The translations under genes and the position numbers were made by a program. From Thermogemmatispora tikiterensis (GTDB lineage: Bacteria; Chloroflexota; Ktedonobacteria; Ktedonobacterales; Ktedonobacteraceae): a stretch of 64,000 nucleotides of DNA. The notes beneath the pieces are model-generated. The model searched no databases and was not told the origin of the DNA. It was given only the letters and a program-made list of their open reading frames with translations. Shown piece by piece: positions 1 through 64,000 of the stretch. Position 1 is the first letter of the stretch; each line of letters starts with the position of its first letter. The stretch spans positions 4,228,151 to 4,292,150 of the forward strand of contig NZ_MCIF01000002.1 of NCBI RefSeq assembly GCF_003268475.1, read 5' to 3'.

Positions 1-808
1 CGCTCCCAAGCCAGTCGTACTTGCCCTGGATCATGTTGGTGATGGCGGTGGTGTTGTCTCTGGCGGAGTAGACGAGGATATGTTTGACGGCGGGCTGGCT
101 GCCCCAGTAGGAGGGGTTGGCGTCGTAGATGATCAGGTCGGGAGAGAAGCTGCGCAGCTTGTAGGGGCCAGTGCCGACAGGGTTCTTGTCGTTGGTGAAC
201 TTGGCGGGATCGCTGCTAATGCTGGACCAGACGTGCTGAGGGACGATGTAGGTCTGGCCGATATAGAAGAGAGCGGTGCTGTTGGGGCCGGTCAAGGTGA
301 AGGTCACCGTCTGACTGTCAGGGACGGTGATATTTTTGATGAGAGCTATGACTCCTCCCTGGTCGAGGGCCGGGTGGGCTTTCATGAGATCGAAGGTGAA
401 CTTGACATCGGCGCTGGTGAAGGGCTGGCCGTCGTTCCACTTGACGTTAGGGCGCAGGTGGAAGGTCAACTGGCTACTGTCGCTGGAAAACTCATAGCTG
501 GTCGCCAACCAGGGATGGTAGAGACCCGTGGAGAAGTCCGTGGAGTAGAGCACCTCGTAGAGCAGGCCCTGCGCACCCCAGGCAGCGGGAGTATTGTAGT
601 TGAAGAATGGGTTGAAAAGGTCAGCATTGGGGCCGTTAGGCGCCGGCAAGACCCTGAGCGTATCTGTCTGGGAGGCCGCAGGTTGGGTTGACCCCCCGCA
701 GGCAGCCAGGAAGAGTGCACCCAGGAGCAGCAGTAGTAACATGGCTGGTGCCCCCAGCGCGCCCCGACGCGGGCCTGCTGAGAGCAGCGGCAGATGCCTT
801 GCGTGCAT
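1..808 (-). CDS. Extracellular solute-binding lipoprotein, family 5 (partial, C-terminus beyond window)
   Basis: This is the N-terminal part (about 269 residues) of an ABC-transporter substrate-binding protein of the oligopeptide/cello-oligosaccharide family (SBP_bac_5). It reads leftward and runs off the left edge. The ATG at 808 follows AAGGAGG at 6-7 nt. A second in-frame ATG lies 22 codons later, just before the hydrophobic stretch. The signal peptide ends in a lipobox (LFLAACGG), so the mature protein should be a membrane-anchored lipoprotein. The family pattern is clear: an early LYEVLY segment, then HLRPNVKWNDGQPFTSADV, a hallmark of the family, and later GTGPYKL. The gene diverges from a cellulase and both promoters carry the same operator, so cellobiose or cello-oligosaccharides are the likely ligand. 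That specificity is inferred from context only; peptides remain possible. Confidence 0.88.
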   Translation of the reverse strand, partial: MHARHLPLLSAGPRRGALGAPAMLLLLLLGALFLAACGGSTQPAASQTDTLRVLPAPNGPNADLFNPFFNYNTPAAWGAQGLLYEVLYSTDFSTGLYHPWLATSYEFSSDSSQLTFHLRPNVKWNDGQPFTSADVKFTFDLMKAHPALDQGGVIALIKNITVPDSQTVTFTLTGPNSTALFYIGQTYIVPQHVWSSISSDPAKFTNDKNPVGTGPYKLRSFSPDLIIYDANPSYWGSQPAVKHILVYSARDNTTAITNMIQGKYDWLGS

Positions 809-1070
809 AGTGCCTCCTTGTCTTGTCTGATGGTCTAGCAGATGGAGCAGACGACCCTGCCACGGATCGGCACGCAGGCCGCGATCACCGGGCAAGTCCT
901 CCAGTCACTCCTTGCGCGACGAGACGCTCGATCTGGCGCGCACAGTGCTCGATCCCCAGCTTCTCCGTTTAAGCTCGAGCTGCTCTGAGCTGGCCCTTCT
1001 GCTTCCCTGCCAACTTGATCTTGTGCTCAAGTCGGGCCCTTCTTCCCTTTCTATGCGAGCGAAAGCCTTT

Positions 1071-1106
1071 GTAAACGTTGTCGTTATCGATACCGTTAAC
1101 GATTAC
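1071..1106 (-). promoter_or_regulatory. LacI-type operator, copy 1
   Basis: On the minus strand this 36-bp stretch matches the copy at 1501-1536 (plus strand) at 30 of 36 positions. It begins 4 bp after the -10 box of the promoter for the solute-binding protein gene, a position where a repressor would block transcription. CGTTAAC, CGATAAC and CGTTTAC units recur every 12 bp. The look is that of LacI-family operators. No LacI-family gene is visible in the window. Confidence 0.7.
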
Positions 1107-1110
1107 ATAA

Positions 1111-1139
1111 ATTATAATAGTGAGCGCTTTCTCTGTCAA
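1111..1139 (-). promoter_or_regulatory. Sigma-70-type promoter for the solute-binding protein gene
   Basis: Reading leftward, a perfect TTGACA (-35, 1134-1139) and a perfect TATAAT (-10, 1111-1116) are separated by 17 bp. The start codon at 808 lies about 300 bp downstream, so the leader is long. The operator at 1071-1106 covers the expected start of transcription. Confidence 0.75.
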
Positions 1140-1463
1140 TTATCTGCTTTAGCAGCAAAGCTCTTCAATAATGGATAGATACTCATCAGTAGTAGAGGTA
1201 AATTAAAGGATATATAGCATCAAAAATCTATTGAGTCATAAAGTATAGGTAATCCCTTTAATCGCGGAAGGTAGCAGGCGATTCCGGCTCGAGGTAAGGG
1301 TAACAGTGCATTTTGCCCGAGGGGGCAGGCTGGTAACCGTTGCCAGCTTGCCCCCATTTTTTCCTATCCAGCCGGGAAAACTGTTGGCTTGTTGGTGCCC
1401 ACCGGTGCCCGTTAGCAGCTGGTTCGTCCGGGGGTTGCCCCGGGTCAAGAAGGTAGGCGGCGC

Positions 1464-1493
1464 TTGACAAAGGCCAGAACTGGCAGGTATAGT
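1464..1493 (+). promoter_or_regulatory. Sigma-70-type promoter for the GH5-CBM2 cellulase gene
   Basis: TTGACA (1464-1469) and TATAGT (1488-1493) are separated by 18 bp and point to the cellulase gene at 1676. The operator at 1501-1536 begins 7 bp after the -10 box and so overlaps the predicted transcription start. Confidence 0.7.
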
Positions 1494-1500
1494 TACTTTC

Positions 1501-1536
1501 GTAAACGTTTACGGTATCGTTTACGATACCGTTTAC
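1501..1536 (+). promoter_or_regulatory. LacI-type operator, copy 2
   Basis: Three exact CGTTTAC units start at 1506, 1518 and 1530 (12-bp period), preceded by the inverted unit GTAAACG at 1501. It contains a perfect 12-bp palindrome (1501-1512) and a 9-bp inverted repeat with a 4-bp spacer (1511-1519 and 1524-1532). It matches copy 1 at 30 of 36 positions on the opposite strand. The placement suggests repression of the cellulase gene, released by a sugar inducer. Confidence 0.75.
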
Positions 1537-1675
1537 GAAGCTGTGGTAGAACAGGAGCCGCGGGATAAAGCGACCACAGCGAGCGAGCCGGGCGCAGGGC
1601 TATCTCTGGTGCAGGGATGCGCGATCCCGGTAAGCAAGGAAGCTACCTCTTTGATCTATCAAAAGGGGGGGAACT

Positions 1676-3274
1676 ATGGTCACACCATCCGCGTATCGTT
1701 GGCCTCGACTGAGGTACGCGGCGCTCTCTCTCCTGCTTGTTCTGGCGTCCTTCTCTCTAGCCACCTATCTAGGCGTCAGATCGCAGGCTTTACGTGCCCA
1801 TGCAGCGCCTTCCGTCACTGGCCTGCACGTTTCTGGGAACCAGCTACTCAACGGGCAGAACCAGGTAGTGCGTGCGCTGGGAGTTGACCGCTCTGGGGCG
1901 GAGTACATGTGTCGTAGCAGCACTGCCACCACTGTCTTTGACGGGCCGGTCGACACCAACGCCATCAACGCTATGCTGAGCTGGGACATCACCGCCGTGC
2001 GCATTCCCCTGAATGAGGACTGCTGGCTTGGCATTAACGGTTATCCCGCTGCTCAGTACTCTGCTGCGACCTATCAGCAGCAAGTCATCAATTTTGTCAA
2101 TGCATTGACAACTGATAATCTCATCGTCATTCTCGACCTGCACTGGAATGCGCCGGGTACCCAGCAGGCCAACGGGCAGCAGCCGATGCCCGACCTCGAT
2201 CATGCGCCGGCCTTCTGGACCTCCGTAGCCAACACCTTCAAGAACAACAGTTCAGTTATCTTCGATCTCTACAACGAGCCATACACCAGCAGCTGGGCCT
2301 GCTGGCGTGACGGCAGCACGGCGGCCAATGCCAGCCCCTGTAGCGATGTTGGTTTCGCCGTAGCCGGCATGCAGACGCTTGTCAATACGGTGCGAGCCAC
2401 GGGCGCCACCAATGTAATTATGCTGGGAGGTCTGGCTTACGCCAACGATCTCTCGCAATGGCTGCAGTACAAGCCGACCGATCCTCTCAATAACCTGGTG
2501 GCCTCTTTCCATCTCTACAACTTCAATGCCTGCAGCAGCACGAGCTGCTGGAACTCTCAGGTGGCTCCAGTAGCGGCTCAGGTGCCGGTGATCGCCGGTG
2601 AGATCGGCGAGAACGACTGTGCTCACGGGTTCATTGACACCGCTATGGCCTGGTTCGATCAGCACGGTATCAGCTATCTTGGCTGGGCCTGGGACACCTA
2701 TGACTGCAGCTCCTTCCCAGCGCTCATTAGCAATTACAATGGCACGCCCACGGCCTATGGGCAGGGCCTGCATGATCACCTCATTGCTCTGGCCAGCAGC
2801 GGTGGTGGCAGCACGCCGACGCCGTCGCCGACCCCATCCCCCACGCCGACCACGGCGCCATCGCCGACCCCAACTCCTACACCGCGACCGACAGTGACGC
2901 CGACGGCTACCCCATCGCCGACGCCGTCGCCCACGCCAGGTGCGGGCGCCTCGTGTCAGGTGCACTATAGCGTGGTGAGTCAATGGCCGGGCGGCTTCCA
3001 GGCTAGCATCAGCATCACCAACACGGGCAGCAGTCCCATCAACGGCTGGACCTTGAGCTTCAGCTTCACAGCTGGTCAGCAGATCACTCAGCTCTGGAAC
3101 GGGAGCTATACGCAGCAAGGGGCCCAGGTGACGGTCACCAACGCCTCCTACAATGCTCAGATCCCGGCGGGCGGCACACTTAGCTCACCGCCAGGTTTCC
3201 TGGCCAGCTGGAATGGCAGCAATCCTGCCCCGACAAGTTTCACCCTTAATGGCGTCAGCTGCAGCGTCATCTGA
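1676..3274 (+). CDS. Secreted endoglucanase, GH5 catalytic domain plus CBM2
   Basis: This is a 532-residue secreted beta-1,4-glucanase predicted to cut cellulose. A signal peptide/membrane segment (about residues 13-35) leads to a GH5 barrel (about 45-375). The acid/base is Glu201 in the YNEP motif and the nucleophile is Glu309 in VIAGEIGE; LDLHWN near 153 is also typical. A long Thr/Pro/Ser linker (about 379-424) joins it to a C-terminal CBM2 (about 427-532), which carries paired Cys, conserved Trp residues and the GWTLSFSF segment. The ATG at 1676 is preceded by a G-rich Shine-Dalgarno (AAAGGGGGGG). The promoter and operator upstream suggest sugar-controlled expression shared with the divergent binding-protein gene. 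A second GH5 enzyme with a different binding module lies just downstream. The family call is firm; the exact substrate (cellulose or mixed-linked glucan) is inferred. Confidence 0.93.
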   Translation: MVTPSAYRWPRLRYAALSLLLVLASFSLATYLGVRSQALRAHAAPSVTGLHVSGNQLLNGQNQVVRALGVDRSGAEYMCRSSTATTVFDGPVDTNAINAMLSWDITAVRIPLNEDCWLGINGYPAAQYSAATYQQQVINFVNALTTDNLIVILDLHWNAPGTQQANGQQPMPDLDHAPAFWTSVANTFKNNSSVIFDLYNEPYTSSWACWRDGSTAANASPCSDVGFAVAGMQTLVNTVRATGATNVIMLGGLAYANDLSQWLQYKPTDPLNNLVASFHLYNFNACSSTSCWNSQVAPVAAQVPVIAGEIGENDCAHGFIDTAMAWFDQHGISYLGWAWDTYDCSSFPALISNYNGTPTAYGQGLHDHLIALASSGGGSTPTPSPTPSPTPTTAPSPTPTPTPRPTVTPTATPSPTPSPTPGAGASCQVHYSVVSQWPGGFQASISITNTGSSPINGWTLSFSFTAGQQITQLWNGSYTQQGAQVTVTNASYNAQIPAGGTLSSPPGFLASWNGSNPAPTSFTLNGVSCSVI

Positions 3275-3600
3275 CCTGGCAGCCTTGATACCAGCAGCAG
3301 GTCAGGGATGGCTATTACCGCAAGGACGCGCCTGCTGGTATGTCCATAGATGAGCCGTGTAAGCGGCTAGGGCAAGCGTAGGAGAGGCGGGCGGAGCTGG
3401 GCAGGTTAGTGGAGGCGTTGGGTCGAGGCAGGCGGAGAGGAAGGCGCTCGTCTGAGTGGGCCTGACTGTCCGTCATCGGCCCGCCCTCCACCGCTCTCCT
3501 GGCCGCTCCTCTTGACCATCTTCCTTCCGTCTCGCCTCTCCATCGCATTACTGGCGAGAACCACACACAGGCTCTGGACGCATCTAAGGAGGCATTGGGC
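3275..3600. other. Intergenic stretch between the two cellulase genes
   Basis: These 326 bp hold no convincing gene. I see no clear -35/-10 pair, operator copy or terminator with a T run. The region is pyrimidine-rich near 3480-3550 and ends with the AAGGAGG ribosome-binding site (3586-3592) of the next gene. The second cellulase may share the upstream transcript. Confidence 0.4.
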
Positions 3601-5796
3601 ATGAAGCCATCCTTCTTCTCGCGCTCGCGTCTGCGACCATGGCAGGGACGCTGGATGTTCAGAGCGCTACTGATTGGCGTGTTATTGCTCTGCTCGGCGG
3701 GGTTGGCGCTGGGCACGGCTCGCAGCAGCCATGCGCAGTCGGTGCCCGCCGGGCTGGTCCTCGAATATGCCGATGCTAATACCAGCGCCACGACCAATAC
3801 GCCTCGTCCCCACTTTGAGATCGTGAACAACACCAGCTCCAGTGTCGCCCTCAGCAGCCTGACGATCCGCTATTGGTATACCGAGGATGGTAGCCAGTCG
3901 CAGCAGTTCTGGTGTGACTATGCGGCGGTTGGTTGCAGCAATCTTTCCGGCTCATTTGTCCAGATGAGTGCCCCAACGGCGACCGCTGACACCTATCTTC
4001 AGATCAGCTTCAGTAGTGCAGCGGGGAGCATTGGGCCTGGTGGCAATAGTGGCGAGATCCAGGTGCGCTTCAATAAGAGCGATTGGAGCAACTATAACCA
4101 GACCAACGATTATTCATGGAGTGCGACGCAGACGAGCTATGCCCCGTGGAGCCAGGTGACGCTCTATCTCAACGGGCAGCTGGTCTGGGGGACCGAGCCA
4201 GGCGGGGCCAGTCCGACGCCGACGCCGACGCCCTCGCCTACTCCGACGAGCGTGCCGACGCTGACTCCCACGCCTGGCGTGGGTGGAGGTAGCACAAGTG
4301 GTGGCTGGACGACCAGCGGCACGAAGATTCTGGCTCCCAATGGCAGTCAATTCGTGATCAGCGGCATCAACTGGTACGGCTTCGAGACTCCCGACTATGT
4401 GGCGCACGGTCTCTGGTCGTACGATATCTCGACGATTCTCAACCTGGTCAAGAGCTATGGCTACAATACGCTGCGCATCCCCTTCTCTAATCAGATGTGG
4501 GAGTCCGACCCGGTGCCGCAGAATGACGTTGGCTGTCCCTCGTGTGTGGGGCTGCATGCGCGTGATATCCTGGCCAAGATCATCAATTACGCTGGCTCGA
4601 TTGGCCTGCATGTGATCCTGGATGACCACCGCTCGGAGGCAGGCGAGTCCGCCGAGCAGAGCGGACTGTGGTATACCTCGGCCTATCCCGAGAGCAGTTG
4701 GATCAACGACTGGGTGAGTGTGCAGCGCTGGGTGCATGGTATTCCCCAGACCTTGGGGGCGACCGATACGGTAACGGTGAACTACCTGGCCTCTGATGGC
4801 TGGCCGATCGTCTTGGGCTATGATCTGCGCAATGAGCCGCATGTAGAGGGGACCTATCCCAACCAATACGCCAGCGGGGCTCAGTGGGGTTCGGGCGATG
4901 GTATTGATCCGGCGACCAACCCGAATCCGAATCCGTTTGCCCCGGCCTGTGTGGCAACCTCGTCCTGCCACGATTGGCGCCTGGCAGCAGAGCGCGCAGC
5001 TGATACGCTGCTTGGCGATGCTCAGGCGCACGGTTGGAGCTATCCCTTGATCTTTGTCGAAGGGGTCTCGGCCTATCCGACAGCCTCTGGCACGCAGGCC
5101 AACGGTCCCTACTCCAGCACCTGGTGGGGCGGCAGCCTGCAGGGCGTCAATGGCAATAGTAACAACGCGGGGGCGCCGATCGTGCTCAACGCCGGCGGCA
5201 ATGCCAGCAGCCTGGGTCCGGCGGTCAATAATCAGGTGGTCTACTCAGCGCATGAGTATGGTCCGACGCTCTATCCGCAGAGCTGGTTCAATAGTAGCAC
5301 CTGTTATAAGAGTGGCTGCTCTGGCTCCAGCCTGGTGGATGTCTGGACGAGCAACTGGGCCTACATTGCAACGCCAAACGGCATCAATCCAACCTGGCCA
5401 GGCCATAGCAGCTATCCCTGGAGTAATACCGGGGCTCAGCCTTATAGCTCGGCTCCGGTCTGGATCGGCGAGTTTGGCACCGGCAATAGCGCCAGTGATC
5501 TGGTCTCCAGCGGCGCCGGCTCGCAAGGCCAGTGGTTCACGGACCTGGTCAACTTTATCAAGAGCAGTTATGGCGGCGGAGGCTCAGGTGTGGCCGTGAG
5601 TAATCTGAACTGGACCTACTGGGCGCTGAATGGTGAGGATAGCTATGGCCTGCTCAATGGCCAGTACAATGGTCTGGCCAATCCAACCAAGGAATATAGC
5701 TTCCTCTGCTTTATCGAGACCGGCCCGCTGGCGGTGCCTGCTGGGAGCGGCAGCGGTCAGTGTGGCTCGACGGGTCCGTTGCCAGCGCCGCAGTGA
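3601..5796 (+). CDS. Secreted cellulase, N-terminal CBM3 plus GH5 catalytic domain
   Basis: This is a 731-residue secreted cellulase. The ATG at 3601 is preferred to an in-frame TTG at 3595 because AAGGAGG ends 8 nt before it. A signal peptide (about residues 19-46, ending SSHAQS) is followed by a CBM3 cellulose-binding module (about 48-200; LVLEYADAN, PHFEIVNN and QVRFNKSDWSNY are typical), a short Pro/Thr linker (about 204-226) and a GH5 domain of the type found in Acidothermus E1 endoglucanase (about 235-715). The acid/base is Glu412 in DLRNEPH and the nucleophile is Glu624 in VWIGEFGTGN. The order of modules is reversed relative to the upstream enzyme and the binding modules differ, so the two probably bind different parts of cellulose. 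A terminator-like hairpin follows at 5918. Confidence 0.93.
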   Translation: MKPSFFSRSRLRPWQGRWMFRALLIGVLLLCSAGLALGTARSSHAQSVPAGLVLEYADANTSATTNTPRPHFEIVNNTSSSVALSSLTIRYWYTEDGSQSQQFWCDYAAVGCSNLSGSFVQMSAPTATADTYLQISFSSAAGSIGPGGNSGEIQVRFNKSDWSNYNQTNDYSWSATQTSYAPWSQVTLYLNGQLVWGTEPGGASPTPTPTPSPTPTSVPTLTPTPGVGGGSTSGGWTTSGTKILAPNGSQFVISGINWYGFETPDYVAHGLWSYDISTILNLVKSYGYNTLRIPFSNQMWESDPVPQNDVGCPSCVGLHARDILAKIINYAGSIGLHVILDDHRSEAGESAEQSGLWYTSAYPESSWINDWVSVQRWVHGIPQTLGATDTVTVNYLASDGWPIVLGYDLRNEPHVEGTYPNQYASGAQWGSGDGIDPATNPNPNPFAPACVATSSCHDWRLAAERAADTLLGDAQAHGWSYPLIFVEGVSAYPTASGTQANGPYSSTWWGGSLQGVNGNSNNAGAPIVLNAGGNASSLGPAVNNQVVYSAHEYGPTLYPQSWFNSSTCYKSGCSGSSLVDVWTSNWAYIATPNGINPTWPGHSSYPWSNTGAQPYSSAPVWIGEFGTGNSASDLVSSGAGSQGQWFTDLVNFIKSSYGGGGSGVAVSNLNWTYWALNGEDSYGLLNGQYNGLANPTKEYSFLCFIETGPLAVPAGSGSGQCGSTGPLPAPQ

Positions 5797-5917
5797 GGCA
5801 GGGCCAGCACAGCCCGCGCTCTCGTCGGTTCCACTGCAGTGAGCAGGCAGACAGACAGCTCTAACAGATAACGAGCGCCCCTGCTGGATACGAACGAGCA
5901 CGAGCACCCACCCTGGA

Positions 5918-5964
5918 GGAAGGGCGGGGCGGCGGAGCACCTGCTCTGCTGGCCTCGCCCTTCC
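5918..5964 (+). terminator. Terminator-like hairpin after the CBM3-GH5 gene
   Basis: A 12-nt arm (5918-5929) pairs with 5953-5964 with one mismatch and the loop can fold further. A CT-rich stretch rather than a pure T run follows, so termination is likely but not certain. Confidence 0.45.
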
Positions 5965-6069
5965 TCTCTCCCTCAACGCTTCTCTCCCTCTCGGCTGACC
6001 AGTCCCGTTGGTGCCGCTTCCACCGCGATCAGGTCACTCCTGAAGGCAGCGCGCGTCTCACCTTTGCCC

Positions 6070-6099
6070 TTGACAGGCAGCTTGCCGGTTCCCTATACT
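6070..6099 (+). promoter_or_regulatory. Sigma-70-type promoter upstream of the decayed cbi cluster
   Basis: TTGACA (6070-6075) and TATACT (6094-6099) with an 18-bp spacer. The first start codon of the cluster lies at 6260, leaving a leader of about 155 nt. Confidence 0.65.
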
Positions 6100-6123
6100 A
6101 ACCAGTAGTTATTGAGAAAGATT

Positions 6124-6133
6124 TGCAATTGCA
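6124..6133. promoter_or_regulatory. Palindromic operator candidate and leader hairpin for the cbi cluster
   Basis: TGCAATTGCA is a perfect 10-bp palindrome about 25 bp after the -10 box, where a metal-responsive repressor of the Fur/Nur/Zur group could sit; that assignment is a guess. Just downstream, 6144-6153 and 6161-6170 form a perfect 10-bp RNA hairpin with a 7-nt loop and no T run, so it is not a simple terminator. I could not match the leader to a cobalamin or NiCo riboswitch by eye. Confidence 0.35.
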
Positions 6134-6259
6134 TCTGAGAAGCAGCTCTGACCGGCTGTCGGTCAGAGCTGGCTGCGCCTGCAGCAACGGGCATCCGCGG
6201 CCTTTCCTCGGCACCTGGGCAGTGCTCTGGCTTCTGAGCGGGCTACGGAGATTCCTGCC

Positions 6260-6873
6260 ATGCACATACCCGACGGTTATCTCTCACCTGTCTTCTCCCT
6301 CGGCTCCGGCGCTGTGACCATTCCTACCTGGGCGGTGGTCACCCATAAGGTGCGCGATGTTCTTAATCGGCGCACTGTACCGCTGATGGCCATCTTTTCA
6401 GGCTCTCTCCTTTACCATCATGATGTTTAATGTGCCGGTGCCTGGGGGGACGACGGCCCACGGAGTCGGTGGCACCTTGATCGCCATTGTGCTGGGTCCC
6501 TGGGCGGCGACTCTCTGTTCGGTTGATAGCGGGGCGCTCGCCGGTGCTCTCGACGCGGCGCATCTGGGCGGCGGCCAGTGGCTCCTATGTGGGATTACCG
6601 CGGCGGCTCTGGCGGTTGGATCGAGCTGGGGCTGCAGCCAGTGCTCTTCCAGCAGAACGGGCACCCGCTCTATTGTCCCTATCCGCTTGGGGTGGCCATT
6701 CCGGCGATGTTGCTCTCGCATGCCTTTGGGGCTTCGCTGGTTGAAGCCTTGATTACGGCCCCTGGCTTTGCCTACATCCAGAAGCACCATCAGACCTTGC
6801 TCACGGCCCTGGGGGAAGTCGCCAGCGGCGGTGAGGTTCCCACTGGTGAGGCGCAGGCTCTGCCCCTCTGGCG
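6260..6873 (+). pseudogene. cbiM: Decayed cobalt/nickel ECF transporter substrate component (CbiM-like)
   Basis: The ATG at 6260 opens with the CbiM signature MHIPDGYLSP, whose N-terminus forms the metal site. The frame hits a stop at 6429. Homology resumes in another frame (SFTIMMFNVPVPGGTTAHG, ending near PWAATLC), moves to a third (LIAGRSP, RRIWAAASGSYVG) and again to GLQPVLF and CPYPLGVAIPAM, up to a helix that resembles the CbiM C-terminal part. About 40 residues of the family are missing between PWAATLC and LIAGRSP, so this is more than point frameshifts. At least three frame changes are needed. A working protein cannot be made. The promoter upstream looks intact. In living homologues CbiM is the membrane metal-binding component of a CbiMQO importer. 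Confidence 0.85.
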
Positions 6874-6874
6874 T

Positions 6875-7279
6875 TGGTTCTGCTCTTTATCGCGGGCCTG
6901 ATTACTGGTGGGGAGCGTCTGTATCATCTCTTTGGGGCCGATTGGTCGCAGGTGAGCTGGCCGGATGGGGGAATCATGCTGCTGATTGTGCTGGTTTTTG
7001 CATACGGTCAATGGCTTCTTCGAGGCCCGCAAGAGCCGCACGGCTGGCTTTACCAGTGGAGGCGAACGGCGAGCCTGGATCGTGACCGCTCTGGTGACAT
7101 TGATGAATTGCTCCTTTCAGATGAGCAATGAGGTCTATGCGGCCATGTGTGCGCGCGGCTTCACGGGGACGATTCGCAGCTATAGCGATTATCGCCTGCA
7201 GCGTGGGGAGGTCCTGGCGCTGTTGGGTGCGCTACTGCTGGCGGTCGGCCTCTTTTTCTTAGGGAGAGCGCTGCTATGA
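6875..7279 (+). pseudogene. cbiQ: Decayed ECF transporter transmembrane component (CbiQ-like), C-terminal remnant
   Basis: Only the C-terminal half of an EcfT/CbiQ protein is recognisable: FFEARKSRTAG, corresponding to the first coupling helix, and SNEVYAAMCARGFTG, matching the second Ala-Arg-Gly coupling motif that docks on the ATPase. The preceding hydrophobic segments (near 6875-6990) sit in a different frame, and the usual N-terminal membrane helices are missing. The remaining frame ends at 7279, overlapping the start of the ATPase gene by 4 nt as in an intact operon. The order M-Q-O is the normal one, so this is in-place decay rather than a transposed fragment. Confidence 0.8.
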
Positions 7280-8131
7280 GTATGATACATGGCATGCTTC
7301 AACACTCCAGCCGGATACTGTCATCTATCGGCTGCGCGGGGTGCGCTATCGCTATCAAGGTCGACATCTGGCCCTTGACGGCATCGATCTGGAGATCAGC
7401 CACGGCGAGCAGATTGCGCTCTTGGGGGTCAACGGGAGTGGCAAATCGACCCTGCTGAAGCTCCTCGATGGTCTGCTGGCACCAGAGGAGGGAAGCATGC
7501 GGGCCTTGGGCCGCGCCATCAAGGCGGTGGCGGTGGGGCAGGAGACCTTTACCTTTCATCGCCAGGTTGGGCTAGTCTTTCAAGATCCGATGTGCAGCTC
7601 TTTAGCGCCACAGTCTTTGATGACGTGGCCTTTGGTCCGCTGCAGCTCGGCCTGCCGCGCGAAGAGGTCAAGCGGCGCTGTCAGGAGGCCCTGGAGCTGA
7701 TGGAGATCAGCCATCTGGCCGACCGGGCCCCCTTTGGGCTGTCGGGCGGCGAGAAGAAGCGGGCGGCCATCGCCTCGGTGCTCTCACTGCAGCCGGAGGT
7801 CATTCTGCTGGACGAGCCGACGGCCTCGCTTGATCCGCGCACCAAGTGGGTGCTGATCAATCTCATTCGTCGCCTGGGTGAGCAGGGTAAGACGATGGTG
7901 ACGACCACCCACGAGCTGGAGATTGTGCCATTGATTGCGCGTCGGGTGATTGTGCTGGGCGAGGAGCGACGCATTCTGGCCGACGGGCAGCCAGAGGAGA
8001 TCTTGCGCGATCGTGCCCTGCTGGTGCGCGCCAATCTGATCCATCCCCAACTGCACCGCAGCTGGTCTCTGACCCTGGAAGCTGAAGCGGAGCGGCAGGC
8101 GCCGAGCGACACCAGGGCCTCTTCCCTCTAG
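7276..8131 (+). pseudogene. cbiO: Frameshifted cobalt/nickel ECF transporter ATP-binding protein (CbiO-like)
   Basis: An ABC ATPase of the CbiO family is split over frames. After the ATG at 7276 one frame change near 7310 is needed to reach the family N-terminus (VIYRLRGVRYRY). Walker A (GVNGSGKST) and the Q-loop segment (VGLVFQDP) follow. At about 7588 the sequence reads CCGATGTG where CCGGATGTG would continue the family (DPDVQLFSATVFDDVAFGP), that is, a missing G. The rest, in the third frame (up to 8131), holds the LSGGEKKR signature, Walker B (VILLDEPTASLDP) and the switch His (TTHELE). All catalytic motifs survive, so the decay is young. Its membrane partners upstream are more damaged. 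Confidence 0.87.
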
Positions 8132-8195
8132 TGTACTGTCGCTGTCAGGAGCAATCTCGGCCTGGCGCTGGTCAGTCCGGTACCTCTCGCTGAGC

Positions 8196-8225
8196 TTGAC
8201 ATGGGTGACGAGTGCGGCCTATGCT
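8196..8225 (+). promoter_or_regulatory. Sigma-70-type promoter for the permease gene
   Basis: TTGACA (8196-8201) and TATGCT (8220-8225) with an 18-bp spacer, about 120 bp before the permease start at 8346. Confidence 0.55.
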
Positions 8226-8345
8226 GTTCGGGAAGTCTTTGCTGACCAACCCGCTCCTATCTCCGGTCTCCTGCTGATCATGTGCAGGTCAGGGCTGAAA
8301 TGAGATAGTGGGGCGGGCCAAAGAAGGAAGAGCAGGAAGGGCACT

Positions 8346-9560
8346 ATGTTTCTGGTCCAGGCGCTGCTGAGCGCCTTCAGCATGTTCTGGGAAATTCTCT
8401 GGCCGCTTGTCTTAGGCTTTGCCCTCTCGGCACTGGTGCAGGCGGTCGTTTCCCGAAGAACGCTGGCCCGTCTCCTGGGGGGCGAGTCTCCCCGACACCT
8501 GGCGCTGGCCACCCTTTTCGGCATCGCCTCCAGCTCCTGCTCCTATGCGGCGGTTGCCCTGGCGCGCTCGCTCTTTCGCAAGGGGGCCAGTTTCGCGGCG
8601 GCGATGGTCTTTGAACTGGCCTCGACCAATCTAGTGATTGAGCTGGGCCTGATCTTGCTCGTCTTACTGGGCTGGCCCTTCATGCTGGCGCAGTATCTCG
8701 GTGGCCTCCTTATGGTCATTCTGCTGGCGCTCATCTTCCGCCTCACGCTCAGTCGCCAGCTGGTGGCCCGAGCCAGAGAGCAGGCGGAGCGTGGCCTCAG
8801 CGGGCGTATGGAGGGCCATGCGGCGATGGACATGAGCGTCGAGGCCAGCGGTCCATTTTGGCGCCGCCTTTGGAGTGGGCGAGCCTTCACAGCCATCAGC
8901 CATTATTTCGTGATGGACTGGGCGTCGGTCTGGACCGACGTGCTCCTGGGGCTGCTTATCGCCGGGGCCTTGGCGGCCTGGGTACCTGACAGCTTCTGGC
9001 GGGCCTTCTTCCTGAGCGGCAACCCCACGCTCGCCGCCATCGAGGGGCCGCTGCTGGGTCCGCTGGTAGCCATCATCAGCTTTGTCTGCTCGGTGGGCAA
9101 TGTGCCCCTGGCGGCGGTGCTCTGGCGTGGTGGCATCAGCTTCGGCGGCCTGGTGAGCTTCATCTTCGCTGACCTGATCGTCCTCCCTATTCTTGACATC
9201 TATCGCAAGTATTACGGCTGGAAAATGGCCGGCTATCTGCTGCTGACCTTCTACGTCACAATGGCCCTGGCTGGCTACCTGGTGGAGCTGCTCTTTAGCC
9301 TGCTGGGCCTTATTCCTACGCAGCGTACGGTGGCTGCCGTTAGCGAAGGTTTGCAGTGGAACTATACCACCGTGCTCAATCTGCTGGCTCTCCTGCTGGC
9401 CGCCGTGCTCGTCATCCGCTTTCTGCGTACCGGGGGCCCGGCCATGCTTGCTATGATGAACCGGCCTGCGCCCGAGCCATCCGGGGCATCCCACGCGCAT
9501 GAGCACGGCTCTCTTGAGCATCAAAGCAAAGCGCCTCATGAGCGAGCAGAGAGCGGCTGA
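8346..9560 (+). CDS. ArsP/YraQ-type (UPF0718, DUF318) membrane permease
   Basis: This 404-residue membrane protein belongs to the permease family that includes ArsP, an exporter of trivalent organoarsenicals, and E. coli YraQ. About eight to ten hydrophobic helices lie in two halves (residues 1-140 and 195-370), each carrying the family's small-residue/Cys signature: FGIASSSCSYAAVALAR in the first and FVCSVGNVPLAAVLW in the second. A cytoplasmic loop (about 140-190) separates the halves. The C-terminal tail after residue 375 is hydrophilic and has a HAHEHG cluster that may bind metal. The ATG at 8346 follows a purine-rich AGGAAGGG. It has its own promoter. The substrate is unknown: no arsenic genes lie nearby, and its neighbour is a decayed cobalt/nickel importer. 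Confidence 0.85.
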   Translation: MFLVQALLSAFSMFWEILWPLVLGFALSALVQAVVSRRTLARLLGGESPRHLALATLFGIASSSCSYAAVALARSLFRKGASFAAAMVFELASTNLVIELGLILLVLLGWPFMLAQYLGGLLMVILLALIFRLTLSRQLVARAREQAERGLSGRMEGHAAMDMSVEASGPFWRRLWSGRAFTAISHYFVMDWASVWTDVLLGLLIAGALAAWVPDSFWRAFFLSGNPTLAAIEGPLLGPLVAIISFVCSVGNVPLAAVLWRGGISFGGLVSFIFADLIVLPILDIYRKYYGWKMAGYLLLTFYVTMALAGYLVELLFSLLGLIPTQRTVAAVSEGLQWNYTTVLNLLALLLAAVLVIRFLRTGGPAMLAMMNRPAPEPSGASHAHEHGSLEHQSKAPHERAESG

Positions 9561-9612
9561 TGGACCCTCTGGCTCATGAGGCGAGGCGTGTAAGTAAGCG
9601 TGCCTCTCGCGC

Positions 9613-9915
9613 TCAGGCTGGCTGCTCGGGGAGGCCGTGAACGAGGATTAAACGCGAATGAGAGGCGCGCTGGCGGATGCCGCGGATAGCGCTGTACTCG
9701 GGCGAATTGTACCAGGCCCAGGCTTGTTCGGCTGTCGGAAACTCTACCAAAGCGATGCGTCCAGGCTTCCAGTCGCCTTCGATGGTCTCAATCTGGTTCC
9801 CACGAGCCAGGTATCTGCCGCCATATTGAGCCACGGTAGCGCCGGCCTGGCGGGCATACTCCTGATAATCGTCAGGATCGGTGATATCAATGCTGGCGAT
9901 GATATAAACTGCCAT
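9613..9915 (-). CDS. DUF1330 family protein
   Basis: This is a small soluble protein of 100 residues with a ferredoxin-like dimeric alpha/beta-barrel fold typical of DUF1330. Family features are the N-terminal VYIIASIDITDP strand, the Tyr/Gly-rich YGGRYLARG segment, WKPGRIALVEFP and the AWAWYNSPEY helix with a closing RLILVHG strand. The start at 9915 follows GGAGGAG closely. Its biochemical role is not established in the family. It is convergent with the permease gene and upstream of, but separate from, the DUF1295 gene on the same strand. Confidence 0.87.
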   Translation of the reverse strand: MAVYIIASIDITDPDDYQEYARQAGATVAQYGGRYLARGNQIETIEGDWKPGRIALVEFPTAEQAWAWYNSPEYSAIRGIRQRASHSRLILVHGLPEQPA

Positions 9916-10038
9916 CGTTCTCCTCCTGTTCTAGCGATTGTATCCTCTCGCTCCTCAAAGCCTGGCCCGATAGTCTGAATTGCCTTTAGCCCGAGAGCTA
10001 TGTTGTCAGGGCAAAGACACTATAGCACATGGCCTGGC

Positions 10039-10941
10039 TCAATGGTCCAGCTCTGCCCGCTGCTGTGGGAGGGGGTGAGGCGGCCAGGGAAAAAACGGCG
10101 AGACGCGCCGCTGGTACTCGGCATAGCTGGCCGGGTACTTTGCCAGCAGGTGGCGCTCCATCAGCGGAATGCTCACCCCCAGGAAGAGCGCCAGCATTGC
10201 CAGCGGCCCGATGATCGTCCACCAGAAAGCCGGATGAGCTGCCAGCACGAAAAGATAGAGGCCCCACCAGAAGAGGACTTCGCCGAAATAGTTGGGATGG
10301 CGCGACCAGGACCAGAGGCCCGGCGGCAGAGGGCCACGCTCGGCGGCGGGCCGGGTTCGGAAGTGCTCCATCTGCTGATCGGCCAGAGCCTCGATGGTCA
10401 CGGCAGCCAGTGTCACCAGGGCCGCCAGCCCATCGGCCAGCACGAGGGGGGTCCCGCGATCGCTCAGGTTGGGCCATAAGCTCAGACAGCCCAGGAAGAC
10501 CAGGACTGTCGGCATCAGATGAATGCCGAGCAGGCTAACTGGCCAGTACCAACGCCCCGTACTCTTACGGATATCCACGTAGCGCCAGTCTTCATGTTCC
10601 AGGCCGTGCCAGCGCCTGGCCCAGTTCAGCGTCAGGCGCAGTGCCCACAGGCAGAGCAGGACAAAGATGAGGACGTGACGCGCATTGGCCAGACCGTCCG
10701 AGCCGGGCTGGAGCAGCCAGAAGAGCGCGATCGGGATGGGGGCCACGCTCCAGTAAGGATCGTAGAGGCTCGAATTGTTGGTCAGTACGCTGAAGACGAA
10801 GACCACGATGGTCGCCACCGCGTCGGCGACCGCCAGCACAGCCAGCGGCGGCCAGCTTTGCTGAAGGAGCCGGAGGGTTACCCAGGCCACCCCCAGCGCC
10901 AGCACATAGGCCAGGGTCACTATAGCGAAGGCGCGCTTCAT
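10039..10941 (-). CDS. DUF1295 family membrane protein (steroid 5-alpha-reductase C-terminal-like)
   Basis: This integral membrane protein of about 300 residues is a DUF1295 member, related to the C-terminal domain of steroid 5-alpha reductases and to isoprenylcysteine methyltransferase-like enzymes. The start used is the ATG at 10941, overlapping the stop of the upstream gene (ATGA), rather than a much longer open frame. Hydrophobic helices span most of the sequence. The diagnostic motifs are YDPYWSVAP near residue 60, the NWARRWHGLEHEDWRY segment, and the C-terminal LWSWSRHPNYFGEVLFWWG, the NADPH-binding signature of the 5-alpha-reductase group. It is translationally coupled to an EXPERA-domain gene and follows an SDR gene. 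A role in reducing an isoprenoid or sterol-like lipid is inferred. Confidence 0.87.
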   Translation of the reverse strand: MKRAFAIVTLAYVLALGVAWVTLRLLQQSWPPLAVLAVADAVATIVVFVFSVLTNNSSLYDPYWSVAPIPIALFWLLQPGSDGLANARHVLIFVLLCLWALRLTLNWARRWHGLEHEDWRYVDIRKSTGRWYWPVSLLGIHLMPTVLVFLGCLSLWPNLSDRGTPLVLADGLAALVTLAAVTIEALADQQMEHFRTRPAAERGPLPPGLWSWSRHPNYFGEVLFWWGLYLFVLAAHPAFWWTIIGPLAMLALFLGVSIPLMERHLLAKYPASYAEYQRRVSPFFPWPPHPLPQQRAELDH

Positions 10942-11495
10942 CCTCGGACTCCTTCCTCCGTTAAGACTGGCTTGCTCAGAGCCACTGGGCGGCTGAAGGG
11001 ATGCTCGCGTAATCCCATGCGGAAGAGAATCACGAGCGGAAAGATGATCCACGAAGCATTGGCGGCGATAACCAGGCCCAGGTGGGGCGAGCGGTAGGCG
11101 CCGAAAGCCTCCTCGCTCAGGATGATCACCACGCCCTCGATCATGGCCACGGCGTAGATAATGCTTGGCAGGCGAATCCACTCGCGGCCCTTCGCGTAGG
11201 CATAGATGGCCACCAGGTAGAACGGACCGTAGAGCAGATCGTCGAGCCAGATAGTCACCTTGAAGAAGACTGGGCGGGCCATCAGCAGCGGGTCAAAGTG
11301 CTGGCCCCACCAGTGGATCAGGTCGACCACCGGGCGCGGGGGCCAGAGCGGATAGCTGAAATGCCAGGGATCGGGAATGATAATCTGTTCAATATCGATC
11401 AAATAAGACACGAAGAGCAGATTGATCACGAAGAAAGCGATCAACAGCCAGTCAAGGCGGCGTTGGGAGAGAGGAACAGGCTCCAGAGTTGTCAC
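10938..11495 (-). CDS. EXPERA-domain (emopamil-binding protein-like) membrane protein
   Basis: This 185-residue protein has four predicted membrane helices in an EXPERA-type pattern (TM6SF/TMEM97/EBP family). Typical acidic and aromatic residues appear: DWLLIAFFVINLLF in helix 1, then a WLDDLLYGPFYLVAIYAY segment, the IEGVVIILSEE segment with conserved Glu in helix 3, and LVIAANASWIIFPLVILFRM in helix 4. In eukaryotes the domain serves sterol isomerisation (EBP) or lipid transport; bacterial members are poorly known. It lies between an SDR gene (about 130 bp upstream) and the DUF1295 gene (4-nt overlap), so the three probably form one transcript. The TTG/ATG choices are not ambiguous here. 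The family assignment rests on pattern recognition. Confidence 0.75.
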   Translation of the reverse strand: MTTLEPVPLSQRRLDWLLIAFFVINLLFVSYLIDIEQIIIPDPWHFSYPLWPPRPVVDLIHWWGQHFDPLLMARPVFFKVTIWLDDLLYGPFYLVAIYAYAKGREWIRLPSIIYAVAMIEGVVIILSEEAFGAYRSPHLGLVIAANASWIIFPLVILFRMGLREHPFSRPVALSKPVLTEEGVRG

Positions 11496-11625
11496 AGCAT
11501 CAGCCTCCTGAGAGGAGATCTGAGGCCCGGCTCAGTGAGCCAGACCAGGGCTGGCGAGCGCTGGGACGATGCGTGCGAGGGCTGGCCCGGTGTGGCCAGC
11601 CGCAGCTGCGGGCAGCTCGCTCAGC

Positions 11626-12417
11626 TCACTCGCGATAAGAGATCAGGGCCGTGGAGGCCAGCAGGCGCTCGACCAGGGCGGGGGCCCAGCCGTTCAGCCA
11701 GACCAGAGTCTTGCCGGAGAGCGTCAGCACCTGCTCGCGGCGACGGCGGGCGGCCTGTCGCAGGATCAGGCTGGCGCAGCGAGCCGGGTCGAGTGCGGGC
11801 ACCTTCCTGGCCTGCTCGCCCATCACCTCCTGCAGGCGTGCTGTGCGCACGGCGCTCAGGTAGGTAATTGAGACGCTGACCCCGCTGCCGTGCAGCTCCG
11901 TGCGCAGCGTGTTCAAGAAGCCGCGCATGGCATGCTTCGAGGCATTGTAACCGGCGGTACCCGGTAGACCGAGCAGGCCGCCGAAGCTGTTGACGCCCAC
12001 GATGCGCCCGCGACTGCGCTTCAAATATGGCAGCGCGTAGTAGGTGCAGTAGACCGTGCCCAAATAGTTCAGCTCAATCTCGGCGCGTATGGTTGAGAGA
12101 TCGCTGAGGGCTTCGAAGCGGCGTGGAAAGCCCATGCCGGCGTTATTGATCAACATATCGAGGCGACCGTACTCACTGACCGTATGCTCGACCAGGTGTC
12201 GACACTGGGCCTCATCGCGCAAGTCGGTCGGAACGGCCAGGGCGCGGGCGCCACGAGTCCGACAAGCGGCAGCCACGGCCTCCAGCGCCTCGCTGCTGCG
12301 TGCGGCCAGGGCCAGCCAGGCGCCCTGCTCCGCCAGCTGGTAGGCCAGCTGCTCACCGATGCCGCGCGAAGCACCCGTGATAAGCACCACGTGCTCGCGA
12401 AAAGGGGCATCAGCCAT
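11626..12417 (-). CDS. Short-chain dehydrogenase/reductase
   Basis: This is a classical NAD(P)-dependent SDR of 263 residues. The cofactor motif GASRGIGE lies near residues 15-22, NNAG near 91-94, and the catalytic residues are the Ser of VNSFGG with Tyr-x-x-x-Lys in GYNASKHAMRG. The conserved acidic and basic residues after strand 2 (AARSSEAL) suggest NADP. The ATG at 12417 is preferred to an in-frame TTG at 12420 because GGAGG lies about 8 nt upstream. The C-terminal part has a hydrophobic helix (LVWLNGWAPALVERLL), as in SDRs that act at membranes on lipids or steroids. It heads the group with the EXPERA and DUF1295 genes. The substrate is unknown. Confidence 0.9.
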   Translation of the reverse strand: MADAPFREHVVLITGASRGIGEQLAYQLAEQGAWLALAARSSEALEAVAAACRTRGARALAVPTDLRDEAQCRHLVEHTVSEYGRLDMLINNAGMGFPRRFEALSDLSTIRAEIELNYLGTVYCTYYALPYLKRSRGRIVGVNSFGGLLGLPGTAGYNASKHAMRGFLNTLRTELHGSGVSVSITYLSAVRTARLQEVMGEQARKVPALDPARCASLILRQAARRRREQVLTLSGKTLVWLNGWAPALVERLLASTALISYRE

Positions 12418-12899
12418 CAAAAAAGCCTCCTCTGCTTCGCTCTCGGCTAGCGTGATTACGTATTAGTTTGTTGGTTCCTGATCGCGCGGGAAGAGCGGTG
12501 GCCTGCTCTTCTTCCGGGCGCGTTGCAGGCGGCTTGCCTGTTGCTACTAGATTACCACATAAGGTGCTGGCGAGGCGCCGGGCGGCGGGCTGTAGGGGCT
12601 GTGGGCCATATTTGACCATGATAAAAATCTTAATCAGTTTTTTATGCCCTTGTATTGCACTTTGCGGACGCCTATGGTACTATTGCTACAGCCCCACTAT
12701 GTCACCTGAGTAGACTGGGTGTTTCGACGTTTTATCAGGGAATGGTCCTGAGAGCAGCACGGGGAAGTCGAAGCGACAGCTCTACCAGCGCGACCTTCAG
12801 GATGAAGGGAGCGCAGGGGGCCATCCGATACATACAGACTGTTGTATGTTGGCGGATTGAAGGATGGTAGTAGTGTGGAAGCAGAGAGAGGGAGACACT
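12418..12899. other. Divergent intergenic region between the SDR operon and the chemosensory genes
   Basis: These 482 bp hold the SDR ribosome-binding site at the left, a possible rightward promoter (12655-12683) and a G/A-rich ribosome-binding site for the response regulator at the right. I found no convincing gene. The leftward promoter of the SDR operon is not obvious by eye. Confidence 0.4.
12655..12683 (+). promoter_or_regulatory. Possible promoter for the chemosensory-like operon
   Basis: TTGCAC (12655-12660), a 17-bp spacer and TACTAT (12678-12683), about 215 bp upstream of the response regulator start. The boxes are imperfect. Confidence 0.35.
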
Positions 12900-13295
12900 A
12901 TGAGCAAACTCGTCATGGTGATAGATGATTCGCTGACCGTGCGCAAGATCATCGAGACCAGCCTGAGACGTGAGGGCTTCGATTACGTCAGCTATCCTGA
13001 TGGGATTCAGGCGCTGGAGGCTCTCACGAAGCATAAACACCGCGTTCCTGACCTGGTGATCCTCGACATCGGCCTGCCAAAGATGGATGGCTACGAGATT
13101 GCCCGCATTTTGCGAACGAAGCCCCAGTTCGGTAATACTGTCATCGTCATGCTCTCGGGTCGCGATGGGGTGATTGATCGTCTCAAGGGACGTCTGGCGG
13201 GAGCCAAGGATTACCTCACCAAGCCATTTCGGACGCAGGATGTCATTTCGGTTGTGCAGGCCCATCTGGGTAGCCCAACGCCAACCTATAGCTAG
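12900..13295 (+). CDS. Single-domain response regulator (PilG/CheY-like)
   Basis: This is a 131-residue stand-alone receiver domain. The phosphoacceptor is Asp56 (LVILDIGLP); the acidic pair DD is at 9-10 with the SLTVRK segment after it, and the conserved Lys lies in DYLTKPF. There is no output domain, so it should work by protein-protein contact like PilG, PatA-type or CheY regulators. The ATG at 12900 follows GAGAGAGGGAG; a longer frame begins at 12864 but lacks such a site. It is followed by a CheW-like gene and a CheA-like hybrid gene on the same strand, so the three likely form one signalling relay. The start of MSKLVMVIDDS is typical of Chp/Pil-type systems that control type IV pili or cell behaviour. 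Confidence 0.92.
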   Translation: MSKLVMVIDDSLTVRKIIETSLRREGFDYVSYPDGIQALEALTKHKHRVPDLVILDIGLPKMDGYEIARILRTKPQFGNTVIVMLSGRDGVIDRLKGRLAGAKDYLTKPFRTQDVISVVQAHLGSPTPTYS

Positions 13296-13478
13296 CCAGT
13301 CTGGCTTCGTCTGCCGGGCGTTTGATTGATTGGTTGATTGGTTGGTTGGACCTTGCTCGCTCGATCAATCAACCGCCTCGGTCAGTCCAATCACGCAAGG
13401 AGCGCCTCGCTCATCACTGACGAACGAGCAGAACGAATGAGGGCAGTGCTGCCCGTGGCGGCGCGAGCGGAAGAGAAG

Positions 13479-14036
13479 ATGGTTGTACCACGTGCGGGAG
13501 GGTTTCTCTCCAGGTCGCTAGAGACCTTGAGCGATGAGGAGTTCTGGAACTATGCGCGTGAGCTGGCTCGTATGGTTCCGACTGCCGCTCATCCCGAGGA
13601 GTATCTGGAATGCAGCCTGTCGCTAGGGCAGGGCTGCTGTTTTGTTTCACTCAAGGCACTGTGTGAAGTGGTGCCTCCTCCTCATCGCTTTGCTGTTTTG
13701 CCCGCTTCCCCTGCCTGGTTGCTTGGCCTGGTAGCCTGGCGTGGCGAAGTGATCGCTGCTATTGATCTCCCCGGCTTTCTCTGTGGTTCTCCCACTGCCT
13801 CCGCGGGCGAGGGTATGCTCCTGGTTGCCGATCATCCTGATCAACCGATCGGCCTGCTGGTCCCCGCCATTGGCTCGATCCTCTCCCTGGAATATACGCC
13901 CCTGGAAGAGTGTGAGGCGCTTCCCGTGAGCCGTGAACTGCTGCGTGGCCTGCGTGGCACCGATCCCGTACTGGATGTGCCAGCTTTGCTGGCCGAGATC
14001 GTGCGCGAGATAGAGAGGGCGGTGACCTATGGCTGA
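13479..14036 (+). CDS. CheW-like scaffold protein
   Basis: This is a CheW-domain protein of about 185 residues. The domain covers about residues 45-180 with the typical hydrophobic strands: CCFVSLKALCEVV, the PAWLLGLVAWRGEVIAAIDL segment, which is the core CheW signature, and the closing PVLDVPALLAEI. The start is uncertain: ATG 13479 has a weak GGAAGAG upstream; ATG 13437 and a TTG/ATG farther back are possible and would add an unstructured N-terminus. The stop overlaps the start of the CheA-like gene by 8 nt, showing tight coupling. It would couple the receptor input to the CheA-like protein. A run of TGATTGATTGGTT-type repeats upstream (13323-13350) can pair with 13361-13376. Confidence 0.82.
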   Translation: MVVPRAGGFLSRSLETLSDEEFWNYARELARMVPTAAHPEEYLECSLSLGQGCCFVSLKALCEVVPPPHRFAVLPASPAWLLGLVAWRGEVIAAIDLPGFLCGSPTASAGEGMLLVADHPDQPIGLLVPAIGSILSLEYTPLEECEALPVSRELLRGLRGTDPVLDVPALLAEIVREIERAVTYG

Positions 14037-16659
14037 GCCAGAGGATGCTCTCCAGGGTGATCTGCCGGAACCGGAATTGCCGGAGGGAGCGTCTGGGCTG
14101 ACGCCCGAGGATCTGGCGATCATTGAGGCCTTTCGCCTGATGGAGGACCTGGAGCCTCCAGTAAGCCTTGCTGAAGCGGCGGTCACAGCTGGCGGGGACG
14201 TCGGTTTGTCTGATGAAGCCGCGGCTACCTCCACTGGAGGAGAAGAGGCGCGAGCTGGCTTGTCGTCGGCTGATACCGGCCTCGACGATATGCTGGCGCT
14301 CTTTGTTGCTGAGGCCGATGAAGATATTGCCTCAATGCGTCAGGCTCTGACCCAGTTGGAGCAAGAGGATCGACTTGACGAGGGCCATCTGGAGGCCCTG
14401 CGCCGCTGCGCTCATAAGCTGAAGGGGACCGCGGGCGCCGTTGGCTGCCCGTCGATGTCGACGATCGCCTACTATATCGAGATGCTCGTCGGCTCGCTGC
14501 GCGATGGCTCGGTGCCAATGATGATCGGCCTGATGGCCCTGGTGCAGGCCATGCGTGCGCTGGAGGCGACCCTGCAAAGCATCGTTGAGACAGGACAGGA
14601 GAGTAGCGCGCCGCTCACCGAGTTGGAGGCCGATTATGAGGCCCTGAATGAGTTCGGCAGTGTGCGCCGCACGCCCTCGGAAAGCCTGATGGCTCTCACC
14701 GCTGCCGATGAGGCTCTCCTGCTGGAAGAAGAAGAACTGGCCCCCCGCTCGCCGCTGCGCGAGGAGATCGCCCGTTTCCATCTCCGCACCCGCACGCCGC
14801 GTGAGTCCGGCTCGCCGCTGCCTTCAGTGCTGGTGGATGCTGAACGTCTGAAGCGACTCATCCTTCATAGCGAGCACCTGGCCGAACAGCGTGAGCCTCT
14901 GGAGAACGCGCGGCGCGAGTTGGAGGCTGCCTTACAGGAACTGTACTCCGCCCAGGCTCGCTTGCAGTATCTGGAGACACTGCTCTCGCTTAATCCCCTC
15001 TCGCTCAGCGAGACGGGTCAGGTTCCTCCTTTGCCCCTGCGGGCACTTCCTCAGCAGCCAATGTCATCGCTGGTTAGGCGTATCCTGGAGGAGGCGGAGC
15101 AAGCTGGACGCCATCTACCGACTCATGCTCAGCAGCGCCAACGCCTGAGCGCCCTGGCGCTCAAAGCGCGTGAGACGACCTCTTGGGACGAAATGGAGGT
15201 TGATCGCTATACCGAGAGCGATGTCCTCTTACGCGCCTTTGCCGAGGCCATCGCCGATGTCAGCACGGCTTCAGCCCAGGTCCGCGCGGCCTTTACTCGT
15301 CTTGATCGTGTACTGCGTCGCCATATGGACCTTGCCAATCGAGTGCGTGGCGAGACGCTCTTGTTGCGCTCGGCGCCGCTGGCTGTTTTGCTGCCGCGCA
15401 TCCGGCGGGCCATCAGGATGAGTGCCGACGCTCAGCGTCAGCGTGTCCGCTTTGAAGCTCGCGGCGAAACGACCGAGGTGGATCAGGATATTTTAGAAGC
15501 TCTGGCCCGTCCGCTGCTGCAGCTAGTGCGCTACGGTATGATCACTAATTGGGGCAGCGTCCAGGCTGAAGATGGAGCGGAGGAGGAGCAGGAGCGGCGA
15601 GTCTGGTTCTATGCCCATGCTGTTGGCAATGAGGTATCGCTGGAACTGGGCTTCTCAACGCCGGTGCGGGCGGGAGCGCTAGAGCTGGTCCAGGGACCTA
15701 TTCAGCAGCTGCAGGGGACGGTGACCGCTCAACGTAATGCCCTGGGCGGCGTGACCTTCTACCTGACGCTGCCCCGCTTGCACGGGGCCATGCATGGCTT
15801 GCTGGTACGCACTGCGGGCCAGCGCCTGGTGGTGCCGTTCTCCCAGGTACGCCGCATTGTGGTGGAACGCTCTGCCTTGGAGGAGGAGGGCCAGGTCTCT
15901 CCTGCCTGCTTCCCGAAGGACGGGCGCTCTGCTGTACCGCTCTCTCGCTTGCTGGGGCTGCCAGACGTGAACGGTGGTGGCAGTCCGCCTGTTTCCGCGG
16001 AGGAGGCGCGTCCCCTGCTCCTATTGCAGGAGGGCCTGCCCTATGAGGTGGTCGAAGTGGACGAAGTCCTGGGGGGCGTTGAGCTGGTCGTTCGGCCTGT
16101 GGCCTCCTATCTGCGGCGCCCAGGGATCATGGGGGCCGCCATTGACGGCCAGGGCAATGTCTTGCTCGTCCTGGATTTGATGCGTCTCGTGCCTCCTCCG
16201 GAGGCTCTCGATGCGGAGAAGGCCAAAGCGCAGCGCGAGCCACTGGTCGGCAGCCCTGAACAGATGGCTACCGGTGTCGGGCGGACAGTGATGATCGCCG
16301 ACGATTCGGTCTATATTCGCCAGTCGTTGCAGCAGACGTTGCAGCGAGCCGGCTATCGCGTGGTGCAGGCGCGCGACGGTATGGAAGCCTGGGAGCTGTT
16401 GCTAGAGCAGCCGCCAGACGTCTTGCTGCTCGACATAGAGATGCCCCATTTGAACGGCTATGAGCTGCTCAGCATGATCCGGGCCAGCTCACGCTTTGCT
16501 TCGCTCAAGATCATCATGCTCACTGCGCGCTCTTCGGAGAAGCATCGTCGCTCAGCCCAGGATCTGGGGGCTCAAGCCTATTTGATCAAGCCTTCGCCTC
16601 CTGAACTGCTGCTAGACACCATTGGGGCTGTGCTGAGCGAAAAGCCCCCAGCTCCGTAG
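14029..16659 (+). CDS. CheA-like hybrid protein with Hpt, degenerate ATPase, CheW and receiver domains
   Basis: The 876-residue protein has a CheA/ChpA layout. An Hpt domain (about 84-190) carries the phosphoacceptor His129 in RRCAHKLKGTAG. A long helical region follows (about 265-440). The ATPase region (about 440-585) lacks the normal motifs: where CheA has His-Leu-x-Arg-Asn it reads Gln498-Leu-Val-Arg-Tyr502, and no Asp-x-Gly-x-Gly box is visible. The last strand with GVTFYLTLP is kept. A CheW domain (about 588-725) and a receiver domain (about 745-870, phosphoacceptor Asp802 in LLLDIEMP) end the protein. As written it should not bind ATP in the usual way, so it may act as a scaffold or a phosphotransfer hub for a separate kinase. 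It is coupled to the CheW-like gene by an 8-nt overlap and followed by a terminator at 16705. Confidence 0.88.
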   Translation: MAEPEDALQGDLPEPELPEGASGLTPEDLAIIEAFRLMEDLEPPVSLAEAAVTAGGDVGLSDEAAATSTGGEEARAGLSSADTGLDDMLALFVAEADEDIASMRQALTQLEQEDRLDEGHLEALRRCAHKLKGTAGAVGCPSMSTIAYYIEMLVGSLRDGSVPMMIGLMALVQAMRALEATLQSIVETGQESSAPLTELEADYEALNEFGSVRRTPSESLMALTAADEALLLEEEELAPRSPLREEIARFHLRTRTPRESGSPLPSVLVDAERLKRLILHSEHLAEQREPLENARRELEAALQELYSAQARLQYLETLLSLNPLSLSETGQVPPLPLRALPQQPMSSLVRRILEEAEQAGRHLPTHAQQRQRLSALALKARETTSWDEMEVDRYTESDVLLRAFAEAIADVSTASAQVRAAFTRLDRVLRRHMDLANRVRGETLLLRSAPLAVLLPRIRRAIRMSADAQRQRVRFEARGETTEVDQDILEALARPLLQLVRYGMITNWGSVQAEDGAEEEQERRVWFYAHAVGNEVSLELGFSTPVRAGALELVQGPIQQLQGTVTAQRNALGGVTFYLTLPRLHGAMHGLLVRTAGQRLVVPFSQVRRIVVERSALEEEGQVSPACFPKDGRSAVPLSRLLGLPDVNGGGSPPVSAEEARPLLLLQEGLPYEVVEVDEVLGGVELVVRPVASYLRRPGIMGAAIDGQGNVLLVLDLMRLVPPPEALDAEKAKAQREPLVGSPEQMATGVGRTVMIADDSVYIRQSLQQTLQRAGYRVVQARDGMEAWELLLEQPPDVLLLDIEMPHLNGYELLSMIRASSRFASLKIIMLTARSSEKHRRSAQDLGAQAYLIKPSPPELLLDTIGAVLSEKPPAP

Positions 16660-16704
16660 GTGGTGTCGGCACAGCGGAGCTGTAAAATCACCGCCAGAAC
16701 AAGA

Positions 16705-16749
16705 AGGCTCCCCTTCCCTGACCAGATCGAGAAGGGGAGCCTCTTTTTT
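16705..16749 (+). terminator. Rho-independent terminator of the chemosensory operon
   Basis: A perfect 12-bp stem (16705-16716 with 16731-16742), 14-nt loop, then CTTTTTTT. It lies between the convergent CheA-like and ftsH genes; the opposite strand has only a weak T tract. Confidence 0.85.
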
Positions 16750-16796
16750 AACGGCTGGCTGGTGGAGAAACTGGCTGCCGACCGCTGCCTCTCCCT

Positions 16797-18794
16797 CTAT
16801 TCGCGATAGTAGGTGGCGGCAGCCTTAATCGCGCCGGTCTCGATCATGATCTGACGCAGCTGCTGAGTATCGAGTGTCTCGTAGAGGCGCAGGGCCTGGG
16901 CGATGCGGTCCAGCGTCACGCGATGCTCGCGCAGCAGGCTCTGGGCGCGATTATAGGCCGCCTTCACGATGCGATCGACCTCTTTATCGATCAGCGAGGC
17001 CGTTTTCTCACTGTAGTCGCGGCGTCCGAAAGCGGCCCGCTCCAGCGGGTCTTCGCGCTCCTGGAAGAAAAGCGGGCCGATCCGGTCGCTCATGCCCCAG
17101 TTAGTGACCATATGGCGGGCGATTTGCGTTACCTGCTGCAGATCGTTCTCCGCGCCGGTCGTAATGCGGCCAATGGCCACCTCCTCAGCGGCGCGTCCGC
17201 CGAGGGCGGTCACCAGGCGAGCCTCCAGATACTCGCGACTGTAGTTGTGGCGGTCATCGAGCGGCAGATAGCGCGTCACGCCCAGGGCCTGGCCGCGTGG
17301 CACGATGGTGACCTTACCGACCGGGTCGACGTGCTCAGTCAGGAGCGCGGTCAGGGCGTGGCCGCCCTCATGGTAAGCCACCACCTTCAGATCTTCCTCG
17401 CTGAGAACCAGCGGACGCTCGGCGCCCAGGACGATCTTATCCAGCGCCTCCAGGAAGCAGTTCTGATTGACGGCGTCCAGATTGCGGCGCGCGGCCAGCA
17501 GAGCTGCCTCATTGACCAGGTTGGCCAGGTCGGCGCCCACCATGCCCGGAGTCGCCCGCGCAATGGCCTCCAGGTCCACATCTGGGGCCAGTGGCACCTT
17601 GCGCGTATGGATTTGGAGAATCGCCAGGCGGCCTTTCCAGTCGGGCCGATCCACCGTCACGCGGCGATCGAAGCGACCGGGGCGCAGCAGGGCCTTGTCG
17701 AGTCCCTCGGGGCGGTTGGTTGCCGCCAGCACCACCACCGCCTGACGCACATCGAAGCCATCCATCTCAACCAGCAGCTGGTTCAGCGTCTGCTCGCGTT
17801 CATCGTTGCTATTGATGCTGGCGCCGCGCTGGCGTCCGACGGCATCGATCTCATCGATGAAGATGATGCTGGGGGCGGCCTTCTTGGCCTGGTCGAAGAG
17901 ATCGCGCACGCGGCTGGCACCTACACCCACCAGGACCTCAACGAACTCGGAGCCGGACATCGAGAAGAAGGGGACGCCGGCCTCACCAGCCACAGCCCGC
18001 GCCAGCAGGGTTTTGCCTGTACCTGGGGGGCCAACCAGCAAGACGCCGCGGGGGATCTTGCCGCCCAGGCGCTGGAACTTCTGGGGCGTCTTCAAAAACT
18101 CGACGATCTCGACCAGATCGCTTTTCGCCTCATCGACGCCGGCCACATCGGCGAAGGTCGTGCTGGGCCGGTCTTCCATAATCAGGCGGGCGCGGCTCTT
18201 GCCGAAGCTGAAGATATTCTGCTGGCCCTGTGTGGCGCGCCTGATGATGAACAAGAAGAGCACTCCCAGGAAGACCCAGGGCAGGGCATTAAAGAGGATG
18301 TTCAGCCACAGGCTGCCATCGCTGGTCGGCTTGGCGGTGACTGAGACATTGTGCTGCAGCAGCAGCTGGATCAGCTTGGGGTCTCCGCTGGCGAGCTGCG
18401 TGAAATGATAGTATATTGACGTCTTACCGGGGTTATTGGGGTCAGCGACAGGGTCCTTGAACTCGCCGGTCACGTCCTGCCCCTGAAAAACCGCCGTCTT
18501 GACGTTATCTTTCTCTACTTCTGCGTAGAAGGTGCTATATGGGATCTCAATAGCGTTTTGGTTACTGCTGCTTGTGCCGCCCTGGATGAAAGACTGAAGG
18601 GCCCACCAACCCAGCAGCAAGATCCCCACAATCACCAGGGAGCGCAGCAGCAACGAGGACAGGCTTTCATTATTGCGGTTATTATTGTTGTTGCTGTTGC
18701 CATTGGGACTGGGAGGAGTATTCAAGCGCGGAGGCCCACCCTGAGAAGGGCCATCGGGGCCGCGTTCATAGGTATGTAAAGCCTGAGCTTCCAT
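16797..18794 (-). CDS. ftsH: ATP-dependent zinc metalloprotease FtsH
   Basis: This is a membrane-anchored AAA+ protease of 665 residues that degrades misfolded membrane proteins and short-lived regulators. The start at 18794 was chosen over a longer open frame. The N-terminal tail is Asn-rich ([10 protein letters not shown] near 34-43). TM1 is at about 49-67 and TM2 at about 161-184, with the small periplasmic FtsH domain between. The AAA module has Walker A GPPGTGKT (255-262), Walker B IIFIDEID (310-317) and the second region of homology around RPGRFDRR. The zinc site is HEGGH (475-479), with the third ligand Asp in the later helix (TTGAENDL region). It is transcribed alone, convergent with the CheA-like gene. 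Its length and motifs are normal for the family. Confidence 0.97.
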
Positions 18795-19173
18795 CTTGTT
18801 CAGACCTGCTTTCTGCTCGACGGGATCGCCGCATCGGCTGACTGGCTCGCTGGCCAGGGGCAGCCAGGCGATCAGGTGCGGTCGCTGCCTCTGTATTTTA
18901 TACGGTAATACGGATGAGCGAAGCGATTGGGTTGGAATAATTACTATACTATGATATCTCATAGGAAGGAAAGAGTGCCAGCCCGGCCCCAGTAGCTTGA
19001 TGGCTGCCAGCCTGGCCGGATCAAAAAAGCGTGGGCGCAGGCGGGGAAGGAGGATGAGAAGACAGGCAGGCAAGATCGAAGACGCGGACCCTGCCCCGGG
19101 CAGAGGGGCGAGAAGGGTCCGCGCTGCTATCGTCAGGGGGGCCTGTTGGCAACTTCGCCGGCTGATGGACGGA
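18795..19173. other. Intergenic region between ftsH and the amidase gene
   Basis: These 379 bp include the ftsH leader and, at the right, the terminator-like hairpin of the amidase gene. An AT-rich patch around 18895-18960 (TATAAA and TATACTATGATATC-like elements) may hold the ftsH promoter, but I cannot name a clear -35/-10 pair. Confidence 0.35.
19083..19123 (-). terminator. Terminator-like hairpin after the amidase gene
   Basis: A perfect 10-bp GC-rich stem (19083-19092 with 19114-19123) about 50 bp past the amidase stop. The T tract on the minus strand (TCTTCGATCTTG) is weak. Confidence 0.45.
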
Positions 19174-20163
19174 CTAGCTTACTGGTTTAGCGGATGGACT
19201 GGAGCCAAGCTCCTGGGCATCCAATTCCTGCTTGAGTGTATCGACCTCCTGTTTCAGCGTATTCACCTGCTGCTGCAAGGTGGTCACCTGCTGTTGGAGC
19301 GTCGCGATGCGCGGGTCCTGGCCGGGGCCGCGGTCAAGGTGCATGAGGTAGGCGGGGCCAGAGCCGGGAGGGTTGTCGACCTGATGGCCGGGGTCCCAGC
19401 AGACGACGCCGCGCTCAAAGCGTTGGAAGACCACGCCCTGATAGCCAGTGACAGCCGTCTCGTTGGAGAGTGGCAGGCCGAGGTAGGTGAGTCCATAGAG
19501 GGCATCGCCACCGTAGCGGCGGTAGAAGTCGAGGATGCCATGACCGACCACGTAGCCGGTTTTGGTACAGCGCCAGACGTTATTGCCGAGATCCGTAAAG
19601 TAGCCGCGAGTCGCCGTGATATCCAGCATAAACCCTCCTTGCTCAAGAAATGCCCACAACTCATTCCAGGGGTAATTGCCCGGGCAGCGCGCGCGCGAAA
19701 TGGGGTCCAGCTCAAAATGGCCGATGATGCCGCCGTTGGCATCGCCATGCCGCGCGGGGATGCCGTGGCGCGCGCAGATGTCTGCAATCAGGCGGAACGA
19801 GGCGCGTTTCTGGGCATCGGTGAGCGGCGTGGAGTTATCGAGGGCCGGGTCCACATGCTCAATGCTGATGGTGACGAGGTTCAGATTGATGCCCTCGGGT
19901 AAAAAGGCGGCATGGCCCTGCTCCAGACAGCAGTTCCCCCCGGCGCCGTCCTGCTCACGCACACACTGCACCACGGTCCCATCTTGCCCGACCACATAAT
20001 GGGTGCTGGTCATCTCTGCATTGGTGGCAAAGTAGTTCGCCACTTCCTGCGCCGTGTGAAAGCCCGCGGTCTTATGGATCACGATCCATTTCGGATTGTT
20101 GGCATCGATGAAGACCCGCGAACGATCCACATACATCGGGATGGCTTCCGCGTAGTCGGTCAT
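19174..20163 (-). CDS. N-acetylmuramoyl-L-alanine amidase (Amidase_2) with C-terminal coiled coil
   Basis: This 329-residue amidase_2/PGRP-type enzyme cleaves the amide between muramic acid and the peptide in peptidoglycan. Zinc ligands are His30 (WIVIHKTAG), His149 (GHFELDP) and Cys160 (SRARCPG). The catalytic domain spans about 20-170. A middle region (about 170-270) with repeated Gly/Tyr-rich segments (YGLTYLGLPLSNE, FQRFERGVVCWDP) resembles the LGFP/secreted-repeat type that often binds surfaces. The last 50 residues form a heptad coiled coil (LQQQVTTLQQQVNTL and onward), suggesting oligomerisation. The ATG at 20163 follows GGAGGTG at 8 nt; a longer frame exists but lacks such a site. No signal peptide is visible, so export may be non-classical or the gene may be a domesticated endolysin. 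No holin or other phage genes are nearby. Confidence 0.88.
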   Translation of the reverse strand: MTDYAEAIPMYVDRSRVFIDANNPKWIVIHKTAGFHTAQEVANYFATNAEMTSTHYVVGQDGTVVQCVREQDGAGGNCCLEQGHAAFLPEGINLNLVTISIEHVDPALDNSTPLTDAQKRASFRLIADICARHGIPARHGDANGGIIGHFELDPISRARCPGNYPWNELWAFLEQGGFMLDITATRGYFTDLGNNVWRCTKTGYVVGHGILDFYRRYGGDALYGLTYLGLPLSNETAVTGYQGVVFQRFERGVVCWDPGHQVDNPPGSGPAYLMHLDRGPGQDPRIATLQQQVTTLQQQVNTLKQEVDTLKQELDAQELGSSPSAKPVS

Positions 20164-20713
20164 CGCTGTGGCACCTCCTCCTCCGACCGCTGCTGGTGCG
20201 TTCTCGCAGGCGAGATCACTGAGGTCATTCCTGCTCCTTTCCAGTTCCAGGCGACAGAACAGGTCGTGTCGCAAGCGAATGGCTATGCTGCGCTGACATG
20301 ATTTATTCGCTCCTCCATATTTCTAGTGAGAAGCGTTATTCGATAGAATATCTCTTTTTGAGCAGCGCAACATGGCCATTATAATCTGCTATCGCTTCTA
20401 TCTAGTAAGTATACTCGGCATAGCAAATGTTTTTGATTAGGTCAAAAGTGGCTTCATTACTGTCAAAGAAGGCGAACGGCGGCGACTAAGTCGAAGCTGC
20501 GCATCCAGAAACTCCTGTTTTGGGGCTGGAGAATCGGCTCCTGGTTGCGTTTAACTAGCGAGAAGATTGCCTTGCCACTCAGGTGGGTGAGCAACGAATG
20601 TAACTGGCTTGCAGGGTAGGGGCTCGGTGTAAGTGAGGTATTACCTTGTGATGTGTTGTGTTTTCTTGCAGACTGAGAGATGAATAGAAAACCGATTGGG
20701 AGGGTCTGCCATC
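20164..20713. other. Divergent intergenic region between the amidase and zinc-ribbon genes
   Basis: These 550 bp are more AT-rich than their neighbours (20300-20460). On the minus strand TTGACC-17-TATGCC-like and TATAAT-like elements occur near 20370-20460 but no pair is convincing. I see no gene except a doubtful 24-codon frame (20225-20299, minus). The ribosome-binding site GGAGGG for the plus-strand gene lies at 20699-20704. Confidence 0.35.
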
Positions 20714-21988
20714 ATGCAGCGGTGTCCTCATTGTGGGGCCACTCTGCCCGCCGATTCTCATTACTGCGGGCAATGCGGCTTACCGGTCTATGGAGCCAGA
20801 CCTCACGAACCGACAGAGCGGGCTGACGCTGGTGCCCGCAGTCCAGGGCCGACCCTGGACTCGACGCGTCAGGCCGGGTCAGTGCCCCCTGGGCCATACC
20901 AGGCGACAACGCCGGCGGGAGCTGATCCTTATGAGGCGACCAGATATGCGACTCCCCCCCATGGGATAGGACCGGAGACGGGAGAGCCTGCGAGGGGGGA
21001 CCTTTTCACACCACCACCTCCGCCACTTTCCTCGTTCGAATATCCACCTCTCTATCCTGTCCCTCCTGGAAGCCGAAACCAGCCTCCGCCTCAGCGGCGG
21101 CCACTGATGCTCATTGGGGTAGTGGTGGTGGTAGTGGTGCTGGTCGTGGGTGGGGTGGTAGCTGCTGTCAACCTTCTTCATCTGGGTCAAGGGCAGCCGC
21201 AGCTCAGGGTGAGCAGTGCCTATCATGTGGGCAGCCTGCCGGCGGGGGCGACGGGAACGAGCTTACAGGTGAGTGGGCAGCAGTTTGCCTCTGACTCGCA
21301 GGTGTCCTTTTATCTGGATGGTCAGTCCCTTCCAGGAGTGAGCGCTAAAACTGATGACAACGGAGCTTTGAAAGTGAATCTGAGCGTGACGAGCGGCTGG
21401 AAGCTGGGTCAGCATACGCTGACGGCGGCGGATGCCAGCAACAACCGCGTGCAGCAAGGGGTAACGGTGGTGATCGTGCCGCAGGGGCAGGCGCATACGC
21501 CCGGTCCCAACGGGGCCCCATCCGACGATGCCAGCTTCAAGATCGCTTTTACTGCTTCCAACGGCTCGTCGACCCAGAGCGGCACGTTCACGGTCACGGG
21601 GCATCCCGACCCTGCCGGAGGCACGGTCTGCGCGAGCTATGCCGATGGGATGCAGGACGATGGGCAGCCGCACACCCTGAGCGGGGTGACCTCCAGTGGT
21701 ATCCGCTATCAGGAGACGCTGGTGGCGACCTGTCAGGGAACCTATCGCGGTGGCAAAATCATCTACAAGGAAATCTATAGCCAGGATCAGGTGGTCTTTC
21801 AGACATCCCTGGGCAATGTGACCTGCTCCGCTGCTCCGCATACGGCCCAGGCCGATGGGAGCTTTGTCGATGCCACGCATGTGAAGGGGACTTTGAGCGG
21901 ACCAGCCTACTCCTATAGCTGTGATAATGGGAATTCCTCTCAGACGCAGGCGGTAACGGGAACCTGGGAGGGCCAGCTCCTCGCGTAG
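20714..21988 (+). CDS. Zinc-ribbon membrane-anchored protein with extracytoplasmic Ig-like domain
   Basis: I do not recognise a characterised homologue. The 424-residue protein starts with a double Cys pair zinc ribbon (CPHCG near residue 4, CGQCG near 19), followed by a Pro-rich disordered stretch, one membrane helix (about 136-160, with a run of valines) and an extracytoplasmic part. That part has a beta-rich IPT/TIG-like unit (SSAYHVGSLPAG, VSFYLDG, LGQHTLTAADAS), then a Cys-containing C-terminal domain (four Cys: GTVCASY, ATCQGTY, VTCSAA, YSCDNG) that could form two disulfides. ATG 20714 follows GGAGGG at 9 nt. A partial copy and a second full-size relative follow within 2 kb, so the family has duplicated locally. 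A sensing or envelope role is a guess. Confidence 0.82.
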   Translation: MQRCPHCGATLPADSHYCGQCGLPVYGARPHEPTERADAGARSPGPTLDSTRQAGSVPPGPYQATTPAGADPYEATRYATPPHGIGPETGEPARGDLFTPPPPPLSSFEYPPLYPVPPGSRNQPPPQRRPLMLIGVVVVVVVLVVGGVVAAVNLLHLGQGQPQLRVSSAYHVGSLPAGATGTSLQVSGQQFASDSQVSFYLDGQSLPGVSAKTDDNGALKVNLSVTSGWKLGQHTLTAADASNNRVQQGVTVVIVPQGQAHTPGPNGAPSDDASFKIAFTASNGSSTQSGTFTVTGHPDPAGGTVCASYADGMQDDGQPHTLSGVTSSGIRYQETLVATCQGTYRGGKIIYKEIYSQDQVVFQTSLGNVTCSAAPHTAQADGSFVDATHVKGTLSGPAYSYSCDNGNSSQTQAVTGTWEGQLLA

Positions 21989-22205
21989 CGCTTCGGCCCT
22001 GGTCTCTGTTGAACCCTGCTTATTGGCGCTCCGCCGCCGAAAAGACGGGGGATTCTTCGTTCGTCCGCTCGCTGGCGCTGTGCTCTGGTCAACGCGGGCG
22101 TAGAGGCGGGCTCTCCCGGATCGCTTGCCCTATCGGGGCGCTTGCCCTAAAGGGGGGCGTTCTCAGTCCGGAGGGCGCTGCCCTCTCGCTCCTTTCCTGC
22201 CAGGT

Positions 22206-22335
22206 CTTGCCGAAACCGAATTTGCATCTCAGCAGCCCTTATCGTGTGGGAGCGACACCCGCCGGAGCACTCGGTAACTCTTTTACCATAAGTGATCAAC
22301 TCTTTGCCGCAACTTCAAGGGTTTCTTTCTTGTAA
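22206..22335 (+). pseudogene. Truncated remnant of the zinc-ribbon/Ig-like membrane protein family
   Basis: The frame ending at 22335 contains NLHLSSPYRVGATPAGALG and then FAATSRVSFL before a stop. It lines up with the first Ig-like strand region of both flanking full-length relatives (for instance SSAYHVGSLPAGATG, VSFYLDG). The sequence before 22200 in this frame has no family features and nothing of the zinc ribbon or C-terminal domain is left. It is best read as the remains of a third tandem copy. Confidence 0.6.
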
Positions 22336-22700
22336 GCCCACATGGTAACCAATGAGCGGGAACGCAGTGCTTGCTCGCGCTATCCAGCGCACTCAAGAGA
22401 CGTGGATGGACTCGCCTCTACTGCAGGGTGTGATCTGCCATGGCTGGCACTACGGCCAGTGGCGGCAGGGGGAGACTGCGAGGCGCATTGCTGCGCGAAA
22501 CTCGCGAACCAGACCCTGTACAGAGGAGGTTTTCCGTGCTATGATTCACGTTTGTCAATAGAAGAGCATCGTTTCATGCTATCATTGCTTTTCGGTGCTG
22601 TACCTGCCGATGGTCTGGTTAGCGGGAGACAGCATAAGGGGAGGATGGCCTTGGGCTTGGAACAATGAGGCTGTGACAGAGAGTAAAGGGAAGCATAGGA
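22336..22700. other. Intergenic stretch after the decayed copy
   Basis: These 365 bp contain short open frames on both strands, none with a ribosome-binding site or family features I recognise. The stretch ends just before the zinc-ribbon start at 22701 (a purine-rich GAGAGTAAAGGGAAG lies upstream). It is likely further debris of the lost copy plus a promoter that I cannot place. Confidence 0.3.
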
Positions 22701-23916
22701 ATGGAACACTGCACTGTTTGTGGGTCCCAGCTGGTGACTGGGACCCTGATCTGCCCCCAGTGTGGGCAGGCGCGCATCGGTAGCGGGCCTGCGGCTGTCA
22801 CTGGAAGCACCGTCCCGAGTCCGGTTGCCCCGGGGAGTGCCAGCCAGTCCAGCAGGCCCGTCCCCAGCCATGACACCGCCACCGCCTCCCTCTGGCTGGT
22901 CTTATGGACATCCAGCTTCGACGATGTTCTCCGGTCCCAACCGGGCTTTTCCTCCTCCCTTTTCTGCCAGGGGGCCGGAGCGTCCTGGGCGCCGATCGGG
23001 GCTACTGGTGGTCGCGCTCATTAGCGGCCTGGTGCTGATTCTGGTAGTGGCGCCTGTCGTCTGCCTTGCCGCCTTTCTCTACCTGGGAGCGACCTCGGCG
23101 GTCCTCTTTAAGCAGCCGACTATCAGGGTCGAGAGCCGCTACTCTGTTGGCAGTACGCCAGCTGCCTCCAGTGGAACCCAGCTCTACGTCTCTGGTCAGT
23201 ATTTTGCCCTCTCCGCAACGGTCGAGTTTGCCCTCGATGGGCAGGTAATGACTGGTCAAGGCTTTCGGGGCAAGAGCGATAGCCAGGGAGAGCTGGCCCT
23301 CTATCTGGATGTAAATAACCTCTGGCCGCTAGGTACTCACCGACTCGCCGCCATTGATACGAGCACAAACAAGAAGACCGAAGCTGTCACAATTGACATT
23401 GTCCAGCAGGGTCAGGCCCATACTCCGGGGCCGCACGGCGCGCCTCCAGACAATGCCTCCTTTCAGCTCAATGCTCTGATCCGGGGCAAGGATAGCGACG
23501 GTCAGATGATCTCGTACAGCTTGCGGCTCGCTGTGACGGGGCAACCTGATCCGGCTGGTGGCACCGTCTGTACCAGTGATGATGACCAGCTCGCTCATAC
23601 CTATGATGGTAGCGTTCAAGGGGTGCCCTACCATCAGCGCTGGGTTGCACGGTGCTCCGGCACCTACCGGCAAGGGCACATTCGTTACACGCGCCTGATG
23701 CTAGAGGATAGCTATGTTTTCACCAAGGACAATACGACAATTACCTGCAGGGCGCCGTCCTCGTTTGAGGCGATGATGCTGGTGGGAGACTTTACCTCTA
23801 GTCAGCTTGCCAGTGGAAACTACCACGCCCCCTATATGTCGCTGCAGTGTGATCATGGGGCCACGGACTATCTGCCCTCAGCCCCAGGTACCTGGACGGG
23901 AGTGCTTGCCTCCTGA
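22701..23916 (+). CDS. Second zinc-ribbon membrane-anchored protein (apparent frameshift after the zinc ribbon)
   Basis: This is a relative of the gene at 20714. The ATG at 22701 opens a frame with the zinc ribbon (CTVCG and CPQCG) and a low-complexity Ser/Pro linker, but that frame ends in a stop near 23022. The remaining protein is in the next frame: TPPPPPSGW from about 22871, a membrane helix (about 23000-23090), the Ig-like unit (ESRYSVGSTPAA, VEFALDG, LGTHRLAAIDTS) and the Cys-containing C-terminal domain up to 23916. Fusing them needs a one-base shift between about 22790 and 22870; the coding length of 1216 nt is not a multiple of three. Either the gene is freshly broken, the base is an assembly error, or translation starts at ATG 22871 and the ribbon is lost. 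The part from 22871 on is an intact frame. Confidence 0.7.
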
Positions 23917-24299
23917 AGAGCAGCCTGGGGCGGGTCGTAGCTCTCGTTTGCAGCGATGCTGTCCTGCCCCTGCGCTGGCTGCTCAACGAGCGGCTGGCGT
24001 AGGCTGGCTGAGGTCCTCGGCCCTGGCGCCCTGGCTGGCCTCCTCTCTCCGTAACTACCCCATTGTGCCATCTGAGAGCGGCAAACCTGCAATTTGCCTG
24101 TCCCTTGAGTAGACTACCGTGTAAGCGGGAAGACAGGGACTGCTGTCCCCGCGCGTCGTGACAGCATCCAGCCTGGTGAGCCTCTCTCATCAGCTACACT
24201 GCATTGTAGTCATCATTCTGGTCTGGTGGTTGAGTGAGGGGCCAGCCGGCGATTCATCAGTGTTCAGCAGTTCAGCTGCTCTGAATGGAGGTTTGCGCG
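23917..24299. other. Intergenic region before the glutamine synthetase homologue
   Basis: These 383 bp hold no convincing gene. The ribosome-binding site GGAGG of the next gene lies at 24287-24291. No -35/-10 pair or terminator stands out. Confidence 0.3.
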
Positions 24300-25652
24300 A
24301 TGACGATCACGCACAAGGGCCAGAGCACCGCCATTTCTCTGGATCAGCTTCTGGCCGATTGGGAGGAGCAGGGTATTCGCACTGTACTCTTTGAGCTGCC
24401 CGACATGCATGGCGTGGCCCGCTCCAAGCTGATCCCTCTGAATAAGGTGCGTGGCTATGCTGAGAAGGGCCTGAATATGTATGGCGGCACCGTTGCCCTC
24501 GATAGTCGCTCGTTTGTCGTACCCGGCACCCGGTACAATGAGGAGAAGAATTACGCTGACCAGATGCTCATTCCTGACCTATCGACGGCTGCCGTGGTGC
24601 CCTGGCTGAGCGGTACGGCGCGCCTGATCTGCGATGCCTACTGGCAGGATGGTACTCCGCTCCACGCGGCGCCACGCCATGTGCTGCGTCGTGTCCTGGC
24701 CGAGTTGGACAAGCTCGGCTACGAGGCGGTCATTGGTCTGGAATATGAGTTTTATCTGCTTGATCCGATGACCATGACCCCGGTCTTCAATGGCCTGCAT
24801 ATCTTCAATACGTCGCGCAACCTGGCGGTGCCGGTGACGGAGCGCATCGTCGAGCTGATGCCGCAGATCGGCATCGATATCATCACGGCTAACTGTGAGT
24901 ACGGCCCTGGCCAGTTCGAGATCAACTATGGGGCCCATTCTGCCTTGCACGCCGCCGATCTGGGCTTCACCTTCAAGAATGGGGTCAAGATGATCGCGCG
25001 CCAGCTCGGCTATCATGCGACTTTCATGACCAAGCCCTTCAGCGATCAGTCGGCCAGTGGTGCCCATACGCATGTCAGCCTGGTCTCGAAGGCAACAGGC
25101 CAGAATGCCTTTCTCGATGCCGATGATCCGCATGGGCTGTCGCCTACGGCCTACTATTTTACGCAGGGGATGCTGAAGCATGCCAATGCGGCGATGGCCC
25201 TGATGGCGCCAACTCCTAACTGCTACCATCGTTTCGTGCCGCACCATTTTGCGCCCTCTAACATCAGTTGGGGACCCGAGGATCGCTCGGCGATGATTCG
25301 GGCGAAGAATAGCCGTGATGAGCGCACGCATCTGGAGAATCGTCTGCCTACTGCTTTGAGCAATCCCTATCTATCGATTGCTGCGGTGATTGCGGCGGGT
25401 GTGCTGGGCCTGCGCGACCAGGAGCTGCCGCCAGCGGCGGTCTCGGGTCTGGCCGAGGAGCATAGTGAGTTTCCGCCTTTGCCGACGACGCTCGATGAGG
25501 CCCTGGATGCGTTGGAGCGCGACGATGAGTTTCGCCAGTTGCTGGGCGATGAGTTTGTGGAGGTCTTTACGCGAGCCAAGCGCAGCGAGCTGGCGCGCTT
25601 CAAGGCCCATGTGACCGATTGGGAGCGCGAGGAGTATCTGGAGATCTATTAG
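24300..25652 (+). CDS. Glutamine synthetase family protein
   Basis: This is a 450-residue GS-fold ligase that makes a gamma-glutamyl amide from glutamate, ATP and ammonia or an amine. The N-terminal beta-grasp part (about 10-105) has the VLFELPDMHGVARSK strand typical of the GlnA-like/gamma-glutamylputrescine synthetase group rather than of housekeeping GlnA. The catalytic domain carries the metal/glutamate motifs GLEYEFYLLD, CEYGPGQFEINYG and ASGAHTHVSL, and the SRDERTHLENRLP segment with the catalytic Glu and Arg. The start at 24300 follows TGGAGG at 8 nt. It is a single gene with its own terminator at 25688. No amine-catabolic partner is adjacent, so the amine substrate is unknown; ammonia is possible. 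Confidence 0.92.
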   Translation: MTITHKGQSTAISLDQLLADWEEQGIRTVLFELPDMHGVARSKLIPLNKVRGYAEKGLNMYGGTVALDSRSFVVPGTRYNEEKNYADQMLIPDLSTAAVVPWLSGTARLICDAYWQDGTPLHAAPRHVLRRVLAELDKLGYEAVIGLEYEFYLLDPMTMTPVFNGLHIFNTSRNLAVPVTERIVELMPQIGIDIITANCEYGPGQFEINYGAHSALHAADLGFTFKNGVKMIARQLGYHATFMTKPFSDQSASGAHTHVSLVSKATGQNAFLDADDPHGLSPTAYYFTQGMLKHANAAMALMAPTPNCYHRFVPHHFAPSNISWGPEDRSAMIRAKNSRDERTHLENRLPTALSNPYLSIAAVIAAGVLGLRDQELPPAAVSGLAEEHSEFPPLPTTLDEALDALERDDEFRQLLGDEFVEVFTRAKRSELARFKAHVTDWEREEYLEIY

Positions 25653-26028
25653 TCATACACGCTTCCTTCTGAACTCTCTGGCCGGTACGGTGCATGGACC
25701 GCCACCTGGTGGTCCATGCACCGCTGTTGTTTTGCGTCCGTGCAAGGGAGATCGGTGGGGCTGTTGGCCTGGATCGTTAGGGGGCTGGGAAGTTCTGGGC
25801 AGGCCAGCGTGTTTCCTATAGTAGACTATCTGGCGAATGGGACGAGCTAGCAGAGGAGATTGCGGGCCTGATGCTGCTGGTCGGATCAGATGCTTATTGG
25901 GTTAAGATGATGCCGGAGCTTGCGCGCGTTGGCTGGCCCTTTGCTCTTCTCTGTGGGACGCAAGGCGTGAGATGAGAGCCAGCTGAGGTAGTGAGCCGGA
26001 GGCAGGAGTAAGGAAGGGAGCAAGTCTA
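25653..26028. other. Intergenic region after the glutamine synthetase homologue
   Basis: These 376 bp contain the terminator at 25688 and no convincing gene. A purine-rich stretch before 26029 (GGAAGGGAGCAAG) gives the ribosome-binding site of the dioxygenase gene. Confidence 0.4.
25688..25733 (+). terminator. Terminator of the glutamine synthetase homologue
   Basis: A perfect 13-bp stem (25688-25700 with 25711-25723) with further inner pairing, then CTGTTGTTTT. It starts 35 bp after the stop codon. Confidence 0.75.
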
Positions 26029-27009
26029 ATGCAATTGCAAGGTATTCATCATGTGACAGCAGTGACGGGTAACGCTTCGCTGAATGTGGCCTTTTATACG
26101 CAGGTGCTGGGGATGCGCCTGGTCAAGAAGACGGTCAACCAGGATGATGTTTCGGCCTATCATCTCTTCTATGGCGATGAGCTGGGCCATCCCGGCACCG
26201 AGCTAACGTTTTTCGACTGGCCGGAGCTGGAGCGTCATCGCCACGGAGCGGGCACCATTTCGACGATCATGCTGGGAGTCAGTGGTGAGGAGGCGCTGCG
26301 CTGGTGGCAGGAGCGTTTTGCACGCTTGCGTGTGGAGCATGATGAGCTGCGGCGCCGTGGTCCAGACGGGGTGCTTAGCCTGCCGTTCCGCGATCCCGAG
26401 GGCCAGCGCCTGGAGCTGGTCGACGACGGTGGGCGGCTGCAGGGCGTAGCCTGGCGCCGCAGTCCTGTGCCTGCTGAGTACGCGATTCGGGGCTTCTATG
26501 GGGTACAGCTGACCTTGCGCGCGTTGGCCCCATCGGCGCGTTTCCTGACCGAGGTGCTGGGCTTCCGTCAGGTGGGGAGCTATCAGCAGGGCAATGGCTA
26601 CGAGGTGGCGGCCTTTGAGGTTGGTCCAGGTGGCCCTGGCGCCCAGGTGCATGTAGAGATCCAGCCAGATGCGCCCTTCCATCGTTTCGTCGGCATTGGG
26701 GGCGTCCACCATGTGGCCTTCCGCGTGCCCACGGACGAGGAGCATCGGGCCTGGCGCGAGCGCGTGGCGGCGGTCAATCGCACAGTGACGCCGATCATCG
26801 ACCGCTTCTACTTCCATTCGATCTACTTCCGCGAGCCTGGCGGGGTGCTCTTCGAGCTGGCGACAGATCTGCCGGGCTTCGCGGTCGACGAGGACCCGGA
26901 GCATCTGGGCGAGCGCCTCTCGCTGCCGCCGTTTTTGGAGCCGTACCGGGCGCGGATCGAGGCCGGTCTGAAGCCGATCGAGCCGCTGGATCTGCTGGCA
27001 GGAGTCTAA
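26029..27009 (+). CDS. Ring-cleaving dioxygenase (two-VOC-domain glyoxalase family)
   Basis: The 326-residue protein has two vicinal-oxygen-chelate modules (about 1-130 and 150-300), in the pattern of MhqO/LinE-type ring-cleaving dioxygenases. Likely metal ligands are His7/His8 in GIHHVTAVTGN, the His and Glu of the second module (GGVHHVAFRVP and LFELATDLPGF), and Glu in the FREPGGVLFELATD strand. The signature MRLVKKTVNQDD follows in module 1 and the DRFYFHSIYFREPGG segment in module 2. It would open an aromatic ring of a catechol or hydroquinone. The ATG is preceded by GGAAGGGAG. It has no catabolic gene partners in the window, so the substrate is open; stress-type quinone detoxification is a common role in this family. 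Confidence 0.9.
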   Translation: MQLQGIHHVTAVTGNASLNVAFYTQVLGMRLVKKTVNQDDVSAYHLFYGDELGHPGTELTFFDWPELERHRHGAGTISTIMLGVSGEEALRWWQERFARLRVEHDELRRRGPDGVLSLPFRDPEGQRLELVDDGGRLQGVAWRRSPVPAEYAIRGFYGVQLTLRALAPSARFLTEVLGFRQVGSYQQGNGYEVAAFEVGPGGPGAQVHVEIQPDAPFHRFVGIGGVHHVAFRVPTDEEHRAWRERVAAVNRTVTPIIDRFYFHSIYFREPGGVLFELATDLPGFAVDEDPEHLGERLSLPPFLEPYRARIEAGLKPIEPLDLLAGV

Positions 27010-27054
27010 GGGGAGAGCGAAGCGCGCCACGGGCTAGCTGGAAGCCAGGCGAGG

Positions 27055-27089
27055 CGGCAATGAGTCGACGGTAAAACGGTTCATTGCCG
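27055..27089. other. Short inverted repeat between the dioxygenase and DUF5671 genes
   Basis: A perfect 9-bp inverted repeat (27055-27063 with 27081-27089) about 45 bp after the dioxygenase stop. No T run follows, so its role as a terminator is doubtful. Confidence 0.3.
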
Positions 27090-27191
27090 TCCGCTCGGCT
27101 ATCGTGTATGCTTAGCTCAACAGCAAGAGAGACCCGCTGTGCCTGTAAGTCCAGGTTTGTCCATCTGCAGCCTGGGAAAGGAGCGTACACC

Positions 27192-28808
27192 GTGGCTCGC
27201 AACCTCTACCGCAGTTATCTGTATGTGATCCTGCTTCTCCTGCTCGCTCTCGCCATCTATGCACTCGCCGGCCTGCTTGATCCGCTCTGGCGCCTGACCC
27301 CGCTGCGACCCGGCTATGAGGCGGTCCCTGGTCGTGCTGAGGTGGTACAGACGCTGGTTTTTGCTGTGACGGTGCTTCTCTTCGTCGTCGCCCTGGGAGG
27401 TCTGCATTACTGGTTGCTGCGTCGTGATCTGAGTCAAGACCCGGCGGCTGGCAGTGGAGCTGTGCACGCTTTTTTTCTCAATTTGAGCGAGCTGGTGCTG
27501 GCTCCGATCGCGATCTTCTCGTTAGGTCAGGTGCTCACCCAGTTCCAAAGTGGCTATGCGGCCACTGGCCTGGCGACGCTTGCTGGACTGCTGGTTCTGG
27601 AGTGGGAGCGGCGGCGTCTGCCAGTCGGCCCCGGGCTGGCGCGCTTTTTTCAGCGTCTTCATGTCTACGGCGTTCAGCTCATCCTTCTCTTCCCGCTGGT
27701 GAGCGCCTGTAACTATGTTCTCTCGCTGGCGCTTGATTCCTACCTGCTCGGCGGCGGGCACGTTGCGCCATCCGCTGTCGTGAATGGTCATGCCGATCTG
27801 AGAGGTCCATTAGCGACGGCGCTCTGGCTCGTGCTGGCCTGGTTTGTCTATGGCTATTTCAATCGTCATGACCCTGGCTCGTGGTTGCGACGCCTGTTCT
27901 ATGGTGGGGTGCTGGCCTATGGTCTGTTCTTAACTCTCGATGAGTGTGCTGCTCTTCTGGATCTACTCCTGCGCTTCCTGGCGGGGGAGAAGATCCAGGC
28001 AACGGCTCTGCTGTCGCCGCCTGGGACCTTGCTTTTGTCGCTGCCTTCCGGTATGGTGCTGGTCGGCTTGCTGGTGGCTGGCTTCGCCTGGCTCTGGCTG
28101 CAGAGTGAGGTGAAGCAGCTGTCCGATCCGCCGCGGGCGCGGGTTGTGCTACGCTACAGTCTGCTGGCTGGGGCGGCGGCCTTGCTGGCGCTGTTGTTCT
28201 GGACTGGGAGCGGGCGTTTGTTGCTGGCTCTTCTTTTCACGCTGTTCCCAACAGGACCCTTGCCCCAGCTTGGCGACTGGATCGATGGGGTGGCGCCGCT
28301 CCTGCTTGGTCTGGGCACGCTGCCGCTGAATCTGCTCCTGATGCGGCGCTATCGAGAGGAGCCGGAGCGTGCTCTGCTACCGTGCCAGGGCTTTATTCTG
28401 GCTGCGCTGATCGGTGGGGTGCTGGCGACAACTGTCGGTGGGGCGGTCCTTCTTTTCTCGCTGGGTACTCTAGCGCTTGGCTCCCCTGTAGAGAACTGGC
28501 CACGGCTGACGCAGGAGAGTGTGGTAGGGTTGCTGGTCGGACTGATCGTGCTGGCCTTCTATCTCTGGCAGGCGCGGCGCAGTGGAGTGCTTGCGAACCT
28601 GAGTTCCTCTTTACCAGCGCCAGGGCCGTCCGCCAGGTCTGGAGCAGGACCAGAGGCGACGCCATCGACGACCGCTGCGACCGCTGCTGAAGCCGTTGGA
28701 GAGGGAACGCCGGCGCTGGAGGACATTCTGCGGCGCGTGCAGGATCGCCAGATTTCGCTTGAGGAGGCTGCCTCTCAGATTCGGGCCTTGTTTGGCCAGA
28801 GGGCCTGA
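27192..28808 (+). CDS. DUF5671-type polytopic membrane protein
   Basis: This is a 538-residue integral membrane protein starting at GTG 27192, preceded by AAAGGAG at 9 nt. It has roughly 10-12 hydrophobic segments; pairs of them (for example SYLYVILLLLLALAIYALAG near the start, LNLLLM near 375) recur in the four-helix DUF5671 pattern common in Chloroflexota. A soluble tail of about 80 residues (after about 460) has a Ser/Ala/Pro-rich linker and ends in a helix (ILRRVQDRQISLEEAASQIR) reminiscent of the short SHOCT-like C-terminal motif. No catalytic residues stand out. It is read in the same direction as the dioxygenase gene but separated by 182 bp, so co-transcription is uncertain. The function is unknown. 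Confidence 0.82.
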   Translation: MARNLYRSYLYVILLLLLALAIYALAGLLDPLWRLTPLRPGYEAVPGRAEVVQTLVFAVTVLLFVVALGGLHYWLLRRDLSQDPAAGSGAVHAFFLNLSELVLAPIAIFSLGQVLTQFQSGYAATGLATLAGLLVLEWERRRLPVGPGLARFFQRLHVYGVQLILLFPLVSACNYVLSLALDSYLLGGGHVAPSAVVNGHADLRGPLATALWLVLAWFVYGYFNRHDPGSWLRRLFYGGVLAYGLFLTLDECAALLDLLLRFLAGEKIQATALLSPPGTLLLSLPSGMVLVGLLVAGFAWLWLQSEVKQLSDPPRARVVLRYSLLAGAAALLALLFWTGSGRLLLALLFTLFPTGPLPQLGDWIDGVAPLLLGLGTLPLNLLLMRRYREEPERALLPCQGFILAALIGGVLATTVGGAVLLFSLGTLALGSPVENWPRLTQESVVGLLVGLIVLAFYLWQARRSGVLANLSSSLPAPGPSARSGAGPEATPSTTAATAAEAVGEGTPALEDILRRVQDRQISLEEAASQIRALFGQRA

Positions 28809-28915
28809 GCAGAGCTGAGGCCCTCTGAACCTCCTTGTCATCCCTTCCCCCAGATCGTCGCTCAAAAGCTTGCCAAAAGCAAAATTGTGTAGCGAAAACT
28901 ACGGGATTCAATCCA

Positions 28916-28944
28916 TTGAAAAGAGCTGAACTGAATGCTACACT
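28916..28944 (+). promoter_or_regulatory. Promoter for the first XRE regulator gene
   Basis: TTGAAA (28916-28921), 17-bp spacer, TACACT (28939-28944), about 50 bp before the start codon at 28995. Confidence 0.6.
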
Positions 28945-28994
28945 CCCTGGTAGGAAATGTTCTTTGCCCTCTTGATAGACAAAGGAGGCAAGAG

Positions 28995-30236
28995 ATGAGC
29001 GGTGTGCGCTGGTGGCGGCGCTATGGGGATTATCCGCCGGGGAAACACAACTTGCCGCATATGGGGGCGGTGCTGAGCGAGTATCGGCAGCGGCGCGGTT
29101 ACAGTCGAGCAGAAGTAGCGCGGGCATTGGAAGTGAAGCAGCAGACAGTGAGCTACTGGGAGGCGACGATGTATTTAGCAGATCCGGAGCGGCGCATCTT
29201 GCTGGCGAGATTGTTGCAGATCCCGCCGGCGTTGTTGGGGCTGGCCTGGGAGCAGGTGGTGTTTGTGGGCAAGGAGGGAGAGCCAGGCGCTAGCTATGAG
29301 CGGCTGGCCGAGGTGGTCAGCCTGGAGAGCTACTATCAGTACGAAGATCTGCTAGTGTTGGTGAGTCGGCTACTGTATGCCGGTCAGATTCGCGTGCTGG
29401 CGGAGAGAATGCCACGCTGGCTGGGGAAGCTGCGGCAGAAAGTGAAGGAAGCGCCGGCCAGCGAGCGCGATGCCTGGCTCTGGCTGCTGGGGCATTATCT
29501 GTTGCGGGCCAGCTCCGTCGCCAGGCACTCGCAAGGGGATCACCAGCGCAACGTAGCCTTGAGTCTGGCCAGCGAATTACTCCGGCTAGGTCAGGAGCAG
29601 GATGAGCCGACGCTCATTGGCCTGGCCTTTTATCGTCTGATGGACCTCTATCGACAAATGGGGGCCACTGGACAGACCAGAGATGCGGCGCAGGGGGGAC
29701 TGAGTTGGGTGAAGCGGGTTGGGCCGGCGCTGGGGGGCAATCTGTACCTGCGGGCGGCGACGGTGCTGGCGCAGGTAGGAGAGGGGGACGAGCGGCAGTG
29801 GAGAGGCTGGCAGGAGGAGGCGCTCAGGCTGGTGGAGCGAGTGGAAGGAGGAGAAGAGGACAGCTCGCTATTGAAGTTGAACCGGGCGGCGGTACATCAT
29901 GAGGGGGCGAAGCTGTTGCTGATGCAGGCGCAGCGGCAGGGGGAGCGCAAGAGGCTGAGTGAGGCGTATCGGGAGCTGCTGCAGGCGCGCTCGGCGTTGG
30001 GAAGTGATGTGGGCGCCTGGAGGATGTACCTGGATGTGACGGAGGCGAAGCTGTTTCTGGCGCAGGGGGATGTAGAGCAGAGTGCCTGGCTGGGGGTGAA
30101 GGCGTGGGAGGCGGCGCAAGAGATGGGGTCGGTGAAGGTGGAGCCGGAGCTGAGAGCGCTGTACGCGAGCCTGAGCGGGAAGGCGGCGACCAATGCCAGC
30201 GTACAGCGGCTCGGCCTCACCCTCGGTGTTGTCTAG
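28995..30236 (+). CDS. XRE-family regulator with helical-repeat region, copy 1
   Basis: This is a 413-residue protein. The start ATG at 28995 follows AAAGGAGG. A helix-turn-helix of the XRE/Cro type is at about 15-75 (SEYRQRRGYSRAEVARALEV, then QQTVSYWEA), followed by a long helical region (about 100-410) with TPR-like repeats of Leu/Ala-rich pairs (LASELLRLGQEQDEPTLIGLAFYRLM; then a stretch with AYRELLQARSALG). The layout is that of regulators whose repeat region senses a peptide or partner protein. A tandem copy follows 53 bp later, and the shared AGACAAAGGAGGCA sequence around both start codons shows that the duplication includes the ribosome-binding site. I see no target operator in the window. 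Confidence 0.87.
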   Translation: MSGVRWWRRYGDYPPGKHNLPHMGAVLSEYRQRRGYSRAEVARALEVKQQTVSYWEATMYLADPERRILLARLLQIPPALLGLAWEQVVFVGKEGEPGASYERLAEVVSLESYYQYEDLLVLVSRLLYAGQIRVLAERMPRWLGKLRQKVKEAPASERDAWLWLLGHYLLRASSVARHSQGDHQRNVALSLASELLRLGQEQDEPTLIGLAFYRLMDLYRQMGATGQTRDAAQGGLSWVKRVGPALGGNLYLRAATVLAQVGEGDERQWRGWQEEALRLVERVEGGEEDSSLLKLNRAAVHHEGAKLLLMQAQRQGERKRLSEAYRELLQARSALGSDVGAWRMYLDVTEAKLFLAQGDVEQSAWLGVKAWEAAQEMGSVKVEPELRALYASLSGKAATNASVQRLGLTLGVV

Positions 30237-30288
30237 AGGCAGCATAGATGCAGCGTGCGGGGTTCCTGCCAGACAAAGGAGGCATGAG

Positions 30289-31531
30289 ATGAGCGATGTG
30301 CGCTGGTGGCGGCGCTATGGGGATTATCCGCCGGGGAGACATAACTTGCCGCATATGGGGGCGGTGCTGAGCGAGTATCGGCAGCGGCGCGGTTACAGTC
30401 GAGCAGAAGTAGCGCAAGCATTGGAAGTGAAGCAGCAGACAGTGAGCTACTGGGAGGCGACGATGTATTTGGCAGATCCGGAGCGGCGCATCTTGCTGGC
30501 GAGATTGTTGCAGATCCCGCCGGCGTTGTTGGGGCTGGCCTGGGAGCAGGTGGTGTTTGTGAGCAGGGAGGGAGAGCCAGGCGCTAGCTATGAGCGGCTG
30601 GCCGAGGTGGTCAGCCTCGAAGGCTATTATCACTTCGAAGATCTATTTGTGCTCGCGAACCAGCTGCAATATGCAGGCCAGCTGCGTTGGCTGGCGGAGA
30701 GAATGCCACGCTGGCTGGGGAAGCTGCGGCAGAAAGTGAAAGAAGCGCCAGCCAGCGAGCGCGATGCCTGGCTCTGGCTGCAGGGTCTGTATCTCCATAT
30801 GACCGCCTGGCTAGCCAGCCATCAGCCAGAAGCTGCTCAGACACGCTCGGCGCTGAACCTGACGCTGGAGCTCCTTGGATTGGCGCGCGAGCTGGATGAT
30901 CCGACATTGACTGGCCTGGCCTTCTTCCACCTGGCTCACCGTCATCTGGAAGTGGGGGATCGTACGTCTGCCGGTGCTGCGGCCTGGGAGGGGTTGCGCT
31001 GGGTGAAGCGGGTCGGGCCGGCGTTGGGGGGGCAATCTATACCTGCGGGCGGCGACGGTGCTGGCGCAGGTAGGAGAGGGGGACGAGCGGCAGTGGAGAG
31101 GCTGGCAGGAGGAGGCGCACCGGCTGGTGGAGCGAGTGGAAGGAGGAGAAGAGGACAGCTCGCTATTGAAGCTGAACCGGGCGGCGGTGCATCATGAGGG
31201 GGCGAAGCTGTTGCTGACGCAGGCGCAGCGGCAGGGGGAGCGCAAGAGGCTGAGTGAGGCGTATCGGGAGCTGCTGCAGGCGCGCTCGGCGTTGGGGAGT
31301 GACGTAGGCTTATGGCAGATGTACCTGGATGTGACGGAGGCGAAGCTGTTTCTGGCGCAAGGGGATGTAGAGCAGAGTGCCTGGCTGGGGGTGAAGGCGT
31401 GGGGGGCGGCGCAAGAGATGGGGTCGGTGAAGGTGGAGCCGGAGCTGAGAGCGTTGTACGCGAGCCTGAGCAGGAAGGCGGTGACCAATGCCAGCGTGCA
31501 GCGGCTCGGCCTCGAACTGGGTATCTGCTAG
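30289..31531 (+). pseudogene. XRE-family regulator with helical-repeat region, copy 2 (frameshifted in a G run)
   Basis: This is a copy of the gene at 28995. The N-terminal 110 residues (HTH) and the last 150 are near-identical to copy 1, while the middle (about 170-240) differs strongly. At about 31024 the run of six G in copy 1 has become seven G, which shifts the frame; the gene ends early at 31197 while the family C-terminus continues in the next frame (from about 31058) to 31531. The total length, 1243 nt, has one extra base. It may be a real loss, a reversible homopolymer switch, or an assembly error. If read without the extra G the protein is about 413 residues and intact. Confidence 0.8.
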
Positions 31532-31646
31532 AGGTGCAATCAGCAGGAGCAGGCTCGACTGCGGCCCATACGCTTCAGAGAACACACAGATGGAAAGCCT
31601 GCCTCATCGCCGGGAAAAGCGCGCTCAAACCAAGCGCGCAGCAAAA

Positions 31647-31680
31647 GAGGACGGCTCGCTCTCACGAACCGTCCTCCTTT
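31647..31680. terminator. Bidirectional terminator between the XRE copy 2 and nuoN
   Basis: A 12-bp stem with one G-T pair (31647-31658 with 31665-31676). The plus strand continues CTTTGTTG and the minus strand CTTTTGC, so it can end both transcripts. Confidence 0.75.
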
Positions 31681-31740
31681 GTTGAGCTGTCTATCTGGCT
31701 ATAGCCGTCTAGCTAGAGCCGACGGCTCTGCGCAAGATCT

Positions 31741-33270
31741 CTAATGGCCCAATGCCGTCAGCACGCCCTGTGCCGAAGCGAAGAGCATCGACGCCGCTGG
31801 CAAAGCCCAATTCAGCACCACCTGCGCCACCACGATCAGCACCAGCAAAGCCGCCGTTGCCAGCACAATCGACGAACTCAAGCCCAGCGGCGTCGACAGG
31901 CGGTCCTCCTTGGGCGGCGCATCGAAGTACATCGCCTTCACAATGCGCCCATAGTAGACCAGCGACACCACACTATTCAGCAAAGCAATGATCACCAGCC
32001 ACTGCAGCCAGGGCTGATTCATCTCCACCCCCTGGCTCCAGGCCGCGCTGAAGAGAAAGACCTTGCTCCAGAAACCGGCCACCGGCGGAATCCCCGCCAG
32101 CGACAACAGGCAGAGCGCCGTACCCAGACTCACCAGCGGCTCGCGACGAGCCAGGCCGCGGAAGTCCTCGATTCGCTCCCCACCCGTCGCATTGGCCAGG
32201 GCGATGATCCCCGCGAAGGCCCCCAGATTCGTCAGCACATAGACCAGGATAAAGAAGAGCACAGCCGCATTGCCCTCCGGGCGACCCGTTGCCAGGCTTG
32301 CGCAGAAGCCCACCAGCAGATAACCCGCCTGAGCAATGCTCGAATAGGCCATCATACGCTTCACATTCGCCTGCACAGCCGCCACCACATTGCCCAGCGT
32401 CATCGTCAAGATGGCCATAATCGCCACCACCACCACCAGCTGAGGCAGATCGCGCAGATTCAGCCCACCGTAGAAGAAAATGCGCAGCAAGCCGGCGAAG
32501 CCCGCCGCCTTCGAACCGACCGAGAAGAAAGCTGTCGCCGGCGTCGGCGCCCCCTCATAGATATCGGGCGCCCACATATGGAAGGGCACCGCCGAAATCT
32601 TAAAGCCGAAGCCAGCCAGGATCAGAATATCGGCCACGATCACCAACAGATTCCCATCCTGCAGGCCCTTAGCGAACGTCCCGGCAATACTCAACAGATC
32701 CGTCGTTCCCGTCAGCCCATAGAGCAGCGCCAGCCCATAGAGCAAGATCGCCGACGACATCGCCCCCAGCAGCACATACTTCACCGCCGCCTCAGCCGAA
32801 CGCTGATCGGTGCGCAGCAGCCCGGCCATCACATACAGCGGGAAGCTTGTCAGCTCCAGCGAGATATACAGAGAAATCAGCTCACCGGTGCTGGCCATCA
32901 ACATCATGCCGGTCGTCGAAAAGAGCAGCAGCGTATAGAACTCGCCCGCGCCCCGCACGTACTTCGAAACGTACGAGTACGAAGACAGGATCATCACCGC
33001 TGCAATCAACAGGAAGACCACCTTGAAGAACAAGGCGTAGTTATCGACCACCAGCATATTAAAGAAAGCATGGCGGGCCGAACCGGTATTTGTCAGAATA
33101 AGAGAGATCGTAAAGAAAGCCGGCACCAGCAGGCCCACCAGCGCCACCGTTGCCGTCACTGCGCGGCGCTTCACAAACAGATCGACCGCTATCACCACCA
33201 AGGCCAGCAGCGTCAGGCTCAGCTCCGGCGAGAGCAAGTAGAGATCAGCAACCTTAAAACCCGTAGCCAT
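31741..33270 (-). CDS. nuoN: NADH-quinone oxidoreductase subunit N
   Basis: This 509-residue integral membrane subunit of complex I is one of three antiporter-like proton-pumping subunits. About 14 membrane helices are visible. Family features include the central TM region with KMSAVPFHMWAPDIYEG-like sequence (here FKISAVPFHMWAPDIYEGA), the conserved Lys/Glu residues in helices 5-8, and MMAYSSIAQAGYLLVG. Start ATG at 33270 follows GGTAGGAGG. It is the last gene of the nuoJKLMN cluster, transcribed leftward, and the shared terminator at 31647 lies downstream. Confidence 0.95.
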   Translation of the reverse strand: MATGFKVADLYLLSPELSLTLLALVVIAVDLFVKRRAVTATVALVGLLVPAFFTISLILTNTGSARHAFFNMLVVDNYALFFKVVFLLIAAVMILSSYSYVSKYVRGAGEFYTLLLFSTTGMMLMASTGELISLYISLELTSFPLYVMAGLLRTDQRSAEAAVKYVLLGAMSSAILLYGLALLYGLTGTTDLLSIAGTFAKGLQDGNLLVIVADILILAGFGFKISAVPFHMWAPDIYEGAPTPATAFFSVGSKAAGFAGLLRIFFYGGLNLRDLPQLVVVVAIMAILTMTLGNVVAAVQANVKRMMAYSSIAQAGYLLVGFCASLATGRPEGNAAVLFFILVYVLTNLGAFAGIIALANATGGERIEDFRGLARREPLVSLGTALCLLSLAGIPPVAGFWSKVFLFSAAWSQGVEMNQPWLQWLVIIALLNSVVSLVYYGRIVKAMYFDAPPKEDRLSTPLGLSSSIVLATAALLVLIVVAQVVLNWALPAASMLFASAQGVLTALGH

Positions 33271-33286
33271 AGCGCGTGCCTCCTAC

Positions 33287-34912
33287 CTAGCGACCCAGCG
33301 CTGTTGTAGCCACCGGCAGCAGATGATGCAGCGCCGGCACGATCACATCCAGCAAGAACCCCGGGTAGACCCCGACCAGCACAATGAAGGCCGCCAGCGT
33401 CACCAGAGGGATCGCCTCGCGCCACGAAGCATCGGGCAGCCAATTCCAGCGCAGATTGAAGGGGCCGAACAAGACCCGCTTCAGCATCCACAGCAGATAA
33501 GCTGCCGTCAGAATCATCGTAAAGACCGCGATTGCCGTCGGCACGGGCCAGATGCGGTAGCTACTCGTAAAGACCATGTACTCTGCCACAAAGCCCGCCA
33601 GCCCTGGCAGACCGAGCGACGCCAGACCAGCGAACGTAAAGAGCGTTGCCCACAGCGGCATCCGCTTTGCCACCCCGCCGAAGATCTCAATCTCGCGTGT
33701 ATGGGCCCGATCGTAGATCACACCCACGCAGAAGAAGAGCAGGCTTGTGATCAGCCCGTGGCTGATCATCTGCACCGTCGCCCCCATCAAAGCCGCCGTT
33801 CCGAAGCGGGCCACATCGGGATTACTCGTGTGGATCGCCATCGCCGCCGCCGCCACACCCAGCAGAATCACCCCCATATGGCTCACACTGGAGTAAGCCA
33901 CCAGACGCTTCATATCCTTCTGCACCAGGCAGATCGCCGCGCCGTACAGAATATTGATCACCGCCAGCACCACCAGCAGCGGAGCGAACTGCTGCAAGCC
34001 ATCCGGGAAGAGGCCCAGGCAAATGCGGATCAGCCCATAGGCGCCCATCTTCAGCAGCACGCCCGCCAGAATCACGCTCACCTCAGTGGGGGCATCTGTA
34101 TGCGCATCTGGCAGCCAGGTATGCAGGGGGAACATCGGGATCTTGACGGCGAAGGCCACAAAGACCAGCAAGAAGGCCAGCAACTGGGACCCCATCGTCA
34201 CCCCGAGCAGAGGAAGCGTCACCCCTGTGCTGGCTGGCAGCAGATGCTGCATCAAGACCGGCAGACTGGCCGTATTCTGGCCGGCCTGGAAATAGACCAG
34301 CAAGATTCCAGCCAGCATAAAGATACTGCCGAAGAAGGTATACAGCAGGAACTTCCAGGCCGAATAAATGCGGCCCGGCATCCCATGCTTCTCCGTCTCG
34401 CTACCCCAGATCCCGATCAGCAAGAACATCGGCGCCAGCTCCACCTCCCAGAACAGGAAGAAGAGCAGCAGATCCAGGGCCATAAAGACCCCCATTACTC
34501 CCGCCTCCAGCAGCAGCAAGAGGGCCATATACTCCTTCACCCGCGGCTTCTCCCAGCCACCGATCACCGCCAGCACCGTCAGCAAAGCATTCAAGATCAC
34601 CAGTGGCAGGCTCAGGCCATCCACGCCCAGATAGTAATCGATACGGAACGCCACCGACCCGAGCTGGAACTGAATCCAGGGGAGCTGAACCACATCGATC
34701 GAAGCCGGATCGGCCTTCGGGTCCGTCACCGAGCCGAAATGGTAGCCGGTAGCCACAGCGATCCGCAGAAAGATCCAGAGCGAGAGGACCAGCGTCGCCG
34801 CACTAAAAGCCAGCGCCAGCCAGCGCGAGAGGCGGACCGGCGCCACCATTGCCAGCACTCCACCGAGCGTCGGCAGCAAGAGGATCCAGGTGAGATCGTA
34901 GGCAAAGATCAC
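33287..34912 (-). CDS. nuoM: NADH-quinone oxidoreductase subunit M
   Basis: This is a proton-pumping antiporter-like subunit of complex I, 541 residues, starting at GTG 34912 (GGGAGGAAG upstream). About 14 helices with KIPMFPLHTWLPDAHTDAPT, the most typical motif of NuoM, and VAYSSVSHMGVILLG. Conserved Glu in FFLFWEVELAPMFLL and Lys in LVQKDMKRL are in place. The gene lies 16 bp from nuoN and 15 bp from nuoL. The length is slightly above that of E. coli NuoM (509). Confidence 0.96.
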   Translation of the reverse strand: MIFAYDLTWILLLPTLGGVLAMVAPVRLSRWLALAFSAATLVLSLWIFLRIAVATGYHFGSVTDPKADPASIDVVQLPWIQFQLGSVAFRIDYYLGVDGLSLPLVILNALLTVLAVIGGWEKPRVKEYMALLLLLEAGVMGVFMALDLLLFFLFWEVELAPMFLLIGIWGSETEKHGMPGRIYSAWKFLLYTFFGSIFMLAGILLVYFQAGQNTASLPVLMQHLLPASTGVTLPLLGVTMGSQLLAFLLVFVAFAVKIPMFPLHTWLPDAHTDAPTEVSVILAGVLLKMGAYGLIRICLGLFPDGLQQFAPLLVVLAVINILYGAAICLVQKDMKRLVAYSSVSHMGVILLGVAAAAMAIHTSNPDVARFGTAALMGATVQMISHGLITSLLFFCVGVIYDRAHTREIEIFGGVAKRMPLWATLFTFAGLASLGLPGLAGFVAEYMVFTSSYRIWPVPTAIAVFTMILTAAYLLWMLKRVLFGPFNLRWNWLPDASWREAIPLVTLAAFIVLVGVYPGFLLDVIVPALHHLLPVATTALGR

Positions 34913-34927
34913 AGCGCTTCCTCCCCT

Positions 34928-37180
34928 CTATCTGAGCGTAGCCAGCACAAAGACAACCACGGCAAAAACCGCGATCCCACCGAAAAAGACCGTCATATAC
35001 GCCTGCACCTTGCCGGTCTCCGCCCGTCGCAGCCCACTTCCCAGCTCCATGACCAGGCTGGCCACCCCATTCACGACGCCATCCACCACGAAGCGATCGA
35101 AGGCCGCCGCCACATGGCAGAGACCCAGCACCACATAGCGTACAATCCAGTCATAGAGCGTATCCACATAATAGCGGTGCAGCAGCAAGCGATGGAAGAA
35201 ACGCAGAACCGCATTCGCCTCCACCACCTTATGCACGCGCTCCCAGCCGACTGCGCAATAGAGCACATAGGCCCAGGCGATGCCCAGCAGCGAGAGCGCC
35301 ACACCCAGCCAGGTCAGGCCATCGCTAAAGAGCTTGCCCAGATCCAGCAGCGGCGCATGGGGGTCCAGATACTGGAAGAAGCCCACCCAGTAACCGGCGA
35401 AAATCGAGAAGACCGCCAGAATCACCAGCGGCAGCGTCATCGTCACCGGCGACTCATGCGGCGTTCCCTCGCCCCGATAGGGGCCGCCCCAGATGCCACC
35501 GAGCGCGCCACCCTTACCGCCAAAGGCCAGGAAGAAGGCGCGGAACATATAGAAGGCCGTTAGCCCGGCAGTCACCAGCGTAATCGCCCACAGCGCATAG
35601 TCGCCATGCTCGAAAGCCAGCGAAATCAGCGTCTCCTTGCTATAGAAACCGGACAAGAAGGGGAAGCCAGAGATCGACAGACCAGCGATCAGCCAGGTAG
35701 CGGCGGTAATCGGCATAAAGCGAGCCAGGCCGCCCATCAAGCGCATATCCTGGACCTCGCGATGCATGGCATGATGAAGCGCATGCAGCACGCTACCGGC
35801 GCCCAAGAAGAGCAGAGCCTTAAAGAAAGCGTGCGTGAACAGATGGAACATACCGGCGCCCGGGCCGATCTCCGTGCCGGCCACCCCGAGGCCCACGAAC
35901 ATATAGCCGAGCTGGCTGATCGTCGAAAAAGCCAGCACCCGCTTAAAGTCCGTCTGCGTCAGGCCGATGGTCGCCGCGAAGATGGCCGTAATCCCGCCGA
36001 TCCAGGCCACCACCCCGAAAGCCTGCGGGCCGGCGGCGGAGAAGAGCGCGAACGTTCGCGCCACCATATAGACGCCGGCGGCCACCATCGTCGCCGCATG
36101 GATCAAGGCGCTCACCGGGGTCGGGCCTTCCATTGCCGATGGCAGCCAGGTATGCAGCGGCACCTGGGCCGACTTACCGATCGCGCCGCAGAAGACCAGG
36201 ATCATCGCCAGCGTCAGCAGGGCCTGATTACCGGCGAAAGCCTGGGCCACCCCGTGGGGACCGCTACCGGCCAGCGTCGCGAAATCGAAGGTCCCCGTCG
36301 TCGCGAACAGGATCATAATGCCGAGAATAAAGCCCACATCACCGATACGGTTCATGACGAAGGCTTGCAGGGCGGCGCTGGCGGGAGCAGGGCGCTCCTC
36401 AGCGGGCTTGGCCCGCTTATTGATCCAGAAACCGATCAGCAGGTAAGAACTCAAGCCGACCAGCTCCCAGCCGACGAAAATCACCAGGAAATTCGCCGCG
36501 AAGACAATGGTCAGCATCGAGAAAGCGAAGAGCGACAGGTAAGCGAAGAAGCGAGCGTAGCCAGCGGAGCTTGCCATATAGCCCTGGGAATAGAACTGCA
36601 CCAGCAGTGAGACGGTTGTCACCACCACCGTCATCGCCAGGGCCAGATTATCCAGGTGGAAAGCAATGGTATAGGGTTGGAAGGCGGCATCGCTGCCCCA
36701 GGTATAGGAGAAGAGCGTGATCCCTCCCTCGGGCAGGCGTGGAGTACCGGGGAGCAGACCGAGCGAAGCGAAGAGCAGCAGCCAGGAATAGAGACAGGCG
36801 AAGAGCATCAAAACGATACCTACATAGCCGCTCAACTTCGCCCAGGGAGTCAAATACGGCACCGTCGGATCATCATCGTAGGGATCGCCGTGGTGTTCCT
36901 GGTGTTCTGCCTCTCCCCCATGTCCCACGTGCGCCGTGCCCTCAGCGGGCCCTGCCGCCTGAGCCGCGTGCTGCTGCTCGGCATGTCCGCCGGCGCCGCG
37001 GGTTGCCTCCCAGGCGGCAAAGGCCGGGTCCGCCTCGCGCAGGTAGGCCGCGTAGTCCTGCGCCGTCTGCCCATGATGGCGGCTCCACAGATCGGCCATG
37101 CGTGTCCCAAAGACGATCACCACGAACGACGCCAGCGGAGCGGCCAGAATGAGCCAGGCGTACTCATACAGACCGTACAT
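34928..37180 (-). CDS. nuoL: NADH-quinone oxidoreductase subunit L with His-rich N-terminal insertion
   Basis: This is the 750-residue proton-pumping subunit at the far end of complex I, larger than typical NuoL (about 610-650). Between helices 1 and 2 (residues about 30-110) it carries an extra hydrophilic stretch rich in His/Gly/Ala/Asp (AEQQHAAQAAGPAEG, GHGGEAEHQEHHGD), which is unusual. The rest is standard: GWELVGLSSYLLIGFW, KSAQVPLHTWLPSAMEGPTP, LAFSTISQLGYMFVGLG and the lateral amphipathic helix HL toward the C-terminus (ending in a long helical stretch). The nuoK gene starts just 6 bp upstream. The insertion may bind metal or a partner; it is not needed to call the family. Confidence 0.95.
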   Translation of the reverse strand: MYGLYEYAWLILAAPLASFVVIVFGTRMADLWSRHHGQTAQDYAAYLREADPAFAAWEATRGAGGHAEQQHAAQAAGPAEGTAHVGHGGEAEHQEHHGDPYDDDPTVPYLTPWAKLSGYVGIVLMLFACLYSWLLLFASLGLLPGTPRLPEGGITLFSYTWGSDAAFQPYTIAFHLDNLALAMTVVVTTVSLLVQFYSQGYMASSAGYARFFAYLSLFAFSMLTIVFAANFLVIFVGWELVGLSSYLLIGFWINKRAKPAEERPAPASAALQAFVMNRIGDVGFILGIMILFATTGTFDFATLAGSGPHGVAQAFAGNQALLTLAMILVFCGAIGKSAQVPLHTWLPSAMEGPTPVSALIHAATMVAAGVYMVARTFALFSAAGPQAFGVVAWIGGITAIFAATIGLTQTDFKRVLAFSTISQLGYMFVGLGVAGTEIGPGAGMFHLFTHAFFKALLFLGAGSVLHALHHAMHREVQDMRLMGGLARFMPITAATWLIAGLSISGFPFLSGFYSKETLISLAFEHGDYALWAITLVTAGLTAFYMFRAFFLAFGGKGGALGGIWGGPYRGEGTPHESPVTMTLPLVILAVFSIFAGYWVGFFQYLDPHAPLLDLGKLFSDGLTWLGVALSLLGIAWAYVLYCAVGWERVHKVVEANAVLRFFHRLLLHRYYVDTLYDWIVRYVVLGLCHVAAAFDRFVVDGVVNGVASLVMELGSGLRRAETGKVQAYMTVFFGGIAVFAVVVFVLATLR

Positions 37181-37186
37181 AGCAAA

Positions 37187-37510
37187 TCACCACTTCAGCA
37201 TATCGATTTCGCCAACATCCACCGTCTGGCGCTTGCGATAGATCGCGATAATCATCGCCAGTGCGAGCGCCGCCTCCGCCGCAGCGACAGTAATGATGAA
37301 GATGGCGAAGATCTGTCCTGTCAACAGATTCGAGTAGGGCTTGACGTGGTTAAAGAAAGAGAAAGCGATCAGCGTGATATTGACGGCATTGAGCATAATC
37401 TCGATGCTCATCAGAATAGCGATCGCATTGCGCTTAGTGAGCGCGCCGTAGAGGCCGATACAGAAAAGGACCGCGCCAAGCACCACAAAATGTGTCAGAG
37501 TCAGGCCCAT
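37187..37510 (-). CDS. nuoK: NADH-quinone oxidoreductase subunit K
   Basis: This is a 107-residue membrane subunit with three helices. Diagnostic features are the conserved Glu in [11 protein letters not shown] and in [13 protein letters not shown], both of which lie in the proton-path helices. ATG at 37510 follows GAGGAGGAG. It overlaps no gene but is 6-7 bp from nuoJ and nuoL, typical of a tight nuo operon. Confidence 0.96.
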
Positions 37511-37516
37511 AGCAAC

Positions 37517-38059
37517 TTACTCCTCCTCGCGGCTGATCACGATCGCGCCCACGATGGCTACCAGCAGCACCACCGTCGCGATTTCGAACGGCAGCACGTA
37601 GCTATAGCAGGAGGGGCTATAGAGGAGCTGGCCGATCGCAATCACATTATTGGAGGGGAGCGAGCAGACCGTTCCCTGAAGCAACTGGGCGGCGGGAGCT
37701 GACTGAGCGAACTGACTGACCGTCGCAGCGAAGATAATCCCCAGGCCGACGAGGGCCGAGACCACCAGCGCCACGGCCATCGCCAGCGGGCGAGCATTGG
37801 GATTGGTTACCCGTTGCCCGGCGATGCGTGTCAGCATCAGCGCGAACAGGATCAAGATCGTCACCGCGCCGGCGTAGATGAGGATCTGCACGATTGCAAT
37901 GAACTCGGCATTGAGCAGGAGGAAGATGCCGGAAGCCATTGCAAAGACCACCACCAGCGCCAGCGCGCTATGCACAATATTTCGCTGGCCCACGACGACC
38001 AGCGCCGCAGCAACCAGCACAACGGCGATGATCCAAAAGATCAGGCTGGCTAAGTCCAT
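37517..38059 (-). CDS. nuoJ: NADH-quinone oxidoreductase subunit J
   Basis: This is a 180-residue membrane subunit with five helices, including the conserved QILIYAGAVTILILFALML segment typical of NuoJ. The ATG at 38059 was chosen because GGAGG lies just upstream; a longer frame starting 16 codons earlier exists. It is the first visible gene of the nuoJKLMN cluster. nuoA-I are not in this window, so the complete complex I must be encoded elsewhere or the module is used with another electron-input part. Confidence 0.93.
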   Translation of the reverse strand: MDLASLIFWIIAVVLVAAALVVVGQRNIVHSALALVVVFAMASGIFLLLNAEFIAIVQILIYAGAVTILILFALMLTRIAGQRVTNPNARPLAMAVALVVSALVGLGIIFAATVSQFAQSAPAAQLLQGTVCSLPSNNVIAIGQLLYSPSCYSYVLPFEIATVVLLVAIVGAIVISREEE

Positions 38060-38276
38060 AAAAAAAATGTCCTCCATCGAGCGGGCACTGAGAGCACCGT
38101 CCGGCAAGCCTTGTCCTCACTGACCAGGTCTGCCAGCAGGCCGGCCAGAGTGTGGGAGAGAGGGGCGAAGCGGAGACAGCACGATGCTCGGCGCGAAGGC
38201 ATCAATCAGGTCAAGAGCAGGTTCGTGTGAAACGAGCCAGTGGCCTCTCTATCGCCCTGCATACTCCCTCCCTCCC

Positions 38277-38285
38277 ATTGTAGCA
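38277..38285 (-). promoter_or_regulatory. Extended -10 promoter candidate for the nuoJKLMN operon
   Basis: The minus strand reads TGCTACAAT, an extended -10 (TG-n-TACAAT). It lies about 218 bp before the nuoJ start, so a long leader would result. No good -35 box is seen. Confidence 0.35.
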
Positions 38286-38598
38286 GGGTAGACCGGCGTT
38301 GAAGCGGTGGATCTATCTGCCCTGTTCTTGTCTCGTTTCTTGCGTGCGTGCGTATGTGCGACGTGAGCAACTCCTCGCTGTTTCCCGTCAGATTCTAACA
38401 AAAGCCTGACGAGGTGACAAGGGCAGAAACCTTCCTGGCCCTGACTGGCCCGGCGTGGTTGGGTTGGAAGCGAGCTTGTTCCAGGCTGGACTATCCTGAA
38501 ATCAGGAGCGGTGGGGAGAAAGCGACGAGCGAGGGCGGGCTTTCCACTGAATTCTGACGGAGTTGGGGCCAATTCAGCTACGCACCGCCCATTCGCTA

Positions 38599-38607
38599 TG
38601 CTATAAT
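38599..38607 (+). promoter_or_regulatory. Extended -10 promoter candidate for the pseudokinase gene
   Basis: The plus strand reads TGCTATAAT (TG-n-TATAAT) about 66 bp before the start codon at 38673. No good -35 box is seen, as is usual for extended -10 promoters. Confidence 0.5.
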
Positions 38608-38672
38608 CTTTTGGTGGTCATTTCTCTCGCAAGAAAGAATCTGCGCAATAACACACGGCAAGGCACCTGTCC

Positions 38673-40685
38673 ATGAGCATGACACAGACGACCAGCAGGC
38701 GGGATTCTCCCGAAACGCAGCGCTGTCCCCAGTGTAACGCTGTTGTGCCGCCTCACGCGGCTTTCTGTGGCGCCTGCGGGAGGCGCATTGAGGGAGCAGC
38801 CTCACCCCGCCCGGCGGAGGCCGAGGCCGAGTTTCGTCAACGCTATCGCATTACCTCGCTGGTGCGCCGCCGTCCCTACATCAGCCTATTCTTGGCTACC
38901 GATGCCAGTACGCAGCAGACGGTGATCATCAGCGATGTCGATATCAGTACGCTGGATGACGAGGCCCGCCAGCGCGCGGCGCAGCTTGTCAGGCGCGAGT
39001 ACGACCTGCTGCGTCGTCATGCCATCCCTCATCTGACGCCGATACTGCAGCAAGTATACGATCAGGGCCATATCTACGTGATTGCCGGCAATCCCTTCGC
39101 TCAAACGCGCGAGGCTGGCAATGACGGAGCAGCTCTCCAGGCTCAGGGTGAGGGAAAGCAGGCCAGCGCTGATGAAGACGGGCGGCTCTATACGCTGGAA
39201 AGCGTTCTACAGAGTGGGATCGGGCTGCCTGATGAGCAGGTGGCTGTGCAGTGGATTCAGGAGCTGTGCGAGACGGTGGATCGTCTCCACGGCCATCAGA
39301 TCGTGATCGGTGAGCTAGATCCCCAGGCCCTGGTCCTGAGCAGCCTGGATTACCGCGGTCATCCGGCCCTATTGCTCTGCTGGCTCCCGGTTTATATTCG
39401 TACCCTCTTGCCGGTTCTAACTGGGGCGACGCGTCCCTTCAAGCCCGGTCCCTTCACGGCTCCCGAAGTCCAACAGGGCAAGGTTGAAGCCCGTTCCGAC
39501 GTCTACAGCCTGGGGGCCTTGCTCTATCTCTTGCTGACTGGCACGCCGCCCGCCGCGCCGGCGCCACACCTGCGCTCACTGCGCGAGCTGAATCCGCGAG
39601 TGAAGCCGGAGATTGAGGCAGTAGTCATGCGGGCCCTCTCCTTCGAGCGCTCCGAGCGTTTCCAGAGCGCCGCCTCCCTGGCCGAGTCGCTGGCCAACCC
39701 CTACATCAGCACGCAGGTGGCGCGCTATCCGCGTCCGACAACGACTGCCTCTCTGGGGGAGCGGACTGCCACTCATGATAGGCAGGATGGTACTGGCGAG
39801 CGCGGTAGGAGGCGCTCCGGATGGCTCACCGGTCGCACCGGGCCAATCGCTGGCGCCAGTCAGGATCAGCAAGCGCCTGTCGCCGGTGTGGCCTCTGCCG
39901 CCAGCGAAGCGGAGGGGAGGAGTGGAGAAGCCGGCGTTACTGCAACCAGGGACCAGGCCCGGTCAGCAGTGCCGTCGCAGGAAGAGGATATCGCCGCCCT
40001 GCCCACCTATATCCTGGCCCGCCGCCGCTCCGAGTTAGAGGAAATCGGTGAAGTGGCGCGGCGCTTAACGCAGCAGCTGCAGAAGCGCATTACGGGCATC
40101 TTGCCGGCTCTGCAAGGCAAACTCTTGCCTGCTGGCAGATCGAACAGCACCGCCCTGGTGAAGGCCAGTCCAACCGAGAGCCTGCAAGAGCGCTCATTGC
40201 TGCGTCAAATCCAACGCTTCATTGTCGGTGAGCAACAGCGTGGCACCGCAGCCGCTGCCATTATCGAGGCTCCCCTGCGTCTGCAACCTGGTCAGCGCTT
40301 TGCCATTCGGGTACGGCTGATGGGGAGAGATCGCGCGCTGCCGCCACCGGGCTCGCGGGCTGGCAGCCGGCCCGTGGGCTTGAGCGCCCTCACGCATGGC
40401 GAGCGCGTCCATATCGAGGTTCGTTCAGCCATTTACCAGCGCTACGCCTTCGTTGTGCAGCGAGCGGTCATCATGGTGCCGGCCCGGGGCTATGTGGCCG
40501 AAGTGACTATCCCCATGCCGCCGCCACTGAAAGGGCGAGGGGGACGACGTGAGCGCCTGCACCTCGTCTTTACCGACGAGCACCGGCGCCCGCTCTACGA
40601 AAAGCCCTTTGCCCTTGAAATCCTGGTGTCGCCGCTGGTGCGTCCCGGTCAGGAGGGCCTGCAAGCCCTGCCTATTCCCTACTAA
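38673..40685 (+). CDS. Zinc-ribbon protein with degenerate serine/threonine kinase domain (pseudokinase)
   Basis: This is a 670-residue protein. The N-terminal zinc ribbon has four Cys (18, 21, 32, 35). The following kinase-like domain (about 57-345) keeps the APE motif (TAPEV at 262-266) and the ARSDVYSLGALLYLLLTG helix F, which make the fold clear. The catalytic pieces are gone: the VAxK strand reads VIISDVDI without the Lys, the HRDLKPEN loop is IGELDPQA (212-219, with Glu214, Asp216 and Ala219 in place of Asp, Lys and Asn), and the DFG position is CWL. It should not phosphorylate in the normal way. After about 345 there is a long hydrophilic linker and a predicted beta-rich C-terminal part (about 500-665) whose function is unknown. 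There is no membrane helix. Confidence 0.87.
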   Translation: MSMTQTTSRRDSPETQRCPQCNAVVPPHAAFCGACGRRIEGAASPRPAEAEAEFRQRYRITSLVRRRPYISLFLATDASTQQTVIISDVDISTLDDEARQRAAQLVRREYDLLRRHAIPHLTPILQQVYDQGHIYVIAGNPFAQTREAGNDGAALQAQGEGKQASADEDGRLYTLESVLQSGIGLPDEQVAVQWIQELCETVDRLHGHQIVIGELDPQALVLSSLDYRGHPALLLCWLPVYIRTLLPVLTGATRPFKPGPFTAPEVQQGKVEARSDVYSLGALLYLLLTGTPPAAPAPHLRSLRELNPRVKPEIEAVVMRALSFERSERFQSAASLAESLANPYISTQVARYPRPTTTASLGERTATHDRQDGTGERGRRRSGWLTGRTGPIAGASQDQQAPVAGVASAASEAEGRSGEAGVTATRDQARSAVPSQEEDIAALPTYILARRRSELEEIGEVARRLTQQLQKRITGILPALQGKLLPAGRSNSTALVKASPTESLQERSLLRQIQRFIVGEQQRGTAAAAIIEAPLRLQPGQRFAIRVRLMGRDRALPPPGSRAGSRPVGLSALTHGERVHIEVRSAIYQRYAFVVQRAVIMVPARGYVAEVTIPMPPPLKGRGGRRERLHLVFTDEHRRPLYEKPFALEILVSPLVRPGQEGLQALPIPY

Positions 40686-40804
40686 ACTGACTAAAACTAA
40701 CTAGACGGCCCCTGGCTGGCCATCCGGGCGACGCCGCAGTCGCTCCCCAGCCCGACCTGGCTGCCACCACCTCACTCCTTGCAGAAAGGGAGGGTCCAGG
40801 CAGC

Positions 40805-40830
40805 AACGAGGAGCGCCGTTGCTCCTCGTT
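40805..40830. terminator. Terminator-like hairpin between the pseudokinase and CAX genes
   Basis: A perfect 10-bp stem (40805-40814 with 40821-40830) with a 6-nt loop between two convergent genes. T tracts on both sides are weak (CTCTATCTTG on plus). Confidence 0.45.
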
Positions 40831-40946
40831 CTCTATCTTGTCTCTCTGGCCTGGCCAGGTTACCTCTGGCTTCTCCTCCCTCCCTCTCTCCCTCCCTCCT
40901 CGTCTTCCGCCTTTGGCTGGGCACCCAGCCGCTCACTGAGCGTGCT

Positions 40947-42335
40947 TCAAGCGCCGAAGAGAAAGACGGTGCCACCCATAATAGCGTAGAGCAGGATCAA
41001 TAGCAGCCCTTCCAGCCAGACCAGCTCACCATCGTGCGTAATCTCGCTAAAGAGGAAAGCCCCCAGAGCCAAAACTGCGATCTCTACGATGCTGAAGACC
41101 AGGTCCAGACGCTGAGGCGCCAGCAGGCTGCACAGCACCAGAATCGGTGCCACCAGCAGCGCGATCTGAATAGACGAGCCGGCGGAGGCGGCCAGTACCA
41201 TGCCCATCCGCTTATCCAGCGCCATATTGATGGTGTTGAAATATTCGGGCAGACCGCCAATGAGCGGGAGGAAGACCAGGCCGACAAAGGCCGGATTCCA
41301 GCCAAGCAGCTGCGTAAACGGCTCAATTGAGGCGACCAGGATGTCCGAGACCACAGCCACTCCGGCGGTAGCGGCGGCCAGCAGGAGCAAAGCCAGCCAG
41401 AGATTAGGCTTTTTCTCCTCCACGGCCTCTGAGGCAGGCGCAGGCTTCGGCTCTCCCTGCCCGCGCGGGGCCTGCCCACCGGTCGGGACGGCCTCCGGCT
41501 GCCGCTGCTCGCCAGGTGTGCCGCTGGCGCTCGGCATTGTCGGCGGCGTTCCGGTGGAGGCTCCTGGAGTCGCTTCCACCCGCTCCGCAGAGACCATCGC
41601 CTGCAGGGTGCGGTCCAGCTCGCGCAGCACGCCGCTCTTGTTCGGCAGATTGCTATGGACCAAACGCTGACGATAGCTGAGCAAACGTAAGATGGCCGCC
41701 TCGGAGCGCGCCCCTAAGACCGGCTCAAAGCTATCGCCGCTTGCCTCCTCTCCCTCCGCAGGGTGGTCGCGCCAGCGGAAGACACTGAAGAGAAGGGAGG
41801 CCAGGTAGCCGAGGAGCAGCAAAATGGCAATGAAGTCGGAGAGCTGGATGCCGCGTTCGACAATATGGCTCTGACCGGCGCGCGAAGCCAGCAGCTCGGC
41901 AACCGCTGGCAGCAAGAGGCCCGCGATGCAGAGCGCTAGTAATGATGCGTACTGGCTGGCCGGGCGCGTCTCAAAGCGCAGCCGCCCATGCTTAAGGCAG
42001 CCGACCATCGTGGCCACACCAAGCACCAGGAGGATATTGCCCAGAATAGAGCCGATGATCGAAGCGCGCACCACATCCACCAGCCCTTCGCTTAGAGCAA
42101 AGAGGCCGATAATCAGCTCGGTCACATTCCCAAAGGTTGCAAACAGTAACCCCCCGATGCGCTCGCCTGTATGCTCAGCCACGGCCTCGACAGCCCGCCC
42201 AATCAGCGCCGCCAGCGGTAGAATACCCAGGGCGGCACACCCAAAGCGCAGCAGTGGAGGAATCTCTACCCGCAGCCACTCCAGGGCTACGGCCAGAACC
42301 GCGAAGAGCAAGAGACTATAGAACCAGCGCGACAT
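40947..42335 (-). CDS. Calcium/proton antiporter (CAX family)
   Basis: This 462-residue membrane protein is a CaCA-family cation/proton exchanger with two related halves. The signature helices are GNVTELIIGLFAL (about residue 69) in the first half and GGLPEYFNTINMALD in the second, where the conserved acidic residues bind the cation. Each half has about five membrane helices. Between them lies a hydrophilic loop of roughly 100 residues (about 200-305), Pro/Gly/Ala/Glu-rich in its second part, longer than in typical CAX proteins. ATG 42335 follows GGAAGGAG. It would export Ca2+ in exchange for protons. The loop is the variable part. Confidence 0.9.
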   Translation of the reverse strand: MSRWFYSLLLFAVLAVALEWLRVEIPPLLRFGCAALGILPLAALIGRAVEAVAEHTGERIGGLLFATFGNVTELIIGLFALSEGLVDVVRASIIGSILGNILLVLGVATMVGCLKHGRLRFETRPASQYASLLALCIAGLLLPAVAELLASRAGQSHIVERGIQLSDFIAILLLLGYLASLLFSVFRWRDHPAEGEEASGDSFEPVLGARSEAAILRLLSYRQRLVHSNLPNKSGVLRELDRTLQAMVSAERVEATPGASTGTPPTMPSASGTPGEQRQPEAVPTGGQAPRGQGEPKPAPASEAVEEKKPNLWLALLLLAAATAGVAVVSDILVASIEPFTQLLGWNPAFVGLVFLPLIGGLPEYFNTINMALDKRMGMVLAASAGSSIQIALLVAPILVLCSLLAPQRLDLVFSIVEIAVLALGAFLFSEITHDGELVWLEGLLLILLYAIMGGTVFLFGA

Positions 42336-42802
42336 AAGCGCTCCTTCCCATGCAGCTCACTGGGGCCGCTCCCCATGCGTGGCTCCGTGGGTCAGGCGAG
42401 AGCCTGAACAGGCAGCCCCAGTCTCCCAGTAGTTAAGCCTATTTTCTCCACCCCTGTCTACCGTAATCCTGCGGAAGAGGCCAGATTGCTGCTCATCATT
42501 AGATGCGACACCTATGCTGAAAAAGAGAACCTCAGCCACTGAGTTCAGGCCAGCGAGCCAGAGCCAGCCCGCTCAGAAGCGCACGAGGGTCGCGATCCTG
42601 GGCCGGGACTGGCCAGGGAGGGATACCGTCAGTCAGTCAGTCAGTCAGCCTTGAATGGCCACCCATGAACACTAGCCAGGGTGACCAGGACCAGCCTGGT
42701 ACTAACATCCCTGGATGGAAACAAGGCTGTTACTTTGTCGATCTCTCACTCGCTTGTGCCAATGTAACAATTTTGATTGGCCATTGTAGGCACGGAGAAC
42801 GC
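42336..42802. other. Intergenic region between the CAX and GtrA genes
   Basis: These 467 bp hold no convincing gene. A tetranucleotide repeat (CAGT units, 42629-42648) stands out. A frame that would extend the GtrA gene upstream to 42665 has no ribosome-binding site. No -35/-10 pair is obvious. Confidence 0.35.
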
Positions 42803-43438
42803 ATGAAGAATACTATCACGCAAGATCGTCAGGATGACCTACTGGATCTGATTGCCCTGGTTGAACACAGCACGCAGCCACAGCCGGCAGTCTCTGCCAG
42901 TGGGGCTGGGGCCGCCGCTCAAGGCTCGGCTCCCGGCCTGCCGAGCTATCAGCCAACCTCGCTGGCGCTGGTGAACCGCTTCCTTGCCTTCGTTGATGAT
43001 CTCACTGGCGGCAAGGCTGGCTGGTTTCAGCGGCTCTTCACTTACCTTTTCATCGGTGGTGCAGCTGCTGTCGTCAATATGGTTGTTTTCTATATTATGT
43101 TCTACCGCATGTCTATATCGGTCAATAGTACGCTGCACAATGCCATTGCTAATATTACTGCCGCTGAAATCTCAATCATTGCCAATTTCCTGGCTAACGA
43201 TTACTTTACCTTCCGTCATCTTCCTGGCCATCAGCGCTCGTGGGTGCAGCGCTGCCTGCGCTTTCACCTCACGGCCATTGTCGGCAGCCTGTTGAATTTC
43301 TGCATTGAGCTAGGTCTGACCAGCCTGGCGCATGTGCCGGCGCTCCTGTCGCAGGCCATCGCTATTTTCCTGGTCCTGATTTACAATTTCTCCTTCCATC
43401 ACATCTTTACCTACGGAGGAATGAGTGCGGCCCACTGA
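42803..43438 (+). CDS. GtrA family membrane protein
   Basis: This is a 211-residue protein with four membrane helices (from about residue 75) in the GtrA pattern: FTYLFIGGAAAVVNMVVFYIM in helix 1, an EISIIANFLANDYFTFR motif in helix 2-3 (the N-[DE]-x-x-x-F segment is the family hallmark), then SLLNFCIELGL and a closing IFLVLIYNFSFHHIFTY. GtrA proteins move undecaprenyl-phosphate-linked sugars or help surface glycosylation. An N-terminal hydrophilic extension of about 70 residues precedes. ATG 42803 follows GGAG. No glycosyltransferase lies next to it, so the pathway is unknown. Confidence 0.88.
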   Translation: MKNTITQDRQDDLLDLIALVEHSTQPQPAVSASGAGAAAQGSAPGLPSYQPTSLALVNRFLAFVDDLTGGKAGWFQRLFTYLFIGGAAAVVNMVVFYIMFYRMSISVNSTLHNAIANITAAEISIIANFLANDYFTFRHLPGHQRSWVQRCLRFHLTAIVGSLLNFCIELGLTSLAHVPALLSQAIAIFLVLIYNFSFHHIFTYGGMSAAH

Positions 43439-43600
43439 GACCGCGGACTGTTAATCTGGGACGGTGCAACCAGAGAACACTGGGGATGGGGACGAGCGCG
43501 GAGCGAGGGGAAGGAAGGCGGCATTGGCAGACAGGTCAGCAATTGATCTGCCGGGCTGGAGACTGACCGAACTGGACTGAGCTGAGAGTGAGCATGAGCC

Positions 43601-44395
43601 ATGAGCAGCAAGGGAGTGACCTATCGCCTGAAGTCGCGCGCTGAGATTGAGGCCATGCGGGCGGCAGGAGAAATTGTCTGGCGGGCTCATCAGGTGGCGG
43701 CCTCGCTGGTCAAGCCGGGGGTGAGCACTGCTGAGATCAACGAGGCCGTCGAAACCTTTCTGGCCGAGCAGGGGGCGGCTCCGCTTTTCAAAGGAGTCCC
43801 CGGTCCGGTGCCTTATCCAGCAGCTACCTGTATCTCACTCAATGAGCAAATCGTGCACGGCATTCCTGGCAAGCGGCGTCTCCAGGAAGGGGATCTGGTG
43901 AGCATCGACATCGGCTGTCGTCTCGATGGCTGGTGCGGTGACGCCGCAGTAACCCATGCCGTGGGAGGGGTTAATGATCAGGCCAGGCGTTTGCTCCAGG
44001 TGACTGAGGGCGCTCTTCATCTGGCTATTGAGCTACTTGGGCGCAAATCGCGTTGGGCCGAGGTAGCCCAGGTCATGGAGCGAACCATTCGTCAGGCTGG
44101 CTTTACCGTCTTTGAGCAACTGGTCGGGCACGGCATTGGACGGGAGATGTGGGAACCGCCGCAGGTGCCAAATTTTTATCGTCGCGAGATGGATTTCCCC
44201 CTCCAACCTGGCCTGGTCATTGCCGTAGAGCCAATGGTGGGCATGGGGAGCAAAGAGATTCGTATCCTTCCCGACCACTGGACCATTGTGACAGCCGACG
44301 GCTCGCTCAGTGCCCATTTCGAGCATACCATTGCCCTGACCGAGGATGGCCCCCAGGTGCTGACGACCGGTAGTGGCGGCCTCGTCTGGGGCTGA
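43601..44395 (+). CDS. map: Methionine aminopeptidase, type I
   Basis: This 264-residue enzyme removes the initiator Met from new proteins. The pita-bread fold carries all five metal ligands: Asp103 (SIDIG), Asp114 (CGDAAVTH), His177 (VGHGIG), Glu210 (IAVEPM) and Glu241 (FEHTIA). The conserved His near 86 (VHGIPG) is also present. There is no N-terminal extension. The ATG at 43601 follows a poor ribosome-binding site (GAGAGTGAG). It is not next to ribosomal or secY genes as in many bacteria, so this may be a second map gene. Confidence 0.95.
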   Translation: MSSKGVTYRLKSRAEIEAMRAAGEIVWRAHQVAASLVKPGVSTAEINEAVETFLAEQGAAPLFKGVPGPVPYPAATCISLNEQIVHGIPGKRRLQEGDLVSIDIGCRLDGWCGDAAVTHAVGGVNDQARRLLQVTEGALHLAIELLGRKSRWAEVAQVMERTIRQAGFTVFEQLVGHGIGREMWEPPQVPNFYRREMDFPLQPGLVIAVEPMVGMGSKEIRILPDHWTIVTADGSLSAHFEHTIALTEDGPQVLTTGSGGLVWG

Positions 44396-44518
44396 TTGTC
44401 TCACTGGGCCAGCTCTCTCTTCTGCAGAGTGCATGCAAACGATACCTGGCGAAAGCAGTTCATGGGCTATGGACCCGTCGCCTGTTGGCGAGCAAGCGCG
44501 ACAAGGAAGGTCTGCCTG

Positions 44519-45721
44519 ATGGCGGAAGCAGCAGCATATGGCGATGTTCAGCGGCGGCAAGGTCCGCAGCGGTGGCAGGTTTCTCCGCAGTGGCTGGTAC
44601 TGGCGGCCCTGTTCCTCCTGGCTCTTGGTAGCGGCTGTCTCCCTTTGGGGGGGACACCGCCCTCTCCGACCTCGCCGGCACTCAATGCGGCGGCGCAGCA
44701 GATGCAGGCGCTGCTGATGTGCGACGAGCGGCATGGCTGGGCCTCAACCCAGCGCTCTGTCCTGCGCACCAGCGATGGCGGAGTACACTGGCAAGATGTT
44801 ACGCCTCAGCCCGAGGCTGGCTCGGTCCCTCGGGAACCCGTTGAGCGTATTGTCGCTGCCTACCTGAATGCTCAAACTGCCTGGGTGGCCCTCATTTTCC
44901 AGGGTGGATCGACCACGCCGATCTATCATACGAGCGATGGGGGCCGGAGCTGGCAGCGGACAGATGTGCCGGCTCCAGGCATCGGCGTTGTACAACTGAC
45001 CTTCGTCGACGCTCTCCACGGCTGGCTGCTGGTCAATCTGGGTATTGCCACCAATGCCGAGGCCGTTGCCATCTGGCGCACCACCGATGGGGGCAGCCAT
45101 TGGCAGCGCATCATGCAGGTCTCCGCGGCCCAGGCTCGCACGGCGCAAAGCTCAACGACCCTTCCCTACAGCGGCAGCAAGTCCGGTCTGGCTTTTCTCA
45201 ATACGACCACTGGCTGGGCCACTGGCAGTGAGCCGGCCCTCAATCGAGCCTGGCTCTATGTAACGCACGACGGTGGCCAGAGCTGGCAGCCTCAGTCTCT
45301 GCCACTTCCCACTGGAAGCGAGAAGGCCCAAATTGCCACCCTGCCGCCGCGCTTCTTCTCCGATCGCGATGGCCTCTTGCCCGTCAATGTCTATGCCGCT
45401 GGCAAGGCGAGCCTCTATTTCTACGTCACCCACGACGGTGGCAAAAGCTGGCGCTTTGGCCAGGCGCTGCCGGCTTCGGTCATCGCCTGGTCCTTTGTCT
45501 CGGCCAATATTGGCTATGCGACCGACCGCACGACGCTCTATGTGACGCACGACGGAGGACAGCATTGGAGCCAGCAGCTACCCACTGGTCCTTTCGCGGA
45601 CGTCATTCAACTGGATTTTCTGACGGCCAGCACGGGCTGGGCCTTGTGCCTGGCGCCTCCGGCGCAAACCCATATTCTGAGGACGAACGACGCCGGTCAA
45701 AGCTGGCAGCAGCTCAGCTAA
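44519..45721 (+). CDS. Lipoprotein with BNR/YCF48-type beta-propeller repeats
   Basis: This is a 400-residue exported lipoprotein. The start ATG at 44519 follows AAGGAAGG at 8 nt. A signal sequence ends in a lipobox (LALGSGCLPL). Seven repeats of the T-x-D-G-G-x-x-W type follow (TSDGGVHWQ, TSDGGRSWQ, TTDGGSHWQ, THDGGQSWQ, THDGGKSWR, THDGGQHWS, TNDAGQSWQ), which together would close a beta-propeller resembling YCF48/Hcf136 or sialidase BNR repeats. No catalytic residues are seen. It lies 123 bp after the methionine aminopeptidase gene on the same strand. A role in envelope assembly or binding is likely but unknown. Confidence 0.88.
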   Translation: MAEAAAYGDVQRRQGPQRWQVSPQWLVLAALFLLALGSGCLPLGGTPPSPTSPALNAAAQQMQALLMCDERHGWASTQRSVLRTSDGGVHWQDVTPQPEAGSVPREPVERIVAAYLNAQTAWVALIFQGGSTTPIYHTSDGGRSWQRTDVPAPGIGVVQLTFVDALHGWLLVNLGIATNAEAVAIWRTTDGGSHWQRIMQVSAAQARTAQSSTTLPYSGSKSGLAFLNTTTGWATGSEPALNRAWLYVTHDGGQSWQPQSLPLPTGSEKAQIATLPPRFFSDRDGLLPVNVYAAGKASLYFYVTHDGGKSWRFGQALPASVIAWSFVSANIGYATDRTTLYVTHDGGQHWSQQLPTGPFADVIQLDFLTASTGWALCLAPPAQTHILRTNDAGQSWQQLS

Positions 45722-45796
45722 GTCCTGGCTGGCTGGCTGGCTGGCTTCAGCTATCAGGTGAGCAGATAGCTTCTCTCCTTGTCGGTGGCGTGTCTG

Positions 45797-45836
45797 GAAA
45801 AGGAGCGGCCCATCGCCTGCTGCGATGGGCCGCTCC
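45797..45836 (-). terminator. Terminator of valS
   Basis: A perfect 15-bp GC-rich stem (45802-45816 with 45822-45836) with a 5-nt loop. On the minus strand TTTT follows, in agreement with ending valS transcription. It also lies after the lipoprotein gene on the plus strand, where T residues are lacking. Confidence 0.8.
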
Positions 45837-45970
45837 CTGCCTGTGCGCGCGAAAAAGGAGGAACATGGGAGTACCTGTCTGCTCTCCCTCTCCGGCTGAG
45901 CGGAGCAGGCTGGCCGTGGTGACTCGACCTGAGCCAGCCTGGTTCCTGCCCTGATGGCAAGCGCTGGCGT

Positions 45971-48706
45971 TTAGCTGCTCAAAGCTGCGCGGCGCTCACG
46001 CAGCTTGGCCAGCCGCTCCTCTTGCTCGCTGAGGCGCTCGCGCTCGCGCTCCACCACTTCGGGTTTGGCCCGCTTGACGAACTCCTCGTTGGCCAGCCGC
46101 GCCTGGAAACGGGCAATCTCCTGCTCCGTACGAGCGATCTCCTTATCGAGGCGCGCCAGCTCCTTCTCCACGTCGAACATCCCGGCCAGTGGCAGGTAGA
46201 TCTCCACCGGCCCAGCCAGCAGGCCCATCGCCCCTTGTGGCTTGGGCTCCAGACGCTCATAGAAGCGCGGCGTCTCTGTGCGCGCCAGAAACTCGATCAA
46301 GGGCGCCTGCTCGCTGAGGAGGGCGAGCTTCGGGCCAGCAGCCAGCAGCACCTGAATGCGACGGGCTGGCTCCACGCCGAGCTGATTGCGCGCGTCGCGG
46401 ATGCGCGAGATCAGCTCCTGCAAGAGGGCGAAGTCCTCCTCGGCCTCCTCGTCTTTAGCGGCTGGCACAGCCTGCGGCCAGGGGGCCACGATCAGGGCAG
46501 GGGCCGGCCAGCGCTCTGGCGCCGGCTCGCTGAAGCGGTAGAGATGCTGCCACACCTCCTCTGTCACAAAGGGCATGAATGGATGGAGAAGGCGCAGCGA
46601 GGCATCGAGCACCGCACGCAGGATTGCTGCCGTCGTCTCGCGGGTCGCGGCGTCACCCTGGAGCTGCACCTTGGCGATCTCCAGGTACCAGTCGCAGTAT
46701 TCGGTCCAGAAGAACTCGTGGATGCGGCGACCGGCTTCGCCAAACTGGAACTCCTCAATCAATTGCGTCACGTCGCTGATCAGCTGTGAGATGCGGCTCA
46801 CGATCCAGCGATCGGCCAGCGTACGGGGCTGAAGGGTCTCCAGAGGAGGCACGCCGCCCTCGATCTCTGCGGTCGCTGTCAAGACAAAGCGCGAGGCGTT
46901 CCAGATCTTATTGGCGAAATTGCGGTTGCCCACGATGCGCTCGGGCACCAGCTTCATATCGTTGCCTGGCGTGCTGCTCGTAGCCAGCGTGAAGCGCAGG
47001 GCGTCGGTGCCGTACTGATCCATGACCTCGATTGGATCGACGACGTTATTCTTCGACTTGCTCATCTTCTCGCCCTTGGCGTCGCGCACCATGCCGTGCA
47101 GGTAGATGACGCGGAAGGGGATCGTCCCCATGAAATGAATACCGGCCATCACCATGCGCGCCACCCAGAAGAAGATGATGTCGTAGCCCGTCTCCATCAC
47201 CGAGGTCGGATAGTAGCGCCGCAGATCGGGCGTATCCTCGGGCCAGCCGAGGGTACTGAAGGGCCACAGCCAGGAAGAGAACCAGGTATCGAGCACGTCC
47301 TCATCCTGGCGCAGGCTGCTCCCTTCGCAGTGTGGGCAGCGCGTCACATCCTGGCGGCTGACGATCATCTCGCCGCAATCATCGCAGTACCAGACGGGAA
47401 TACGATGGCCCCACCAGAGCTGGCGCGAGATCGTCCAGTCGTGGATGTTCTCCAGCCAGTCGCAGTAGATTTTCGTGAAGCGCTCGGGGAGGATGCGTAT
47501 CTGCCCGTACTTCACAGCGTTGAGGGCCGGCGTGGCCAGCGGCTTCATGCGCACGAACCACTGTTTCGAGACCAACGGCTCAATCACCGTATTGCAGCGC
47601 TGGCAGTGGCCCAGGGGGACCGTATAATCCTCGATCTTGACGATCAGGCCCTCCTGCTGGAGCTGCTCGACGAGCTTCTTGCGCGCCTCAAAGCGATCCA
47701 AACCGGCGTAAGGACCGGCCTCGGGGGTCATCTTGCCATCGAAGCCGATGACCTGCACACGCGGCAGACCGTGGCGCTGGCCAATCTCGAAGTCGGTTGG
47801 ATCGTGGAAGGGCGTCACCTTGACCGCGCCGGTGCCGAAGCCCATTTCCACAGCCTCATCGGCGATGATCGGGATCTCGCGCCCAATGACCGGCAGGATG
47901 GCCAGGCGGCCCACCAGATGCCGATAGCGCTCATCGCGCGGGTTGACGGCCACCGCCGTATCGCCGAGGATCGTCTCCGGGCGCGTGGTGGCCACGCTGA
48001 TATACTCCGTTGTCTCGGCGTTGCTCCCGGCCTCGGGTTTGAGCGGATAGCGCACGTAGGTCAGCTTGCCAGGGGTATCCTCATGCTCCACCTCCAGATC
48101 GGAGATGGCGCTCATGCAGCGTGGGCACCAGTTGATGATGCGCTCACCCCGGTAGATCAGGCCCTCCTCGTAGAGGCGCGCAAAGACCTCGCGCACGGCC
48201 TGCGAGAGGCCATCGTCAAGCGTGAAGCGGGCGCGCGACCAGTCGCAGGAGGCACCGAGCCGGCGATGCTGATCCTGGATGTAGTGGCGATGGTGATGGA
48301 CCCATTGCCAGACGCGCTCGAGAAAAGCTTCACGACCAAGCTGGTGGCGGTTGGTCCCTTCTTTGGCGAGCTCGCGCTCTACCACCGCCTGTGTGGCGAT
48401 GCCAGCGTGGTCCTCACCGGGCACCCACAGCGTTTCATCGCCACGCATCCGGTGGTAGCGGATCATGATGTCCTCAATGGTTGCTGTGAGGGCATGGCCG
48501 ATGTGCAAGACACCGGTCACGTTGGGCGGTGGCATGCTGATCACAAAGGAGGGCCGCTGCGGATTCGGGCGCGGCTTGAAGTAGCCTCCTTCCTCCCAGA
48601 AGCGATACCATTTTCCCTCGACCGCCTGCGGCTCATAGGCTTTGGGCAGGGCCGCAAGCAACTGCTTTTTCTCCTCGATACTGGCTATCTTCTCCTGTTC
48701 AATCAT
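45971..48706 (-). CDS. valS: Valine--tRNA ligase
   Basis: This is a 911-residue class Ia aminoacyl-tRNA synthetase that charges tRNA-Val. The HIGH motif is in GVLHIGHAL near residue 65 and the KMSKS motif in GEKMSKSKNN near 547. It has an editing (CP1) domain, an anticodon-binding helical domain and the C-terminal coiled coil (about 840-911, rich in Glu/Arg/Leu). The length is normal. ATG 48706 follows GAGGG. A T-box leader of about 700 nt precedes it, so expression rises when tRNA-Val is uncharged. It is a single-gene transcript with its own promoter (49463-49491) and terminator (45797-45836). Confidence 0.97.
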   Translation of the reverse strand: MIEQEKIASIEEKKQLLAALPKAYEPQAVEGKWYRFWEEGGYFKPRPNPQRPSFVISMPPPNVTGVLHIGHALTATIEDIMIRYHRMRGDETLWVPGEDHAGIATQAVVERELAKEGTNRHQLGREAFLERVWQWVHHHRHYIQDQHRRLGASCDWSRARFTLDDGLSQAVREVFARLYEEGLIYRGERIINWCPRCMSAISDLEVEHEDTPGKLTYVRYPLKPEAGSNAETTEYISVATTRPETILGDTAVAVNPRDERYRHLVGRLAILPVIGREIPIIADEAVEMGFGTGAVKVTPFHDPTDFEIGQRHGLPRVQVIGFDGKMTPEAGPYAGLDRFEARKKLVEQLQQEGLIVKIEDYTVPLGHCQRCNTVIEPLVSKQWFVRMKPLATPALNAVKYGQIRILPERFTKIYCDWLENIHDWTISRQLWWGHRIPVWYCDDCGEMIVSRQDVTRCPHCEGSSLRQDEDVLDTWFSSWLWPFSTLGWPEDTPDLRRYYPTSVMETGYDIIFFWVARMVMAGIHFMGTIPFRVIYLHGMVRDAKGEKMSKSKNNVVDPIEVMDQYGTDALRFTLATSSTPGNDMKLVPERIVGNRNFANKIWNASRFVLTATAEIEGGVPPLETLQPRTLADRWIVSRISQLISDVTQLIEEFQFGEAGRRIHEFFWTEYCDWYLEIAKVQLQGDAATRETTAAILRAVLDASLRLLHPFMPFVTEEVWQHLYRFSEPAPERWPAPALIVAPWPQAVPAAKDEEAEEDFALLQELISRIRDARNQLGVEPARRIQVLLAAGPKLALLSEQAPLIEFLARTETPRFYERLEPKPQGAMGLLAGPVEIYLPLAGMFDVEKELARLDKEIARTEQEIARFQARLANEEFVKRAKPEVVERERERLSEQEERLAKLRERRAALSS

Positions 48707-48971
48707 GTTCCCTCCTGCGGTAGTGGGTGAACTTTGCTGTCACCGCCTGGCTGGACTGCCCTGGCTGCTATGATGAACGACTGCAACAATGATGATGAGA
48801 ACGATGGTGGCTCAAAGCATACTTTACTCAGGTCAATCAGACAGACGCGGCCAGGCCACCCACCTCTTGTCAGCTCAGACTGCGGCCCTGAGAGCAGGCG
48901 AGGCCAGGCTGCGTGCGGGCTAACCAGGGAGCCCCGTGTCCCAACGCAGGGATGCGGCTGGATAACGGTTC

Positions 48972-49011
48972 TAACAGAAAACCCTTCCCGCCGTCAAGGA
49001 CGAGAAGGGTT
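48972..49011 (-). terminator. T-box-controlled terminator in the valS leader
   Basis: On the minus strand the stem arms are 49011-49001 and 48990-48980 (10 of 11 pairs) with a 10-nt loop and a following TTTTCTGTT. It lies just past the T-box sequence, as expected for the terminator that competes with the antiterminator. Confidence 0.8.
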
Positions 49012-49420
49012 CATACTCGTGGTACCACCTTGCTTCAGTCAATCGTCCTGCGCTCACGCTGACGCTCGGGCGCCCCTACCGACCAGTCAAGACCGTGATC
49101 TTGGGCAACGACACTGCTCTCCTCCCCTGCTCCTGGCAGGAGACGATTGACCCTCATTCGTGCGCTAACGGGCACACCGCAGCAGCTCGCGCGTCCAGGC
49201 TCTCAGCTGCTGACGAGCGAGTAGGGAGGGGGCGGAGCGAAACGCTCCTGCTGCGATTGTTCTCTCCCTTGCTCAGCTCTGCCGGGACCGCGACAAGCTC
49301 CCTTACTCAGACTCCCAGGCGACCTTCAGCGCTTGCCATCCGGGGAAGACTTGCAGCCGGCGATCTTCCCTCTCTGCCGGGGCCAGAGCGCTTACTCCTC
49401 CTGTTCAACGTCTGTGTCAC
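48972..49420 (-). ncRNA. T-box riboswitch, valine-specific
   Basis: The minus strand carries the conserved T-box sequence AGGTGGTACCACG (49030-49018). Its TGGT pairs with the ACCA end expected for uncharged tRNA-Val (discriminator A). A Stem I-like region begins near 49410, with AGTA and purine bulges and the segment GCTGAAGGTCGCC. The GTC triplet at 49323-49321 (Val codon) sits where the specifier should be. The terminator follows. Limits are approximate, as I did not fold the RNA. Confidence 0.85.
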
Positions 49421-49462
49421 TCTCTAGAGCGCGTAGCATGCGCCTTTGTTCGGATTGTTTCT

Positions 49463-49491
49463 AGTGTAGCGGATCGCGTAGCAAATGTCAA
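49463..49491 (-). promoter_or_regulatory. Promoter of the valS T-box transcript
   Basis: On the minus strand TTGACA (49491-49486) and TACACT (49468-49463) with a 17-bp spacer. It lies about 45 bp before the T-box Stem I. Confidence 0.8.
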
Positions 49492-49597
49492 GCCGATAAG
49501 CAATCTGCCAGACAAAGGCTGGCTTGCTCATTTCTGGCTCTGGGAGGCCCTTCCCTGGGGAGGAAAGCCTTGTGCTCTGGTCCCTCTTTGGCCTGCC

Positions 49598-50305
49598 TCA
49601 TTGCTGTGGCTGAGAGGGCTGAGAAGATTGGGCAGCCGCAGGGGCAAAAGCCTCGATGATCTGCTGCATCAGCCGCGTCTCTGGCACCGCTCCCAGAATC
49701 TCCAGGCGGTCGTTGATCACCGTCTTAGGTACACCCTGGACGCGGTAGCGCTGGGCCAGATCGACGAATTCGGAAACCTCGACGACATCCGCCGTCACCC
49801 GCTCGCTGGCCATCGCCAGCTCATGAGCCAGCAGGGCCATGCGTGGGCAGTAAGGGCAGGTTGGCGTGACAAACACCTGAATGTGCAGGTCTTGCTGCAG
49901 CGACTGCAATTGCTGCTGTGTCTGCGGACTGAGCATCGTTTCGCCACGCGACAGCCGGCGGATATCCTCGATCAGCGTACTGAACTCGTAGCCTGCTGGA
50001 ATACCGAAGAAGCGCAGACGCCCCCTGGCCTTGCCCTCCAGGATGAAGGCCGGAATACGCTCAATCTGGCGCTGTCTGGCTTCGGCCTCATCGCGATAAA
50101 AATCCTTCACCACGAGATGGATCTTCTCCGAGAGGCTGGCCACCTCCTCCAGAATCTCGCGTGTCTCCTTACAGAACTGGCATTCATGGCCTGGAATCAG
50201 CAGGGGCGACTCGCGCTGCGTGAAGTAGGTGATCGTCACCTCACCATCCAGATCCTTGAAAAGCTCGCGAATCTTTTCACGATCGCTCGCTTCAATTAAA
50301 GCCAT
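49598..50305 (-). CDS. Protein disulfide oxidoreductase with two glutaredoxin/thioredoxin-like domains
   Basis: This is a 235-residue protein of the PDO type known from thermophiles, with two thioredoxin folds. Each has a CxxC site: Cys42/Cys45 (ECQFCKE) in the first domain and Cys150/Cys153 (TCPYCPR) in the second. The cis-Pro segments are IERIPAFIL and VQGVPKTVIN. The start ATG at 50305 follows GAAGGTG; a longer frame lacks a site. It would catalyse disulfide exchange in the cytoplasm, which is common in thermophiles that stabilise proteins by disulfides. It lies 233 bp downstream of the metallo-beta-lactamase-rhodanese gene on the same strand. The Gln/Ser/Pro-rich tail (about 223-235) is likely disordered. 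Confidence 0.9.
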   Translation of the reverse strand: MALIEASDREKIRELFKDLDGEVTITYFTQRESPLLIPGHECQFCKETREILEEVASLSEKIHLVVKDFYRDEAEARQRQIERIPAFILEGKARGRLRFFGIPAGYEFSTLIEDIRRLSRGETMLSPQTQQQLQSLQQDLHIQVFVTPTCPYCPRMALLAHELAMASERVTADVVEVSEFVDLAQRYRVQGVPKTVINDRLEILGAVPETRLMQQIIEAFAPAAAQSSQPSQPQQ

Positions 50306-50538
50306 TGTATCACCTTCTTTTCTTTTCCTGAGACTAAGCGTTACTCTCCTACCCTGTTGCGCGCTGCCGGGCGAGTCCCGTCCCCAGAGGGGAGAGACCC
50401 GCCACATTCTACCGCGCGCAGTAGCACCTTGCATGCACAGCCATATCGCCGCGAAGGCGTCGGGCAGAGGGAGCGGGCAACTGGCCAGCTCGCACTCTGC
50501 CTGTGATAGTGTCTGCGATCACCTCACTGGCCTCACCA

Positions 50539-51978
50539 TCACGGATGGGCGTGCGTTGCCAGATCCTCTGCCGTCGGCAGGGTGGGTTCCTCTGCCGGCT
50601 CGCTCACCAGCGGCAGACCACGCTCCTGCCAATCGGGCACGCCACCATCGACAGCCACGACCTCGCGTCCTGTGGCCGCCACGATGCTGGCAGCGATCGA
50701 GGCGCGGTGACCGGAGTGGCAGATGACCGCCAGAGGCGTATGGCGTGGCAGGCTCTCCAGGTGCTGAGGTAAATCGCCGATGTGCAGGTGAAGCGCGCCT
50801 GGGATATGGCCTTGCCGCCACTCATCATCGCGGCGCACGTCCAGCACGGTCAGTGAGGGCTGGCCTTTCCAGCGCCGATAGAGGGTGTCAATATCGATGC
50901 GCTCGAAGCTGCTCGTGGGCAGAGCGGCAGCCTTCCAGGCCGCGATGCCGCCAGCCAGGTAGCCTTGAGCCTGTTCGTAACCAATGCGGATCAGCTGCAC
51001 CACCGCCTCACGTCGGCCCTCCTCATCCTCGATCAGGAGCAAGAGCGGTGTATTGAAAGGCAGCAGCCAGCCGACGTAGGTGGCGAAGGAGCTGTCCAGC
51101 TCGATATTCAAGGAGCCGGGAATATGTTCACGAGCGAACTCTGTGCGCGGGCGACCGTCGACCAGCGGCAGGCCCTGCTGCAACCAGCGCTGCACCTCCT
51201 GCGGCGAGCGCGGTGGCAGCTCCGGTAGCCCACCCAGAATGCGCGGCCCTTGCTGGTTGATATCATGCATGTAGCGGTAATAGTGCGGGTAGGCAGTGTA
51301 GCTGGCAAGCTGGCGGCGCACAAAGTCGACTTCGTCGCGCGCCTGCACCACGGGGTTGGCCAGGCGCTCTTGACCAATGGTAGTGCTGCGCTTGGCGCCA
51401 ACAGCGCTCGCCACACAGAAGGAGCCGGCGCCGTGGGTCGGGTAGACCAGCACGCTATCGGGCAACATCTGCAAGAGACGTAGCAGCGAGTGGTATTGCT
51501 GACGCGTCAGGGTCAGGGTCAGCTCGGGGCCGAGCAGGTCGGTGCGGCCTGCGCTACCGACGAGCATGCTGCCACCACTGAAGAGGGCATAGGGCTGGCT
51601 GCTCTCCGCTTGGTAAAGCAGGTAGCTCGTATGCTCCGGCGTATGGCCCGGGGTCGCCAGGGCCTGGAAAGTCAGCTCACCCACGCCGAAGCGGTCGCCA
51701 TCGCGCACCGGTTGGTGAGGATAAAGCAGGTGGGCATCAGCACTGGCGACAATCGTGGCCCCTGTGCGCGCCGCAAGCTCGCGCCCGCCGGTGACGTAGT
51801 CGTTGTGAATGTGCGTCTCCAGAATGTGGGTGATGCGCGCCTGCGAGCGCGCTGCGGCCTCCAGGTAAACGTCGACGTCGCGACGTGGATCGACCACCGC
51901 CGCCTGACCGCTGCGCCCGTCGCTGACAAAGTAGGATTGGTGCCCCAGACCTTCAATGAAGAACTGCTCGATTTGCAT
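50539..51978 (-). CDS. Metallo-beta-lactamase fold protein fused to two rhodanese domains (persulfide dioxygenase-like)
   Basis: This is a 479-residue fusion. The metallo-beta-lactamase part (1-245) resembles ETHE1/CstB-type persulfide dioxygenases: His56, His58 and Asp60 in THIHNDY are ligands, but the next residue is Tyr61 where the canonical HxHxDH has His. GHTPEHTSY gives another ligand. The first rhodanese domain (about 260-350) has no active Cys (the loop reads LLLIEDEEGR). The second (about 365-465) has Cys420 in CHSGHR and should be active. The ATG at 51978 fits GAGGTGAG better than the GTG three codons before. A promoter with TCGACA-16-TATACT lies at 52092-52119. With the nearby rhodanese and ArsR genes it likely oxidises persulfides from sulfide detoxification. 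Confidence 0.9.
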   Translation of the reverse strand: MQIEQFFIEGLGHQSYFVSDGRSGQAAVVDPRRDVDVYLEAAARSQARITHILETHIHNDYVTGGRELAARTGATIVASADAHLLYPHQPVRDGDRFGVGELTFQALATPGHTPEHTSYLLYQAESSQPYALFSGGSMLVGSAGRTDLLGPELTLTLTRQQYHSLLRLLQMLPDSVLVYPTHGAGSFCVASAVGAKRSTTIGQERLANPVVQARDEVDFVRRQLASYTAYPHYYRYMHDINQQGPRILGGLPELPPRSPQEVQRWLQQGLPLVDGRPRTEFAREHIPGSLNIELDSSFATYVGWLLPFNTPLLLLIEDEEGRREAVVQLIRIGYEQAQGYLAGGIAAWKAAALPTSSFERIDIDTLYRRWKGQPSLTVLDVRRDDEWRQGHIPGALHLHIGDLPQHLESLPRHTPLAVICHSGHRASIAASIVAATGREVVAVDGGVPDWQERGLPLVSEPAEEPTLPTAEDLATHAHP

Positions 51979-52091
51979 GGTTCTCACCTCACAGCCACCC
52001 GCCTGCTGCCAGCCTCGGGGGGGTGGCGCTCGCCCAAGGCTGGGCCGCTCGTTCGCTCGTCCTTCAACCGCTGGAGCGGCTGGCCTCTATG

Positions 52092-52119
52092 AGTATATCA
52101 TCTTGATACGTTATGTCGA
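52092..52119 (-). promoter_or_regulatory. Promoter for the metallo-beta-lactamase-rhodanese gene
   Basis: On the minus strand TCGACA (52119-52114) and TATACT (52097-52092) with a 16-bp spacer. The AT-rich patch with ATATC/GATAT inverted sequences may also hold an ArsR operator. Confidence 0.6.
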
Positions 52120-52222
52120 TATAACTACTGAACTGCTAAAAAAACGGATGGCACTGACCTTCCCGCGCCACAGGATGAAAGCTGCGGCTGTCCCGGCGCT
52201 CCTGGCCATCTAAGGTAAGGAG

Positions 52223-52576
52223 CTATTCGACGGGCAGCCCGTGCAGGCGCCAGCTCGTGATCCCACCTTTGACATTGACTACGCGCGAGAGACCCAAACG
52301 TTGGAGCAGCCTGGCTGCCTGGGCGCTGCGATGACCGCTCAAGCAGATCAGCAGCACCTCGCGATCGCGCGGTACCTCGTCGACGCGAGTGGCGAGCTGT
52401 CCAAGGGGAATATTGACGGCGCGCGGCGCGTGGCCGCTGCGATATTCCCACGGTTCACGCACATCGATCAGAACGGCTTCGCTGTCCGCGCGAGACAGGC
52501 GCTCCCAGGCCTGGCGGACATCGATTGTGGCAACAGCCTGGGCTTCTTCTGGGCGTCGTAGAAATCGTCCAAACAT
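52223..52576 (-). CDS. Single-domain rhodanese-like sulfurtransferase
   Basis: This is a 117-residue rhodanese with the active Cys78 in LICLSGHRS and the family's VLIDVREPWEY and HAPRAVNIPLG segments. It would transfer sulfane sulfur to thiols. ATG 52576 follows AAGG. It is transcribed from a consensus promoter (52662-52690) that overlaps the divergent promoter of the ArsR gene, and the gene is followed on the same strand by the fusion protein gene. It is likely controlled by the ArsR protein. The N-terminal Arg-rich 10 residues look like a short targeting-free extension. Confidence 0.92.
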   Translation of the reverse strand: MFGRFLRRPEEAQAVATIDVRQAWERLSRADSEAVLIDVREPWEYRSGHAPRAVNIPLGQLATRVDEVPRDREVLLICLSGHRSAQAARLLQRLGLSRVVNVKGGITSWRLHGLPVE

Positions 52577-52645
52577 GAGCCTTGCTCTCTCTTTCGCTTA
52601 TCTGACGGAGGAGCCGCCCGCCTTGCGCGGGCCGGCTCGCTCTCC

Positions 52646-52674
52646 TTGACTTTCCTTTCTAATTATATTACTAT
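52646..52674 (+). promoter_or_regulatory. Promoter of the ArsR gene
   Basis: TTGACT (52646-52651), a 17-bp spacer and TACTAT (52669-52674). It lies about 75 bp upstream of the TTG start at 52749. Its -10 box lies 1 bp from the -10 box of the divergent promoter. Confidence 0.6.
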
Positions 52675-52690
52675 ATAGTCATGAAGTCAA
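52662..52690 (-). promoter_or_regulatory. Promoter of the single-domain rhodanese gene
   Basis: On the minus strand TTGACT (52690-52685) and a perfect TATAAT (52667-52662), 17-bp spacer. Overlaps the ArsR gene promoter. Confidence 0.75.
52670..52679. promoter_or_regulatory. Palindromic ArsR operator candidate
   Basis: ACTATATAGT is a perfect 10-bp palindrome inside both overlapping promoters (52646-52690). A repressor bound here would stop both transcripts. That the ArsR protein encoded next door binds here is inferred from position. Confidence 0.5.
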
Positions 52691-52748
52691 GTGGTGATGA
52701 TGGACATTCACCCATTGACCACTACTCAGAGGGAGAAAGGAGAGCATC

Positions 52749-53237
52749 TTGACAAAGGAGAGACTCCAGCCGGTTCAAGACAGGGGGGAGCGGCAGCCGC
52801 TTGATCCAGAGAGCGCGACGCGCTGGAAGCAGATCAGCAGCGAAGGGGGCTTTCCTGATCCGCTGCTCGAGCTGATTGCGGCGCGCTTCCGTCTCCTGGG
52901 GGAGCCACTGCGTCTCAAGCTACTGGCGGCTCTCACGGGCGGTGAGCGCAGTGTTGGCGAGCTGGTCGCTCTGACGGGGGCCAGTCAGCCGAATGTCTCG
53001 AAGCATCTGGCAGCCCTCATGCAGGGAGGACTTGTCAAGCGGCGCAAGGCTGGCACCAGCATTTACTATACCCTGGCCGACCCCAGCGTCCTGACCCTGT
53101 GCGACATCGTCTGCGCTGGTGTTCAGGAGCGCTTTACCACGCTGGCGCAGACTCTCCAGCTCGGCTCAGCGATGGCCCTGGAGGATCTGCCGCCAGTAGA
53201 AGAGAGCGAGATCAGCGGAGCGGGGCCCCGCCAGTAG
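52749..53237 (+). CDS. ArsR-family transcriptional regulator
   Basis: This is a 162-residue winged helix regulator. The start is a TTG at 52749 with AAGGAG 7 nt upstream. The DNA-binding helix is ALTGASQPNVSKHLAAL (about 74-90), followed by the wing (VKRRKAGTSIYYTLAD). Two Cys (118 and 122, in CDIVC) lie in the C-terminal helix; in SqrR/BigR-type sensors cysteines sense persulfide, but there they are farther apart. It is divergent from a rhodanese gene and next to a persulfide-type fusion gene, which supports sulfide or redox sensing. The N-terminal 35 residues are a poorly conserved extension. Confidence 0.9.
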   Translation: MTKERLQPVQDRGERQPLDPESATRWKQISSEGGFPDPLLELIAARFRLLGEPLRLKLLAALTGGERSVGELVALTGASQPNVSKHLAALMQGGLVKRRKAGTSIYYTLADPSVLTLCDIVCAGVQERFTTLAQTLQLGSAMALEDLPPVEESEISGAGPRQ

Positions 53238-53459
53238 GGCGCGTGCTCGCTGCCAACGCAGCGCGGTGCGCCCTCTCCTCTCGCCTGCGGCCCAGTCTTC
53301 GCCTGCGTTCGCTCACCCGCGTGGCCACGAGTGAGCAGAAAAGCGCCCCTCTTGTGGTTTTGGCCATAGTGATCTGTCGTAGCAAACAGACGAGCAGCAG
53401 ACTGGAGGAGGCTCCAGTCTCTGCCAGGAGAGTAGTGCAAAGAAGGAGGGAGAAAACCA

Positions 53460-53870
53460 ATGGTAACCTACGGTTTTGGCACCACGCTGGCTCTACCCTA
53501 TGAGCAGGCTATCGAACGTATCAAGGAAGCCCTCAAGGCGGAAGGCTTTGGGGTCCTGACTGAAATTGATGTACGGCGCACGCTGCATGACAAGCTCGGG
53601 CTGGAGACTGCTCCCTACGTGATTCTGGGAGCCTGTAATCCCCACCTGGCTCATCGGGCGTTGGAACTCGAGCCAGAGATCGGCCTCCTGCTGCCCTGCA
53701 ACGTCGTAGTGCGTGCCGTCGCTGACGGCAGCCGTGTCGAGATAGCCGATCCCCAGGCCATGCTGGCGGTAAGCGGCAATCCCCAGCTTGAACAGATCGC
53801 TCAGGAGGCGCGTGCACGGCTGCAGCGTGCTCTTGCTGCGCTTGCCCCACTCAATGCCACTTCCGCATAA
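53460..53870 (+). CDS. DUF302 family protein
   Basis: This is a 136-residue DUF302 protein (a small alpha/beta domain). Family features are ALPYEQAIERIKEALKAEGFGVLTEIDVRRT near the N-terminus, then the ILGACNPHLAHRAL segment with the conserved Cys and His, and the LLLPCNVVVRAV segment with a second Cys. The ATG at 53460 follows AAGGAGGGAG. Biochemical role is unknown; in several genomes DUF302 genes travel with sulfur or heavy-metal stress genes, which fits the neighbouring rhodanese/ArsR genes. It is 222 bp after the ArsR gene on the same strand. Confidence 0.9.
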   Translation: MVTYGFGTTLALPYEQAIERIKEALKAEGFGVLTEIDVRRTLHDKLGLETAPYVILGACNPHLAHRALELEPEIGLLLPCNVVVRAVADGSRVEIADPQAMLAVSGNPQLEQIAQEARARLQRALAALAPLNATSA

Positions 53871-53874
53871 TGGC

Positions 53875-53903
53875 TTGTCGCGCGTGCTCTGGTATCCTAT
53901 AAT
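53875..53903 (+). promoter_or_regulatory. Promoter of the GntR-family regulator gene
   Basis: TTGTCG (53875-53880), a 17-bp spacer and a perfect TATAAT (53898-53903), about 85 bp before the start codon at 53991. Confidence 0.6.
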
Positions 53904-53990
53904 GAGGGGCAGTGTTCCGCAGTGAACATATCATCATAACCATAGTTGCGGAAGCGAACGGAAGCGAACTGGGCCAGGCTGAGGAGGAGT

Positions 53991-54878
53991 ATGCCAACAC
54001 CACAGCAATTGATGCCTGGGCCGACGCCGCTCTATCACCAGCTTGAGCAGATTCTGCGTGGCGAGATTGAGCGCGGCGTCTATCGTCCTGGCGATCGCCT
54101 GCCGACCGAGCAGGAGTTGATGCAGACCTACGGAGTCAGTCGCATTACGGTACGTCAGGCTCTCAACGAACTGGAAGACGAGGGTCTGGTCGTGCGGCGT
54201 CATGGTAAAGGTACCTATGTAGCCGAGAAGCGCATCGAGCAGAGCCTTGTCCGTCTGACCGATTTTGTCGAGGACATGGAGCTGGCTGGCCTTGAACCAT
54301 CCTCGCGTGTGCTCGCCTTCCAGCGCGAGACAGCCAGTCCGGCGGTGGCCGCTGCCCTGGGTCTGCATGAGGGTGAGGAGGTGATGCGCCTTGATCGTCT
54401 GCGCCTGGCCAATGGCCGGCCTATTGCCTTCGATGTCACCTGGCTGCCGATGCGCTTCGGCGTGCTCCTGCCCGAGGAGGAGCTAAGCCGCGAGACGATT
54501 TTTCATCTGCTGGAGTCGCGCTACGGCATCCCCATTGAGGCAGGCACCTTTGAGATCACGGCGGCCAATGCGACGCCCGAACAGGCTCACCTGCTAGAGG
54601 TGCCGGTAGGCACCGCTCTGTTGCTGATTCGTCGCCTCTCCTGCACCGGAGGAAATGCCCCTGTCTATATACAGGAACGCTACTATCGACCCGACCGCGT
54701 GAGCTATCGGCTCTGCCTGCAGCGTCGCGGGGGCGGTGGAAGTCGTCCACCGGCCATTAGCGAGCTGCGCCCCATTTTTGCCGAGACCACGCTCCCATCG
54801 ACGAGCGACGAGGAAGGCCGTCAGGGCACAGGCGTGGTCGGCCCCGGCGCGGACCCCGCTGAGCCTGCCGAAGGATGA
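53991..54878 (+). CDS. GntR-family regulator, HutC/UTRA type
   Basis: This is a 295-residue transcription regulator. The ATG at 53991 follows GAGGAGG. An N-terminal winged helix (about 8-80; LYHQLEQILRGEIERGVYRPGD, then QTYGVSRITVRQALNELEDEG) precedes a UTRA ligand-binding domain (about 95-245; FVEDMELAGLEPSSRVL and the FHLLESRYGIPI segment are typical). The C-terminal tail (about 250-295) is Gly/Ser/Pro-rich and likely disordered. UTRA domains bind small sugars, amines or amino acid derivatives; the ligand is unknown. No obvious target operon lies next to it. Confidence 0.92.
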   Translation: MPTPQQLMPGPTPLYHQLEQILRGEIERGVYRPGDRLPTEQELMQTYGVSRITVRQALNELEDEGLVVRRHGKGTYVAEKRIEQSLVRLTDFVEDMELAGLEPSSRVLAFQRETASPAVAAALGLHEGEEVMRLDRLRLANGRPIAFDVTWLPMRFGVLLPEEELSRETIFHLLESRYGIPIEAGTFEITAANATPEQAHLLEVPVGTALLLIRRLSCTGGNAPVYIQERYYRPDRVSYRLCLQRRGGGGSRPPAISELRPIFAETTLPSTSDEEGRQGTGVVGPGADPAEPAEG

Positions 54879-54978
54879 GCGGAGTGCTCAGGGGCAAAGG
54901 TAGGGCGAGGGTAGAAGGAAGAAGAGACACGGCAGAGCATAAGGAGAGCGAAGCCTGGACCACAGTCGATAATAAAAA

Positions 54979-55020
54979 AGAAGAAGAGCCACAGAAGTTA
55001 TACTCTGTGGCTCTCTTCTT
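54979..55020. terminator. Terminator between the GntR gene and tRNA-Asn
   Basis: A perfect 11-bp stem (54985-54995 with 55004-55014). On the minus strand TTCTTCTTTTTT follows, which fits the end of the tRNA-Asn transcript; on the plus strand CTTCTTG follows the GntR gene. Confidence 0.8.
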
Positions 55021-55026
55021 GCAAGG

Positions 55027-55098
55027 CTCCTCGAGCAGGATTCGAACCTGCAACCCACCGGTTAACAGCCGGTTGCTCTACCGTTGAGCTATCGAGGA
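55027..55098 (-). tRNA. tRNA-Asn (anticodon GTT)
   Basis: On the minus strand a 72-nt tRNA: acceptor TCCTCGA (55098-55092) pairs with TCGAGGA (55034-55028), discriminator G at 55027. The D arm contains AGCTCAACGGTAGAGC, the anticodon loop has CTGTTAA with anticodon GTT at 55066-55064, and the T arm has GGTTCGAATCC. No CCA is encoded. It has its own promoter (55128-55156) and terminator. Confidence 0.96.
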
Positions 55099-55127
55099 AT
55101 AGGACTCTCACAACGGCTTGCGACATT

Positions 55128-55156
55128 ATTATAACGCGGACGCCCGCATTAGTCAA
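55128..55156 (-). promoter_or_regulatory. Promoter of tRNA-Asn
   Basis: On the minus strand TTGACT (55156-55151) and a perfect TATAAT (55133-55128) with a 17-bp spacer, about 30 bp before the tRNA 5' end. Confidence 0.8.
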
Positions 55157-55346
55157 CACCTTTTTTCTGGTGTTGGAGAGTCTGGCCAAGGCAGTTCGAT
55201 CTGGCTGGGGCAGCCGGGCGAGGTGAGCTGTTGTCAGCAGCTGGCCTGTCGCCCAGGCCAGCAGGCCCTCGGCAGACTTCCAGCGCGCAGAATGGTGGGA
55301 GCGGTCGTTGGCAACCAGCAGTCTGTCTGGCAGCGGGCTTTCGCTG

Positions 55347-55954
55347 CTAGCGAATGATTGGTAAGGTCGCAGACGGCTGACGGCTATGGCTGGTCGTCGT
55401 CGCATTAGCGCCCCGGCTGCGGATCACGAGCCAGGAACCGATGACGCCAAGGGCCGGGGCAGCGACGATGGGGATCAGCGTGCCAGTCAGGTCAGGCTTG
55501 ATAGTCATCAGGAAGACGATGCCAGGATCAGCAGCGACGTTGTGATGACAGCGGTCCAGTGCAGCGGAGACAGCAGCGCCTGGCGTAACTCCAGGTTGAC
55601 AGGCCCCGCGCTGGCATGCGCCAGTAAGGCGCCAAGGCGACGTCCATGCGCCCGGTTGACCTGGGAAGTGACCAGGCTAATGAGAAGGAAGAGGATCAGC
55701 GACATATTGAGCCAGGCGTGATGCCAACCCCAGGCGCCCAGCAGCAGGGCCAGGCCCGCCAGGAAAATGAGCCATGAGGTAATTGGCATCAAAATGGCCA
55801 ATGGCCTGTTGAGTGCGCACCAGGCTCGCACAGCCTCAACAGTTCTCGCCTGGCGCGCCCCAACCATAGCTGTCAGCTGAACGGCCACCCCCATGAAGAA
55901 ACCAAGCGCGCCTACGATGTGTAGGAACAGCACCAGGTGGTACCAGTCGAACAT
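55347..55954 (-). pseudogene. Frameshifted DUF2269-like membrane protein
   Basis: The gene starts at ATG 55954 (upstream GGAGAAGCC). The 148 codons to a stop at 55508 encode four membrane helices (WYHLVLFLHIVGALGFFMG, a conserved His/Gly helix typical of DUF2269; then IFLAGLALLLGAW, LILFLLISLVTSQ, and the start of a last helix, LHWTAVITTSLLILA). Then the frame breaks. Reading the next frame gives VFLMTIKPDLTG and a helix (PIVAAPALGVIGSWLVI), with stop at 55347. A missing G in CTGGCATC (CTGGGCATC would restore the frame) at about 55517 explains it. The loss would remove the end of the final helices. It may be an assembly error. Confidence 0.72.
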
Positions 55955-56393
55955 CTATGGCTTCTCCTTTTGCAGCTGCTCCTCTTATCGGCAGTTCTCT
56001 GCGAATTCCTGAAAAGAACCAGGTGTCAGTAGTTATACTGATCGGCGCCCCGTCGAACCAGGAGCGATTCCACAGTCAGCCTGTCATGCGGCTAACGCTG
56101 CAGAGGTGGCCATCTTCATCGACATCTCTCTCTGCCCTGCTCAGTACTGGGTTGACCTCACGATCCTGTCACGCGAGGGCTTGAAGGCTGTCTTAGCGGC
56201 CTGGCGGCGTTGCAACTTCGCCTCTCAGGTGTTCTACTATTTCTCAGGACGGAGCGGATACGGTATTCTCCGCAAAAAAGTTCAGGTTCTCCCCCGATTG
56301 CAGCGTCCTGGGATTACGCTAGAGTAGAGGGTGTTGAGAGCACACCTGAGAGACCTGAGAGATCAGATAGCTGATTTTGCCAAGAGGAGTGCG
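55955..56393. other. Intergenic region before cydD
   Basis: These 439 bp hold no convincing gene. The cydD ribosome-binding site GAGGAG lies at 56384-56389. I could not place a promoter or a Rex/FNR-type operator by eye. Confidence 0.35.
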
Positions 56394-58157
56394 ATGGAGA
56401 AGCAGATATTGCACTACTGTACTGCGGCGCGCTGGCCGTTAGCGTTAAGTGTGCTGGCGGGTCTGCTGGCGCTGCTGGCTACCGTTGGGCAGATGGCCTT
56501 GCTCAGTTGGGTCATCGCGCGCGTCTTTCTTGGCCATGCTGATCTGCAGCAGGTCGGGTTAGCCCTCGCAGTCCTGCTGGTGATCATTGGCTTGCGGGCT
56601 GGCCTGGTCTGGCTGCGCGAATTCAGCGCGCGTCGGGCCGGCAATCGGGTCAAGAGTGAGTTGCGACGCCGTCTCTTTGAGCATCTTTTGCTTCTCGGTC
56701 CTCTCTTCGTGCGTGGCGAGCGCAGCGGCGAGCTGATTGCCACGCTGAATGAGGGTTGTGAGCGCCTGGAGACGTACGTGGCTCGTTACCTGCCACAGGC
56801 CGTCTGGAGCCTGGTTATTCCGCTCCTCTTGCTGGTCATTATCTGGCCGCTTGACCATCTCAGCGCCATCCTGTTGCTGATCACTGGCCCTGTCATTCCT
56901 GTTCTAATGATTGCGGTGGGCAGCTATTCCCAGAAACACATCCAGCGTCAATGGGCAACGCTGGCGCGGCTGAGCGCGCACTTTCTTGATACCATCCAGG
57001 GCCTGGTGACGCTCCATCTCTTTGGGCGCAGCGGCGCCCAGGAAGCGCACGTGGCCCGCCTGAGCGATGAATATCGCCGTCGCACCCTCAGAGTGCTGCG
57101 CTACGCCTTCCTCTCTGGCGCGGTCCTGGAATTCATGACCATGCTGGCCATTGGTCTGATCGCTGTCTTCCTGGGTGTGCGCCTCATCAACCGCGAGCTA
57201 CCCTTTGAGCAAGCCTTTCTGGTCTTATTGCTTATACCCGAATTCTATCGCCCGTTGCGAGAGTTGGGCACGCAGTATCATGCTGGCATGGAGGGACGTG
57301 TTGCGGCCCAGCGCATGCTAGAGATCCTGGCCAGCCTCCCGCCGGTTCGCGAACCGCGGGAGGCGTCGCGGTCGCTACCAGCGGCCCCTTTGACGCTCAC
57401 TTGCGAGCAAGTGACCTGTCGCTATCCCGACAGCGAGCGCCCGGCGCTGCACAATGTGAGCTTTACCCTGTCCGCGGGCTCCTGCACGGCGCTGGTCGGG
57501 CGCAGCGGAGCGGGCAAAAGCACGCTCGTCAATCTGCTGCTGCGCTTCATGGAGGTCGAGAGTGGGGCCATTTTGGTCAACGGGCTGCCCCTGGATCGTC
57601 TGCCAGCGGATCTCTGGCGGGAGTACGTAGCGCTGGTGCCGCAGCGTCCCTACCTCTTTAGTGGCAGTGTGCGCGACAACATTCGCCTGGCGCGTCCTGG
57701 GGCCAGCGACGAAGAAGTAGAGCGCGCCGCCGAGCTGGCGGGGGCGGCGGACTTCATCCGTGAGCTGCCGGCGGGCTATGACACTGAGGTAGGCGAGCAA
57801 GGTCTGCGACTGAGCGCCGGTCAGCTTCAGCGTCTCGCTCTGGCGCGGGCCTTCTTAAAGCAGGCGCCGCTGCTGATCCTGGACGAGCCAAGCTCTAGCC
57901 TTGATCCCGAGAGTGAGGCGCTGTTGAGTGCGGCTCTGGCTCGCCTGCGCCGTCAGTGCACGGTTCTGGTCATTGCCCATCGCCTCAACACGGTGGCCGC
58001 TGCCGATCAGGTGCTGGTACTCGACGGTGGGCGTCTGATCGAGTCCGGCCCTCCGGCGGCTCTGTTGCAACAACCCACGAGCGCCTATGCGCAATTAATG
58101 ACGGCCCGCCTGCAGGAGGCTGGGGCCGTGCCCGGGAAGGAGGCCGAGGCTTTATGA
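56394..58157 (+). CDS. cydD: Heterodimeric ABC transporter subunit CydD (thiol reductant export, cytochrome bd assembly)
   Basis: This is a 587-residue fused membrane/ATPase half-transporter. The start ATG 56394 follows GAGGAG; a TTG frame start at 56331 lacks one. Six membrane helices (about 12-300) form a type-I exporter unit; the ATPase domain (about 340-565) has Walker A (GRSGAGKSTL), the signature LSAGQLQRLALAR, Walker B (LLILDEPSSSLDP) and the switch His (IAHRLNT). With CydC it exports glutathione/cysteine and is needed for assembly of cytochrome bd. It overlaps cydC by 4 nt and precedes cydA and cydB, so it is an assembly operon with the oxidase. Confidence 0.93.
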   Translation: MEKQILHYCTAARWPLALSVLAGLLALLATVGQMALLSWVIARVFLGHADLQQVGLALAVLLVIIGLRAGLVWLREFSARRAGNRVKSELRRRLFEHLLLLGPLFVRGERSGELIATLNEGCERLETYVARYLPQAVWSLVIPLLLLVIIWPLDHLSAILLLITGPVIPVLMIAVGSYSQKHIQRQWATLARLSAHFLDTIQGLVTLHLFGRSGAQEAHVARLSDEYRRRTLRVLRYAFLSGAVLEFMTMLAIGLIAVFLGVRLINRELPFEQAFLVLLLIPEFYRPLRELGTQYHAGMEGRVAAQRMLEILASLPPVREPREASRSLPAAPLTLTCEQVTCRYPDSERPALHNVSFTLSAGSCTALVGRSGAGKSTLVNLLLRFMEVESGAILVNGLPLDRLPADLWREYVALVPQRPYLFSGSVRDNIRLARPGASDEEVERAAELAGAADFIRELPAGYDTEVGEQGLRLSAGQLQRLALARAFLKQAPLLILDEPSSSLDPESEALLSAALARLRRQCTVLVIAHRLNTVAAADQVLVLDGGRLIESGPPAALLQQPTSAYAQLMTARLQEAGAVPGKEAEAL

Positions 58158-59920
58158 CCACCAAGCGACCATCAATGAGAACGGCCTGGCGTCTGCTGGC
58201 CTTTCTCCGTCCTTTTACTCCTCAGATCATCGTGACGGTACTCTTGGGCGGCGTCATGGTCGTGGCCAACATGCTCTTGTTGAGCATGGCCTCCTACCTG
58301 ATCGCCGGGGCGGCCATTGTGACCATGATCGTCTTGCTGAGCATTCCCATTACGATCGTACGCCTGATGGGCCTGGTGCGAGCCGCGGCCCGCTATGGCG
58401 AGCGTTTGCTCTCGCATAATGTCACCTTCCGTCTGCTGGCGCATATCCGCGTGACTGTCTATCGCCGACTGGCTCCCCTGGCCCCGGCGCGCCTCTTCCA
58501 GTTGCGCAGCGGCGACCTGCTGGCGCGCCTGGTCTCCGACGTCGATGAACTCCAAAATCTCTACCTGCGTGTGGTGGCGCCGGTGCTGGTGGCGGTGCTG
58601 ATCACGGTCATCACCTGCTGGCTCCTGGCCATTTTCAACACGGTTCTGGCCCTGGCGGCCCTCTTCTTCCTGCTCATCACTGGACTGGGGCTGCCGCTGC
58701 TAGCTCTCCGCCTGACGCGCGGCCTGGGACGTCAGCAGTTGGCACTGCGTGGCCGGGTCAACGTGCACATCGTCGAGAGCCTGCAGGGAATGAGCGACCT
58801 GCTGGCCTACGGACAGGCGGCGCGACGGCGTGAGCAGCTGGCTTCCTGGGAGCAGCGGCTCGACCGTCTCCAGCGTCGGCTGGCTCTGGCTGGGGGGTTG
58901 CAGGAGGGACTGCAAGAGCTGCTGACGGGCCTGGCGGTCTGGTCGATCTTGCTGCTCGCCATTCCTCTGGCGGCGACCAGGCAGATCAACAGCATCTACC
59001 TGGGTTTTCTGGCCATGCTCGTGCTGGCGGCCTTTGAAGCCATCGCTCCCCTGGCTCAGGCCTTCGCTCAGCTTGGCCACTCGCTGGCTGCGGGCGAGCG
59101 CCTCTTTAGCATTATCGACACTGCGCCTGCCGTCAGCGATCCAGAGCAGCCGGCGCCCATCCCGGCCACCAGGTCGCTGGAGCTGACCTTTGAGGACGTC
59201 ACCTTCCGCTATGAAGAAGAGGGACGTCAGGTCACCCTGGCGAACATCTCCTTCCACGTTCCGGCTGGAGCACGCGTGGCGATCGTCGGCCCGAGCGGGG
59301 CCGGCAAAAGCACCCTGCTTCGCCTGGCTATGCGCTTCTGGGACCCACAGGAGGGGCGCATCCTGCTGGCGGGCCAGGACATTCGTTCCTTTGCGCTGGC
59401 TGATCTGCGCAGCCTGATGGGTGTAGTAACGCAAGATACCTATCTTTTTAACGACACCATTCGCGGCAATCTCCGTCTGGCGGCACCCTCCGCCACAGAA
59501 GGGCAGCTCTGGCGCGCCCTGGAACTGGCCCAGCTTGACGACTTCGTACGCCAGTTGCCCGCCGGCCTCGACACCTGGATCGGCGAGCAGGGCCTCAAGC
59601 TCTCTGGCGGCGAGCGCCAGCGCCTGGCCATCGCTCGCGCCCTGCTCAAGGATGCGCCGCTGCTCTTGCTCGATGAAGTTACCGCGAACCTGGACCGTCT
59701 TACCGAGCAGGCGCTATTTGAGGCACTGGATATGTTGATGCAAGGTCGCACGACGCTGCTCGTGACCCATCGTCTCCTGCACATGGAGCGGATGGATGAA
59801 ATTCTGGTCGTAGATGGAGGACGCATTGTTGAGCGGGGCAGGCACGAGCAACTGCTGGCGCTTGGCGGCCTCTATCGACGTTTGTGGGAAGTGCAAAACG
59901 CTCTGCTACCTGTGGCCTGA
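58154..59920 (+). CDS. cydC: Heterodimeric ABC transporter subunit CydC
   Basis: This is the 588-residue partner of CydD. The ATG at 58154 overlaps the cydD stop (ATGA); a longer open frame starts upstream but has no site. Membrane helices (about 20-320) and an ATPase domain (about 350-575) with Walker A (GPSGAGKSTL), signature LSGGERQRLAIAR, Walker B (LLLLDEVTANLD) and switch His (VTHRLL). The D-loop/Walker B Glu is present (DEVTAN). It belongs to one operon with cydD, cydA and cydB. About 80 bp separate it from cydA, which carries its own weak ribosome-binding site. Confidence 0.93.
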   Translation: MTTKRPSMRTAWRLLAFLRPFTPQIIVTVLLGGVMVVANMLLLSMASYLIAGAAIVTMIVLLSIPITIVRLMGLVRAAARYGERLLSHNVTFRLLAHIRVTVYRRLAPLAPARLFQLRSGDLLARLVSDVDELQNLYLRVVAPVLVAVLITVITCWLLAIFNTVLALAALFFLLITGLGLPLLALRLTRGLGRQQLALRGRVNVHIVESLQGMSDLLAYGQAARRREQLASWEQRLDRLQRRLALAGGLQEGLQELLTGLAVWSILLLAIPLAATRQINSIYLGFLAMLVLAAFEAIAPLAQAFAQLGHSLAAGERLFSIIDTAPAVSDPEQPAPIPATRSLELTFEDVTFRYEEEGRQVTLANISFHVPAGARVAIVGPSGAGKSTLLRLAMRFWDPQEGRILLAGQDIRSFALADLRSLMGVVTQDTYLFNDTIRGNLRLAAPSATEGQLWRALELAQLDDFVRQLPAGLDTWIGEQGLKLSGGERQRLAIARALLKDAPLLLLDEVTANLDRLTEQALFEALDMLMQGRTTLLVTHRLLHMERMDEILVVDGGRIVERGRHEQLLALGGLYRRLWEVQNALLPVA

Positions 59921-60003
59921 GTGAGCAGTACTCAATCCTGGTTGGAGGCCACAGCACCGCAGCGGTGGCGTTTCGGTTAGTTCGTGGGAGGTTTGGTCTG
60001 CAT

Positions 60004-61398
60004 ATGGACCTATCGACCATCTTATCGCGCGTACAATTCGCCTTCACCGTAGGCTATCACTATATCTTTCCCCAGATCACGATGGGGTTAGCCTTCTTGA
60101 TCGTGCTCTTAAAGACGCTCTACTTGATCAAGAAGGACGAGCGCTACAATATCAGCGCTCGCTTCTGGGCCAAGATTTTTGCCACCAGCTTTGTGCTGGG
60201 CGTGGTCACCGGCATTCCGATGGAGTTCCAGTTTGGCACCAACTGGGCGCGCTTCTCCGCCTACGCCGGTGACATCATTGCCCAGACCCTGGCGATGGAG
60301 GGGGCCTTTGCCTTCTTCCTGGAGTCGGCCTTTCTCGGCGTCTTTCTCTTCGGCGAGAAGGTTTTCGGGCAGAGAGTGCACTGGCTGGCAGCCGTCATGG
60401 TCTGGTTGGGCACCTGGGCCTCTGGGGCCTTCATTGTGGCCTCCAATGCCTGGATGCAGCACCCCGTTGGCTACACCATTGCCGGCAACCGTCTGCACAT
60501 CTCCAACTACTGGGAGGTGCTGCTCAATCCCTGGATCTTCCCCCAGTACCTGCACACCATGAGCGGGGCGGTCATTACCGGGGCCTTCATCATGGCCGGC
60601 CTGGGAGCCTACTATCTGCTGGCCAGGAGCCACGTTGACTACGGGCGCATCTTTGTGACCCTGGGCGTCATCGTCGGCCTCATTGCCAGCGTCATCCAGC
60701 TCTATCCCAGCGGCGACCTGGAGGGCCAGCAGGTGGCGAAATACCAGCCGGCCAAGCTGGCGGCCTTCGAAGGTCTCTTTCATACCGAGCAGGGGGCCGG
60801 GATTGTCATTCTCGGTCAGCCCAATACAGCGACCGGCCAGCTTGACAACCCGCTGATTGTGCCCAAAGTGCTCAGCTTCCTGACCTATCGCCGTTGGGAG
60901 GCGGTAGTCAAGGGTCTGGACGCTTTTCCGCCGAATCAGCGCCCCGATTCGATCGAGCTCCTCTACTACAGCTATCACATCATGGTCGGCCTGGGCACCT
61001 TCTTCATCCCGATCATGGGAGTAGCCTGCCTGCTCTGGCTCTGGAAGCGGCGTCTCTTCACGACGCGCTGGATGCTGTGGATCTTGATGCTGGCGACGCC
61101 GTTCCCGATCATTGCCAATACCGCAGGATGGTTCACGACCGAGTTGGGCCGCCAGCCGTGGATCATCTACGGGCTGTTACCCACGGCGCAAGGCTCGTCG
61201 GCCAACCTTTCGGCGGGCAATGTGCTCTTTACCCTGCTCGGCTTTGCCGGCATGTACCTGTTGCTCGGTCTGCTCTATGTGGTGCTCTCGGTCACAGAAG
61301 CCCTCAAGGGGCCTGAGAGCGGCGAAGGCGAGGAGGCCGAGGTCGTCGAGGAGGGCGGTCTGCCCGGCCTGGCCACCGGTACGGTGGCGGAAGGTTGA
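60004..61398 (+). CDS. cydA: Cytochrome bd ubiquinol oxidase subunit I
   Basis: This is a 464-residue membrane subunit that reduces oxygen with quinol as donor. The start at 60004 (GGGAGG upstream) replaces a longer open frame. His19 (VGYHYIFPQ) would be the heme b595 ligand; His in QYLHTMSGAV is a likely heme b558 ligand. The Q-loop region (residues about 240-320; GQQVAKYQPAKLAAFEGLF) is short, as in Gram-positive type (S-type) CydA. The final 30 residues are Glu-rich (SGEGEEAEVVEEGG). Part of cydDCAB. Confidence 0.95.
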   Translation: MDLSTILSRVQFAFTVGYHYIFPQITMGLAFLIVLLKTLYLIKKDERYNISARFWAKIFATSFVLGVVTGIPMEFQFGTNWARFSAYAGDIIAQTLAMEGAFAFFLESAFLGVFLFGEKVFGQRVHWLAAVMVWLGTWASGAFIVASNAWMQHPVGYTIAGNRLHISNYWEVLLNPWIFPQYLHTMSGAVITGAFIMAGLGAYYLLARSHVDYGRIFVTLGVIVGLIASVIQLYPSGDLEGQQVAKYQPAKLAAFEGLFHTEQGAGIVILGQPNTATGQLDNPLIVPKVLSFLTYRRWEAVVKGLDAFPPNQRPDSIELLYYSYHIMVGLGTFFIPIMGVACLLWLWKRRLFTTRWMLWILMLATPFPIIANTAGWFTTELGRQPWIIYGLLPTAQGSSANLSAGNVLFTLLGFAGMYLLLGLLYVVLSVTEALKGPESGEGEEAEVVEEGGLPGLATGTVAEG

Positions 61399-61422
61399 GC
61401 TGAGTGAGGGAGGTCAAGGCTG

Positions 61423-62469
61423 ATGGCAACACTCTGGTTTATTCTCGTCGCATTTATGTTGACGATGTATGTCCTGCTGGACGGTTTCGACCTGGGCGCC
61501 GGCATCATTCACTTGATGGCCGCCCGCACCGACCAGGAGAGGCGCCTGATTCTGCGCGCCATTGGCCCGGTCTGGGACGGCAACGAGGTCTGGATTATCG
61601 CCGCTGGCGGTACCCTCTTCTTCACCTTCCCGGTGCTCTATGCCTCCAGCTTCAGCGGCTTCTATCTGCCGCTCTGTATTGTGCTCTGGCTGCTAATGTG
61701 GCGTGGCGTCTCCATCGAGTTGCGCTCGCGCGTGCCCAGTCCCGTCTGGGCCTCTTTCTGGGACGGAATGTTCTTTCTCGGCAGCACGTTGCTGGCCATC
61801 TTCTATGGCGCCGCCCTGGCAAACGTGATCCGAGGTGTGCCCCTGGATGAACATGGCGTCTTCTTTGAGCCACTGTGGACCGATTTCAACCCCTTTAGCA
61901 AGACGCCCGGCATCCTGGACTGGTACACCATCCTGATCGGCCTGATGGCTGCCAGTACCCTGACCATGCATGGATCGGCCTACATCGCGCGCAAGACCGA
62001 TGGCGTCCTCAACGAGCGCGCACGGCGTATCCTGCGTATCAGCTGGCCGATTACCATTCTGCTGACCGTGGTGAGCACGATCGCCACCTTCGCGGTACAG
62101 CCGCAAATCTACGCCAGCTTCAATGCCCGCCCCTGGGGAGCCATCTTCCCCCTGGTGGCCTTCATCGGTCTGCTGGGAGTGGGTCATTTCGCCTTCCGCA
62201 ATCGAGATCTGGCGGCCTTCTTCTCGTCCTGCGCCTTCATCGCTGGCATGCTGGCCAGCTCAGCTTTCGGTCTCTATCCCGATGTGCTGCCCGCCGTTAA
62301 TCCAGCTCATAGCCTGACCGTTGACAACGCCTCCGGCAGCCCCTACGGGCTGACGGTTGGCCTGGTCTGGTGGCTCATCGGCATTGTCCTGGCTGTGATT
62401 TACTTCGTCTTTACCTACCGGCTCTTCTGGGGGAAGGTGACGGCAAAAGGCGAGTACGGCGGCTACTAG
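61423..62469 (+). CDS. cydB: Cytochrome bd ubiquinol oxidase subunit II
   Basis: This is a 348-residue membrane subunit that pairs with CydA. Family features are the N-terminal VLLDGFDLGAGI helix, VWDGNEVWIIAAGGTLFFTFP and the later GVPLDEHGVFF segment. About nine membrane helices. The ATG at 61423 follows GGGAGG and comes 24 bp after the cydA stop. It is the last gene of the operon; no terminator with a T run is evident downstream (62470-62588). Confidence 0.95.
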   Translation: MATLWFILVAFMLTMYVLLDGFDLGAGIIHLMAARTDQERRLILRAIGPVWDGNEVWIIAAGGTLFFTFPVLYASSFSGFYLPLCIVLWLLMWRGVSIELRSRVPSPVWASFWDGMFFLGSTLLAIFYGAALANVIRGVPLDEHGVFFEPLWTDFNPFSKTPGILDWYTILIGLMAASTLTMHGSAYIARKTDGVLNERARRILRISWPITILLTVVSTIATFAVQPQIYASFNARPWGAIFPLVAFIGLLGVGHFAFRNRDLAAFFSSCAFIAGMLASSAFGLYPDVLPAVNPAHSLTVDNASGSPYGLTVGLVWWLIGIVLAVIYFVFTYRLFWGKVTAKGEYGGY

Positions 62470-62588
62470 CCCTGGCCGGGTTGGTCAAGCAAGGCGCAAA
62501 GGGAGAGCAGAGCGCTGTGCTATCGCGCGGCTGAGTATAAGGCGCTCGCTGGCTCTGCTGGGGCAGAACCCTGGTGGGGCCAGCGCTG

Positions 62589-62597
62589 TGCTATACT
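62589..62597 (+). promoter_or_regulatory. Extended -10 promoter candidate for the sigma-54 activator gene
   Basis: TGCTATACT (TG-n-TATACT) about 125 bp before the start codon at 62724. No clear -35 box. Confidence 0.35.
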
Positions 62598-62723
62598 GTA
62601 CTATCCAGGCCAGCCGAAGTTGCGGACTGCCCTATCTCTCGCTCGCTCTGTTGCCAGCTGATCACTGGCTGGTGAAGGCGAGCAATACAGCGGCAGCGAC
62701 AACTGCCCGGAGATGGAGGGAAC

Positions 62724-64000
62724 ATGCTCAGCAGCGCCCAAGATTACCGCGCGATCTGGGAGCAATTCGTTCTGCAGGGTCGTTTGCCCGAGGAACTCCT
62801 GCCGCCGGCGCTGGCGCAATCCTGGCGGCGCTGCGCGGCGTTGGGACTCGATCCCTATGGCCAGCCACCAGCGCCTGACCCCGGTTCCACGGCCTCGCAA
62901 CCGCTCTCGCGCCGCCTGCTGGCTCTCATTCGGCCAGCGATGGAGGACCTCTATCAATTCATCGAAGGATCGGACTCGCTGGTCATCTTTGCCAACGCCG
63001 AAGCGCGCATCATCGAGTTGATTGGCGACCCGGAAGCGCGCACTCGACTTGAGCCGTTAGGAATGCGGATCGGGACGCTGTGGGGCGAAGAGCAACAGGG
63101 GGCCAATGCCCTGGCCCTGGCCCTACAGGAATCCTTTCCCATTCAGCTAGAGGGTGCCATGCACTACCGCGCCGCCCTGCACGCCCTCTACACCGCTGCT
63201 GCGCCGGTCCATGATCCCCTTGGGCAAGCGGTCGGTGTTCTGGCGGTGGCTGGTCCCTGTGAGCGCAGCCATGCCCATACCCTTGGAATGGTAGCCGCCG
63301 CGGCCCAGGTCATCAGCGGTCAGCTTCAGATGCAGGTCTGGCTGGGCAACACCAACGAGCTGCTCGCCGAGCTGAAAATTATTCTGCAAAGCCTGCCGGA
63401 GGGCATCCTGTTGCTACGGCGCGACGGCGTGATCTCCCAGATGAACGGACCTGCTGGTACCTTGCTGGGACTGGTGCCAGCGCGAGTGATGGGGCGACGC
63501 CTGCGCGACGTACTGCCGCTGCCCGCCCTGCTCCAGCAAGCGCTCGCCTGTCAGCAGCCCTTGAACGAGGAAGAAATCGTCTTTGAGACAACGCGGGGCC
63601 GGGTGACCTGCCTCTGTTCGCTCAAGCCCATCGCGCTCACGGCGGGCGAACCTGAGCCGGCCCTTGGGCGTCTGACGGTAGGCGGCGCGTCTGGTGGGCC
63701 GCTGATCTCCGACGGCTTCGTGCTGATCCTGCGCAGCATCGAGCGCGTGCAGAAGCTGGTGAACAGAATGACCGGAGCGCGGGCGCGTCTGACCTTTGCC
63801 AACGTCGTAGGGCGCAGTGCCCCGCTGCAAGAAGCCCTGCGCCTGGCGCGCCTGGCCTCGCATAGCAATTCCACGGTTCTCTTGCATGGCGAGACCGGCG
63901 TTGGCAAAGAAATCTTTGCTCAGAGCATTCACAACAACAGCCCCCGGGCCGACGGCCCTTTCGTTGCCATCAACTGCGCCGCCATTCCACGCGAGCTGAT
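62724..64000 (+). CDS. Sigma-54-dependent transcriptional activator, AcoR-like (partial, C-terminus beyond window)
   Basis: The first 425 residues of an activator are visible; the rest lies past the right edge. ATG 62724 follows GGAGGG. An N-terminal SWRRCAALGLDP motif and a GAF-type domain (about 65-225; GMRIGTLWGEEQQGANALALAL) are typical of AcoR/DhaR regulators of acetoin or glycerol/diol use. A PAS-like region follows (about 225-345). The AAA+ domain begins near 360 with Walker A GETGVGKE. GAFTGA and the C-terminal Fis-type helix would lie outside the window. A sigma-54 gene is not in the window. It is just downstream of cydDCAB but probably separate. Confidence 0.88.
   Translation, partial: MLSSAQDYRAIWEQFVLQGRLPEELLPPALAQSWRRCAALGLDPYGQPPAPDPGSTASQPLSRRLLALIRPAMEDLYQFIEGSDSLVIFANAEARIIELIGDPEARTRLEPLGMRIGTLWGEEQQGANALALALQESFPIQLEGAMHYRAALHALYTAAAPVHDPLGQAVGVLAVAGPCERSHAHTLGMVAAAAQVISGQLQMQVWLGNTNELLAELKIILQSLPEGILLLRRDGVISQMNGPAGTLLGLVPARVMGRRLRDVLPLPALLQQALACQQPLNEEEIVFETTRGRVTCLCSLKPIALTAGEPEPALGRLTVGGASGGPLISDGFVLILRSIERVQKLVNRMTGARARLTFANVVGRSAPLQEALRLARLASHSNSTVLLHGETGVGKEIFAQSIHNNSPRADGPFVAINCAAIPREL

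Follow-up and report, generated by a model that had tools for sequence, protein, structure and literature searches.

The divergent intergenic region between a cellulase gene and a solute-binding protein (SBP) gene of Thermogemmatispora tikiterensis carries two 36-bp arrays, A and B, which are probably operators of a LacI-family repressor controlling a cellulose-use regulon, the most likely repressor being the product of a neighboring gene, L060. The region is located in the window, the whole stretch of 64,000 nucleotides that was analyzed (contig C2, positions 4228151-4292150, of genome G000); coordinates given without a contig or locus name are those of the window. Array A (1501 to 1536, plus strand), a putative LacI operator for the GH5 cellulase gene, is composed of three abutting 12-bp CG-centered dyads, in order GTAAACGTTTAC GGTATCGTTTAC GATACCGTTTAC, with dyad centers at 1506/1507, 1518/1519, and 1530/1531. 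Array B (1071 to 1106, minus strand), the corresponding candidate for the SBP gene, also contains three abutting 12-bp dyads, which read GTAATCGTTAAC GGTATCGATAAC GACAACGTTTAC from position 1106 to position 1071 of the minus strand. The consensus of the units across arrays is GTWANC|GNTWAC, every unit being centered on CG; the strongest units have 5 to 6 symmetrical pairs out of 6, and the others have 3 to 4. Recounting gave the same agreement between the two elements, which lie on opposite strands, as an earlier note on this DNA (30 of 36 bases), and CGTTTAC was found every 12 bp, at 1506, 1518, and 1530, as claimed there. The note had counted three or four half-sites, but each 36-mer consists of three complete dyads and hence six half-sites. 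Its view that a 12-bp period is unlike a palindromic LacI operator did not hold either, since the 12-mer is the CG-centered core of such an operator, tiled without gaps, and LacI tiling at 12 to 14 bp is known.

Both arrays are located immediately downstream from sigma-70-like promoters. The promoter of the GH5 gene (1464 to 1493, plus strand; TTGACA-18-TATAGT) matches the consensus at 11 of 12 positions, and that of the SBP gene (1111 to 1139, minus strand; TTGACA-17-TATAAT) matches it at all 12. Array A begins 7 bp past its -10 box and array B 4 bp past its own, in line with the 4 to 7 bp from near-consensus -10 boxes reported previously. The gene downstream from array A (1676 to 3274, plus strand) encodes a secreted GH5 endoglucanase of 532 residues with a C-terminal CBM2 (PF00150, 5e-32; PF00553, 1e-32). 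The gene downstream from array B (1 to 808, minus strand) encodes a family 5 SBP of ABC uptake (PF00496, 8e-44) and continues past the left end of the window. A second GH5 cellulase gene, with CBM3 (3601 to 5796, plus strand), follows the GH5-CBM2 gene; it has no array of its own and is possibly cotranscribed. Searching the window for a 20-bp core with up to 3 mismatches afforded 4 matches, versus 0 in 100 shuffles. Midway between the two divergent genes, there is also a strong terminator-like hairpin (1321 to 1362, plus strand; 16 pairs followed by ATTTTTT), similar in G001 and G005 and not in G002 or G003, which may be the end of a small unannotated transcript.

The proposal that one motif is common to an uptake gene and a cellulase gene was extended by a motif search of the genome, which located it also at two GH6 genes, a GH48 gene, and a GH74 gene. 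A degenerate 24-mer gave 10 strand matches genome-wide with at most 1 mismatch, versus 0 for the reversed control, and 5 to 9 matches in each of five congeners, all controls being at zero. At up to 3 mismatches, the reversed control already had 4 matches, and matches of this quality therefore need other support. All seven array loci detected with at most 2 mismatches occupy regulon-type positions, bearing out the expectation that the motif does not fall at random genes. These loci are those of the GH5-CBM2 gene, the SBP gene, LacI gene L060 (C2:4226706-4226753), two GH6 genes (C2:946065 and C2:5810183), a GH74-CBM2 gene (C2:1758534), and, at C2:1252966, a site flanked by LacI paralog L066 and a decayed glycosidase-like open reading frame (ORF). 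Allowing 3 mismatches added a GH48-CBM2 gene (C2:1749200) and LacI paralog L062. The GH74 assignment comes from reading of the sequence, for which Pfam returned CBM2 and BNR/sortilin-type propeller repeats and no GH74 model. Arrays were absent from a GH9 gene and from eight other CBM2 loci of the genome, and the idea that every CBM2 gene bears an array was rejected, since only 3 of 13 do so. Likewise, the search for an intact gene under the array at C2:1252966 yielded just ORF fragments resembling a glycosidase. These minus-strand fragments (L076:8268-9466), whose start resembles a signal peptide and which include a stretch similar to glycosidases (YDIKFWEIGNEASGNG), are apparently a decayed gene behind that array; at the matching site, G004 has only a short gap. 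The literature searched on Ktedonobacteria or Thermogemmatispora and cellulase regulation contained nothing relevant.

The motif was also present at orthologous cellulase loci in congeners, as the earlier note had anticipated. Array A is identical at 36 of 36 positions in four congeners, in which the DNA upstream of it (1260 to 1460) is just 36 to 88% identical, and 36 to 39 of the 40 bases of the GH5 promoter are kept. Array B has diverged, with 28 to 29 of 36 bases conserved in G002 and G003, and none of the 8 columns varying through these substitutions corresponds to unit position 1, 4, 6, 7, 9, or 12. In G005, array B has lost ~15 bp, leaving ~1.5 units.

The arrays track a single clade of LacI proteins. 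Relatives of L060 were present in 40 of the 47 genomes searched, and most of them are preceded by 2 to 4 tiled units located ~5 bp after TTGACA/TATACT (median distance from the -10 box to the array start, 5 bp for 21 promoters). A tree built from 36 LacI proteins confined the array trait to one branch (support, 100/100), in which it was displayed by 17 of the 23 members across genera of the order; the nonmembers were 13 LacI genes of this genome, none of which has an array. Counting CG-dyad spacings without assuming a period in 21 nonredundant upstream regions of the clade revealed 27 pairs, at 6, 12, 18, 24, and 30 bp only, the 6-bp spacings arising because half-sites alternate without a gap. 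In the redundant set of upstream regions, all 17 pairs were at multiples of 6, versus 0.47 pairs of any spacing expected from shuffles, and the spacing was 12 bp in all three-unit arrays. For the genome under study, whose spacing statistics were drawn from pattern searches and individually retrieved loci, the 15 other LacI genes displayed no 12-bp pair, their spacings being 16 and 30 to 44 bp. In other genera, the neighbors of the arrays are LacI and SBP genes and, once, a GH1 gene. In a different Chloroflexota genus, loci L010 to L013 (G137, G077, G116, and G085) have a 12-bp array, GTTATCGATCCC GTTATCGATCCC GTTATCGATAAC, upstream of an SBP-like gene.

For the repressor, which the earlier note had left unseen, L060 is a strong candidate, as this array-bearing LacI gene adjoins the SBP gene of the window. 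Operators of this family are typically linked to a LacI-family gene, in many cases an autoregulated one. L060 (C2:4225507-4226622, minus strand) is located ~1.5 kb to the left of the window, the minus-strand gene order being SBP (in the window), L060, SBP, permease, permease, and GH1 β-glucosidase. Its promoter (TTGACA-17-TACAAT) is followed, after 4 bp, by the array GTAATCGTTTAC GGTATCGATCTC GTGAACGGTTAC. Among solved structures, the best match of the protein was CcpA (PDB 1zvv and 1rzr; E = 3e-54). In the LacI family, a hinge leucine usually intercalates at the operator center, and L060 retains this residue (SGLAGGR). The polypeptide ends ~20 residues past the core, and no LacI-like heptad or tetramerization tail was seen by eye. 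We take L060 to be a dimer because the leucine is present and the tail was not seen. Two paralogs, L062 (C2:3464145) and L066 (C2:1253280), belong with L060 to the array clade, the three being 63 to 64% identical. L066 is preceded by two ~13-bp repeats, GTAAGCAGGTAAC and CGAAGCAGGTCACC, which follow the -10 box and are not 12-bp dyads.

In the mechanism that we propose, a homodimer of L060 would read one 12-bp dyad. Three gapless dyads would extend from approximately the transcription start to ~+36, and a dimer bound in any register would block RNA polymerase and initiation because the arrays span roughly positions +1 to +36. Because neighboring registers share bases, we tentatively take the usual load to be one dimer on the middle unit or a dimer on each outer unit, at a distance of 24 bp. 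This arrangement would raise occupancy and sharpen the switch. The repressor would be released by a cello-oligosaccharide that the regulon itself imports. Uptake and hydrolysis would be repressed together by L060, possibly shared with L062 or L066; as judged from sequence, the original idea that one repressor jointly regulates both functions appears to be largely right.

That the repressor acting on the cellulases is L060, and not L062 or L066, is likely but less than certain. A paralog could be the main cellulase repressor, with L060 controlling the uptake cluster only. L062 has the same recognition-helix sequence as L060 (SKATVSRVLN) and a three-unit array, GTAACCGGTTAC GATACCGGTATC GTAACCGGTAAC, directly after its promoter, but its neighbors are unrelated genes, whereas L060 lies inside the cellulose locus, its promoter bearing the same array. 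Also in favor of a paralog, neither L060 nor either SBP gene was found in the G001 and G004 drafts, which still have GH5 or GH6/GH74 arrays. However, this absence looks like a contig gap: the GH1 gene is present near contig edges and both SBP genes are missing too, for which reason a true loss of L060 was not accepted and an assembly gap is considered likely. Control of the cellulases by a paralog is thus unlikely, although it has an appreciable chance of being correct. Use of the arrays by a regulator of another family, or by an activator, is very improbable, since central-CG dyads are a signature of the LacI family (Ravcheev et al. 2014, PMC4052901), the arrays follow a single LacI clade, and their position after the -10 box fits repression and not activation. 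We give even less credit to the arrays being RNA hairpins that act in 5' leaders through stability or attenuation and not DNA operators. Array A folds at a z score of -4.0 and three other arrays at -3.2 to -4.4, but for the three remaining arrays of the seven (B, GH6a, and GH74), folding was no stronger than in shuffles (z = -1.6, -1.1, and 0.0, respectively). What is conserved is the 12-bp register with the central CG, not stems, and Rfam provided no convincing match; an RNA leader structure was rejected on the basis of the folding and Rfam results.

Tight packing of LacI sites is already known, and the variant is the extended, exact 12-bp array. In a previous analysis, LacI-site spacing peaked at 13, 22, and 32 bp, and overlapping sites ~13 bp apart were reported in 110 operons without a structural explanation (Ravcheev et al. 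2014, PMC4052901). We scanned the genomes of ~85,000 species (bacteria and archaea, related species included) for two GTAANCGNTTAC dyads 12 to 24 bp apart. The scan afforded at least 36 pairs at 12 bp, at least 14 at 13 bp, and at least 13 at 14 bp; at least 15 in total at 15 to 20 bp; and at least 36 at 21 to 22 bp, at least 3 at 23 bp, and at least 7 at 24 bp. Among the matches listed, the spacing peaks at 12 to 14 and 21 to 22 bp, with a trough at 15 to 20 bp. The 12-bp pairs among these matches originate from Bacillota, Actinomycetota, Pseudomonadota, and Chloroflexota, and 15 of the 36 have a LacI-type helix-turn-helix (HTH) within 2.5 kb. A near-constant 24-bp palindrome, GTAATCGGTTACGTAACCGATTAC, is present at L147, L158, L179, L224, L231, L243, and L254, several of these records being from Mesorhizobium, and these loci have no LacI-type HTH within 2.5 kb. 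In a methanogen metagenome-assembled genome, at least 4 tandem 14-bp copies of CTGTAAACGCTTAC are located at a contig edge (L149:7929-8000).

Regarding the occupancy of the arrays, we tentatively favor overlapping registers, in which no more than every other unit is occupied. A weaker middle unit was considered as a sign of alternate occupancy and dismissed, since the trend is slight (9.1, 8.6, and 8.8 matches of 10 for the successive units) and biased by the choice of array ends by match. Filling might instead be complete, three LacI dimers sitting side by side, each kinking and undertwisting the DNA at the central CpG, so that 12 bp would make approximately one turn and a short continuous filament would form. 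To our knowledge, a filament-like binding mode is not known for the LacI family. The exact 12-bp tiling in the clade and the hinge leucine of L060 are compatible with complete filling, as is the combination, among the matches listed, of a 12-to-14-bp peak with a 15-to-20-bp trough, which is unexpected from simple site redundancy. However, among the matches listed, one and the same LacI subtype can have a spacing of either 12 or 13 bp, indicating that the phasing is not strict. Likewise, although a particular mode of binding that partly unwinds the DNA has been raised for close LacI sites, contact zones would overlap at such distances in solved complexes (Ravcheev et al. 2014, PMC4052901). Complete filling is therefore improbable in our estimation; if true, it would account for tightly spaced LacI sites across bacteria.

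The arrays resemble the previously described class of LacI sites overlapping at ~13 bp (Ravcheev et al. 2014, PMC4052901; E. coli GntR at gntKU) in that they consist of central-CG even dyads at 12 to 14 bp, have contact zones that would overlap, and are kept within orthologous groups. Unlike that class, they are spaced by exactly 12 bp, commonly comprise three (up to four) units, start at a fixed ~5 bp after the -10 box, and occur clade-wide in one order, in a cellulase regulon. As in the actinobacterial CelR/CebR regulons (LacI family), a candidate LacI repressor lies beside genes predicted to mediate cello-oligosaccharide uptake and β-glucosidase activity, and sites are found at scattered cellulase genes, this likeness being one of gene content only. 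The CelR/CebR operator is a 14-bp box, TGGGAGCGCTCCCA, which is not the motif of the arrays, their consensus being GTWANC|GNTWAC instead. A sequence resembling the actinobacterial box, GTGGGAGCGATCCCAC, is located upstream of LacI gene L068 (C2:4837616), and GGTATCGCTCCCGGGAGCGATACC is found in the interval separating the GH74 gene from its array (L008:7729-7752); a second cellulose regulator in addition to the array-clade LacI is possible. In GalR-type operators, GTGTAANCGNTTACAC, each site is one dyad whose outer bases are its own. Like the arrays, these operators have GTAANC as the inner half-site flanking a central CG, whereas the outer bases of an array unit belong to the neighboring unit. 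CcpA combines a LacI HTH with a periplasmic-binding-protein fold, as does L060, but CcpA is a global regulator needing HPr, whereas L060 belongs to a local gene cluster and has an array of its own.

Together, these results outline, for one group of cellulolytic bacteria, a regulon of cellulase genes and its candidate repressor. The use by LacI proteins of sites closer than their own footprint was not reconciled with known structures by Ravcheev et al. (2014, PMC4052901), and the natural two-, three-, and four-unit arrays offer clean material on this question.
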